A stretch of 37,097 nucleotides of DNA, from assembly GCA_903900705.1 (NCBI GenBank), contig CAIUOG010000007.1:1-37097 (forward strand), read 5' to 3'. The translations under genes were made by a program, and so were the position numbers. Origin of the DNA: an uncultured Acidobacteriia bacterium (GTDB lineage: Bacteria; Acidobacteriota; Terriglobia; Bryobacterales; Bryobacteraceae). Numbering within the stretch: the first letter of the stretch is position 1; each line of letters starts with the position of its first letter. Under the pieces are notes generated by a model. The model saw only the letters and a program-made list of their open reading frames with translations. It searched no databases and was not told the DNA's origin. Below, one piece after another: positions 1 to 37,097 of this stretch.

Positions 1-53
1 GATAGGGCAACGCAGGGATGCGCCCCGAGCGCCGAATCAAGTCCGGAATGGAT

Positions 54-71
54 GGCGGTCTCACGACCGCC
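54..71. other. Perfect inverted repeat upstream of the cyclase gene
   Basis: GGCGGTC and GACCGCC form a 7-bp perfect stem around a TCAC loop. A T-run (110-116) lies about 40 bases downstream, too far away for an ordinary intrinsic terminator. Bases 1-176 otherwise show no gene I can recognise. One forward frame is open from base 1 to about 153, but it has no recognisable product. The hairpin may mark the end of a gene lying outside the window. Confidence 0.3.
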
Positions 72-176
72 TCCAGTTAACCCGCCGCCACACCATCTAA
101 GGACGGCCGTTTTTTTGTCCAACCGATGGGGTCCACTTCAGTCCGTCACCTGAACTGAGCCGAACTGACGTGAAAT

Positions 177-980
177 ATGCCGATTCCTGATCTGAGTTCC
201 TGCCGGGTGGTTGACCTGGCCCAGCCCTACTACACCGGGATACCGCATCATCCCGCGCACCCCCCGTTTCTCTATGGCCTGAACAAGAAGCACGGGGATT
301 ATGTCAATCCAGGCGGCGCCAGTTCCGCCTCCGAGGGGATCGCGCTGGGGGCCCACGTCGGCACGCACATTGATGCGCTGTGTCATTTCAGTTGTGACGG
401 ACGGATGTTCGGGGACGTGGAGGCGGCTCCCGTGCAGTCGTATGCGGGCGGCCTTGAGCGCCATACGGTCGACATGATTGCGCCGATCTTCCGCCGTGGT
501 GTGCTGCTGGACATCCCGAAGGTAGCGGGCCTTGATGTTCTGCCCACCGACTTTGTGATTACGCCGCGGCATCTCGATGCCGCCGCGCCCGACATCAGAC
601 CAGGTGATGTGGTGCTCATCCGCACCGGTTGGGGCCGCTACTGGGACGACGCGGCGCGCTTCATTTCGCAGGTACACAGTCCGGGACCGGCTCTCGAAGG
701 GGCCGAATGGCTGAGCGCGCGGAAGATCTTCGCGGCGGGCAGCGACACCGCGCCCTTCGAATTCACACCCAGCCCGGAGATGGCTGTACACGTACACCTT
801 CTGGTGCGAAGTGGCATCCATATCATCGAGTGCCTGAATCTGGAAGAACTGGCGGCGATGGGCGCCAAAGAGTTTCTGTTTGTGGCCGCGCCGCTCAGGA
901 TCCGGGGTGGCACCGGTTCGCCCATCCGGCCAGTGGCGCTGGTGGATCGTGAGAGTCTGGGGAATGAAACGAACCAATAA
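177..980 (+). CDS. Cyclase-family (kynurenine formamidase-like) metal-dependent hydrolase
   Basis: This 267-residue protein has the cyclase/KynB-type signature: His60-Val-Gly-Thr-His64-Ile-Asp66 with His70 following. These residues bind the metal ion (Zn or Mn) in this family. The C-terminal part carries the usual RIRGGTGSP-type segment. Members hydrolyse N-formylkynurenine, isatin or other cyclic amides, and the sequence alone does not fix the substrate. There is no signal peptide, so the protein is probably cytoplasmic. No kynurenine-pathway gene is nearby. The gene converges on the Wzz-like gene with only 2 bases between stops. Its last 50 bases recur in altered form just before hemH, which implies that a cyclase gene once preceded hemH. 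The family call is firm; the substrate is unknown. Confidence 0.88.
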   Translation: MPIPDLSSCRVVDLAQPYYTGIPHHPAHPPFLYGLNKKHGDYVNPGGASSASEGIALGAHVGTHIDALCHFSCDGRMFGDVEAAPVQSYAGGLERHTVDMIAPIFRRGVLLDIPKVAGLDVLPTDFVITPRHLDAAAPDIRPGDVVLIRTGWGRYWDDAARFISQVHSPGPALEGAEWLSARKIFAAGSDTAPFEFTPSPEMAVHVHLLVRSGIHIIECLNLEELAAMGAKEFLFVAAPLRIRGGTGSPIRPVALVDRESLGNETNQ

Positions 981-982
981 CC

Positions 983-2173
983 TCAGGCCAGTGCTTTTGC
1001 CCGCCTCTGCATGATCATTCCAGGCACCAGACCGCTCACCAGCCCCAGTGTTGCGATTACGAGGTGATTAGGAAATATGGGAGCGGTGGGATAGCTGGCG
1101 GGATCCAGCACCTCGGCTACTCCCGCGCTCTCGGGAGAAGCGTTCCTCAAACCTTCGATCACCAGTTGGGCCGCTGTTTGAGCCTTCAGCCGGTCCCTCG
1201 AAACGACGGTCACCACGAGCGTTTGTGATGCGACCCGGATGCCCACGTCTTCCCTTTTAGCTCCGCGGCCCGCTGCATCAAGAATGGCGCGCATCGTCCC
1301 CGTGTTTCCCCGTACCTTCGATGCCGCACGATCCGCGGTCGCTTTGTTTGCTACCTGCACCACGGCGCTTGATACGTAACGATTCGGGATCGCGAAAGAT
1401 GCCGCAAAGGCGGACGCTGCACACGCGGCTCCTATCAGAGCTGCCCGGGGCCACCGCTTGATCCCCGCCACCAGCATCCCTGATGCGATTCCCCCGATCA
1501 GGCCGGCAAGCGCAATTGCCAGTCGATTCGGGCTGACCGGCACACCGGGCAGATTCGGCGGATCAATAACCTTCACCCTGCCGGCGGAATTGTCCTTCTC
1601 CAGATTCGCAGTCAGTTGATCGAGGAGTTTCTGCGTGGTCTTGTTCGCAAGCAGGGCGCTGTCCCCGGTGTAACTGACTATGACCGCGGTGTTCCCCCTT
1701 ACCTGTTGCGCGGCGACACGGAGAAGCAGGTCCCGATGCTTCATCCGTTCCACGACGTCTTCCAGGGGCAACCGTGTTCGTTCGGTTTGATAGAGATTGA
1801 GGTCCGGCGCCTCAATGAGGGAGGCAAGTGAGGTACGGCTGAGGGTTTCTCCTTCGGCGCGGATCAGTGCCTCGATAACCCTTTGGTGGTCCACACCGTC
1901 GCCCAAGGTGACCAAAGCTACCGCTTCGGACCGGAACCGGTCGGGCATCTGATATGAAACAATCGCCGCAATCGCCAATCCCGCCATACCCATCCCTGCC
2001 AGAATCCGGAAGTCCACAGTGGTCATGCGCATCTTCGTCGCTCCCCAGACAAGATCCGCCAGCACCCGCCACCCGCCGCCCGAGTCTTCCACCAGTGCTT
2101 CAAGCTCCGTCCCATACCGTTTCCTCCAGGCGCGCGGGTAAATCCGTACCGCCAATCGCAAAAGAAAGATCAC
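983..2173 (-). CDS. Membrane protein with two tandem Wzz-like modules
   Basis: A 396-residue membrane protein. Residues 1-48 (LRLAVRIYPRAWRKRYGTEL and following) resemble the short N-terminal segment of acidobacterial ADOP-type permeases. Two repeats of a chain-length-determinant-like unit follow. Each has a membrane helix, an extracytoplasmic region starting with a motif like IPNRYVSSAVVQV (module 1: MPDRFRSEAVALV), and a return helix preceded by a proline-rich motif (IDPPNLPGVPVSPNRLAIA in module 1, LDPASYPTAPIFPNHLVIA in module 2). Wzz and related proteins control polysaccharide export or chain length, but no glycosyltransferase or flippase is adjacent. The start codon overlaps the padR stop by ATGA, so the two genes are translationally coupled and the protein is probably under PadR control. 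Its function is unknown. Confidence 0.75.
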   Translation of the reverse strand: MIFLLRLAVRIYPRAWRKRYGTELEALVEDSGGGWRVLADLVWGATKMRMTTVDFRILAGMGMAGLAIAAIVSYQMPDRFRSEAVALVTLGDGVDHQRVIEALIRAEGETLSRTSLASLIEAPDLNLYQTERTRLPLEDVVERMKHRDLLLRVAAQQVRGNTAVIVSYTGDSALLANKTTQKLLDQLTANLEKDNSAGRVKVIDPPNLPGVPVSPNRLAIALAGLIGGIASGMLVAGIKRWPRAALIGAACAASAFAASFAIPNRYVSSAVVQVANKATADRAASKVRGNTGTMRAILDAAGRGAKREDVGIRVASQTLVVTVVSRDRLKAQTAAQLVIEGLRNASPESAGVAEVLDPASYPTAPIFPNHLVIATLGLVSGLVPGMIMQRRAKALA

Positions 2174-2457
2174 GCGGGCCTCAGTCTTCGTGCCGCCGCA
2201 GCCCCTACCTTGTTCATCCGCCGTAGTTCTTCTTCGAGGAACTCCCGGCCCGCGCCGGTGATGCAGTAAGGTTGCCGGCGGTCTTCCACCTTACCCCGCC
2301 GAATCCATCCCCGGTCTTCAAGGCGCGTGATCGCGCCGTAAAGCGTACCCGGGCCCAGTCGGACCTCCGCGAACTTCTGAATGTCTTCCATCATGGCGTA
2401 GCCATGTTTTTCGCCATCGGCAAGACTTGTCAGCACCAGCAACGTCGGGTCAGTCAT
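2170..2457 (-). CDS. PadR-family transcriptional regulator
   Basis: This 95-residue protein has the PadR winged-helix fold. Residues around KHGYAMMEDI form the first helices, LGPGTLYGAITRLEDRGWI forms the recognition helix and wing, and RRQPYCITGAGREFLEEEL is the conserved end of the wing and the dimer helix. It is a short PadR_s-type protein lacking the long C-terminal domain. PadR proteins usually repress an adjacent membrane protein gene and their own promoter. Here the stop codon overlaps the start of the Wzz-like gene by four bases, and an inverted repeat sits 5 bp upstream of the start codon. The inducer cannot be inferred. Confidence 0.92.
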   Translation of the reverse strand: MTDPTLLVLTSLADGEKHGYAMMEDIQKFAEVRLGPGTLYGAITRLEDRGWIRRGKVEDRRQPYCITGAGREFLEEELRRMNKVGAAAARRLRPA

Positions 2458-2461
2458 TTTG

Positions 2462-2497
2462 TATTACGTTTCACGTACTATATCGTATCACGTAATA
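2462..2497. promoter_or_regulatory. Probable PadR operator/promoter
   Basis: TATTACGT (2462-2469) and ACGTAATA (2490-2497) form a perfect 8-bp inverted repeat separated by 20 bp. The interior is AT-rich (ACTATATCGTA) and contains further partly symmetric CACGTA/TATCACG sequence. It lies directly before the padR start codon (2457) in an otherwise GC-rich region. Autoregulation from such a palindrome is usual for PadR proteins. The assignment is inferred from position and symmetry. Confidence 0.55.
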
Positions 2498-2587
2498 GTT
2501 GCTCTGTGGGAGGTGGACCCGCATTGAAGACCCTGCCAAAAACCTGGCGCTGATGTGCCGGAGTGGCATCTAAACGAGCAGGCGAAA

Positions 2588-2643
2588 CGCCCATCATCCC
2601 GCCTGTGGCGCTGGTAGATCCTGATAGTCTGGAGAATGAATGA
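2588..2643 (+). pseudogene. Remnant of a second cyclase gene 3' end, now the hemH ribosome-binding region
   Basis: Bases 2588-2640 align to 919-968 (the 3' end of the cyclase gene) with 44 of 50 positions identical and one 3-base gap. In frame they encode TPIIPPVALVDPDSLENE and a stop, against SPIRPVALVDRESLGNE in the intact gene. The remnant's TGA overlaps the hemH ATG (ATGA, 2640-2643). Its CTGGAG (2629-2634) is the Shine-Dalgarno sequence of hemH, which may explain why this tail survived. Upstream of 2588 the frame has a stop (2551-2553) and no cyclase similarity that I can see. Confidence 0.7.
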
Positions 2644-3605
2644 GTAACCGCTATGATGCGTTTCTGCTGATATCTTTTGGCGGCCCGGAGAAGAACGAGG
2701 ACGTGATTCCGTTCCTTGAAAACGTTCTCCGCGGCAAGAACGTTCCCCGCGAACGAATGCTGGAGGTGGCAGAACATTATTATCACTTCGATGGCGTCAG
2801 CCCCATTAACGAGCAGTGCCGACAGCTGATTGCCGCTTTAGAGACCGAATTCAACGGTCATCAGGTCGGCCTGCCGATTTACTGGGGAAACCGGAACTGG
2901 CATCCCATGCTGGAGGATACGGTTCGCCGGATGCGTGACGACGGGGTGAAGAACGTCATCGCGTTTGCGACCTCGGCGTTCGGGTCGTACTCGGGTTGCC
3001 GCCAGTATCGCGAAGATGTGGCGAAGGCCCGGGAGGCTGTGGAAGGCGCGCCGGAGATCACCAAGTTGCCGCCGTTCTGGAATCACCCCGGTTTCGTCGG
3101 GGCCGTGACGGAGCGTGTCCGGGAAGCGCTGGAGAAACTGCCGGGTGCGGACGTGGTCTATACCGCGCACAGTATTCCCGTTTCGATGGCCGAATCGAGC
3201 CCTTACGAACAGCAGTTGCGCGATGTCTGCGCGGTGGTGAACGGCACGCTCGGGCTTCCCGAACCGGTGCTCGTCTTCCAGAGCCGCAGCGGCCCGCCGT
3301 CGCAGCCGTGGCTGGAGCCGGACGTGAGCGCCTATATTCGCGGTTGCGGTTCGAAGAAGCTGATCGTGGTGCCCGTCGGCTTCCTCTCCGACCACATGGA
3401 AGTCATGTTCGATCTGGATACCGAAGCGGCGGAAGCGGCTCAGGAATGTGGCATCGAGTTCGTGCGGGCCGGTACCGTGGGCACGCACCCGCTATTCGTC
3501 AGCTGCATCCGGGAACTGGTGGAAGCGGCGCAGATTTCCGGTCCTTCCCGGATTTGCCCGCCCGATTGCTGTAAGCCCGCTTCGCGTCCGGTTCGCCCGG
3601 CGTAA
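2640..3605 (+). CDS. hemH: Ferrochelatase
   Basis: This 321-residue protein inserts Fe2+ into a porphyrin in heme synthesis. It begins with the typical LLISFGGPEKNEDVIPFLEN segment. It has the catalytic His177 in TAHSIP and the conserved acidic site in GFLSDHMEVMFDLD (Glu254). The C-terminus carries Cys306, Cys310 and Cys311 (ICPPDCCKP), similar in position to the C-terminal [2Fe-2S] cysteines of some bacterial ferrochelatases. Whether the substrate is protoporphyrin or coproporphyrin cannot be told here. The start is fixed by GGAG five bases upstream. No other heme gene is nearby, and a strong terminator follows. Confidence 0.94.
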   Translation: MSNRYDAFLLISFGGPEKNEDVIPFLENVLRGKNVPRERMLEVAEHYYHFDGVSPINEQCRQLIAALETEFNGHQVGLPIYWGNRNWHPMLEDTVRRMRDDGVKNVIAFATSAFGSYSGCRQYREDVAKAREAVEGAPEITKLPPFWNHPGFVGAVTERVREALEKLPGADVVYTAHSIPVSMAESSPYEQQLRDVCAVVNGTLGLPEPVLVFQSRSGPPSQPWLEPDVSAYIRGCGSKKLIVVPVGFLSDHMEVMFDLDTEAAEAAQECGIEFVRAGTVGTHPLFVSCIRELVEAAQISGPSRICPPDCCKPASRPVRPA

Positions 3606-3620
3606 AATCGTCGGCTTCAG

Positions 3621-3674
3621 AGTGGTGTTCACCTGAGTTCGACGGGCATTCCCGTCCGGGTGGGCACCACTTTT
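3621..3674 (+). terminator. Rho-independent terminator after hemH
   Basis: AGTGGTGTTCACC (3621-3633) pairs with GGTGGGCACCACT (3659-3671), giving a 13-bp stem with two G-U pairs in RNA. The loop holds a second hairpin (GACGGG/CCCGTC, 3641-3656), and TTTT follows. It ends the hemH transcript before the chemoreceptor promoter. Confidence 0.8.
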
Positions 3675-3742
3675 CTATCTCTGTAGTATCTTTCTTCAGT
3701 ACTCCTGCCTCGCGGGTCCATCCTACCTCCGCATTTTTCCTA

Positions 3743-3770
3743 TAAATATTTTCCCGGATCGCGCCGATAG
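3743..3770 (+). promoter_or_regulatory. Sigma-28 (FliA)-like promoter for the chemoreceptor gene
   Basis: TAAA (3743-3746) is followed after 16 bases by GCCGATAG (3763-3770). The FliA consensus is TAAA-N15-GCCGATAA, so the -10 element matches at 7 of 8 positions and the spacer is one base longer. The promoter lies between the hemH terminator and the chemoreceptor start at 3893, leaving a leader of about 115 bases. Sigma-28 control of chemoreceptor genes is well established in motile bacteria. That it acts here is inferred. Confidence 0.55.
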
Positions 3771-3822
3771 TACGTCTGCAGGCGGAATTCAACCGCCCAT
3801 GATGCTGCTGAAAGTACGTCTG
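3769..3822. repeat. Pair of 10-bp direct repeats in the chemoreceptor leader
   Basis: AGTACGTCTG occurs at 3769-3778 and 3813-3822, 44 bp apart (about four helical turns). The first copy overlaps the end of the sigma-28-like -10 element. A small hairpin (GCGG/CCGC) lies between them. The spacing would suit a dimeric regulator, but no regulator can be named. Confidence 0.4.
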
Positions 3823-3892
3823 TAGCGTGGTCGTAAGGGAAGTCTAAGGAAGTGGAAGTGAAGTCAGGAACCGAAAGGAAAGAAATCTGCAA

Positions 3893-5440
3893 ATGTCTGG
3901 ATTGACTCTAAGAACGAAATTCATCGGCGGCTTCGCTGCGCTGCTGATCATGATCGCTGCGTTGACGTTTACTTCTTTGCGGGCGATGAGTTCGCTCAAT
4001 TCCGGACTGGACCGCGTCGTCCACCGCATGTCGGTTCGGGCAGACCGGACCAGCCAACTGGTGGAAAGTCTCAGCGAAATCAGTGGCCGGCATCAGGCGC
4101 TGCTTCTGCACTCCATCCTGAGCGATGTTGCCGGAATCGATTCAAACCGAAGAGCTGTATCGGAAGCGGAGCATCGAATCGACGGACTTTTCGGGGAACT
4201 GGTCCCGCTGATCGATTCACCAACGGACAAGAAACTGGCGCAGGATCTGCAGGCGAAAATGCTCGCCGTGCGCCCCATCAGCGATCAGGTGACGCAACTG
4301 ATTCAGAAGCAGCAAATGAATGACGCACTGAAACTGGTGAGCGAAAAGCTGTTGCCGGCCTATGACGACCTGCAGCGCAATGCAAAGGATTTTCTCACCA
4401 CGCAGCGTGACCGGATGACCACGGACACTCTCGAAGTGCAGGCGAGCGCAAGCGCCACCCGCGTGCTGGCTTTCGTGTTTGTAGTTCTCACGGTCGGCAG
4501 TTCACTGTTGATCAGCATCGTGGTGCGCCAGATGAGCCAGGCGCTGGGCAGCATGGGCTCTCAGGTCACGGAGGGCGCGCAGCAGGTGGCCCGCGCGGCG
4601 ACCCAGATGGGAGCGATCAGCCAGTCTCTGGCGCAGGGCGCGTCAGAACAGGCGGTTTCCCTCGAACAGACATCGGCTTCCGCCGAACAGGTCAATCACA
4701 TGGTGCAGCGCAACGCGAAGAGTTCGCGTGAGGCTGCTGAGCACACCAATGATGCGAATCGTCTGCTGACTGAAGCCAATCAGAAACTGGCGCAGATGCT
4801 CGACTCGATGCGGGACATCTCGTCGTCGAGCGAGCGGATCTCCAAGATCATTCGCGTGATCGATGAAATCGCATTTCAGACGAATATTCTGTCGCTGAAC
4901 GCCGCCGTGGAAGCGGCCCGGGCGGGAGAAGCCGGCATGGGTTTCGCCGTGGTGGCCGATGAGGTCCGCAATCTGGCGCAGCGCTGTTCGCAGGCGGCCA
5001 AGGACACCTCGGGGCTCATCGAGGAGTCCATCCAGCATTCCAAGACCGGCAAGGTCCGGCTGGATGAGGTGGCGGCGGCCATGCACCAGGTAACAGACAG
5101 CGCGGTGCAGGTGCAGCGCCTTTCCAACGAAGTGAACGCGGGCAGCGAAGAGCAGGCCCGAGGTATCGAGCAAATCTCGAAGGCAATTCTGCAGATTCAG
5201 CAGGTAACGCAACAGACGGCTGCCAGCGCGGAGGAAGGCGCCAGCGCCGGAGCACAAATGAGTGCGGAAGCAGAGCATCTGCAATCGGCAGTCAACCGGA
5301 TGCGAGCCATGCTCGGCATGAACGACGACGACTCGCAGAACAGCTCAGGTGGCCGGCGGAATCAGTCGTCCGAAGCGCCGCGCTCCTTTGGCCAGGACCA
5401 CGATGTCCACGAACGGAATAACCAGCTTGCATGGCGATAA
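3893..5440 (+). CDS. Methyl-accepting chemotaxis protein without HAMP domain
   Basis: A 515-residue chemoreceptor. It has a membrane helix at about 9-30, a periplasmic helical domain to about 188 (4HB_MCP-like, with several QxxL heptads), and a second helix at about 190-210. The cytoplasmic signalling coiled coil follows at once. The kinase-control tip is at about 323-362 ([20 protein letters not shown], then [15 protein letters not shown]). No HAMP segment of normal length separates the second helix from the signalling domain. No CheR-tethering pentapeptide is present at the C-terminus. AAGGAAAG upstream supports the start. A sigma-28-like promoter precedes it. No che genes lie in the window, so this is an orphan receptor. 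Confidence 0.93.
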
Positions 5441-5465
5441 GAAAACAGTTTCAGGGGAGATTTAT

Positions 5466-5825
5466 ATGAAAAACCAACTTTTTAAGACTCTTACATCGGC
5501 AGCCTTTCTGGCGCTGCTCACGGCGGGCTCCGGATTGGCCCAGGAAATCCGCGTTTCACAGTCAGAGGCGGTAAAAGCGGCGAAAGAAAAGGTCCAGCCG
5601 GATTACCCGCCGATGGCGAAACAGCTCCACCTGGAGGGCGCCGTCCAGGTCCAGGCGCACATCTCGGAGTCCGGGACGGTGGACGAAGTGAAGCCGCTGA
5701 CGGGCAACGCGGTTCTGATGAACGCTGCGGTGGCTGCGATCCGGAAGTGGAAATTCACTCCTTTCACCGCTGACGGGAAGCCGACTAAAGCCGTGGCAGA
5801 CCTCAGCTTCAACTTCAAGTTATAG
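5466..5825 (+). CDS. Small secreted TonB C-terminal-domain protein
   Basis: A 119-residue protein with a signal peptide (MKNQLFKTLTSAAFLALL, cleavage near GLAQ/E). Almost all the rest is a TonB-C fold: PDYPPMAKQLHLEGAVQVQ, then SGTVDEVKPLTGN, then AAVAAIRKWKFTPFTADGKP. It lacks the N-terminal anchor and proline-rich linker of true TonB, so it is probably a periplasmic protein that borrows the fold. The start at 5466 was chosen because AGGGGAG lies 6-7 bases upstream. It begins 25 bases after the chemoreceptor stop with no terminator between, so the two genes are likely co-transcribed. The role is unknown. Confidence 0.85.
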   Translation: MKNQLFKTLTSAAFLALLTAGSGLAQEIRVSQSEAVKAAKEKVQPDYPPMAKQLHLEGAVQVQAHISESGTVDEVKPLTGNAVLMNAAVAAIRKWKFTPFTADGKPTKAVADLSFNFKL

Positions 5826-5840
5826 CCTTCGCCATTGAGC

Positions 5841-5870
5841 CATACCACCTCAATCTTCGGAGGTGGTATG
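5841..5870. other. Perfect 11-bp hairpin, possibly translation-masking
   Basis: CATACCACCTC (5841-5851) pairs perfectly with GAGGTGGTATG (5860-5870) around an 8-base loop. No T-run follows, so it is not a standard terminator. The 3' arm contains GGAGG and an ATG (5868) in frame with the next gene, so the stem would hide an alternative ribosome binding site and start. It could also protect the 3' end of the preceding mRNA. Confidence 0.55.
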
Positions 5871-5903
5871 GAAGTTGGCCGGGGAACATGTTACTTCAGG
5901 AGT

Positions 5904-6356
5904 ATGAAGCGAGCCGCTCTGGCTTTGCTTGCTCTCGCACCCTTGCTTGGGGCGGGAAGCAGCGGCAGCAGGGTCCTGTACGTTGGTGGGACCGTTGCCG
6001 GAGTCTCCACGCGGTCGGATGCCCGCATCGAAACCCTTCAGGACGATGCTCTCCGGCTCAGTACGAAACAGACAGTCGTTCAAATCCCATACGGGGAAAT
6101 CAACACGCTCGAGTATGGGATGCGGGTCAGCCGCCGGTACGTGGAAGCAGTGCTCATCTCGCCCATCTTCCTCGTGGCGAAAAAGCGAACCCATTTTCTG
6201 ACCATCGGTTATACGGATGCGCAGGGCAGGCAACAAGCGATGGTCCTGCAGGTCGGAAAAGAGGAAATTCGCCCGCTGCTGGTTTCTCTGGAAGCACGTA
6301 CCGGACGACGGGTCGAGTATCAGGATGAAGATGCCCGAAAGGCAGGCAAAGGGTGA
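5904..6356 (+). CDS. Secreted protein of unknown function
   Basis: A 150-residue protein with a signal peptide (MKRAALALLALAPLLGAGSS). The mature part starts VLYVGGTVAGV and is rich in short beta-strand-like segments (DDALRLSTKQTVVQIPYGEI, EYGMRVSRRYVEAVLI). One hydrophobic patch (VEAVLISPIFLVA) may be buried rather than membrane-spanning. A pleckstrin-like beta fold is possible but unproven. AGGAG five bases before the ATG at 5904 supports this start over the in-frame ATG at 5868. The stop overlaps the GTG start of the next gene (GTGA), so the two products are probably made in a fixed ratio and may act together. Confidence 0.7.
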   Translation: MKRAALALLALAPLLGAGSSGSRVLYVGGTVAGVSTRSDARIETLQDDALRLSTKQTVVQIPYGEINTLEYGMRVSRRYVEAVLISPIFLVAKKRTHFLTIGYTDAQGRQQAMVLQVGKEEIRPLLVSLEARTGRRVEYQDEDARKAGKG

Positions 6357-6961
6357 GAGTTCGCGGGGCTTTGCTTTTTGTCGGACTGGCTCTGTCCGGC
6401 ATCTCTCCGCTGACCGCCGTGGAACTCAATCCGTCGGCACGACTCGCACTTGCCAAAGTCCGGAGGATCTATGTCGATCAGCTGGGTGGGGGCGCCGGGT
6501 CGGATCAGATTCGGGACATGATCATTACGGCCATGCAAAACTCAGGCCTGTTCGTTCTGACGGAAAACCCCGAAAAGGCGGATGCGATCCTGAAAGGCTC
6601 GTCCGACTTTCGTGTGTTCATCGATGAACACCAGACAAATGATTCCATCGGCCTGCATGCCTCCGAAGCCTCAGGCAACAGCGCCGGAGCGAATCTCGGG
6701 ACGAACAGTTCCGCGCACCAAAGCCTGAGTACGGGGATTACAGAGTCCGACAGCAGTCATTCGAAAGAGCACAAGCAGGAGGCGGGCGCTTCTGTCCGGC
6801 TGGTAGGCGTGGACGGAGACGTGATCTGGTCGACGACGCAGGAAAGCGGGGGGGCGAAGTTTCGTGGCGCCCTGGCCGATGTGGCCGATAAAATTGCCCG
6901 CCGGCTCGCTGACGAAACCAAATCGGCCCGTGCCGCGGTGGCAGTGCTGACCGTTAAGTAG
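6353..6961 (+). CDS. Secreted protein, CsgG/LpoB-like region suspected
   Basis: A 202-residue protein starting at GTG and overlapping the previous stop. Residues 1-22 form a signal peptide (ALLFVGLALSGISPLTA). The body (LAKVRRIYVDQLGG, IRDMIITAMQNSGLFVLTEN, ADAILKGSSDF) resembles the nucleotide-binding-like fold of CsgG/LpoB/TolB-N proteins. In these, a strand is followed by a helix and then a GLF-V motif. A Ser/His/Asn-rich stretch (about 96-148) interrupts the fold before VRLVGVDGDVIWSTTQESGG. No lipobox is seen. It converges on the MFS gene with an 8-base overlap. The fold assignment is by eye only. Confidence 0.65.
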   Translation: MRVRGALLFVGLALSGISPLTAVELNPSARLALAKVRRIYVDQLGGGAGSDQIRDMIITAMQNSGLFVLTENPEKADAILKGSSDFRVFIDEHQTNDSIGLHASEASGNSAGANLGTNSSAHQSLSTGITESDSSHSKEHKQEAGASVRLVGVDGDVIWSTTQESGGAKFRGALADVADKIARRLADETKSARAAVAVLTVK

Positions 6962-8144
6962 ACCCGGTCGCAGCTCGCTTGCCCGTGGGCCAGCCGAACC
7001 AGGCGATGGCGGCGAGTATCGTCTGGACGATGACGATCAGGGCTACGCAGCCCGGCCAGCCCCATGCGTCCCAGATCCAGGCCGGGCCGAATGAGCCGCA
7101 GCTGCCGCCCGAATAGTAGAAACTGACGTAAATCCCCACGGCGAGCGCACGGCTATGCTCCGCGACGGTCCCGATGTAGCTGACCGCCGCCGATTGCGCG
7201 ATGAAAACTCCGCAGGAACAAAGCGTCAGTCCGATCAGAATCATCGGAACGGTGGGCGCAAGAGTGATCAGCGCTCCGGCGATCCCCAGTCCCGCCGCGC
7301 CCAGAATCGCAATCCGGTGGCCATGTCGGTCGATCCCTCGTCCAGCCAGTGGTGTCACGACCGCGCCGACCAGGTAAACACAAAAAATTGACCCCAGCCA
7401 TCCTGGCCCCAGCCTGAACGGCGGACCGGCGAGATGAAATGTCACGTACGTGAAAATCGCCACCATCGTGAATAAAACGCAGAAACCCGCTAAATATGTT
7501 GCGAGCAGCCGCCGGTTCCGCAAGTGTGCGAGCGCCGTCGTCAGGAACTCTCCCTGCTCATCCTGAATACGCTTCCGTTTCTCTTCCGGCAGCCCGACCG
7601 CGAGAATCCAGGCAATCCCCAGACTCATCAGGCCCACGATGATGAAGGTCCATCTCCACCCCAGAAACTCACTGACAAAGCCCGCGAGCACGCGCCCACT
7701 GAAGCCGCCCAGGACCGTGCCGCTCACGTAGGAACTGACGGCCGAGGCGGCGCGGTCCGGGGGCCATTCGTCGTTGACATACGCCACCGTGACCGCGAAC
7801 ACACCGGGCGTGGCGAGCCCCTGCAGGAAACGCCAGAAAATCAGCCATTCCAGGCTCCCGGCGGTTGCCCCCAAAAGCGTGGTAAATCCGAGCAGTGCCA
7901 CCGACCACGTAATCACGCGCTTTCGTCCGATTCTGTCGGCAATCTGCCCGGCAAAGGGAGCGGCAATCGCCACACCGAAAGTTGCCGCCGTCACGGTCAG
8001 GCTGACCCGCGCCTTACCTGCGTGAAACAGTGCCGCAAGCAAAGGCAGAATCGGCTGCGTGACGAAGAGATTGAGGAACGCGCAGAATCCGGCGAGGACA
8101 ACGGGCGCTGTTCGGGGCGGACTACTCCGGGTTGGATGAGCCAA
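6954..8144 (-). CDS. Major facilitator superfamily transporter (YnfM-like)
   Basis: A 396-residue protein with about 12 membrane helices. The loop between helices 2 and 3 has the MFS motif GQIADRIGRKRV. A second half-repeat loop (GRGIDRHGHRI) follows helix 8. The central cytoplasmic linker is LPEEKRKRIQDEQGEF. The pattern resembles YnfM/CynX-type drug or small-anion exporters, but the substrate cannot be read. The start is a TTG at 8144 with a weak ribosome site. No downstream start would keep the first helix, so it is retained. The gene is divergent from the S10 peptidase gene, with about 60 bases between the starts. Confidence 0.85.
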   Translation of the reverse strand: MAHPTRSSPPRTAPVVLAGFCAFLNLFVTQPILPLLAALFHAGKARVSLTVTAATFGVAIAAPFAGQIADRIGRKRVITWSVALLGFTTLLGATAGSLEWLIFWRFLQGLATPGVFAVTVAYVNDEWPPDRAASAVSSYVSGTVLGGFSGRVLAGFVSEFLGWRWTFIIVGLMSLGIAWILAVGLPEEKRKRIQDEQGEFLTTALAHLRNRRLLATYLAGFCVLFTMVAIFTYVTFHLAGPPFRLGPGWLGSIFCVYLVGAVVTPLAGRGIDRHGHRIAILGAAGLGIAGALITLAPTVPMILIGLTLCSCGVFIAQSAAVSYIGTVAEHSRALAVGIYVSFYYSGGSCGSFGPAWIWDAWGWPGCVALIVIVQTILAAIAWFGWPTGKRAATGST

Positions 8145-8203
8145 CTGGAATTTTAGCGAATGCCACGAAGCCGCTCGATTGCGGCAGCTGGAAAATAAGC
8201 GGT

Positions 8204-9847
8204 ATGATCGGGCAAATGCTTGCAGCTCCTTTAATCTTTCTAATTCTCGCGCAGCAGACGGCCGCTCCGGCCCCGGCGCAGGGCCGTGGCGCAGCGTCCG
8301 CCCCGGCGGTCCCCGGAAGCGCCATGCCCGCCTCCACTCCCGCGACTCCCGCGGCGGCTCCGGCGGCTGCAGCCCCCCCAGGCGGAAGAGCGGGCCGGGG
8401 CGGTGGCGTTGCCGGACCTGGTCCCGCCATTGGCGGTGAAATCGATGAAACCCCTGTGGTTACGCACCACACCATCAGCGTCGACGGGAAAACTCTGAAT
8501 TACACTGCCACGGTCGGCCAGATGCCGCTCAAGACAGCGGCGGGCGAAACCGAAGCTCATATCTTCTACATGGCGTATACGCTCGATGGCGCCGATCACG
8601 CGAAGCGCCCGGTCACGTTCTGCTTCAATGGCGGGCCTGGTTCCGCCTCTCTCTGGGTTCATATCGGAGGCATGGGTCCGCGCAGCCCGAAGTTGTTGCC
8701 CAACGGCAGCATGCCTCCTCCTCCGTATCAGCTGAAGGACAACCCGTATACCTGGCTTGACAAGACCGATCTGGTCTTTATCGATCCCGTCGGCACCGGT
8801 TACAGCCGCGCAAAATCGATTGAGGTGGCCCGCCGCATGAATGGAGTGCAGGGTGATATTCAGTCGGTCGGCGAGTTCATGCGGATGTATGTTTTGCGCA
8901 ATGCCCGGGAAAGCTCGCCTCTGTTCATCGCCGGCGAAAGCTACGGAACCTTCCGGACCGCCGGACTCGCCGGTTATCTGGTGGACCACGGAATGGCATT
9001 TAACGGCATCGTGCTGATCGGGACTACCCTGAATCTGGAAACCATCTGGAGCCGCAGCGATGACCTGGTCTACCAGCTTGAATTCCCGACCTATGCGGCG
9101 GACGCCTGGTATCACAAGAAAGTCGCGGCTGATCTCCAGAAGAAAGACCTGAAAGCGTTCCTCAAAGATGCCGAGGCCTTCGCCATGGGTGATTATGCGG
9201 CCGCCCTGGCAAAAGGGGATGACCTGACGCCGGCGGAACGGAAAGTGATCGTCGACAAACTGGTGCGCTTTACCGGTCTCGATCCTCGCTATGTCGAAGA
9301 GAGCAATCTTCGCTGGGACGTGTCCCATTACACCCGCCAGTTGCTGCGTGACCGGCGCCAGACCATTGGCCGTTACGACGGCCGGCTGACCGGCGCATCC
9401 GCCATGAATACCGGGGAAACCAGCGAGTACGATCCTTCGAGCACGCTCATCACGCCTCCCTTCGTCACCATGTTCCAGAACTACATTCGCAACGAACTGG
9501 GCTACAAAACCGACATGCTTTATTACACGAGCGGCGGCATTCAGCCCTGGGACTACGCGGTGCAGAATGGATTCGGCGACACCACGGCCATGCTTCGCAG
9601 CGCCATGGTGAAGAATCCCTACATGAAGGTGATGGTGGCGGCCGCCTATTACGATCTGGCCACGCCCTACTATGCGGTGGAATACACCTTCAACCACATG
9701 GGGCTCAGCCCGGAACAGCACAAGAACATCACCTGGGATTTCTACCAGTCGGGCCACATGCTTTACATCGACAGCGATTCCCACGCCAAAATGCGGAAGG
9801 ACTTCTCAGACTTTATCCAGAGTTGTCTGCCGAAAGAATTGCAGTAA
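8204..9847 (+). CDS. Secreted serine carboxypeptidase-like protein (peptidase S10)
   Basis: A 547-residue S10-family protein. A signal peptide (MIGQMLAAPLIFLILAQQ) leads into an Ala/Pro/Gly-rich spacer to about residue 85. The catalytic domain shows FCFNGGPGSASLW (oxyanion hole), DLVFIDPVGTGYSRA, and GESYG with the nucleophile Ser246. Asp484 (YYDLATP) and His518 (SGHMLY) complete the triad. The family cleaves C-terminal residues of peptides and works best at acid pH. A periplasmic or outer-surface location is likely. An upstream ATG at 8132 would run into the MFS start and lacks a signal sequence, so 8204 was preferred. An ATG at 8216 is also possible. A strong terminator follows. Confidence 0.92.
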   Translation: MIGQMLAAPLIFLILAQQTAAPAPAQGRGAASAPAVPGSAMPASTPATPAAAPAAAAPPGGRAGRGGGVAGPGPAIGGEIDETPVVTHHTISVDGKTLNYTATVGQMPLKTAAGETEAHIFYMAYTLDGADHAKRPVTFCFNGGPGSASLWVHIGGMGPRSPKLLPNGSMPPPPYQLKDNPYTWLDKTDLVFIDPVGTGYSRAKSIEVARRMNGVQGDIQSVGEFMRMYVLRNARESSPLFIAGESYGTFRTAGLAGYLVDHGMAFNGIVLIGTTLNLETIWSRSDDLVYQLEFPTYAADAWYHKKVAADLQKKDLKAFLKDAEAFAMGDYAAALAKGDDLTPAERKVIVDKLVRFTGLDPRYVEESNLRWDVSHYTRQLLRDRRQTIGRYDGRLTGASAMNTGETSEYDPSSTLITPPFVTMFQNYIRNELGYKTDMLYYTSGGIQPWDYAVQNGFGDTTAMLRSAMVKNPYMKVMVAAAYYDLATPYYAVEYTFNHMGLSPEQHKNITWDFYQSGHMLYIDSDSHAKMRKDFSDFIQSCLPKELQ

Positions 9848-9855
9848 TAGTAATT

Positions 9856-9895
9856 AAAAAAGGGCGGCGGACCAGAGATGGTCCGCCGCCCTTTT
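9856..9895. terminator. Bidirectional intrinsic terminator
   Basis: GGGCGGCGGACC (9862-9873) pairs perfectly with GGTCCGCCGCCC (9880-9891) around AGAGAT. Six A residues precede the stem and four T residues follow it. It can therefore terminate both the peptidase gene on the plus strand and the zinc-ribbon gene on the minus strand. Confidence 0.93.
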
Positions 9896-9917
9896 CATGT
9901 CTCTAAACCCTTCAGCG

Positions 9918-10805
9918 CTACGGCTGCGGCGCGGTGATCTGAATCTCAGCTGTGGCGTTCTGCCAATCCGGCATTTCATAAGGCTTCAGCTTTGTCTTCA
10001 GCGGCGCGGAGAGTTCCATGGAGGCATTCGGGCCCAGACGGGCGAGGTCGAAGTTAAACGAACCGATGGAATCCTCTTCGGAGCGCGACGTGCTCGCCCA
10101 GAGCATCACGTTGGCGGCCAAGCCGCTGATTTCCGTGCTGGAGTGATTTACCACCACAAATTTGGCGGTCGGTTTCTTATCCTGCGTCGTCATGCGGATT
10201 CCCACCACCTCGACATATTTCTGCAGCGGGTTGCTCACCTTCTGTTGAGAAGGATTGGCGGGATTCTCGAGTCCTGCTTTCTCCTGCGTAGTAGGTTTCG
10301 ACGGCTTCAGGAAGACGAAATAGATAGCTGCGCCGATGCCGAGCAGCACCAGTGCGAAGGCAACGCCGATCATCCAGGCCGGCAGACCCGACTTCGCCGG
10401 CGGCTGTGACCACGCGGCGCCAGCGGGAGGCGGGGGATATTGCGGAGTCTGCTGCCAGGCCGGAGCGGGTGGCGCTACCGGCGGAGCGTATTGCGGCGGC
10501 GGGGGCGGAGGCGCCGGTGCTGCCACGGGGGCAGGCGGGGGCGGAGGCGGTTGCCAGCCCTGCGGTTGCACCGGAGCGGGCGGCTGCCAGGCCTGTGGAG
10601 CGGGTTGTCCCCAGCCCTGAGGGGCGGGCGGCGCCGGTGGAGGGGTTTGCGGTGCCCATCCCTGTGGGGGGGCCTGTTGAGGATAGCCTTGCGGCGGATA
10701 CGCCTGCGCCGCGGGCGGCGCTTCGGGCACACCCGGGCAATATGGACAAACGGTCTTCGAGGGCGGAACATCCTTCCCGCAATTTGGGCAAACCCAGTTA
10801 AACAT
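9918..10805 (-). CDS. Zinc-ribbon, proline/glutamine-rich single-pass membrane protein
   Basis: A 295-residue protein. The N-terminus is a zinc ribbon (CPNCGKDVPPSKTVCPYC). About 120 residues of Pro, Gln and Ala with repeated PQGW/PPAPP follow. A single membrane helix comes next (WMIGVAFALVLLGIGAAIYF), then a roughly 100-residue C-terminal domain (KYVEVVGIRMTTQDKKPTAK, SSTEISGLAANVMLWAST). The C-terminal domain looks like the beta-sandwich found in other acidobacterial envelope proteins. The ribbon and proline tract would lie in the cytoplasm and the last domain outside. Its role is unknown, and no operon partner is seen. Confidence 0.85.
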   Translation of the reverse strand: MFNWVCPNCGKDVPPSKTVCPYCPGVPEAPPAAQAYPPQGYPQQAPPQGWAPQTPPPAPPAPQGWGQPAPQAWQPPAPVQPQGWQPPPPPPAPVAAPAPPPPPPQYAPPVAPPAPAWQQTPQYPPPPAGAAWSQPPAKSGLPAWMIGVAFALVLLGIGAAIYFVFLKPSKPTTQEKAGLENPANPSQQKVSNPLQKYVEVVGIRMTTQDKKPTAKFVVVNHSSTEISGLAANVMLWASTSRSEEDSIGSFNFDLARLGPNASMELSAPLKTKLKPYEMPDWQNATAEIQITAPQP

Positions 10806-10905
10806 TCCTTCTCCACTTTATACGAGAGACGTGTATGCCTAACCCTCGACGCGGCGAGGGCAGCCAGTCCCTGTTTGTGATGCGGTATGTATTAAAACGG
10901 TTCAG

Positions 10906-11547
10906 GTGGCTCTTGCGTTTCACTATCGTTCGGCGCTTGCTTCACAGGCCTCGTCGGCGGCCCGTGTAGCCGTGCTTCCCGGCGCGTGGAACCCGCCGAC
11001 GGTAGCGCATCTTGCCATCGCGCGTGCGGCGCTGGGTTGGGCCGCTGAAGTGATTCTGGTTCTGCCGCGCGTTTTTCCCCATAAGACCCTGGATGGCGCC
11101 GATTTCCGCACCCGTCTCGCCATGCTGCAGGCCCTGGCTGAGGCGGAGTCCGGCCTTTCCGTGGCCACTTCCGAGGGCGGGCTTTATCTGGAAATTGCGC
11201 GGGAGACGGTAGACATTTTCGGCCCTGATGTGGAGATTGGCCTGGTGTGTGGCCGTGACGCCGCCGAGCGGATCACCGCCTGGGATTACGGTCGGCCGGG
11301 TGTTTTCCGAGAGATGCTTTCGCGGCACCCACTGCTGGTCGCCTCCCGTTCGGGCGAATATCTCCCCCCCGCGGAGGATGCGGCGCGGGTGATCCCGCTG
11401 CATTTGCCTGCTTCGTTCAACGAGGTTTCGTCAACGGAAGTTCGAAATCGGATTTTGCTCGCGCGGGAGTGGGAACATCTGGTTCCACGCGACATTCATG
11501 CCATCGCGGCGGAGTGCTATGGGCGAACGCCGATCAGTCCGAAATGA
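10906..11547 (+). CDS. NadD-like nucleotidyltransferase
   Basis: A 213-residue protein of the nicotinate/pantetheine adenylyltransferase superfamily. The first motif is PGAWNPPTVAHLAIA (family form GxFxPxHxGH). The second is EVSSTEVRNRI (family ISSTxIR), which binds the ATP phosphates. KTLDGADFRTRLAMLQAL matches the region after the first strand of NadD. If it is NadD, it would convert nicotinate mononucleotide to deamido-NAD. The first motif has T-V-A-H rather than HxGH, so a different nucleotide substrate is possible. The start is GTG at 10906 with a weak ribosome site. No other NAD gene is nearby. Confidence 0.72.
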   Translation: MALAFHYRSALASQASSAARVAVLPGAWNPPTVAHLAIARAALGWAAEVILVLPRVFPHKTLDGADFRTRLAMLQALAEAESGLSVATSEGGLYLEIARETVDIFGPDVEIGLVCGRDAAERITAWDYGRPGVFREMLSRHPLLVASRSGEYLPPAEDAARVIPLHLPASFNEVSSTEVRNRILLAREWEHLVPRDIHAIAAECYGRTPISPK

Positions 11548-11758
11548 TCACTGTTCCAGTGGCTTTCCCCGGGCCAGGCGCGACGATGGAGAAGCAGAGC
11601 AGCAGACTCAGAATCACCAGAACCATTAACACAAACCCGCTCCAGGTCCTGGGTTCAAAAATCGACTCGTTAGTTTGTTTCACTCGTACGGTCAACGCCG
11701 CCAACGGCGCGAAAGTTGCGGCCCCCGGACTTGAATTTGTGAGTTTCAGTACATGCAC
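11534..11758 (-). CDS. Possible small single-pass membrane protein
   Basis: A 74-codon frame with one clear membrane helix (GFVLMVLVILSLLLCFSIVA) preceded by NESIFEPRTWS and ending GKATGTVIISD. The last 14 bases overlap the 3' end of the NadD-like gene (convergent). The true start may be internal at a GTG or TTG near VRVKQTNE. The helix and surrounding polar caps look protein-like, and nothing else explains this stretch. I do not recognise a family. Confidence 0.45.
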   Translation of the reverse strand: MHVLKLTNSSPGAATFAPLAALTVRVKQTNESIFEPRTWSGFVLMVLVILSLLLCFSIVAPGPGKATGTVIISD

Positions 11759-11816
11759 TTATTTGTCGTTTACGGATTGGGCTTTCAGATGCACACTGGT
11801 ATGAGAGGTCTTTCCA

Positions 11817-12029
11817 TTGAGTGATTTTGTGAGAGCGGCGTGGCCGGTTGCCGCTGTGCTGGGCGGGGCATTGTTGCTCTATCTGTTCCAGCAGTTGATG
11901 CTGAATCGCAGTTGCTGGCGATGCCGAACCCCTTTACTTCCCAACGATGACCGTAAGTATCTGTTGGGTTTCCTGCCGCTGACGCACTGCGACCGCTGTG
12001 GCGCCTGGCGAGGCTCTCTGCTTCGATGA
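11817..12029 (+). CDS. Small membrane protein with zinc ribbon
   Basis: A 70-residue protein starting at TTG. A membrane helix (AAVLGGALLLYLFQQL) is followed by a four-cysteine ribbon: CWRC, then about 23 residues, then CDRC. The stop overlaps the VWFA gene start by ATGA (12026-12029), so the two are translationally coupled. Its function is unknown; the ribbon would face the cytoplasm or periplasm depending on topology. An in-frame GTG a few codons later is an alternative start. Confidence 0.68.
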   Translation: MSDFVRAAWPVAAVLGGALLLYLFQQLMLNRSCWRCRTPLLPNDDRKYLLGFLPLTHCDRCGAWRGSLLR

Positions 12030-12928
12030 ACTTTCTCCGCTGCCTGTTGTTGGCCGGACTTCTGCTGCCGGGGAAGAGCGCCCCTTGTCAGGATCCGGAA
12101 GCCGTCACCTTCCGGTCCGAAGTCTCACTGGTCAGGGTCGACGTGGAGGTACTCGCGGCCGATGGCGCGATTGCGACGGGCCTGCGGAAATCGGACTTCC
12201 GGATCTTTGACCAGGGCACAGAGCAACCGGTTGTCACCGCGAGCTTTGCGCAGGAACCGCTCGATCTGGTCCTGCTTTTCGACCTGTCCGGCCATATGCG
12301 CGGCAAATTATTGGGTGTGGTTCGTGCTGTGGAACTTGGTTTCCATGAACTCAGCAGTGGCGACCGGGTCTGTGTGATGGCCTACGACTCCGCGCCCACA
12401 GAACTGCTTCCCTTCACCCCGGACATGGATGCCGTGAACCAGGCAATCTTCCTGAAAGTGCCGGCTCTGCGCTTTTCGGGGGAGACGGCACTGGACCACG
12501 CGGTGGACGCCGCGGCCTTCCGGCTTCGGGGTGAGCCTGGTTCCTCCCGGCGTCGCGCCGTCCTGCTGGTTTCCGACCGCAGTGCGCCGTCGGCATCGCC
12601 GGTGATCCGGGATCTCTGGCAGTCCGATGCCGTGCTGGGGGAGTTAGTTCTCGGGAAGGCGTCTGGCGAATTTCGCATCCCGGAGCGGGGCGGTAACTCG
12701 CTGGCGGACAGGACGGGTGGCTCCACCGTCATCGCCGGTGAGCCCGGCCGCGCCTTTCAGCAGGCGGTTCGACTGCTGCGCCGCCGATACGCGCTGTTCT
12801 TCGCCATGCCCGCCACCGTGCCGGGTTCGGAACGGTCGCTGGAAGTACGGCTTTCTGATGACGCCCTGCGCCGGTTTCCCGGAGCGAGGGTACGTGCCCG
12901 AACCGGGTATGTGGTCCCGGCTCGATAA
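12026..12928 (+). CDS. VWFA-related secreted protein (TIGR03436 type)
   Basis: A 300-residue protein with a signal peptide (MNFLRCLLLAGLLLPGKSA). The TIGR03436 pattern follows: FRSEVSLVRVDVEVLAADG, LRKSDFRIFDQGTEQPVV, then a von Willebrand A fold. The metal site that normally reads DxSxS is DLSGH (Asp86, Ser88, His90), so metal-dependent adhesion may be weakened. This family is strongly expanded in Acidobacteriota and supports the taxonomic guess. It is probably envelope-associated. The start overlaps the small zinc-ribbon protein gene, and it converges on the next gene with 9 bases between stops. Confidence 0.87.
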   Translation: MNFLRCLLLAGLLLPGKSAPCQDPEAVTFRSEVSLVRVDVEVLAADGAIATGLRKSDFRIFDQGTEQPVVTASFAQEPLDLVLLFDLSGHMRGKLLGVVRAVELGFHELSSGDRVCVMAYDSAPTELLPFTPDMDAVNQAIFLKVPALRFSGETALDHAVDAAAFRLRGEPGSSRRRAVLLVSDRSAPSASPVIRDLWQSDAVLGELVLGKASGEFRIPERGGNSLADRTGGSTVIAGEPGRAFQQAVRLLRRRYALFFAMPATVPGSERSLEVRLSDDALRRFPGARVRARTGYVVPAR

Positions 12929-12937
12929 ATCAGGAGT

Positions 12938-13708
12938 TCACGCGAAGAGTTCGAGGATTTCGTCATTGTCGGCCAGTGCGTTCAGCCGAATCTGGCGGGT
13001 GATGTTTAGTTCTGTCTCAAACGGTCGGCGGCGGAGCCCCGGAATCGGCGGGACGGCCAGTCCGGAGTGGAGCGCGTAGCCTTCGCGCCATCCGGAACGA
13101 ATCGCGCCCCACAGCGTCGCACAGTAGAAATCCTTCGGATCGTGATTTTCCAGCAGACCGAAAGCGGCAAGGTTTTGTCCGGCAGAGCGTTGCAGTCGCC
13201 GGAAACCCTCGAACGCCACCGGGAAAGTCTTTTCCGGCGCATCGCCCGAAACCAGAACCACGGGCCGCGTTCCCACAGGCCTTGGTTGAAACGCGGTATT
13301 GACCTGTTCAGAGAATATGAGAATCCGTTCCTGGTCGCCCGGGCCGAACGGAACGGCGTTCAGCACCACTTCGTGGTCGCCAATGAAGGTTCTGCCGATC
13401 AGAATCGCTTTGGGAAAGATGCCGCTCGATGGAGTTTTCGCCGGAGCGATGCGGAGAAGCAGGGGCTGGCCGTCCACGCCGTCGACACAGATGTAGAACG
13501 CGGACGGGTGTACCGGGTCGCGCTCCAGCGAGCCGTAGTGGGGCGTCATACAGTCGAACGCGATACCACCGGCACGTGACGCAACCCGGGATCGAAAGTC
13601 GTCCGTCAGTGGTTTAGGCTGGGCGCCGCCGGGCTGATTCAGCAAAATCTCCGCCAGTGCGGCTGCGTCGCCCAGCCGGAGCGGAAGATCGAAAAGGACA
13701 GGAGTCAC
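12938..13708 (-). CDS. Conserved-looking cytoplasmic protein of unknown function
   Basis: A 256-residue protein starting at GTG. It has no signal peptide or membrane helix. The sequence is well mixed and globular (GGIAFDCMTPHYGSLERDP, LILIGRTFIGDHEVVLNAVP, VALEGFRRLQRSAGQNL-like segments) and has normal codon use for the window. I recognise no family. It is monocistronic: the preceding minus-strand gene ends with a terminator just upstream. It converges with the VWFA gene. Confidence 0.7.
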   Translation of the reverse strand: MTPVLFDLPLRLGDAAALAEILLNQPGGAQPKPLTDDFRSRVASRAGGIAFDCMTPHYGSLERDPVHPSAFYICVDGVDGQPLLLRIAPAKTPSSGIFPKAILIGRTFIGDHEVVLNAVPFGPGDQERILIFSEQVNTAFQPRPVGTRPVVLVSGDAPEKTFPVAFEGFRRLQRSAGQNLAAFGLLENHDPKDFYCATLWGAIRSGWREGYALHSGLAVPPIPGLRRRPFETELNITRQIRLNALADNDEILELFA

Positions 13709-13723
13709 GTCTTCACTATTCCG

Positions 13724-13742
13724 AAAATGCGCTGCCTGCGCA
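13724..13742 (-). terminator. Short intrinsic terminator on the minus strand
   Basis: Read on the minus strand, TGCGC-AGGCA-GCGCA is followed by TTTT (plus-strand AAAA at 13724-13727). The stem is 5 bp and GC-rich. It lies downstream of the MPN/poly-proline gene and before the next minus-strand gene. Confidence 0.5.
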
Positions 13743-13799
13743 GTGCATCTTCTGGTAATAGTTTACGTCACCATCCGCATATTCGTTACCCCGAACCTG

Positions 13800-15053
13800 C
13801 TACGGGGCTTTAGCCGGAGCAGGGGCCGGAACCGTTGTTGGAATCGTTGCAGGAATCGACGGCGGAGCGGGCGTGGCGGCGGGGGGCGCCGGTTTCGGCT
13901 CGGGCTTCGGTTCCGTTACGGGCTCAAAGAAATTCGCAATTGCCCGGTCAGCCGGGGTTCGCAGTGTTCCGGTGACGCGCAGGGATTTGCGGTCATAGCC
14001 CATGGTCCCGGCCTCCAGAAGTCTCTGATCGAGCGGGAATGTCTGTAGTTCACCTCCGTCATTGACCAGCAGCGTGCCACCGTCCAGGCCCCGGACCGCA
14101 TCGGTATTCCAGCGGAACGTAACATGCCGGTTTGAATCAGAAACGTCGAGCTTCAGGGCAGGGCGGGGCATCCACTGAAAACGGGTTGACCACGCCACGC
14201 CGCTGCCGAGGGCCACCAGGAGCAGCGCCACGAGCCCGAAGACGAGCCAGGGACGCCGGGTGGTCTCCGGCGCGGTCGCGAAGGCAGGGACGGGCCTGGG
14301 AGCGGATTCCGGCACCAGACGCGGTGTGTTCCGCGGGGCCGGGACAGGGGGTGGCAGCTCCGGTTTCGGTTCGGGTTTCGCGACCACTTCCACGGCTGGG
14401 GGCTGAGGAGGCGGTGGAGGAGGCGGTGGAGGTGGTGGTGGAGGTGGTGGAGGCGGAGGCGAGGGGATTTCCGCCACCTTCACCTCTTCTTCGCTCTCTA
14501 TCATTTCCGATGGAGTCACGTCCGATGGAGTCACGACCGCTTCGAGGATCGCGATTTCTCCCGCCGCCACCAGCGACGCGTCCCGGCGCAAAAACAGGGC
14601 GGCGCGCGCATCGTCGACAAGGCTGGGGCGCAGGACAATCAGTACCTGCCACGCTTCGGGGCAGACCGCTTCGAAAAGGGCCGCATCTTCCTCACTAAAT
14701 GTGGCGGTGCCCTTTGTCTTTGAGCAGTAGAATCCCATCACGGTTCCGGCGCTCTGTGACCGCGAAACCTCCCGCGCGGCCTCAATTTCCGCCGGTTCCA
14801 GACGGAATGAAGGGCCCTGCGCGTGGGAGCAGTCCACCGGCAGAAAGTCCAGAATCCGCGTGCGGTCGTGGATGCGGCCCCCGATCAGGAATCCGCCGAT
14901 GCCCATGCCGACGCGCGGAAGCGCCATCAGGCCGTCCATCGCGGCCCGACGGAGCCGATCCATGGCCTCGGCGGAGTATTCCACATCGACCGGAATGCCG
15001 GTCAACGGCCAGGACGTAATTTCCGGAGAGGTAAATGCAGGGGATTCGGACAC
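13800..15053 (-). CDS. Degenerate MPN (JAB)-like protein with poly-proline linker and membrane helix
   Basis: A 417-residue protein starting at GTG. Residues 20-170 look like an MPN/JAB fold: GMGIGGFLIGG, then GFYCSKTKGTATFSEEDAALF, which aligns with the GxxHSHP...SxxD zinc motif. Both histidines are replaced (Cys and Lys), so it is probably not a metalloprotease. A 18-proline run and Pro/Glu-rich linker follow. One membrane helix (WLVFGLVALLLVALGSGVAW, about 290-310) comes next, then a short C-terminal domain ending in another Pro/Ala tail. The start region overlaps the divergent GAF gene by 19 bases. Its role is unknown. Confidence 0.8.
   Translation of the reverse strand: MSESPAFTSPEITSWPLTGIPVDVEYSAEAMDRLRRAAMDGLMALPRVGMGIGGFLIGGRIHDRTRILDFLPVDCSHAQGPSFRLEPAEIEAAREVSRSQSAGTVMGFYCSKTKGTATFSEEDAALFEAVCPEAWQVLIVLRPSLVDDARAALFLRRDASLVAAGEIAILEAVVTPSDVTPSEMIESEEEVKVAEIPSPPPPPPPPPPPPPPPPPPQPPAVEVVAKPEPKPELPPPVPAPRNTPRLVPESAPRPVPAFATAPETTRRPWLVFGLVALLLVALGSGVAWSTRFQWMPRPALKLDVSDSNRHVTFRWNTDAVRGLDGGTLLVNDGGELQTFPLDQRLLEAGTMGYDRKSLRVTGTLRTPADRAIANFFEPVTEPKPEPKPAPPAATPAPPSIPATIPTTVPAPAPAKAP
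14405..14465 (-). repeat. GGT/GGA-rich tract encoding 18 consecutive prolines
   Basis: The plus strand reads as repeated GGAGGCGGT/GGTGGT units, and the minus strand as CCT/CCA/CCG codons. Such a tract is prone to slippage in replication. Changes in steps of three would only change linker length. Confidence 0.8.
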
Positions 15054-15694
15054 TTAGCTCAGACTATAATGAAACCGTGGCGAAGGCAAAAGACCTCGAA
15101 TCCAGACTCGAACGAATTGAACAGCAACTCAGGCTTTTTCAGAAAGTTAGCCGCTTTATGGTGCGTGACATGAGCCTGACGGAAGTGCTGCAGGGAATCG
15201 TCGCGCTGGTCTCGGAATTCACACAGTGTGATTCCTGCCTCGTCTATCTCTGTGATCGCGACGACCTGGTGCTGTGCGCTTCCAGTTCGCACCATGAGGC
15301 ACAGATCGGGCAGGTCCGCCTGAAACTGAACGAAGGTCTGACCGGTTGGGTCGCCCGCGAAAGGCGTCTGCTGGCGATCTCCCGCGAGGCCTATAAAGAC
15401 CCTCGTTTCAAGTACTTTGGCGAGCTTCCTGAAGATGCTTTCGAGGCTTTTCTTTCGGCGCCTGTGATTGCCCGTAACAAGGTAGTCGGCGTCATCAACG
15501 TACAGCATCGGACCGCCCACCAGCACACGGGTGGCGAGATGGAAGTCCTGACGACCCTCGGCGAGCAGGTGGGCTGTGCTCTGGCGCTCGCCCGCATTGC
15601 ACCGCAAATGATTGAATCCATCAATCACGCCGAACTCGTCTTATCTTCCAAGGGCGCCGGTCCGACGCCGCCGCCCGCTTTGCGCCGGAACTAA
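15035..15694 (+). CDS. GAF-domain sensor protein
   Basis: A 219-residue protein. A short coiled coil (AKDLESRLERIEQQLRLFQK) leads into a GAF domain at about 40-185 (LTEVLQGIVALVSEFTQCDS, LNEGLTGWVARERRLLAIS, SAPVIARNKVVGVINVQH). GAF domains bind small ligands or cyclic nucleotides and usually regulate an output domain. None is present here, so it may act on a partner protein. GGAGAGG lies just before the ATG at 15035; an in-frame GTG at 15077 is possible. It is followed at once by the YCF48-like gene, so the two are probably one operon. Confidence 0.87.
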   Translation: MQGIRTLSSDYNETVAKAKDLESRLERIEQQLRLFQKVSRFMVRDMSLTEVLQGIVALVSEFTQCDSCLVYLCDRDDLVLCASSSHHEAQIGQVRLKLNEGLTGWVARERRLLAISREAYKDPRFKYFGELPEDAFEAFLSAPVIARNKVVGVINVQHRTAHQHTGGEMEVLTTLGEQVGCALALARIAPQMIESINHAELVLSSKGAGPTPPPALRRN

Positions 15695-16822
15695 GTGAGA
15701 CTTTTCATGCTGCTTCGATTCTCCGCCCTGTGTTTCGCCGCCCTGCTGTGTCTTTCCGGCGTCCCGTCCGCCCTGGCCGACCCGCATTGGGAGATTCAAT
15801 ACCGCTACCGGCAGATCGACAGTACTCTTACGTTGAACGACCTGGTGTTTCCTTCGGAGAAGCGGGGAATTGCCTGTGGCTATGTGACGGACCGCAAGGA
15901 TAAAGACAAGCCGGTGGTGCTGGTGACGAGCGATGGCGGCGTCAACTGGGCCGAAACGGCGGTGAAGGAAGCCGGCATCTCGCTGTTTTTCCTCAATGAT
16001 TCGAATGGCTGGATGATCACGGACAAGGGCATTTGGGCAACGGTGGAATCCGGTCGCGCCTGGACAAAGCTGAAAAACGCCCCGTCCGGCATGCTGCGCG
16101 TCTGGTTTCTGGACCAGCAGCATGGCTTCGCCGCCGGTCTGCAGAAGCGGGTCTTTGAAACGCTCGACGGCGGTGAGTCGTGGACCTTGCTGGACATCAT
16201 GAAAGACGTGCAGGGCGAGGCCGTCTATACAACCTTCGGGGAGATCTCTTTCGCTGGTAAGAAAGGGATTATCTCGGGCTGGAATATTCCACCCCGGCGC
16301 GGCGGCCCCGACTGGATGGAGCCCGAGCGCGCGGGCGCCAGACGCCAGTTGCCGCATTACGGCGTCCTTTTGCAGACTTCCGACGGCGGGAAACATTGGA
16401 TTAAGAGCGAGGCGTCAATCTTCGGTCAGATCTCACGGATCAGCCTGACCGACCAGGGAACCGGGCTGAGTCTGATTCAGTTCAAGGATGTTTTTGAGTA
16501 CCCGAGTGAGGTGATGAATATCAACATCCACACCGGGAAGAGCACACGGGTCTTTCGTGCCAAAGACCGGGCCATCACTGATATTCGCCTTTTCAACGGC
16601 ACTCCAACCGCCATCATCGCCGGTTATGAACCCTCCGGCCCGATCTACAACAGCCCCATCCCGGGGAAGCTGAAAGTTCTCACCAGCAAAGATATGGAGA
16701 ACTGGAACGAGATGACCGTCGATTACCGGGCAGTCGCGCATTCCGCGATGATCGCCGGACCCGACGAAGACCACCTCTGGATTGCGACCGATACCGGCAT
16801 GATTCTGAAGCTGGTGCCCTGA
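15695..16822 (+). CDS. Secreted YCF48-like beta-propeller protein
   Basis: A 375-residue protein with a signal peptide ending near ALADP. It has three Asp-box motifs (SDGGVNW at about 78-85, LDGGESW at about 157-163, SDGGKHW at about 228-235), the mark of BNR/YCF48-type propeller blades. Loops such as VWFLDQQHGFAAGL fit the same family. YCF48 proteins aid photosystem II assembly in cyanobacteria. In heterotrophs the family is common and its role is unknown. The GTG at 15695 directly abuts the GAF stop; an ATG at 15707 also gives a full signal peptide. Confidence 0.85.
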   Translation: MRLFMLLRFSALCFAALLCLSGVPSALADPHWEIQYRYRQIDSTLTLNDLVFPSEKRGIACGYVTDRKDKDKPVVLVTSDGGVNWAETAVKEAGISLFFLNDSNGWMITDKGIWATVESGRAWTKLKNAPSGMLRVWFLDQQHGFAAGLQKRVFETLDGGESWTLLDIMKDVQGEAVYTTFGEISFAGKKGIISGWNIPPRRGGPDWMEPERAGARRQLPHYGVLLQTSDGGKHWIKSEASIFGQISRISLTDQGTGLSLIQFKDVFEYPSEVMNINIHTGKSTRVFRAKDRAITDIRLFNGTPTAIIAGYEPSGPIYNSPIPGKLKVLTSKDMENWNEMTVDYRAVAHSAMIAGPDEDHLWIATDTGMILKLVP

Positions 16823-16829
16823 GCGCGGT

Positions 16830-19316
16830 TTAGCGCCCGGGCAAGTTCTCCAGAATCTTCAGATACTGGTTGGCGAGGCGAAACTCCTGCTCGTACAGCA
16901 CCTGCTTCGGGTTCTGGGCCTGAAGATCGGTCAGCATCGTAAAGCCACGGCGAAGCTCCGTCAGATCGCTCAGCATGATCCCTTCGTAGATAAGGGCGCG
17001 CGCCAGATCTCCGGTCGCTTTCCGGTCCTGCGGTTCCGCCTTGTGGATATTTTCGTAGATGGCGACTGACTTCCGGGCCGCCTCCCGCGCGCCCGCCAGG
17101 TCACCCAGGTTCTCATCCCACGGTGCGCCCAGGGTGGTCGCCACCCGCAGCCAGCCACGAGCCACCGCTGAATAACTGACACCATCGTTCGGAACCCGGG
17201 CATGGATCGCCTCCCGCAGTTCCAGGCTCTTCCGGTACTGTTCCAGCGCCTCGGCCAGTTTGTGCTGCGAAACCAGATACTGTCCCAACGCGCCGATTGC
17301 GCTGGAAAGGCCGAGTCTGGTCTCGATGTTGGTAGGGTCCAGTTCGACCGCTTTGCGGTAAATCTCCACTTCCGCCCGCACATGGTCGCCCGCCGACGGA
17401 TCATGCAGACGGGTCAGAATCAGCCCGAGGTTGTGCTCAATGATGCCGGCCTGAACCACCGCCGACGGGTCCTTCGGATATTTCCGCGCCAGTTGATAGC
17501 CAACCGCGAGGCCGGCCTGGTACTCACTCAGCGCTTTTGGGTACTCGCCGGTGGCTTCCAGCAGCATTCCGATTCGCTGATGGAGACCCAGTTCCTGGAG
17601 CAGGGTGCGTTTATCCGGCGCACGGATGGCCTGCAGCCTGGCGAGAATGCGGCGGCCCTTTTGCCAGGCTTCCATCGCGCCTTTGGTGTCGCCCAGGTTG
17701 GGGCGGGACGCCAGACCCAGGACATCCCCCGTTTGCGTGTAGCCGGTAACCAGCATGGCCAGAACCGCGGGATCATCTTTCTCCCCGGCGGCCAGTTTGT
17801 CGAGATAACCGAGCGTTGTGGTGATGACGTCTTTGCGCGCGGAAAGCGCGCCGGGCAGATGCTCCAGCGTCCCCTGCACGTCAAAGAGAGAGTGCCGGCT
17901 CAGATCCACAATGTCCGTCACACGCTTCTGGGCTTCGGCGCGACGCAGTTCCGCCTCCTGGCGCTGCGCCTCCGCTTCTTTCCGCTGATTCTCGGCCTCC
18001 TTCCGCTCGATTTCCGCCTCGCCGGCCCGGTCCATTGCCCGCTTTTCAGACAACGCGGCCAGCCGGTGTTCCTGCTCCGCGCGGGCGCGCTGCGACTCCG
18101 CCACCCGCAGCGCGGCGTTGGCCCGGTGTGCCTCCCAGGACGACACGAAGACGCCTCCCAGCAGGGCGGCCACAGCGGCTGCGGACGCCACCACTCCCAT
18201 ACGGTTCCGGAGCACGAACTTACCGGCGCGGTAACGGAACGTCGATTCACGGGCCAGCACGGGCCGGCCCTGCAGGTAGCGCAGGATATCCTCGCTGAAC
18301 TGCTCCACCGAACTGTAACGGCGCTCCGGTTCCTTGCGCAGGGCCATCAGGATGATGTTGTCCAGGTCTCCGGAAAGCTCGCGACGTTTGGCGATGCTGC
18401 TGGGGCGCGGGGGTTCATCCTCACAAACGGTACGGGCCATTTCGAACGGCGTCGTGCCATCGAGCGCGAAGGGGCGGGTGCCTGTCAGCAGGAAGTAGAG
18501 CACCACGCCGAGCGAATAGACGTCCGTGGCGGTGCCGGTGGGCTTGCCACGGAGTTGTTCCGGGCTGGCGTAGTCCGGCGTCATCAGCATGGTCAGCGCG
18601 GTCCGGGTGCGGTCCATCGCGGCGGCGTCATCAATCAGCCGGGCGATGCCGAAATCCAGCAAAGCGGGCGTGCCGTTGTCGCGTACCAGGATATTGGACG
18701 GCTTCAGGTCCCGATGTACCACCAGGCTGCGATGCGCGTAGGAGACGGCGTCACAGATCTTGCGGAACAGTTCACAGCGCGCTTTGAGCCCGAGGTTCTT
18801 CCGCGCGCAGTAGTCATGAATTGCATGCCCCTCCACGTACTCCATCACGAAATACGGGATGCCCGATTCGGTGGCTCCGCCATCCAGCAGGCGCGCGATG
18901 TAGGGATGGTTCAGATCCGCCAGAATCTGGCGCTCGCGCAAAAAACGGGCCACCGCTTCGGGCGTATCCATGCCGCGGCGGATGAACTTGATAGCCACGT
19001 TGCGGCGGAACTGATCGTCGGCGCGGTGCGCAAGATAGACGGAGCCCATGCCGCCATGCCCCAGGACCCGCTCAATCTGATAGGGGCCGATTCGCACTCC
19101 GGACATATCCGGCCCTTCGAGCAAATCCACGGCGCTCGCGGCCAGGATGGAGGAAAGAGGCCGGGACTTATCGGAATCGAAGGCGAGCAGCGAGTCGATC
19201 TCCGCCCGCAGTTCGGCGTCGCCCGCGCACGCTGTTTCGAGGAACGCCGCCCGCTTCCCGGCTGGAAGCTCCACCGCCGCGAGAAAGATTTTTTCGACGA
19301 GTTGGAAGTCGTTCAT
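16830..19316 (-). CDS. Transmembrane Ser/Thr protein kinase with coiled coil and TPR region
   Basis: An 828-residue Pkn-type kinase. Residues 1-70 form a helical N-terminal segment common in acidobacterial kinases. The kinase domain (79-350) has a full set of motifs: glycine loop GHGGMG (86-91), Lys110, HRDLKPSN (201-208), DFG (221-223) and SPEQLRG. A membrane helix follows at about 375-395 (VVASAAAVAALLGGVFVSS). Then comes a Glu/Arg/Ala coiled coil with repeats like ERKEAENQRKEAEAQRQEAE. The C-terminal region (about 500-820) has TPR-like helices (ALSEYQAGLAVGYQLARKYP, LAEALEQYRKSLELREA) and would lie outside the membrane. The kinase is complete and likely active. It converges on the YCF48-like gene with 7 bases between. 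Confidence 0.95.
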   Translation of the reverse strand: MNDFQLVEKIFLAAVELPAGKRAAFLETACAGDAELRAEIDSLLAFDSDKSRPLSSILAASAVDLLEGPDMSGVRIGPYQIERVLGHGGMGSVYLAHRADDQFRRNVAIKFIRRGMDTPEAVARFLRERQILADLNHPYIARLLDGGATESGIPYFVMEYVEGHAIHDYCARKNLGLKARCELFRKICDAVSYAHRSLVVHRDLKPSNILVRDNGTPALLDFGIARLIDDAAAMDRTRTALTMLMTPDYASPEQLRGKPTGTATDVYSLGVVLYFLLTGTRPFALDGTTPFEMARTVCEDEPPRPSSIAKRRELSGDLDNIILMALRKEPERRYSSVEQFSEDILRYLQGRPVLARESTFRYRAGKFVLRNRMGVVASAAAVAALLGGVFVSSWEAHRANAALRVAESQRARAEQEHRLAALSEKRAMDRAGEAEIERKEAENQRKEAEAQRQEAELRRAEAQKRVTDIVDLSRHSLFDVQGTLEHLPGALSARKDVITTTLGYLDKLAAGEKDDPAVLAMLVTGYTQTGDVLGLASRPNLGDTKGAMEAWQKGRRILARLQAIRAPDKRTLLQELGLHQRIGMLLEATGEYPKALSEYQAGLAVGYQLARKYPKDPSAVVQAGIIEHNLGLILTRLHDPSAGDHVRAEVEIYRKAVELDPTNIETRLGLSSAIGALGQYLVSQHKLAEALEQYRKSLELREAIHARVPNDGVSYSAVARGWLRVATTLGAPWDENLGDLAGAREAARKSVAIYENIHKAEPQDRKATGDLARALIYEGIMLSDLTELRRGFTMLTDLQAQNPKQVLYEQEFRLANQYLKILENLPGR

Positions 19317-19379
19317 GGGGTCTTTGCGCGAAATGCAAAATCGGGCCGCGCTGCGCCGCTCCGTTCATTTTTTGCCGGT

Positions 19380-19685
19380 TCAGGGCTTTGGCAGAACGAT
19401 CCAGGAAACAATGTAGCCAAAGAAGCCGATATGCGGCGGGACCAGCAGCAGGCCAACCCAGATCAGCCGCATCAGCGTGACGTCCATGGCGAAATACTCC
19501 GCATAACCGGTGCAGACGCCGGCCAGCTTTTTGCCTTCCCGGATTCGGCGCAGTCGTTTCGTTTCGGGTGCGGGGTTTGGGGGTAGTGGGCCCGACGCCG
19601 CTTCTGGGGCAAAGGTCGGTTTCCCGCATGCCACGCAGTAGCGCGCCGTTTCATCGAGTCTGGTCCCGCACTTTGTACAGAACAT
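19380..19685 (-). CDS. PspC-domain protein with zinc ribbon
   Basis: A 101-residue protein. The zinc ribbon is CTKCGTRLDETARYCVAC. It is followed by a PspC domain (KKLAGVCTGYAEYFAMDVTL, then the helix MRLIWVGLLLVPPHIGFFGY). PspC proteins sense membrane stress and bind partners at the inner membrane. The gene lies 63 bases upstream of the Ser/Thr kinase on the same strand and is likely co-transcribed with it, so it could be a substrate or partner. That link is by position only. Confidence 0.9.
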   Translation of the reverse strand: MFCTKCGTRLDETARYCVACGKPTFAPEAASGPLPPNPAPETKRLRRIREGKKLAGVCTGYAEYFAMDVTLMRLIWVGLLLVPPHIGFFGYIVSWIVLPKP

Positions 19686-19700
19686 GGCTGTCTTGTCCGA

Positions 19701-19724
19701 TTATGTCTTAACTTATGTCTTAAC
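19701..19724. repeat. 12-bp perfect tandem duplication
   Basis: TTATGTCTTAAC is repeated twice without a gap. The second copy contains the stop codon of the metallophosphoesterase gene (19720-19722). The first fills the spacer before the PspC gene. It looks like a local slippage duplication. Confidence 0.8.
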
Positions 19725-20460
19725 GACCGAGGGCGAGACGCGCACCCAGCACCGCGGGCAGCCCGGCCCGCTCGATCTTTCGTCGCACGGCCTCTGTGTC
19801 ATACGGAGTTCGATGCAAGGTCACGTCGCCGGTCGCGCCGTCGAAAATACCATAGGCGGCCCGCGGGTCCCCATCGCGGGGCTGCCCCACGGAACCGGGA
19901 TTCACCAGCCAGCAGGACCCGGGCGTCACTTCCACGCGCATCGCCGATTCTTCCGGCTTCAGCCTGCGAATGGCGCGCTGCGTCTCTTCGATCCAGGCAA
20001 ATCCGCCCTGCAGATGCGTATGGCCAAAAAAGGTGAGGCTGACTTCCAGGTAGGGATACACGTTCGCCGCATCCGTCATGGAGGCGACGTATTCATCCTC
20101 ATCGAGCGGCGACCCGTGAACCAGGATGAAGTCGTCCTGCAGCACTGGTCCGCCCGGAAGATTGCGCAGATACTCCGTGTTTTCAGCCGAGAGTTGCCCC
20201 ATGGTCCAGCGCGTGGCGGCCTGCGCCACCGGATTGAACCATTCGATATCGTCCATCCCGCAGCAGGCGCGGTCGTGATTCCCCCGGATGGTCAGCAGCA
20301 CGTTTTCACGGGCCCATTCCACCACGTAATTGGGATCGGGCCCGTACCCCACCAGGTCGCCACAACTCAGAATCCGGTCGTATTGGTTGTTCGCGTCCAG
20401 CAGCACGGCTTCGAGAGCTTCCCGGTTGCTGTGCAGATCGCTCAGCAGCAAATAGCGCAC
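19720..20460 (-). CDS. Metallophosphoesterase (YfcE/MJ0936-like)
   Basis: A 246-residue calcineurin-like phosphoesterase. All metal-binding motifs are present: LLLSDLHSN, SCGDLVGYGPDP, RGNHDRA, VHGSP and FGHTH. The layout matches the short, soluble phosphodiesterase-like members. The substrate is unknown; cyclic nucleotides or protein phosphates are both possible. The GTG at 20460 is chosen as the start because it directly precedes VRYLLLSDLHSN and lies one base after the stop of the upstream gene. A longer frame would overlap that gene without adding a conserved part. It is the last gene of the rsmE operon. Confidence 0.87.
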   Translation of the reverse strand: MRYLLLSDLHSNREALEAVLLDANNQYDRILSCGDLVGYGPDPNYVVEWARENVLLTIRGNHDRACCGMDDIEWFNPVAQAATRWTMGQLSAENTEYLRNLPGGPVLQDDFILVHGSPLDEDEYVASMTDAANVYPYLEVSLTFFGHTHLQGGFAWIEETQRAIRRLKPEESAMRVEVTPGSCWLVNPGSVGQPRDGDPRAAYGIFDGATGDVTLHRTPYDTEAVRRKIERAGLPAVLGARLALGR

Positions 20461-20461
20461 G

Positions 20462-21652
20462 CTATGCCCTGCGCAGTCTGAGAAGGGTAATTTCCGGCGG
20501 CGCGCCGAAACGAACGGGCATCCCGATGGTGCCGATGCCGGCATTGACATAGCAGCTGCGACCGTTCAGACGGTAAAGGCCCGCCACATAGGGCGTAAAG
20601 AATCGCGCCAGATTGGCCGTGCGATTAAGAATCTCCACTGTTACCTGTCCACCATGCGTATGACCGCCAATCATCGCATCATATCCTGTCAGCACCGATG
20701 ACGGGAACACGTCGGGATTATGCGAAAGCAGGATGTTCGCCGCCCCCGGGACAATCAGCTTTTCCGCGCCGTGCAGGTACGTGTCGCGCCGCGCAAAGCT
20801 CTGGAAATCGACTCCGGCCACGTTGAGCGTCCCTTTTCCCCAGCGCAGGGGAACGTGGCGCATCCGGAGAAAGTCGATACCCACTTTGGCGGCTTCGAGG
20901 GTGGTGTAGTCCTCGCACTTCGCGTAGACCTCGTGGTTGCCCAGGCAGCCCAGCACTCCCGCCTCCGCCCGCAGGCGCGCCAGTTCGCGAATGGTCGCGT
21001 CGAGGGGGTCACCACTTTGGGTGATCAGGTCGCCGGTCACCAGCGTCAGATTCGGTTTCAGTTCGTTGGTAATATCGACCACGCGGCCCGCCTCGCGGAC
21101 ACTCAGAAAAGGGCTGACGTGCAGGTCGCTGATCTGGGCGACGCGAAGACCTTCTAGGTCCGGGTGGAGATCGGGAATCGGGAAATCGACCTCGCGGACC
21201 ACGTAACGGGTGCGTTCCACCAGACCGCCGAATGTCACCATCCCGGACGGCGCGGCAGTTGCGGCGATCATGGTGCCGCGAATGGCGGCACGGCGGGCTG
21301 GTGAAAAAGCCGTCGGCCTGCGTTCCACGCGGCGCAGCAGCGGTCGGAACGCCGCGTAAATATTGATGCTCAGGAAGGACGTGAAGCCCCACGCCGTCCC
21401 AAACGCGATCAAAGTCCCGCTGATCAGCGCGGGGATGACATCGGAGCGGTATTGCAGGCGCAGCAGATCAATGGCGAAGCCCGCCGCCGTGAGTAGCCAG
21501 ACAAGCCAGAGCACGGCGCGCACACCATAGTAGTTCCAGGGCTGCAGACGGAACTTCCAGTCTTTGTTGAGGAACCACGCGATCTCGAACTGCGCCACCA
21601 GTACCATCACCCCGATGAGGATGGTCAGGGTGGGCACATGCTGCGATTTCAT
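20462..21652 (-). CDS. Membrane-anchored metallophosphoesterase (YkuE/LpxG-like)
   Basis: A 396-residue protein. Three or four membrane helices occupy residues 8-110 (LTILIGVMVLVAQFEIAWFL, VRAVLWLVWLLTAAGFAI). A basic linker then leads into the phosphoesterase domain. Motifs are ISDLHVSPF, VTGDLI, CLGNHEVY, LSHNPDVF and GGHTHGGQ. The family includes YkuE and the UDP-diacylglucosamine hydrolase LpxG, so a lipid-linked substrate is reasonable but not proven. The ATG at 21652 lies one base from the rsmE stop, so the genes form a tight operon. Confidence 0.9.
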   Translation of the reverse strand: MKSQHVPTLTILIGVMVLVAQFEIAWFLNKDWKFRLQPWNYYGVRAVLWLVWLLTAAGFAIDLLRLQYRSDVIPALISGTLIAFGTAWGFTSFLSINIYAAFRPLLRRVERRPTAFSPARRAAIRGTMIAATAAPSGMVTFGGLVERTRYVVREVDFPIPDLHPDLEGLRVAQISDLHVSPFLSVREAGRVVDITNELKPNLTLVTGDLITQSGDPLDATIRELARLRAEAGVLGCLGNHEVYAKCEDYTTLEAAKVGIDFLRMRHVPLRWGKGTLNVAGVDFQSFARRDTYLHGAEKLIVPGAANILLSHNPDVFPSSVLTGYDAMIGGHTHGGQVTVEILNRTANLARFFTPYVAGLYRLNGRSCYVNAGIGTIGMPVRFGAPPEITLLRLRRA

Positions 21653-22414
21653 CTAGTCCAATTGTATCGGCGCGCCGGGCTCCTGCCCGTTCGCGGGAAT
21701 GTCCATCGCCCGTTGCGCAAAAACGGCCAGCGCCGCACAAACGGCTGTTTCCGCCCGCAGGACGGAGGGCCCCAGCGATGCGCCCGTCCAGCCCGCCTGC
21801 GCGAATAACCCGCGTTCGTGATCAGTCCAGCCGCCTTCGGGGCCCACGATGAGAGAGGTGGAATCGCCCGCCGCGAGAGTGAAGGCCCTCGCAAGCGGCG
21901 TCGCACCCGGCTTTTCGTCCAGCCAGATGCGATGCGTTGCCGTGTCTTTCAGTGCCATGGCAAAGCGGACGGCATCGGTGATCTCCGGACTGCGCAGCCG
22001 CCGGGACTGCTCGCTCGCCTCTTTCGCAATGCGACGCCAGCGTTCCACCCGCTTGACGGCGGCCCGGTCGAGCCCCTGTTCGCTGCGCGCGGCTTCCACG
22101 GGAACAATGCGTGAGACCCCAAGTTCAGTAGCCTTTTCGACCGCCCATTCGAAGCGCTCGAACTTAATGAGAGCCAGATAGAGCGTCACCGGCGGCAGCG
22201 GGGAGTCTCCGGGCAACTCTTCGTCCAGAGTGAAGGTTACCAGGTTCTTGCGGGCATCCTCCACGGTGGCAAGCCAGACCTGCCGGCTGTCGGTAATCTC
22301 GAATTTCTGGCCGCTCTCCACGCGCAGAACGCGGGTGAGATGGTGCGCGTCGTCGCCCGTGATTTCCGCCCGTCCATCCTGAATCCGATCCACAAAGAAA
22401 CGCCGTCGCGCCAT
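21653..22414 (-). CDS. rsmE: 16S rRNA (uracil1498-N3)-methyltransferase
   Basis: A 253-residue SPOUT methyltransferase. An N-terminal PUA-like domain (DDAHHLTRVLRVESGQKFEI) is followed by the trefoil knot with LIVGPEGGWTDHE and LGPSVLRAETAVCAAL, the S-adenosylmethionine-binding and dimer motifs. RsmE methylates N3 of U1498 in helix 44 of 16S rRNA in assembled 30S subunits. It leads the three-gene operon with the two phosphoesterases. It is divergent from the glycosyltransferase gene, with 45 bases between the starts. Confidence 0.95.
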   Translation of the reverse strand: MARRRFFVDRIQDGRAEITGDDAHHLTRVLRVESGQKFEITDSRQVWLATVEDARKNLVTFTLDEELPGDSPLPPVTLYLALIKFERFEWAVEKATELGVSRIVPVEAARSEQGLDRAAVKRVERWRRIAKEASEQSRRLRSPEITDAVRFAMALKDTATHRIWLDEKPGATPLARAFTLAAGDSTSLIVGPEGGWTDHERGLFAQAGWTGASLGPSVLRAETAVCAALAVFAQRAMDIPANGQEPGAPIQLD

Positions 22415-22459
22415 GAACGAATGGTAACCGCGCGGGTCTTATGATGAGGAGATCAGATC

Positions 22460-23668
22460 ATGCCCACGACCAATGGCGGCCCTAAGCGCTTCAGTCCCGC
22501 AAAGGTGGTGGTCTCACTGGCCGTGTTTGCGCTGGTCCTGAAGATATTGCTCGCGTACGTGACGCTGGGAACCAACGACGCCACCACGTGGGAAAACGAT
22601 CTGGTGAAACTCCGCGCGGACGGATTCGCGGAACTCTATCGTGACGGCGTCTACCTGCCCGATGATCCGGCACATCACTATCCTCAGTACTTCATCCATC
22701 CGCCTCCCGTACTGCACATCCTGAAAACCTTTGGCGCATTCGAGGAGTCGACCGGCCTGCCGCTGCGTTTCTGGCTGCGCCTGCTGTGCGCTTTTGCAGA
22801 CCTCGCCACGCTCTGCCTTGTATGGCGCATCCGGGGCCCGGGAACCGACTGGCGAGCGCTGGCTTTGCTCGCGCTTTCCCCCATCGGCATCACCATCTCC
22901 GGCTTTCACATGAATACGGACCCGGTGATGATCTGCTTCGTGGTGGCGAGTGTCTGGTTTGTGGAGCGGAAGCAGTTCGGCATCGCCGGGGTCGCCTTCG
23001 GGCTCGCCGCGGGGATCAAGCTGGTGCCGGTGCTTTTCGTTCCGGCCTTCCTGCTCTACCTGCCGGACCACCGGAACCGGCTGCGTTGGGCTCTGGCGGC
23101 ACTAGCGACGTGGCTGGTGATCGGCCTGCCGTATCTGGCGCGGGAACCGGGGCTCATCCTCAGCAGAATCCTTGGTTATGGGGGCTGGACCGGCTGGTGG
23201 GGAATCTATCTGCTGCTGCGCTTCCTGCTGATTGCGATGGGTTTTGACGCCCCCGCCGGTCTGCTCGCCGGTCCCGGCAAGTGGCTGGCACTCGCCTCCA
23301 TTGTGGCGATTCCGGTGTACCTGCGCCTTACGTGCCGCCGCCCGCCGCTGTTTGACCAGTGCGGCGCAGTCGTGTTCGCGTTTCTGTTGCTGAGTCCTGG
23401 CTTCGGATTCCAGTATCTGGCGTGGAGTTCGCCGTGGATTGTCGCGCTGGGCTTCGGTCCCACCGCGCGGTATTACCTGATCGCGGGCGCGTTCCTGACG
23501 GGTTCTTATGCACAGGCCGCCTGGGGCAGCGGCCTGCACGCCTATGCGAATTTCATGCGCAATGACCGGTTCAGCATGATGCTGGGGCCGTTCTGCTGGC
23601 TCGCCCTGGGCGTCGCTGCGCTGGGCTTTATCCGAAAACTGAAAGCAACTCCTGTCAGAGAGGTTTAA
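22460..23668 (+). CDS. GT-C type membrane glycosyltransferase (GT87/DUF2029-like)
   Basis: A 402-residue integral membrane protein with about ten helices. The first extracytoplasmic loop (GTNDATTWENDLVKLRADG, then HPPPVLHILK) holds an acidic residue where GT-C enzymes bind the polyprenyl-phosphate sugar donor. The overall pattern resembles DUF2029/GT87 mannosyltransferases. It probably adds a sugar to a lipid, glycan or protein outside the inner membrane. GAGGAG upstream supports the start. It converges on the secretin gene with a 14-base overlap. Its position next to the pilus locus could mean pilin glycosylation, but nothing shows this directly. Confidence 0.82.
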   Translation: MPTTNGGPKRFSPAKVVVSLAVFALVLKILLAYVTLGTNDATTWENDLVKLRADGFAELYRDGVYLPDDPAHHYPQYFIHPPPVLHILKTFGAFEESTGLPLRFWLRLLCAFADLATLCLVWRIRGPGTDWRALALLALSPIGITISGFHMNTDPVMICFVVASVWFVERKQFGIAGVAFGLAAGIKLVPVLFVPAFLLYLPDHRNRLRWALAALATWLVIGLPYLAREPGLILSRILGYGGWTGWWGIYLLLRFLLIAMGFDAPAGLLAGPGKWLALASIVAIPVYLRLTCRRPPLFDQCGAVVFAFLLLSPGFGFQYLAWSSPWIVALGFGPTARYYLIAGAFLTGSYAQAAWGSGLHAYANFMRNDRFSMMLGPFCWLALGVAALGFIRKLKATPVREV

Positions 23669-25157
23669 TCGCTCCCAGCGCGCCTGCCGGAGCCAACGCA
23701 CCCGCCGGCGCCGGAGCGTCGGAACCACCCAAAGCCGGGGCGGCCTGCGCCGGCGCCAGTTTCTCAAAGGGCACCGGCTTGACCGGCGGAGAGGCGGGCA
23801 CAGGGCCTGTTTTCTCCACTCCGGGCGTCCGCATTTCCCCAGCCGTGTTCGGCTTCATGAACTTCTCCGGCATTTCGACGTTCGGCGCAGTCATACCCGC
23901 CGGAACCGGACGCACGATCTCCGGCGTCACAATCACCAACAGTTCCGTATTGTTACGGCTGACCGACTGCGACTGGAAGAACTTGCCCAGCACCGGAATG
24001 TCGCCCAGAAACGGGATTTTTTCGAAAGTTTTCGTGAGCCGGTTGTCCAGCAACCCGCCGATGGCGAAGCTCTGGCCCTCGGCCAGTTCCACTTCGGTAC
24101 TCATCTTCCGGGTTGTGAGTGCCGGAACCGTGAACCCCTGCACGGTCAGACCGTTCGTGTAATCAAGCGCACTGACTTCGGGAGCAACATCCAGATGAAT
24201 GGTCCCGCGCGGTGTTCTTTTCGGCGTGAAGTTCAGGCGGATGCCGTACTCCCGGAACTGGATGGTGATCTGCCCCACACCGGAGCCGCCGCCCTGAATG
24301 GTGGGAAAGGGAAACTCGCCGCCGGCGAGAAAGCTGGCCTTTTTGCCGTCGATGGCGAGAACGTTGGGCTCGGCAAGAACCTGCAGCAGGCCCTGGGATT
24401 CCAGTGCCTTGATGGTTGCGCCCAGGTTCAGGTCCGGGCGCAGCACCAGCAGGTTCAGCGCATCACTCAACGTCACGGTGGCCGGCGCGTTCCCGGATTT
24501 CGTGATGGTCGGGGCAGAGAACTGCTGCGTGGTCACGCCGCCAACCGTGTTCGTCGCGCCGGTACTGAACAGGTTCATGCCCAGCGCGGTGCTCTTGCTG
24601 CGGTCGACCGAGGCAAACCGCACCTTCAGCAAAATCTGCGTTTCCACCTCCGGCGCATCCACGTAGAGCAGGTTGACGACCTTGCCCAAGGCTCCCGCGA
24701 TGGTGGCTGCGCGCTGCGCGCCCAGCAAATCGTTGACCTTGCCGCGCAGAAACAGCGTCTCGTTCTCAGCTGTCACGTCGATGGCCTGGCCCGGCAGTTC
24801 TTTCTTCAACTGGCGACGAACCGCGTCGAGCCGGTTATCGGACAGGAACGTGCTGGGCCGGACCGTTACGTCGAAGAACTGCTGACCGCCGGTTTGCTGC
24901 CAGAGAATAAGACTGGTGGTTCCGGGCGCCCTGCCATTCAACATCAGTTGTTGTGGGGCGATGACCGTGACTTCCGCGACATCGGACGATCCAACCGCGA
25001 CTTTCGTCACCGGCACCGCCGTGTTCACCAGGATGGACTTCCCGGCGCCAACAAAAAGTTCGTCCGGCGCCGCATCCTGCGCGACGGCGTTCCGGCCGGC
25101 ACTGAGCCCGGTCAGCAGAACCAGACCGGTCAGGGAAAAAGAAGATATACGCTTCAC
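23655..25157 (-). CDS. cpaC: Tad/Flp pilus secretin CpaC/RcpA
   Basis: A 500-residue outer-membrane secretin. A signal peptide ends near NAVAQ. The N-terminal pilus-assembly domain is at about 30-110 (VNTAVPVTKVAVGSSDVAEV), with a BON-like segment to about 165 (LRGKVNDLLGAQRAATIAG). The secretin core is at about 175-420, with the signature VELAEGQSFAIGGLLDNRL and VTPEIVRP. It forms the channel for the Flp pilus in the outer membrane. The tail is Pro/Ala-rich, longer than usual. The start overlaps the cpaB stop by four bases (ATGA), so the two are translationally coupled. Confidence 0.95.
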   Translation of the reverse strand: MKRISSFSLTGLVLLTGLSAGRNAVAQDAAPDELFVGAGKSILVNTAVPVTKVAVGSSDVAEVTVIAPQQLMLNGRAPGTTSLILWQQTGGQQFFDVTVRPSTFLSDNRLDAVRRQLKKELPGQAIDVTAENETLFLRGKVNDLLGAQRAATIAGALGKVVNLLYVDAPEVETQILLKVRFASVDRSKSTALGMNLFSTGATNTVGGVTTQQFSAPTITKSGNAPATVTLSDALNLLVLRPDLNLGATIKALESQGLLQVLAEPNVLAIDGKKASFLAGGEFPFPTIQGGGSGVGQITIQFREYGIRLNFTPKRTPRGTIHLDVAPEVSALDYTNGLTVQGFTVPALTTRKMSTEVELAEGQSFAIGGLLDNRLTKTFEKIPFLGDIPVLGKFFQSQSVSRNNTELLVIVTPEIVRPVPAGMTAPNVEMPEKFMKPNTAGEMRTPGVEKTGPVPASPPVKPVPFEKLAPAQAAPALGGSDAPAPAGALAPAGALGAIKPL

Positions 25158-26104
25158 TTACCGCCCTCGGAGGAGCGTTTGGCTCCATAAATCACTTCCA
25201 CTGCAACTGGCGCAGCCGCTTTGGGTTCCGGCTGGGACATCGCGGGAGCCGTGGCCTGCATCATCCCGGACATGTCCGGAAACACCGGAGGCCGGGGCGC
25301 GGTCCGCCGCACGACGGGCGGGGCAGGGGAGCGTGCCGGCGCCGGCGTCGGAGTATTCGCCTGTGGCGCGAAATCGTTGTCGGAGAAAAGGCGGGAGAGA
25401 ACCGCGCCTGACGTCTGGGCGATCTTCGTATCGAGCGGGTTGCGCAACACCAGCTGAATCCGCGTTTCCGCATTCGCCAGGCTTAGAATTTCCGCCTGAT
25501 CGGGAGTCACCAGCAGATTCACCACCTGCACCTGAGCGGGCTTGCCCTGCACATCCCGCGCAATATCGGTTCCGGCGGAAAGCACTTCCAGGTTTTGCAA
25601 CAGCGTTTTGACCTTGGTCCCGGAATTACCCAGGCTAACCCCAAAGGCGCTGCTGCCGCCGGAACTGGCGATCAGTACATCCACCCGCATACCCGGCGTC
25701 ACGAAGCCCGCGACACCGACCACGTCGTTTACCTTGACGGCGCAGGCCCGCATTCCGGGCGGAATCGTTGCCGCCAGTCCGCCACCGGAACCCAGCGCGG
25801 CAAGACGTGTCTCAAGTACCGGTTCGCCCGAATAGATCGGCGCGACCACTCCCCGGCCCACCAGCGGCTCCGGCTTGGCGTTCATCCCTTTCGCCAGCGA
25901 ACCCGGCCAGTCTGTAGTTGTGAGGTCCTGCGCGCGCAGCACCGTTCCCACTTCCAGATCATGCGCGGCAACCACCACCTGCGGGAATTTCTGGACCTGC
26001 GTACTGGCCGATAACTGATTCCGGGCCACCCTGTAAGCGATAAAGGTCACGGCCAGGGAAACCAGGAGCGCCACTGAGGCAATCACCAGGAGTCTGCGAT
26101 TCAT
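25154..26104 (-). CDS. cpaB: Flp pilus assembly protein CpaB/RcpC
   Basis: A 316-residue protein. A membrane helix (LLVIASVALLVSLAVTFIAY) is followed by a SAF domain (VVVAAHDLEVGTVLRAQDL) and the CpaB core (GMRACAVKVNDVVGVAGFVT, PGMRVDVLIAS, VVNLLVTPDQAEILSLANAE). The C-terminal third is a Pro/Ala-rich tail. CpaB sits in the periplasm and links the inner-membrane motor to the secretin. It is divergent from the TonB-C-like gene across 265 bases, so cpaB-cpaC probably has its own promoter, apart from the main tad operon. Confidence 0.93.
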   Translation of the reverse strand: MNRRLLVIASVALLVSLAVTFIAYRVARNQLSASTQVQKFPQVVVAAHDLEVGTVLRAQDLTTTDWPGSLAKGMNAKPEPLVGRGVVAPIYSGEPVLETRLAALGSGGGLAATIPPGMRACAVKVNDVVGVAGFVTPGMRVDVLIASSGGSSAFGVSLGNSGTKVKTLLQNLEVLSAGTDIARDVQGKPAQVQVVNLLVTPDQAEILSLANAETRIQLVLRNPLDTKIAQTSGAVLSRLFSDNDFAPQANTPTPAPARSPAPPVVRRTAPRPPVFPDMSGMMQATAPAMSQPEPKAAAPVAVEVIYGAKRSSEGGK

Positions 26105-26369
26105 CTTCTAAACCTTCTTGCTGCGCTTCGCGGCATCAACGTTCCCACCTTGCAATTCGGAATCCATTCGGCGCGACGGAAGTTATCCTGTTGTTTCATG
26201 GACTTGTACCGTCGGTTTCGGCGGAATTTCCCCGGAGGTGTGAACCATTGTTTACTCTATTATCCGGGACGTGCATCCTTGTGGACACTGCCTGACGCAA
26301 ACTATTTGTTTTCAGTGCTCTTTCTGTGGCCTCTGAATTGCCTTACAACCGCGACTGATCGCTCCGCCT
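26105..26369. other. Divergent intergenic region between cpaB and the TonB-C-like gene
   Basis: These 265 bases separate two divergent starts and must hold the promoters of both. The middle is relatively AT-rich (around 26240-26320). I find no convincing -35/-10 pair, operator palindrome or riboswitch. The forward frame through it is not protein-like. Confidence 0.4.
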
Positions 26370-27854
26370 ATGCAGACACTCGGGCTCAAATACCTGCATC
26401 TGTCCTCTTTCGCCGGCGTTCAGAAAAGCGCGACGGAGCGGGAAGCCGCATTCCAGGTGTTGCCCCCATCGCGTCGCACCGCCTCGTTTGCCGGTTCCGT
26501 TTTGGCACACGGCGCGGTATTCCTGTTTTCCGGTTTATTCTCGGAATACTCGGTTCCGGAAGCCGATCCCGGTCCACCACGCCACTATTCCCTCCAGCTT
26601 CTGAGGCTGAAACCCAACCCGGCTCCCTTCGATTTGACCGCCGCGATGTTTCGCTCTCCCCGACAAAAACTGGACGATCTTCAAGCGAAAAATACTCCGG
26701 AACCTCTGCCGGATCAGAGCCTGCAGGATTTCTCCCGCCGGGAGCGCCTGCAGCAGTGGCTCGACGCGGTCGAAAAAGAGATTCTGGAGGGGCAGCTCAT
26801 CACGGATTCTGATGAGCCGGCAGATGCCCCTCCGCGCCCGGTACTCTATTTCATTCCCTCCCACGAAAATCAGGCCTCTTCGGCGGTCTTACCTGCTGCC
26901 CGCGGCGCAGGCATTCCCAGGCCCGTCGCGCTACCGCCCGTGCTTGCGCCCGAAGTGACAGAGGACTTCAAAGCTTCTCTGGGCACGATCGTCTCCATGC
27001 TGAATCATGCGCTGCCCGCGCGCCCGATGGCGCCTCCGCCCGCCACGATTCCCACGCCCCGCGCTCCCTCCGTGGCCGCGCTGCCTCCCCCGCAACTCGC
27101 ACCGAAAGCAATCGTATCCGGAGCACCTTCCGCACTGAACGTGCAGCTTCCGGCCAGCGTGCAGCTTCCGACGAGAAGGATGGCTCCCCAGACGATCACA
27201 TCCACACCGCGCCCCTCCGGCGGAGGCAGAGCAGCCGGCATGCCGGAAGCACCCACTCTGGGCGTTGCGAGTCTGTCGCCCCAAAACCTGGCCTCCGCAA
27301 ACCTCGCCGGCCTGACCGGAACTCTGCCCATCGCCGTCCCAGGACCGGCGTCGCAACCCGGCATGGGAGCGCCGGCGGCCTTGCCCGGTCCCAAATCGGT
27401 ACGAATCGTGAAGCCGCAGAACGGTCGCTTCTCTACCGTGACAACTTCTTCATCCAGTGCCGTGGCCTTCCCCGGAACCGAAGGGCTGCTGCAGGGCAAG
27501 GTTGTCAACACCGCCTACGTGAATGTGGGTCTGAAGAAGAACTGGATCCTGCAATATGTGGTTTCCTCGGAAGAAAACGTCACCGGCGCGGCAGTTCCCG
27601 TGGAGGCTCCGTGGCCCTGGGTGATCGAGCGACCGGAAGAGGTGTCGATCGGAGGGAACGATTACGTCATCGTCCACGGCTTTATTCGCGCGTCGGGTCG
27701 TCTGGAAGATCTCGCGATGCAGCAGACCGAGGCGTTCCCCGGCAGCGAATTCCTGATGAAGCTGCTCAGCAACTGGGAATTCCGGCCCGCTTCCCGCAGC
27801 GGTACCCCCGCCACGGTCGAAATCCTGCTGATTATTCCCTCAATTGCAAAGTAG
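26370..27854 (+). CDS. Proline-rich membrane protein with TonB-C-like domain, inside the Tad locus
   Basis: A 494-residue protein. One membrane helix lies at about 38-58 (TASFAGSVLAHGAVFLFSGL), with basic residues before it. A helical stretch (LQDFSRRERLQQWLDAVEKE) and a long Pro/Ala/Ser-rich linker (about 160-350) follow. The C-terminal domain (about 370-494) ends in LLSNWEFRPASRSGTPATVE, which resembles the TonB C-terminal fold. This is the layout of an energy transducer or periplasm-spanning tether. It is the only plus-strand gene in the locus, divergent from cpaB and 9 bases from the end of the tadG-like gene. No ExbB/ExbD is nearby. A role in pilus assembly is inferred from position. Confidence 0.78.
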   Translation: MQTLGLKYLHLSSFAGVQKSATEREAAFQVLPPSRRTASFAGSVLAHGAVFLFSGLFSEYSVPEADPGPPRHYSLQLLRLKPNPAPFDLTAAMFRSPRQKLDDLQAKNTPEPLPDQSLQDFSRRERLQQWLDAVEKEILEGQLITDSDEPADAPPRPVLYFIPSHENQASSAVLPAARGAGIPRPVALPPVLAPEVTEDFKASLGTIVSMLNHALPARPMAPPPATIPTPRAPSVAALPPPQLAPKAIVSGAPSALNVQLPASVQLPTRRMAPQTITSTPRPSGGGRAAGMPEAPTLGVASLSPQNLASANLAGLTGTLPIAVPGPASQPGMGAPAALPGPKSVRIVKPQNGRFSTVTTSSSSAVAFPGTEGLLQGKVVNTAYVNVGLKKNWILQYVVSSEENVTGAAVPVEAPWPWVIERPEEVSIGGNDYVIVHGFIRASGRLEDLAMQQTEAFPGSEFLMKLLSNWEFRPASRSGTPATVEILLIIPSIAK

Positions 27855-27863
27855 GGCTCTTCC

Positions 27864-29399
27864 TTACTTCACCAGTGAAACGACTCCCCCGGCGGTATTG
27901 CCGCCGGTCGAATTTCCGTAAGGCAGCCGCATCGTGATGGTGGACGAACCGGAAATCGTTAGTTTGTCCGCCACAATCTGGCCGGTTGCCGTGGTGGCTC
28001 CGGAGGACCCGGAAATTGTCAGGCTGTTGTAGTTGGAGGTGTTGGCGTTATTTTCAGTCAGCAGGATGGTTCCCTTGACGTCCAGCGTGCCGCTGCAACT
28101 GAGGTTATGGTTATGGATACCGGTCGCAGTGGGGGCCTCCCAGATCACCAGGCCCTGATAGACGGATGAGGAAGGCGTACCGGTTAGCGACAGGCTGGAA
28201 GAACCGCTGACGTTCAGTACCGAAGTGCCTGTCAGGAAGATCAACTGCCCCTGTCCGGTAACGGCATCGCTCGAAAGCCCGCTGGCGCTGTACATATTCG
28301 AACCGTCGCCGACCACCAACCCCGTCGCTTGCATATAGTAAATCCCGGGGGCCATAACGCCGTTTGTGCTGTCTCCCAGCGAAATTCCGTTGGGGTAGAC
28401 GCCAGTGAAGTAAAGATTGCAGGGGTTGCCGCCGGACGGGCAGCCGAGGGCGGACCAACTCACGCCCTGCTGGCAGGCACGGGGGGCTCCCGCACCCACG
28501 TTGACGCTGCAGACGACCGGACTCGTAGTAAGACCAGATGTGCTCGGCGCTGTCACCGAAGCATAGGGGTTCACTCCGGGCGCTGTACTTACGCTGGTGG
28601 TCATGGCGCCGGCCGATCCGTTCTGTACAGAGCTGCTGCCGGTGATGCTGGAGGTCCCCATGGAGGAAAGGCTGCCGCCGGTTCCCGTCGTGCAACTCCC
28701 GTTATCGAGGGGACCCGCATGGGAAAGATCGATCGTGCTGGAACCCGTCACCTGGAACGACGCCGTGCTGCCACAGGCTCCTCCGGTTCCCGCGCAGGAA
28801 TCAATCGCGATCGCCATCTGTCCCCCCCCGCAGACCTTCAGAGTAGAGGTTCCCGTGACGCTGAGCGCATCGGGCAGATTGCCGCCCATGATCACAAGAG
28901 GGCTGCCGCTGTTTCCCGTGATGACCGCCGTCGATTGTGCCGCAATCTTCAGAGACGTGATACCCAGAACTTTCATCAGGGACGTCGGCGCCGGCCGGAT
29001 CAGCGTGATTCGTGCCGCGGCCGGTGAGTAGCTGCCGCTGATGGTGACGCCGCCAACGGACGTCGGGAAATCTACCTTTATGGTGTCGCCGTTATCCGCC
29101 GAAAAACCATTCAGGGAGGCATAAGCGCAGGGCGTCAGCGTCGACCGGGTGGCGCAGGTGAAGGTCGCGTTGCCAAACGCGTTTGCGCCTGTGTTGGTGC
29201 CGCCTTTGATGCTGCTGATCGCCGCCTGAGCAGCCGCGTCCGCCGCCGCCTGTGCCATCTGTCGCTGCGCGTACATCCGGGACATGTCGATCGCAAAGCC
29301 CAGCATGCCGATGAACACGACTCCCATGAGCAGGATCATCAGCAACAGCGCCTGTCCCCGGTTTTTCCGCCCGTAGTGCAATTTCAGTTTTCCCTTCAT
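27864..29399 (-). CDS. TadG-like protein with Ser/Thr/Gly-rich repeat passenger
   Basis: A 511-residue protein. The N-terminus is the TadG/TadE-like Flp anchor: RGQALLLMILLMGVVFIGML, then DMSRMYAQRQMAQAAADAAA. The remaining 450 residues are rich in Ser, Thr, Gly and short beta-prone repeats (VTGTSTLKVCGGGQ, VTGSSTIDLSHAG, LNVSGSSSLSLTGTP, LTISGSSTITMRL), which suggest a right-handed beta-helix. The usual VWA domain of TadG is not seen. The ATG at 29399 was preferred over an upstream TTG because of the GGAG/AAGG ribosome sites. It is the last gene of the main tad operon. Confidence 0.85.
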   Translation of the reverse strand: MKGKLKLHYGRKNRGQALLLMILLMGVVFIGMLGFAIDMSRMYAQRQMAQAAADAAAQAAISSIKGGTNTGANAFGNATFTCATRSTLTPCAYASLNGFSADNGDTIKVDFPTSVGGVTISGSYSPAAARITLIRPAPTSLMKVLGITSLKIAAQSTAVITGNSGSPLVIMGGNLPDALSVTGTSTLKVCGGGQMAIAIDSCAGTGGACGSTASFQVTGSSTIDLSHAGPLDNGSCTTGTGGSLSSMGTSSITGSSSVQNGSAGAMTTSVSTAPGVNPYASVTAPSTSGLTTSPVVCSVNVGAGAPRACQQGVSWSALGCPSGGNPCNLYFTGVYPNGISLGDSTNGVMAPGIYYMQATGLVVGDGSNMYSASGLSSDAVTGQGQLIFLTGTSVLNVSGSSSLSLTGTPSSSVYQGLVIWEAPTATGIHNHNLSCSGTLDVKGTILLTENNANTSNYNSLTISGSSGATTATGQIVADKLTISGSSTITMRLPYGNSTGGNTAGGVVSLVK

Positions 29400-29432
29400 A
29401 TGCTCCAGCCTTCGCTTCAACAGTCCCTGTCT

Positions 29433-29927
29433 CTAATTCGTAATCACGCCTTCGGCAATGCTTCCCAATCGCATGGTGATCGGGAGATAGGTAAAAAACG
29501 GGTCGTAAGGGTAAACGATCTTCACGCTGACCCGGCTGCCCTTCGTATTCGTGCCATCCGGATACGTCACCGTAATCGCAACGTTCGATGTCTTCATCAG
29601 GCTCCGACTCGTCCACGTGGTTGCGACGGCCACAACCTGAGTCGGGTTATTCCCCGGGCCGCTTGGCCCGTCCACGCCGGAACCAGTGCGGGTACTGCCG
29701 TGCGTCACGGCATATCGGACGGCAACCCTGGCCGCGTTTGCCACCGATGTGGAGACCAGCACCGCGCGACAGAAATCAATCACTGCAAAAAATACGGTGA
29801 ACAGCACGAATGAAGTGATCGCAAACTCAATCATCATGCTGCCCCGCCGCGCCTGACGACTGCCACCCCAGACCCAGCCTCTCTGCGGAGCCCTCTGGCG
29901 CACAGGACTCGGAAAGAAGCCGGCCAT
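29433..29927 (-). CDS. tadE: TadE-like minor pseudopilin
   Basis: A 164-residue protein. The N-terminal 29 residues are a basic leader. Gly29 is followed by S-M-M-I-E34-F, which fits the G/X4E-F prepilin-peptidase site. The hydrophobic helix (FAITSFVLFTVFFAVIDFC) comes next. The C-terminal domain ends KIVYPYDPFFTYLPITM, typical of TadE. TadE and TadF are minor pilins needed for Flp pilus formation. The start shares one base with the stop of the PilZ-TadE gene (TGATG), so the two are co-translated. Confidence 0.9.
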   Translation of the reverse strand: MAGFFPSPVRQRAPQRGWVWGGSRQARRGSMMIEFAITSFVLFTVFFAVIDFCRAVLVSTSVANAARVAVRYAVTHGSTRTGSGVDGPSGPGNNPTQVVAVATTWTSRSLMKTSNVAITVTYPDGTNTKGSRVSVKIVYPYDPFFTYLPITMRLGSIAEGVITN

Positions 29928-30799
29928 CAGGTTGTCAACCTCATCACAGCCCGGCGATGCACCACCGTCGGTGGCAGCGTGAGCGAAATGTGCAGGGAGG
30001 GAATGCTGAATACGGAAATCAGCGGCTTATACGTATAGGTGACATCCACGCACGCGAGCGTATAGAGCGTCGGTTCCGGGTCGGCGGGAGGTGTTGCGGT
30101 GCAGGTGCCCTGTCCCGGGCAGGTGATCGTTCCGTTGGCGTTGCGCGAATACACCACCGACACGGACGCCTTGTTCTTCAGGGATGCGGTTGTGTCCGCG
30201 ACCACCGTGGTGATCTGCGAATACGTGGTCGTACTGGTCGAACCATACTGAACCCCGGTCCGCGCCGCATCGGCAATCGTGATCCAGGCGAAAATGAAGG
30301 CCCCGAAGTTCACCGCGTTGATGATGAGCAGAAACATCAGCGGGATAATCAGCGAAAGCTCAATCAGTGACTGGCCGCCCTCATTCGACTTTGCCGCTTT
30401 GGTTACCGCTCCCCCGGTCAGCGAGGTTTCGAGCAATGCTTTCAGACCGGCTTTTTCTTTTGCCGTCAGATCCACGAACTGCAGCCCCACTCCGTCCGAA
30501 CCATGGCGAACCACTTTTGCCCAGAGCATCACGGCGCTGAACGAGGGTACGGCGTCTTTCTGGGACGGAGAGATTCGTCCGGTCTGCAGCGCCAGACGCA
30601 CCAGCGTGCCGGGGTACCAGCGTTGCTCGGTGTATAGGTAAGTCCCGGTAAGGCTGATGTCGCGCAGTTGATGAGGCGACGGCGTGCCGCCCTCATAATA
30701 GAACGCAGTAATGGCGGATGCGGCTCTGCGAGGCTCGCGCCGGCGTTCGGAGTCGCCCTGCAGCCACTTCTTCAGTCCTTGTAGGAAACTCGGCGGCAT
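29927..30799 (-). CDS. PilZ-TadE fusion protein
   Basis: A 290-residue fusion. Residues 18-125 are a PilZ domain: RRREPRR gives the RxxxR motif (Arg20/Arg24) and LRDISLTG gives DxSxxG (Asp47, Ser49, Gly52), the two c-di-GMP-binding motifs. Residues 140-290 are a TadE-like pseudopilin: NEGG/QSLIELSLIIPLMFLL, where a cut after Gly142 would leave Glu147 at position +5, as in known pilins. So the PilZ domain stands in place of the leader peptide, on the cytoplasmic side. The C-terminal domain includes a Cys pair (about CPGQGTC). It is followed by tadE. PilZ alone is a common fold; its joining to TadE is the unusual point. Confidence 0.9.
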   Translation of the reverse strand: MPPSFLQGLKKWLQGDSERRREPRRAASAITAFYYEGGTPSPHQLRDISLTGTYLYTEQRWYPGTLVRLALQTGRISPSQKDAVPSFSAVMLWAKVVRHGSDGVGLQFVDLTAKEKAGLKALLETSLTGGAVTKAAKSNEGGQSLIELSLIIPLMFLLIINAVNFGAFIFAWITIADAARTGVQYGSTSTTTYSQITTVVADTTASLKNKASVSVVYSRNANGTITCPGQGTCTATPPADPEPTLYTLACVDVTYTYKPLISVFSIPSLHISLTLPPTVVHRRAVMRLTT

Positions 30800-30825
30800 A
30801 GTTCAACGGTCCTTTTCGGACCTTT

Positions 30826-31242
30826 TCACACCAGTATCTCAACGTTCTTTGCCGTCAGGCAGGTTTCCATATTTTCCGGTGAACAAATCAGCAACTGATC
30901 GCCCGGTAGTGTTCCGGAAGCATACACGGTCCGCGCGGCCAGTTGCAGCACGCTGCGGCAGCGGCTCCGCACGGGTGAGATGCGGAACGTCCCCAGATTT
31001 TCCACCGTCAGCAGTACCCGGTTGTCGGCATCCAGATAGATCACATCAATCGGGAAAAGCAGCCCGATGGTGTGCACTCCCTGTGACGGCTTCACCCAAA
31101 TACCCTCGCCACTCTTCAGCCGCCCCCTGCCAATCAGGCCCCGGAGTCTGCTGAATGTGGTATCGGCGGTGCGGACGGAGAGGCTCAGAAAGGACTGTCG
31201 CGTCTGGTTATAAACGCATACCGTATCTTTCCGTTTGGCCAT
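30826..31242 (-). CDS. DUF192 protein
   Basis: A 138-residue protein. The DUF192 pattern is clear: TFSRLRGLIGRGRLKSGEGI, VHTIGLLFPIDVIYLDADN and VLQLAARTVYASGTLPGDQL. The ATG at 31242 was chosen because GGGAGG lies about 6 bases before it; a longer frame to 31326 has no such site. Many DUF192 proteins are secreted, but no signal peptide is seen here. Its function is unknown. It sits between the micro-ORF and the PilZ-TadE gene, 26 bases from the latter, so a role in the pilus system is inferred from position. Confidence 0.85.
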   Translation of the reverse strand: MAKRKDTVCVYNQTRQSFLSLSVRTADTTFSRLRGLIGRGRLKSGEGIWVKPSQGVHTIGLLFPIDVIYLDADNRVLLTVENLGTFRISPVRSRCRSVLQLAARTVYASGTLPGDQLLICSPENMETCLTAKNVEILV

Positions 31243-31382
31243 TGCGCGTCCTCCCGTCGTCCGCCAGACGGTCGCGGATTTTGTGGTCCGGATCGTATCC
31301 CCGGACTCTGTTTTGATGATTTCCATTGCCTCTGACTGACTCCTTCGGGCCAGAACAGAGCCAACGCTCCGCCTGATCCCGA

Positions 31383-31478
31383 TTCTGAGGGGTAGCTTGT
31401 CCCCCTGTGGTCCCCTCAGAACCCTGTAACGATTGCGCCCTGGATTCCCACAACCGGGGGAATCCGGCCACCGGCCGG
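31383..31478 (-). ncRNA. Candidate structured RNA element in the tad operon
   Basis: Three strong inverted repeats are packed into about 100 bases. TTCTGAGGGG/CCCCTCAGAA (31383-31392 with 31412-31421) is a perfect 10-bp stem with a 19-base loop. GGATTCCC/GGGAATCC (31442-31449 with 31458-31465) is a perfect 8-bp stem. CCGGCC/GGCCGG (31464-31469 with 31473-31478) shares two bases with the previous stem, so the two may exclude each other. No T-run follows on the minus strand, so it is not a plain terminator. It could be a riboswitch, attenuator or processing site. I match no known class. Confidence 0.5.
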
Positions 31479-31528
31479 CAAACCTTCGCCCTGGAGTACG
31501 GGACTGGTTCGTCCAACCTTCCGATCAG

Positions 31529-31624
31529 TTAGTCGACGTTTTTACGCCGGCGCTGGATCAGAAATACCAGCACGACGACAAACAGGATTGCCGCCACGAT
31601 GCGAACCATTGTTGTGTTGTCCAT
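31529..31624 (-). CDS. 31-residue single-pass membrane micro-protein
   Basis: A 31-codon frame starting at ATG (31624) with AAAGGAGA eight bases upstream. The product begins MDNTTMVRIV, spans the membrane with AAILFVVVLVFLI, and ends QRRRKNVD. The good ribosome site, hydrophobic core and basic cytoplasmic end all fit a real small membrane protein. It lies between tadC and the structured spacer, in the direction of the tad operon. Its function is unknown. Confidence 0.75.
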   Translation of the reverse strand: MDNTTMVRIVAAILFVVVLVFLIQRRRKNVD

Positions 31625-31676
31625 GTCTCGTCTCCTTTCCTGAAATATCTTAAATTCTATTGCACGAATTCAAATT

Positions 31677-31733
31677 GCCCGAACTGTTTCAATACGCCCG
31701 AACTGGATCAATACGCCCGACCTGAATCAATAC
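31677..31733 (-). repeat. Three 19-bp tandem repeats at the tadC stop
   Basis: Three units of 19 bp in a row (31677-31695, 31696-31714, 31715-31733) read GCCCGAactgtttCAATAC with small changes in the middle. The unit nearest tadC contains its stop codon, so the array looks like copies of the tadC 3' end. It fills the spacer between tadC and the micro-ORF. Confidence 0.8.
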
Positions 31734-32647
31734 GAAAGATACTGCGTAAACGAATCCAGCAGCGTAATCAGCGACGGTCCCATCAAAACCAGAAACATCG
31801 ACGGAAAAATAAACAGAACCAGCGGAAAAACCAGCTTGACTGTGGTCTTACTGGCCTTCTCTTCGAGTTGCTGGCGACGGTGCGTACGAAGCGTGTCGGA
31901 ATGCGCCCGCAACGCCCTGGTCACGCTGGTGCCGAACTGGTCCGCCTGGATCAGGACCGATGCGAGGGACCGGATCGTCTCCACATTCGTCCTGTCCGCA
32001 AATCCCCGCCACGCCTCGGCCCGGCCCCGGCCCGCCCGCTGTTCGAGTGTCAACAGTTTTAACTCGTCGCAGATTTCCGGCTGCAGTATCGAGAGTTCCG
32101 CCGTGGTTCTCACAATGGCGAGATCGATACTCAGCCCGGCCTCGATGCATACCACCAGCAGATCCAGAACGTCCGGCAGACCCATTCGGATCTGCTCCTG
32201 GCGACGCTTGATGCGCGAGTCCAGCCAGAAGTCCGGTATCAGGTAACCCAGTCCAAGAGCCATGGCGTAGAGAAAGAAGGCGCCATAGTCGAATTCCACC
32301 AGGAAGGTCAGCACAATGCAGAAGAACAGCGGAATCAAAGCTTTTGCGCCATAAAACATATTCATGGCGCTTTCGTCGCGGAATCCGGCGCGGATCATGC
32401 GTTTCTGCAGCACGGAAATTTCCGCGGAAGTACGCGGCACAAACCTCTGGAAAGGCCGGATCGCCGCCGTCAGCGAAGCCGCTCCCGCGGCCAGCGTGAA
32501 CCGCGGCGGCGGAGCGTCCTTTGAGTGCGAGGGGTGAATCGCCTCCGCCAACCGGTCAGCCCCGGACGGCGCCCGGTAGAACAAGGCAACGCCCGTGCTG
32601 AAAAGCACGATGTAGACGCCCGCGAAAACAATCAGCAGTATCAGCAT
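31727..32647 (-). CDS. tadC: Flp pilus assembly protein TadC
   Basis: A 306-residue inner-membrane protein of the T2SSF/GspF type. A helix lies at about 1-22, two or three more at about 97-140, and one near the end (VKLVFPLVLFIFPSMFLVLM). The T2SSF domain has the typical LPDVLDLLVVCIEAGLSID and LASVLIQADQFGTSVTRALR. TadC pairs with TadB to form the platform for the TadA motor. It starts 4 bases after tadB, so the two are coupled. Confidence 0.94.
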   Translation of the reverse strand: MLILLIVFAGVYIVLFSTGVALFYRAPSGADRLAEAIHPSHSKDAPPPRFTLAAGAASLTAAIRPFQRFVPRTSAEISVLQKRMIRAGFRDESAMNMFYGAKALIPLFFCIVLTFLVEFDYGAFFLYAMALGLGYLIPDFWLDSRIKRRQEQIRMGLPDVLDLLVVCIEAGLSIDLAIVRTTAELSILQPEICDELKLLTLEQRAGRGRAEAWRGFADRTNVETIRSLASVLIQADQFGTSVTRALRAHSDTLRTHRRQQLEEKASKTTVKLVFPLVLFIFPSMFLVLMGPSLITLLDSFTQYLSY

Positions 32648-32651
32648 CGTC

Positions 32652-33626
32652 TCAGACCTTGATGTTCACGATGGTATTGATGATCAGGACGCCCAGCCCC
32701 GTCATAATCCCCGACGCCCAGAGCAGCTTCACGCCCACCGCCGTTGTCCAGAGGACGCTCATGTGCTCCGGATCCATAAAATACATGCCCACGCCCAGAA
32801 CCACCGGAGCCAGCGACAACAGCAGCCCGGTCAGACGACCCTGCGCCGTGTGGACCTTGATCTGATTCTTCAGCCGCGTCCGTTCCCGCATGATGAACGC
32901 GACTTTTTCCAGAACCTCGGCCAGATTGCCGCCCGATTCCTGCTGGATCAGAATGGCGGTCACGGCAATCTGCAGATCCGGAACCGGCACTCGCGTAGTC
33001 AGATTCTTCATCGAAGTCCGGAGTTCCACCCCGAATTTCTGTTCGTCGGCGCATTGCCGCAATTCGCGGCGTATCGGCTCGGGCGATTCCACGGCGGCAA
33101 TCCCGATGGCCGAATTAATGCTGTGTCCGGCGCGCAAAGCGCCCACAATCAGCTCCAGCACCTCCGGCAGCTTGTTGCGGAAACCGTCCATCCGCGAGTT
33201 GCGCTGCGAACGAATGAACCAGAATGGCAGGACTCCCGCGGGCAACCCCAGCATGAGCGCGGGGAAAAAATCACCGGTCCGCCAGTAAATGACGTATGCC
33301 ACAATCAACCACGCAGAAACGCACCGGAGCAGAATTCGTGCCGGCGTCCACTGCAGATTCGCCTGGTACAGCCAAAGCTTCAGACGCGGTGCAATATCGG
33401 CTTCAATCAGCTTGCGGTTCAGCCAACTCAGCCCGCCGGCCGCGGCTTCCTTTTTCCGAATGTCCGCGACCTGGTCGTCGGCCTTCGTTTCATTACGCGA
33501 AATGACGGTATCGAGCCGTTCGAGGACCTGTTTCCGATTCGGGTCTCCGCCCCCGCCAAACGCGGCGAAGAACAGCGCCGTCACCAGAAACACGCTTACC
33601 GAAACTGCCAGCAGAAGAATCCACAT
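32652..33626 (-). CDS. tadB: Flp pilus assembly protein TadB
   Basis: A 324-residue inner-membrane protein of the T2SSF type. A first helix (ILLLAVSVSVFLVTALFFAA) is followed by a cytoplasmic part, two helices at about 98-140, the T2SSF domain (LPEVLELIVGALRAGHSINS, LIQQESGGNLAEVLEKVAFI) and two C-terminal helices. It forms the platform with TadC. The gene lies between tadA (26 bases) and tadC (4 bases), in the standard order. Confidence 0.95.
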   Translation of the reverse strand: MWILLLAVSVSVFLVTALFFAAFGGGGDPNRKQVLERLDTVISRNETKADDQVADIRKKEAAAGGLSWLNRKLIEADIAPRLKLWLYQANLQWTPARILLRCVSAWLIVAYVIYWRTGDFFPALMLGLPAGVLPFWFIRSQRNSRMDGFRNKLPEVLELIVGALRAGHSINSAIGIAAVESPEPIRRELRQCADEQKFGVELRTSMKNLTTRVPVPDLQIAVTAILIQQESGGNLAEVLEKVAFIMRERTRLKNQIKVHTAQGRLTGLLLSLAPVVLGVGMYFMDPEHMSVLWTTAVGVKLLWASGIMTGLGVLIINTIVNIKV

Positions 33627-33652
33627 ATCAGTCTTCTTATTTGATCGGCTTC

Positions 33653-34933
33653 TTATTCAACCGGAGTGACCCGCTCGAAAATCTCCACGGGCAGTTGAAT
33701 GCCGGCCACGCGAAGCTTCTCCAGAAACCGGGGGCGGATTCCCGTGGGCTCAAATGCCCCCGTGACTCTGCCGTCCGGACCAATGCCTTTTCTGCGGAAC
33801 ACGAAAATATCCTGCATGGAGATCACGTTTTCGTCCATTCCGGTGATTTCCGAGACGTTCACCACTTTACGGGTGCCGTCGCTCAGGCGCGATACCTGCA
33901 CCACGATTGTAATAGCCGCCGCGATCTGCTGCAGAATCGCTTTAGGAGGAAGGTTCAGGTTCGCCATCGCCACCATCGATTCCAGACGCGAAATCGCGTC
34001 GCGCGATGTGTTGGCGTGGATCGTTGTCATGGAGCCTTCGTGACCTGTGTTCATGGCCTGCAACATGTCGAAAGCTTCTTCGCCGCGGACCTCGCCGACG
34101 ATAATGCGGTCGGGGCGCATTCGAAGGCAATTGATCAGCAACTGCCGCTGCCGGATGGCGCCCGTGCCCTCCACGTTCGCTGCGCGGGTTTCCAGGCGAA
34201 CCACGTTTTCCTGCGCCAGGCGGAGCTCAGCCGCGTCCTCAATGCTGATCAGCCGCTCAGACGATGGAATGTAGCGCGAAAGAATGCTCAGAAAGGTCGT
34301 TTTGCCGGCGCCGGTTCCGCCCGAAATCAGAATACTGATCTTCGCCTGCACCGCCGCGGAAAGTACCGCGATCATCTCCGGCGACACGCTCTTCAGCTCA
34401 ATCAGTGATTCCGCGCGCAGGGGCCCGCCGCCGAAGCGGCGAATTGACAGCGCCGGTCCGTCCAGCGCCAGGGGAGGGATAATCGCGTTGATACGGGATC
34501 CGTCGGGCAGACGGGCGTCCACCATCGGCGAGGATTCGTCCACCCGCCGGCCGACGCGGGACACAATCCGCTCAATAATCTGCAGCAGATGGCGATCATC
34601 ACGGAACCGGATGCTGGCTTTCTGTACCTTGCCCGCCCGCTCGATAAACACCATGTCCTTGTTGTTGACGAGGATGTCCGATACGGTGGGATCGCGCAGC
34701 AGCGATTCGAGCGGACCGAGACCGAAAACTTCATCCAGAAGGTCAGTCTGGATGCGCTCCTTCTCCGTTGCGTTCAGCGGACGGTTCTGTTCAAGGACGA
34801 TCTGATTGACCATCACCGCCACGGCATGACGCGCGCGGCTGTTTTCAATGGTCGCCAGCTTTTCCAGATCCACCTGTGAGATCAGGAGCCGGTGAACCTC
34901 GCCCTTAAATGTTTCGAAATCGAGTGCGTCCAT
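33653..34933 (-). CDS. tadA: Flp pilus motor ATPase TadA/CpaF
   Basis: A 426-residue secretion ATPase. The Walker A site is GGTGAGKTT (205-213, Lys211). The Asp and His boxes follow. The Walker B region is [19 protein letters not shown], and the family motif [16 protein letters not shown] is complete. The N-terminal domain ([18 protein letters not shown]) matches the CpaF type. The hexamer drives pilus polymerisation, and in some systems retraction. All catalytic parts are intact. Confidence 0.96.
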
Positions 34934-34969
34934 TTTGGTCAGCTTCTTCTGTCGTCAGCTTCTCACGCT

Positions 34970-36217
34970 CTATCGAAACAATCCGAACTTTTTCTTCACT
35001 TCCGTGGTCTGCGGTTTTCCGCACACGGCGCGCGCCATCCTGGTAAGCACTTTCGTGATCGGACCCGCCGGGTTGGACGCGAGCGGCACGCCGGTATTCT
35101 GCGCCTCCCGAACACTGTTAAAGTGATTCGGAATATTCCAGTTCGCCGGGGTGGTCAGCGCCTTGGCGATCCGGTTCTCGTCAATTTCAATGGTGCGGGA
35201 GTCATGCCGGTTCACCACCACCTCGACCGTTTGCGGACGTTCCCGCTCGGAGAACCAGGTGATCAGCCGGTTTGCTGCGCGCAGCGCCGGAATGCTCACT
35301 TCCGTCACAAGGTAAACGCTGTCCGCCACATCGAGCAGGGCTTCGTGCATTTTTCCCACATTGGCGCCGGCGTCCACCACAATGTAGTCGAATTCTTCTT
35401 TAAGTAGACGGAACAGGCGGGGCGCGCCACTTTCCATGGACGAAACCGGAGTGTACTCCTCGGGTCCCGCCAGAACCTGCAGTCCGGAGCCGTGCTTCGA
35501 GAGCAGAGTGGCCAGAAAATCCTTGTCCAGACGTTCGGCGTGCAGGAGTGCGTCCACCACCGAGAACCGGCAGTTCATGCCCAGAATTAAAGCCGCGTCG
35601 CCCATACGGACGTCCAGATCCACCAGCACTACTTTCGCTCCGGACTCTTTGGCGAGGCACAGCGCAAAATTGCTGGCGATCGTGGTCACTCCCGAACCGC
35701 CTTTGGCGCCCGTAAAAGCGAGAATCCGGCCACGCACCTTCTTCTTGATCGTCAGATCGGGGCGGCGGGCGGCGGCGCGCACCAGTGCATCGGTCAGTGC
35801 GCTGGTCTGGACAGGTTCAATCAGGAATTCGCGGGCGCCGGCCCGCATGCAGTTCATCAGCAGTTCCGGATCGGCCGAAAGCGAGTAGGCCATCACCGTG
35901 ATGGAAGGATCGGACGCGCAGATGGTCTCAATCAGATCCACCGCTTGCCCCGGATCTGCCGCCAGATCGACGATCACGACTTCGCAACCCGCCGTTTCGC
36001 TGATGATGTCGCGCGGTTCCGGGTAGTTCCTCAGTTCCGTCTGAATTTCAACATGCTGGTTGGCCAGTGCGGAACGGATTTTCTGCCGACGGGCTTCCTG
36101 TGGCCCGACCAGAGCCACCGTTAGCTGTTGCATGTTGACATGTGTTGCGTCTGTCCGCGGTTCGCTCATTCTGGATCCAACCTGGGGCAGTATGTTTTTC
36201 AAGTCACCGACCCGCAT
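34970..36217 (-). CDS. tadZ: Pilus polar-localisation protein TadZ/CpaE
   Basis: A 415-residue protein. A receiver-like domain (about 30-155) has Asp84 at the usual phosphorylation position (VVIVDLAADP). A ParA/MinD-type ATPase follows. Its deviant Walker A is KGGSGVTT (Lys172; Val177 in place of the second Lys). VVLVDLDVRMGDAAL and FDYIVVDAGAN are the other ATPase motifs. TadZ places the Tad machine in the cell. AAAGGA upstream supports the start. The P-loop change suggests weak or absent ATP hydrolysis, as known for some TadZ proteins. Confidence 0.94.
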   Translation of the reverse strand: MRVGDLKNILPQVGSRMSEPRTDATHVNMQQLTVALVGPQEARRQKIRSALANQHVEIQTELRNYPEPRDIISETAGCEVVIVDLAADPGQAVDLIETICASDPSITVMAYSLSADPELLMNCMRAGAREFLIEPVQTSALTDALVRAAARRPDLTIKKKVRGRILAFTGAKGGSGVTTIASNFALCLAKESGAKVVLVDLDVRMGDAALILGMNCRFSVVDALLHAERLDKDFLATLLSKHGSGLQVLAGPEEYTPVSSMESGAPRLFRLLKEEFDYIVVDAGANVGKMHEALLDVADSVYLVTEVSIPALRAANRLITWFSERERPQTVEVVVNRHDSRTIEIDENRIAKALTTPANWNIPNHFNSVREAQNTGVPLASNPAGPITKVLTRMARAVCGKPQTTEVKKKFGLFR

Positions 36218-36298
36218 AGTTTTCCTTTGTCATTGATTCAGGCTCTGGCCTTTTATTGGACGGCAGATTCAACATAGAAAGGAACAGCCCTGGCCGCG

Positions 36299-36820
36299 TT
36301 ACGCGGGCAGGGTAAAGAAAGAAAACAATGTGCCCAGCGCGATGGCGGGCGCATAAGGCATTTTGAGCGCAACAGGATTGCCAAGCTGCAACTTCTCGTG
36401 AGGCTTCAGACCACGCCTGCGGAAACCGCTCAGCAAATCCCCGGCTCCATCAAGAGACTCGCCCAGCCGACCCTTGGCGGCCGCCCAGATGACGGCCATA
36501 ACGCCGCCTGTAATCGCAGTCATGACAAGCGCCGTGGTCAGTTGTTCCGGGCCAATCCATGCGCCAATGGCCGCGCAAAGCTTGAGGTCGCCCATGCCCA
36601 TCCCCCGCAAAAAACAAAGTACTCCGGTTACGGCCACTGCCAGCAGGATGCCTTCCCCGCTGTTCGCAGCCCCGGCCCATCCCCCCTGCATCACCGAAAA
36701 AGTGAAGCCTCCCGCGAGGAATGGAAGTACAAGCCAGTTGGGAATACGGCGACTTCGAAGATCTGTCGCGGTAGCCACAACCAGCAAAGTGACAATCGAC
36801 CACCATGTGAAGGAATGCAT
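36299..36820 (-). CDS. tadV: Prepilin peptidase TadV/CpaA
   Basis: A 173-residue membrane peptidase. The two catalytic aspartates are Asp20 (TDLRSRRIPN) and Asp78 in the GxGD motif (GMGDLKL). Four or five helices surround them. It is the short, peptidase-only form without the methylase domain. It should process the Flp pilin and the TadE-like proteins at G/X4E sites, including the PilZ-TadE fusion. It lies between the flp pilin and tadZ. A hairpin precedes its start. Confidence 0.94.
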   Translation of the reverse strand: MHSFTWWSIVTLLVVATATDLRSRRIPNWLVLPFLAGGFTFSVMQGGWAGAANSGEGILLAVAVTGVLCFLRGMGMGDLKLCAAIGAWIGPEQLTTALVMTAITGGVMAVIWAAAKGRLGESLDGAGDLLSGFRRRGLKPHEKLQLGNPVALKMPYAPAIALGTLFSFFTLPA

Positions 36821-36844
36821 TATGAGTGAACCAGTCAGCCTCTG

Positions 36845-36862
36845 GATCCGGCACTCCGGATC
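36845..36862 (-). other. Perfect hairpin between flp and tadV
   Basis: GATCCGG (36845-36851) pairs with CCGGATC (36856-36862) around a CACT loop. It lies about 25 bases before the tadV start on the minus strand. It could limit tadV translation or end a short flp transcript. No T-run is present. Confidence 0.45.
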
Positions 36863-36921
36863 GGGAAGGCTGTAAGCTTCGATTTTATACCGGATGCGAA
36901 ACCTGACACCGTGTTTCCAGT

Positions 36922-36936
36922 CCGGCCCGAAGCCGG
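36922..36936 (-). other. Hairpin just after the flp stop codon
   Basis: CCGGC (36922-36926) pairs with GCCGG (36932-36936), with a TTCGG loop on the minus strand. It lies 8 bases past the flp stop. Such stems often raise the level of the abundant pilin mRNA relative to the downstream assembly genes. There is no T-run, so any termination would be partial. Confidence 0.45.
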
Positions 36937-36944
36937 CGGGAGAA

Positions 36945-37097
36945 CTAGCTGGTGTAGGTGGTCATCTTGGTGCCGACGTTGGTGAAGCCGGTCGCGATGT
37001 TGGTGGCGAGGGTCTTCATGGCGGCGACGGAACCAAACGCGATCAGCGCGGCGACGAGAGCGTATTCGATCAGGTCCTGGCCGTCTTCGAGGATGCA
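36945..37097 (-). CDS. flp: Flp/Fap-type pilin, C-terminal part (cut by window edge)
   Basis: Fifty codons of a minus-strand gene that continues past the window. The readable part has DGQDLIEYALVAALIAFG, the Flp pilin core: the cut is after Gly, with Glu at +5 and Tyr at +6. It ends NVGTKMTTYTS and a TAG stop. The N-terminal leader is outside the window. This is the major pilin of the Tad system, heading the operon. Confidence 0.93.
   Translation of the reverse strand, partial: CILEDGQDLIEYALVAALIAFGSVAAMKTLATNIATGFTNVGTKMTTYTS

Follow-up and report, generated by a model that had tools for sequence, protein, structure and literature searches.

Why would a putative c-di-GMP receptor domain stand in the leader position of a pseudopilin, and which part of the pilus would it serve? 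The question was raised by a minus-strand gene of 290 aa (29927..30799) in the window, the whole 37,097-nucleotide stretch of DNA analysed here, which an earlier note had read from the letters as a PilZ domain joined to a TadE-like pilin. The open reading frame and Pfam bore this reading out. YcgR-type PilZ proteins are c-di-GMP receptors, and like them the N-terminal part of the window protein is a PilZ domain by profile (PF07238, residues 18–124, 30428..30748, minus strand; E 9.4e-11, 42.4 bits against a Pfam cut-off of 22.5), with the motifs RxxxR and [DN]xSxxG readable in the sequence as the note had described them, the first at R20-R24 (30728..30742, minus strand) and the second, as DxSxxG, at D47-S49-G52 (D47-G52, 30644..30661, minus strand). 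TadE (PF07811) matched residues 142–183 (30251..30376, minus strand; E 7.3e-8, 32.9 bits against a cut-off of 22.9), the start of the putative mature minor pilin, and the match began at G142, at the hydrophobic N-terminal helix. A class III site with Gly(-1) at G142 and Glu(+5) at E147 (G142/QSLIE147, 30359..30376, minus strand) lies at this junction, and conservation of the two residues predicts a prepilin peptidase cut between G142 and Q143. The PilZ domain stands ahead of this site, in the leader position claimed for it, and the Pfam boundaries agree; judging from pilin topology, it would lie in the cytoplasm. The short hydrophilic leader typical of TadE is absent, the window leader being 142 aa long and containing a domain.

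By eye, no in-frame ATG, GTG or TTG from which TadE alone might start was found in the window linker after the last PilZ helix, and one TTG was seen inside that helix. An AlphaFold single-sequence model of the window protein alone had a pLDDT of 39.4 and was unusable for judging the PilZ beta-barrel fold. A profile of 13 PilZ domains from the same operon position in related loci gave one match against the PDB, 8u0i (E 0.0021), named PilZ domain-containing protein.

The gene belongs to a tad operon, which on the minus strand runs in the order Flp, A24 peptidase, TadZ, TadA, TadB, TadC, DUF192, fusion, second TadE, TadG, RcpC and RcpA. The Flp major pilin (36945..37097), named by motif and size, has a G/QDLIEY site and has lost its start at the contig end. 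The A24 prepilin peptidase (36299..36820; PF01478, E 3.2e-19) is the expected processing enzyme, and its translation shows TD (D20) and GxGD, which we take to be the catalytic motifs. Profile scans identified a TadZ/CpaE-like ATPase with a receiver-like N-terminus (34970..36217) and the TadA/CpaF motor ATPase (33653..34933); two T2SSF platform proteins, assigned to the family by Pfam, owe the names TadB (32652..33626) and TadC (31727..32647) to gene order. A DUF192 gene (30826..31326; PF02643) lies directly upstream of the fusion gene. At the far end are a putative RcpC/CpaB homologue (25154..26104) and a putative RcpA/CpaC secretin homologue (23655..25157), both named from position; their counterparts at related loci keep this order. 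The tip genes comprise a second TadE-like pseudopilin (29433..29927, by Pfam), which overlaps the fusion gene as TGATG, and a TadG-like protein (27864..29420; Tad, PF13400, by Pfam), the probable tip backbone if its role is as in the Kil Tad pilus described in excerpts of PMC12075869.

Relatives were sought with the fusion protein as query in 399 genomes of the class, and with a 12-row alignment of fusions in 237 genomes of the family, 396 of the phylum, and 2, 62 and 19 of three genera. We defined a locus clade by TadC at E 1e-70 or better, which retained 35 of the 399 class and 21 of the 237 family genomes (46 different genomes). All TadC-clade loci, together with G476, which the alignment of fusions picked up, and five that came from searching the genera, made up a set of 54 loci in 52 genomes, at which domains were assigned by phmmer with the window proteins; seven further stretches (L045, L049, L052, L108, L117, L120 and L141) were inspected, proved not to be such loci and were left out. 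Mapping the taxa with PilZ and TadE in one protein, as had been suggested earlier, placed the fusions in two families of one class only; none was found outside the class among the 396 phylum genomes, an unspecified share of which lies outside the class. Exact peptide patterns, which reach close relatives only, hit one locus among genome contigs, that of a genome of the window's genus (G293). A sequencing error or a chance fusion was ruled out, the fusion being in one frame at 20 of the 54 annotated related loci and in both families.

At these loci the slot bounded by TadC on one side and by the tip genes or RcpC on the other turned out to hold several architectures. PilZ was fused to TadE at 20 slots (including G442, in which a run of N interrupts the gene after the TadE start), stood alone at 12, was fused to a homologue of the window's DUF192 protein at 11 and to TadG at one; of the remainder, three had a degenerate or remnant leader before TadE, six had no PilZ that we could find, and one was cut by the contig end. 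Among 12 fusions scanned with Pfam, all reached the TadE cut-off and nine the PilZ cut-off, the other three being G165, G155 and G899; neither G165 nor the unfused PilZ beside it gave a PilZ match in Pfam, nor did G899 or G529, and G155 scored below the cut-off, some PilZ assignments depending on the clade's own profile. Of two DUF192-PilZ proteins given to Pfam, one showed both domains and the other PilZ only, and the PilZ-TadG protein showed PilZ at 30–123, Tad at 189–234 and Tad_C at 233–319. In this last protein (L119:8434-10188, 584 aa), PilZ again ends shortly before the N-terminal hydrophobic helix. In G165 (L043:7371-10828), the DUF192-PilZ unit is present twice, and the second PilZ alone is fused to TadE. 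Relatives with PilZ on its own, or attached to other pilus genes, suggest that the domain regulates the pilus machine as a part that can be detached.

Whether PilZ goes with the machine or with the tip could be read from loci at which the two halves have parted. At ten loci the stretch retrieved contained the machine genes and PilZ, but no tip gene was detected in it, and 42–210 nt separated PilZ from the next detected gene. In G285, a free PilZ ORF that keeps DxSxxG and lacks the strict RxxxR precedes a decayed TadE, and a set of TadE, TadE2 and TadG lies on another contig. TadE was intact with a scrambled PilZ in G407 and G293 and present without PilZ in G371 and G403; with no PilZ found at six slots and a degenerate leader at three, the domain is thus dispensable in some lineages. 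G340, sister of a DUF192-PilZ locus, kept a lone PilZ with no DUF192 detected ahead of it, and PilZ is thus not tied to DUF192.

Moreover, the whole tip cassette (mature TadE, TadE2 and TadG) has been exchanged between two loci from genomes of one genus, L040 (6986 to ~9345) and L105. Between G252 and G489, the latter a draft 88% complete with 6% contamination, identity was 92% in TadC, 94% in DUF192 and 86% in the PilZ leader (TadB, a contig-edge piece, was left out), against 56% in TadE, 51% in TadE2 and 51% in TadG, and rose again to 88% in the opposite-strand gene, 93% in RcpC and 97% in RcpA; it began to drop within ~10 codons past the cut site. Among the close pairs compared, a swap of this kind was seen in this one only. 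A further comparison, between G295 and G902 (a draft 88% complete with 7% contamination), gave 80–93% identity in A24, TadZ, TadA, TadB, TadC, DUF192, RcpC and RcpA, while TadE1 of G902 shared 54–66% with those of seven fused lineages and 37% with its G295 counterpart. The tip genes of G902 are thus closer to those of PilZ-TadE lineages, a second instance of tip genes being replaced close to the cut site. The lone PilZ of G902 grouped with those of G200 and G295 (support 98/94) and was only 55% identical to that of G295, so it is the tree that keeps it with the machine. By eye, the TadE leader of G902 (L139:8434-9111) looks like a relic of a TadG N-terminus that runs into the final PilZ helix; tip exchange may have left it as a scar. 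PilZ has thus kept its place next to the machine genes despite being split off, joined to other partners or given a new set of tip genes. Judging from the alternative architectures, the independent decay of the halves and the exchange of tips with PilZ retained, the domain most likely belongs with the cytoplasmic Tad machine and works for it, not for the tip.

We propose that the gene product is a pre-pilin with a PilZ receptor domain as its leader. The TadE helix would insert in the inner membrane while the PilZ part remains cytoplasmic, and the A24 peptidase of the operon would cut after Gly142, releasing the mature minor pilin destined for the Tad tip. PilZ would thereby be set free, the state that many relatives encode outright and that the cut would restore. 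The free domain would then act in trans on the motor or platform, placing pilus assembly or retraction under c-di-GMP-responsive control, and the fusion would link synthesis of the domain with synthesis of a tip subunit. We put the chances that the leader is cut off TadE and then regulates the Tad machine in this way at about even; in this scheme the cut, the binding of c-di-GMP and the action on the machine or motor are inferred. A bolder version, which we regard as rather doubtful, makes the leader a releasable signalling protein: each tip subunit would free one c-di-GMP receptor at the base of the pilus, the peptidase would arm a motor regulator, and the cut site would separate the conserved machine from an exchangeable tip cassette.

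The leader and its cut site fit such processing. G(-1) and E(+5) were kept in 21 of 21 sequences (the 20 fusions and the degenerate relative G434), and the A24 peptidase of the operon would be expected to cut the window protein after G142. Leaders measured 129–250 aa in the 20 fusions and 126 aa in G434; most were taken to begin at the earliest start codon in the ORF (one was trimmed by alignment), and some lengths may thus be too long. Six of seven compared pairs had a dN/dS of 0.12–0.45 in the leader half, the seventh being saturated, and mature TadE gave 0.04–0.21 (seven pairs, of which three were close to saturation); by these ratios the leader is under purifying selection. Such selection, together with the fusion being kept at 20 of 54 loci, would also be expected if the attached PilZ acted in cis, controlling the cutting or extraction of TadE or the priming of the pilus, with tip assembly answering directly to c-di-GMP. 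In G206, G135 and G155 almost nothing separates the final predicted PilZ helix segment from the cut site, which favours this reading, and TadEFG minor pilins have been proposed to prime polymerisation (excerpts of PMC12075869). However, a leader of such variable length, a TadE retained with a scrambled PilZ or none, and the ten loci that keep PilZ without an adjoining tip gene all speak against control in cis, as does G165, in which the fused PilZ lacks DxSxxG and the neighbouring unfused PilZ keeps both motifs. We consider this alternative unlikely. The earlier note had offered two mechanisms, gating of TadE processing or extraction by c-di-GMP and signalling by the freed PilZ to the motor; the first is weakened by the range of leader lengths, the independent decay of PilZ or TadE, the other slot architectures and the TadE-linked domains that lack one or both strict motifs, and the second is the better fit.

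If PilZ is released and acts in trans, the join itself might be an accident that is tolerated: overlapping genes became fused, the leader is removed anyway, and the join costs nothing and adds only equal expression, PilZ working just as proposed above. A ready route exists, since in G474 the PilZ stop and the TadE start overlap as ATGA and the two are thus easily joined, and PilZ has indeed been fused to different neighbours (DUF192, TadE and TadG). On a tree of TadZ, TadA, TadB and TadC from 49 loci (a quick tree, with several long rows flagged), the architecture states needed 15 changes; the TadE-fused state needed nine, at least six of them forced by well supported branches, which favours this reading. 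Nevertheless, the fused state was clustered on this tree (2 of 500 label shuffles were as low) and persists in two families, as if retained, and we judge a costless accident to be about as improbable as control in cis. Separately, TadA is split into two adjacent ORFs in G434 (L106:11813-13092) and G077 (L133:6052-7399), possibly through frameshifts or assembly errors.

A c-di-GMP-responsive regulator released from TadE should be able to bind the ligand. Both strict motifs were present in 33 of 46 slot PilZ domains: 15 of 21 TadE-linked, 8 of 13 lone (a set that includes the unfused PilZ of G165), 9 of 11 DUF192-linked and the single TadG-linked one. The remaining 13 lacked RxxxR only (five), DxSxxG only (four) or both (four), and six of the 21 TadE-linked domains were among them. 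In the alignment of the 46 domains, the motif residues ranked 12 (R20), 9 (R24), 25 (D47), 10 (S49) and 5 (G52) among 122 columns in conservation. On this distribution and conservation, binding of c-di-GMP may be a property of most members and is probably absent from some.

The losses raise the alternative of a motor chaperone or adaptor for which the ligand motifs are dispensable. Its model is the PilZ of type IVa pili, a separate protein of ~120 aa that binds PilB and not c-di-GMP (excerpts of PMC11656802). Yet both motifs persist in 33 of the 46 domains, although PilZ fell below TadA in conservation in each of the 11 pairs compared, and the columns of the motif residues stand among the better conserved ones; a ligand-independent adaptor is, in our view, the least probable of the alternatives. 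In a PilZ tree, seven domains from outside the slot fell inside the slot group, with weak support and three changes, and a single unbroken slot lineage is thus not established.

A PilZ receptor that regulates the Tad machine would have precedents by analogy in the type IVa PilZ acting on PilB (excerpts of PMC11656802) and in the effect of c-di-GMP on Caulobacter Tad pili (excerpts of PMC6581867). With PilZ-PilB and with MshE it would share the action of a PilZ protein or of c-di-GMP on a pilus motor, which is putative here; it differs from the type IVa PilZ in that the latter is a separate protein that does not bind c-di-GMP and the window domain is fused to a pilin. What sets it apart from the YcgR-type receptors is its place in the leader of a class III signal peptide protein, a leader that is expected to be removed. 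With the TadE/TadF pseudopilins of Tad (type IVc) pili it shares the TadE profile match, the G/x4E site and a tad operon with an A24 peptidase, whereas its leader, at 129–250 aa and with a domain, compares with the 6–26 aa, located in the cytoplasm, given in excerpts of one review (PMC4471445). Leader length alone is no proof of novelty, since Streptococcus sanguinis pilins have 'very long' leaders, with no figure in the excerpts of PMC10191384, where leader length is called variable in general.

Closer in gene content are pelagic Zetaproteobacteria, in which PilZ genes with RxxxR and (D/N)x(S/A)xxG adjoin tad genes and c-di-GMP control has been proposed (PMC5513912); there, too, a motif-bearing PilZ lies next to tad genes, but as an adjacent gene, and the excerpts of that paper do not mention a pilin fusion. 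The Kil Tad pilus of Myxococcus likewise has interchangeable tips made of TadEFG-like minor pilins, but four tips coexist there (excerpts of PMC12075869) and here tip genes are exchanged at one locus; the word PilZ is absent from the text of that paper. In a literature search, with many subscription journals outside it, none of the matches listed described a prepilin whose leader is a folded regulatory domain, or a PilZ-TadE fusion. Whether encoded as the leader of TadE or as a neighbouring gene, a PilZ domain within the tad operon offers a concrete candidate for the receptor, at least in this class, and the idea can be tested on the fused, split, swapped and decayed forms that occur naturally among relatives.

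Some minor observations concern neighbouring genes. The second TadE pair of the window's genome lies on another contig (C5), on which neither PilZ nor this type of TadABC was detected in 19.5 kb. The DUF192 protein gave no match against the PDB, and a literature search combining DUF192 and pilus gave only apparently unrelated papers among the matches listed; a second DUF192 homologue follows RcpA in several loci (L035, L037-L042, L105, L116, L118, L119, L122 and others). Finally, a gene of 494 aa on the opposite strand (26370-27854, plus strand) lies between the tip genes and RcpC. It gave no match in Pfam or NCBIfam at E 0.01; homologues were present in 30 of the 53 other loci, and by eye its C-terminus resembles TonB C-terminal domains.
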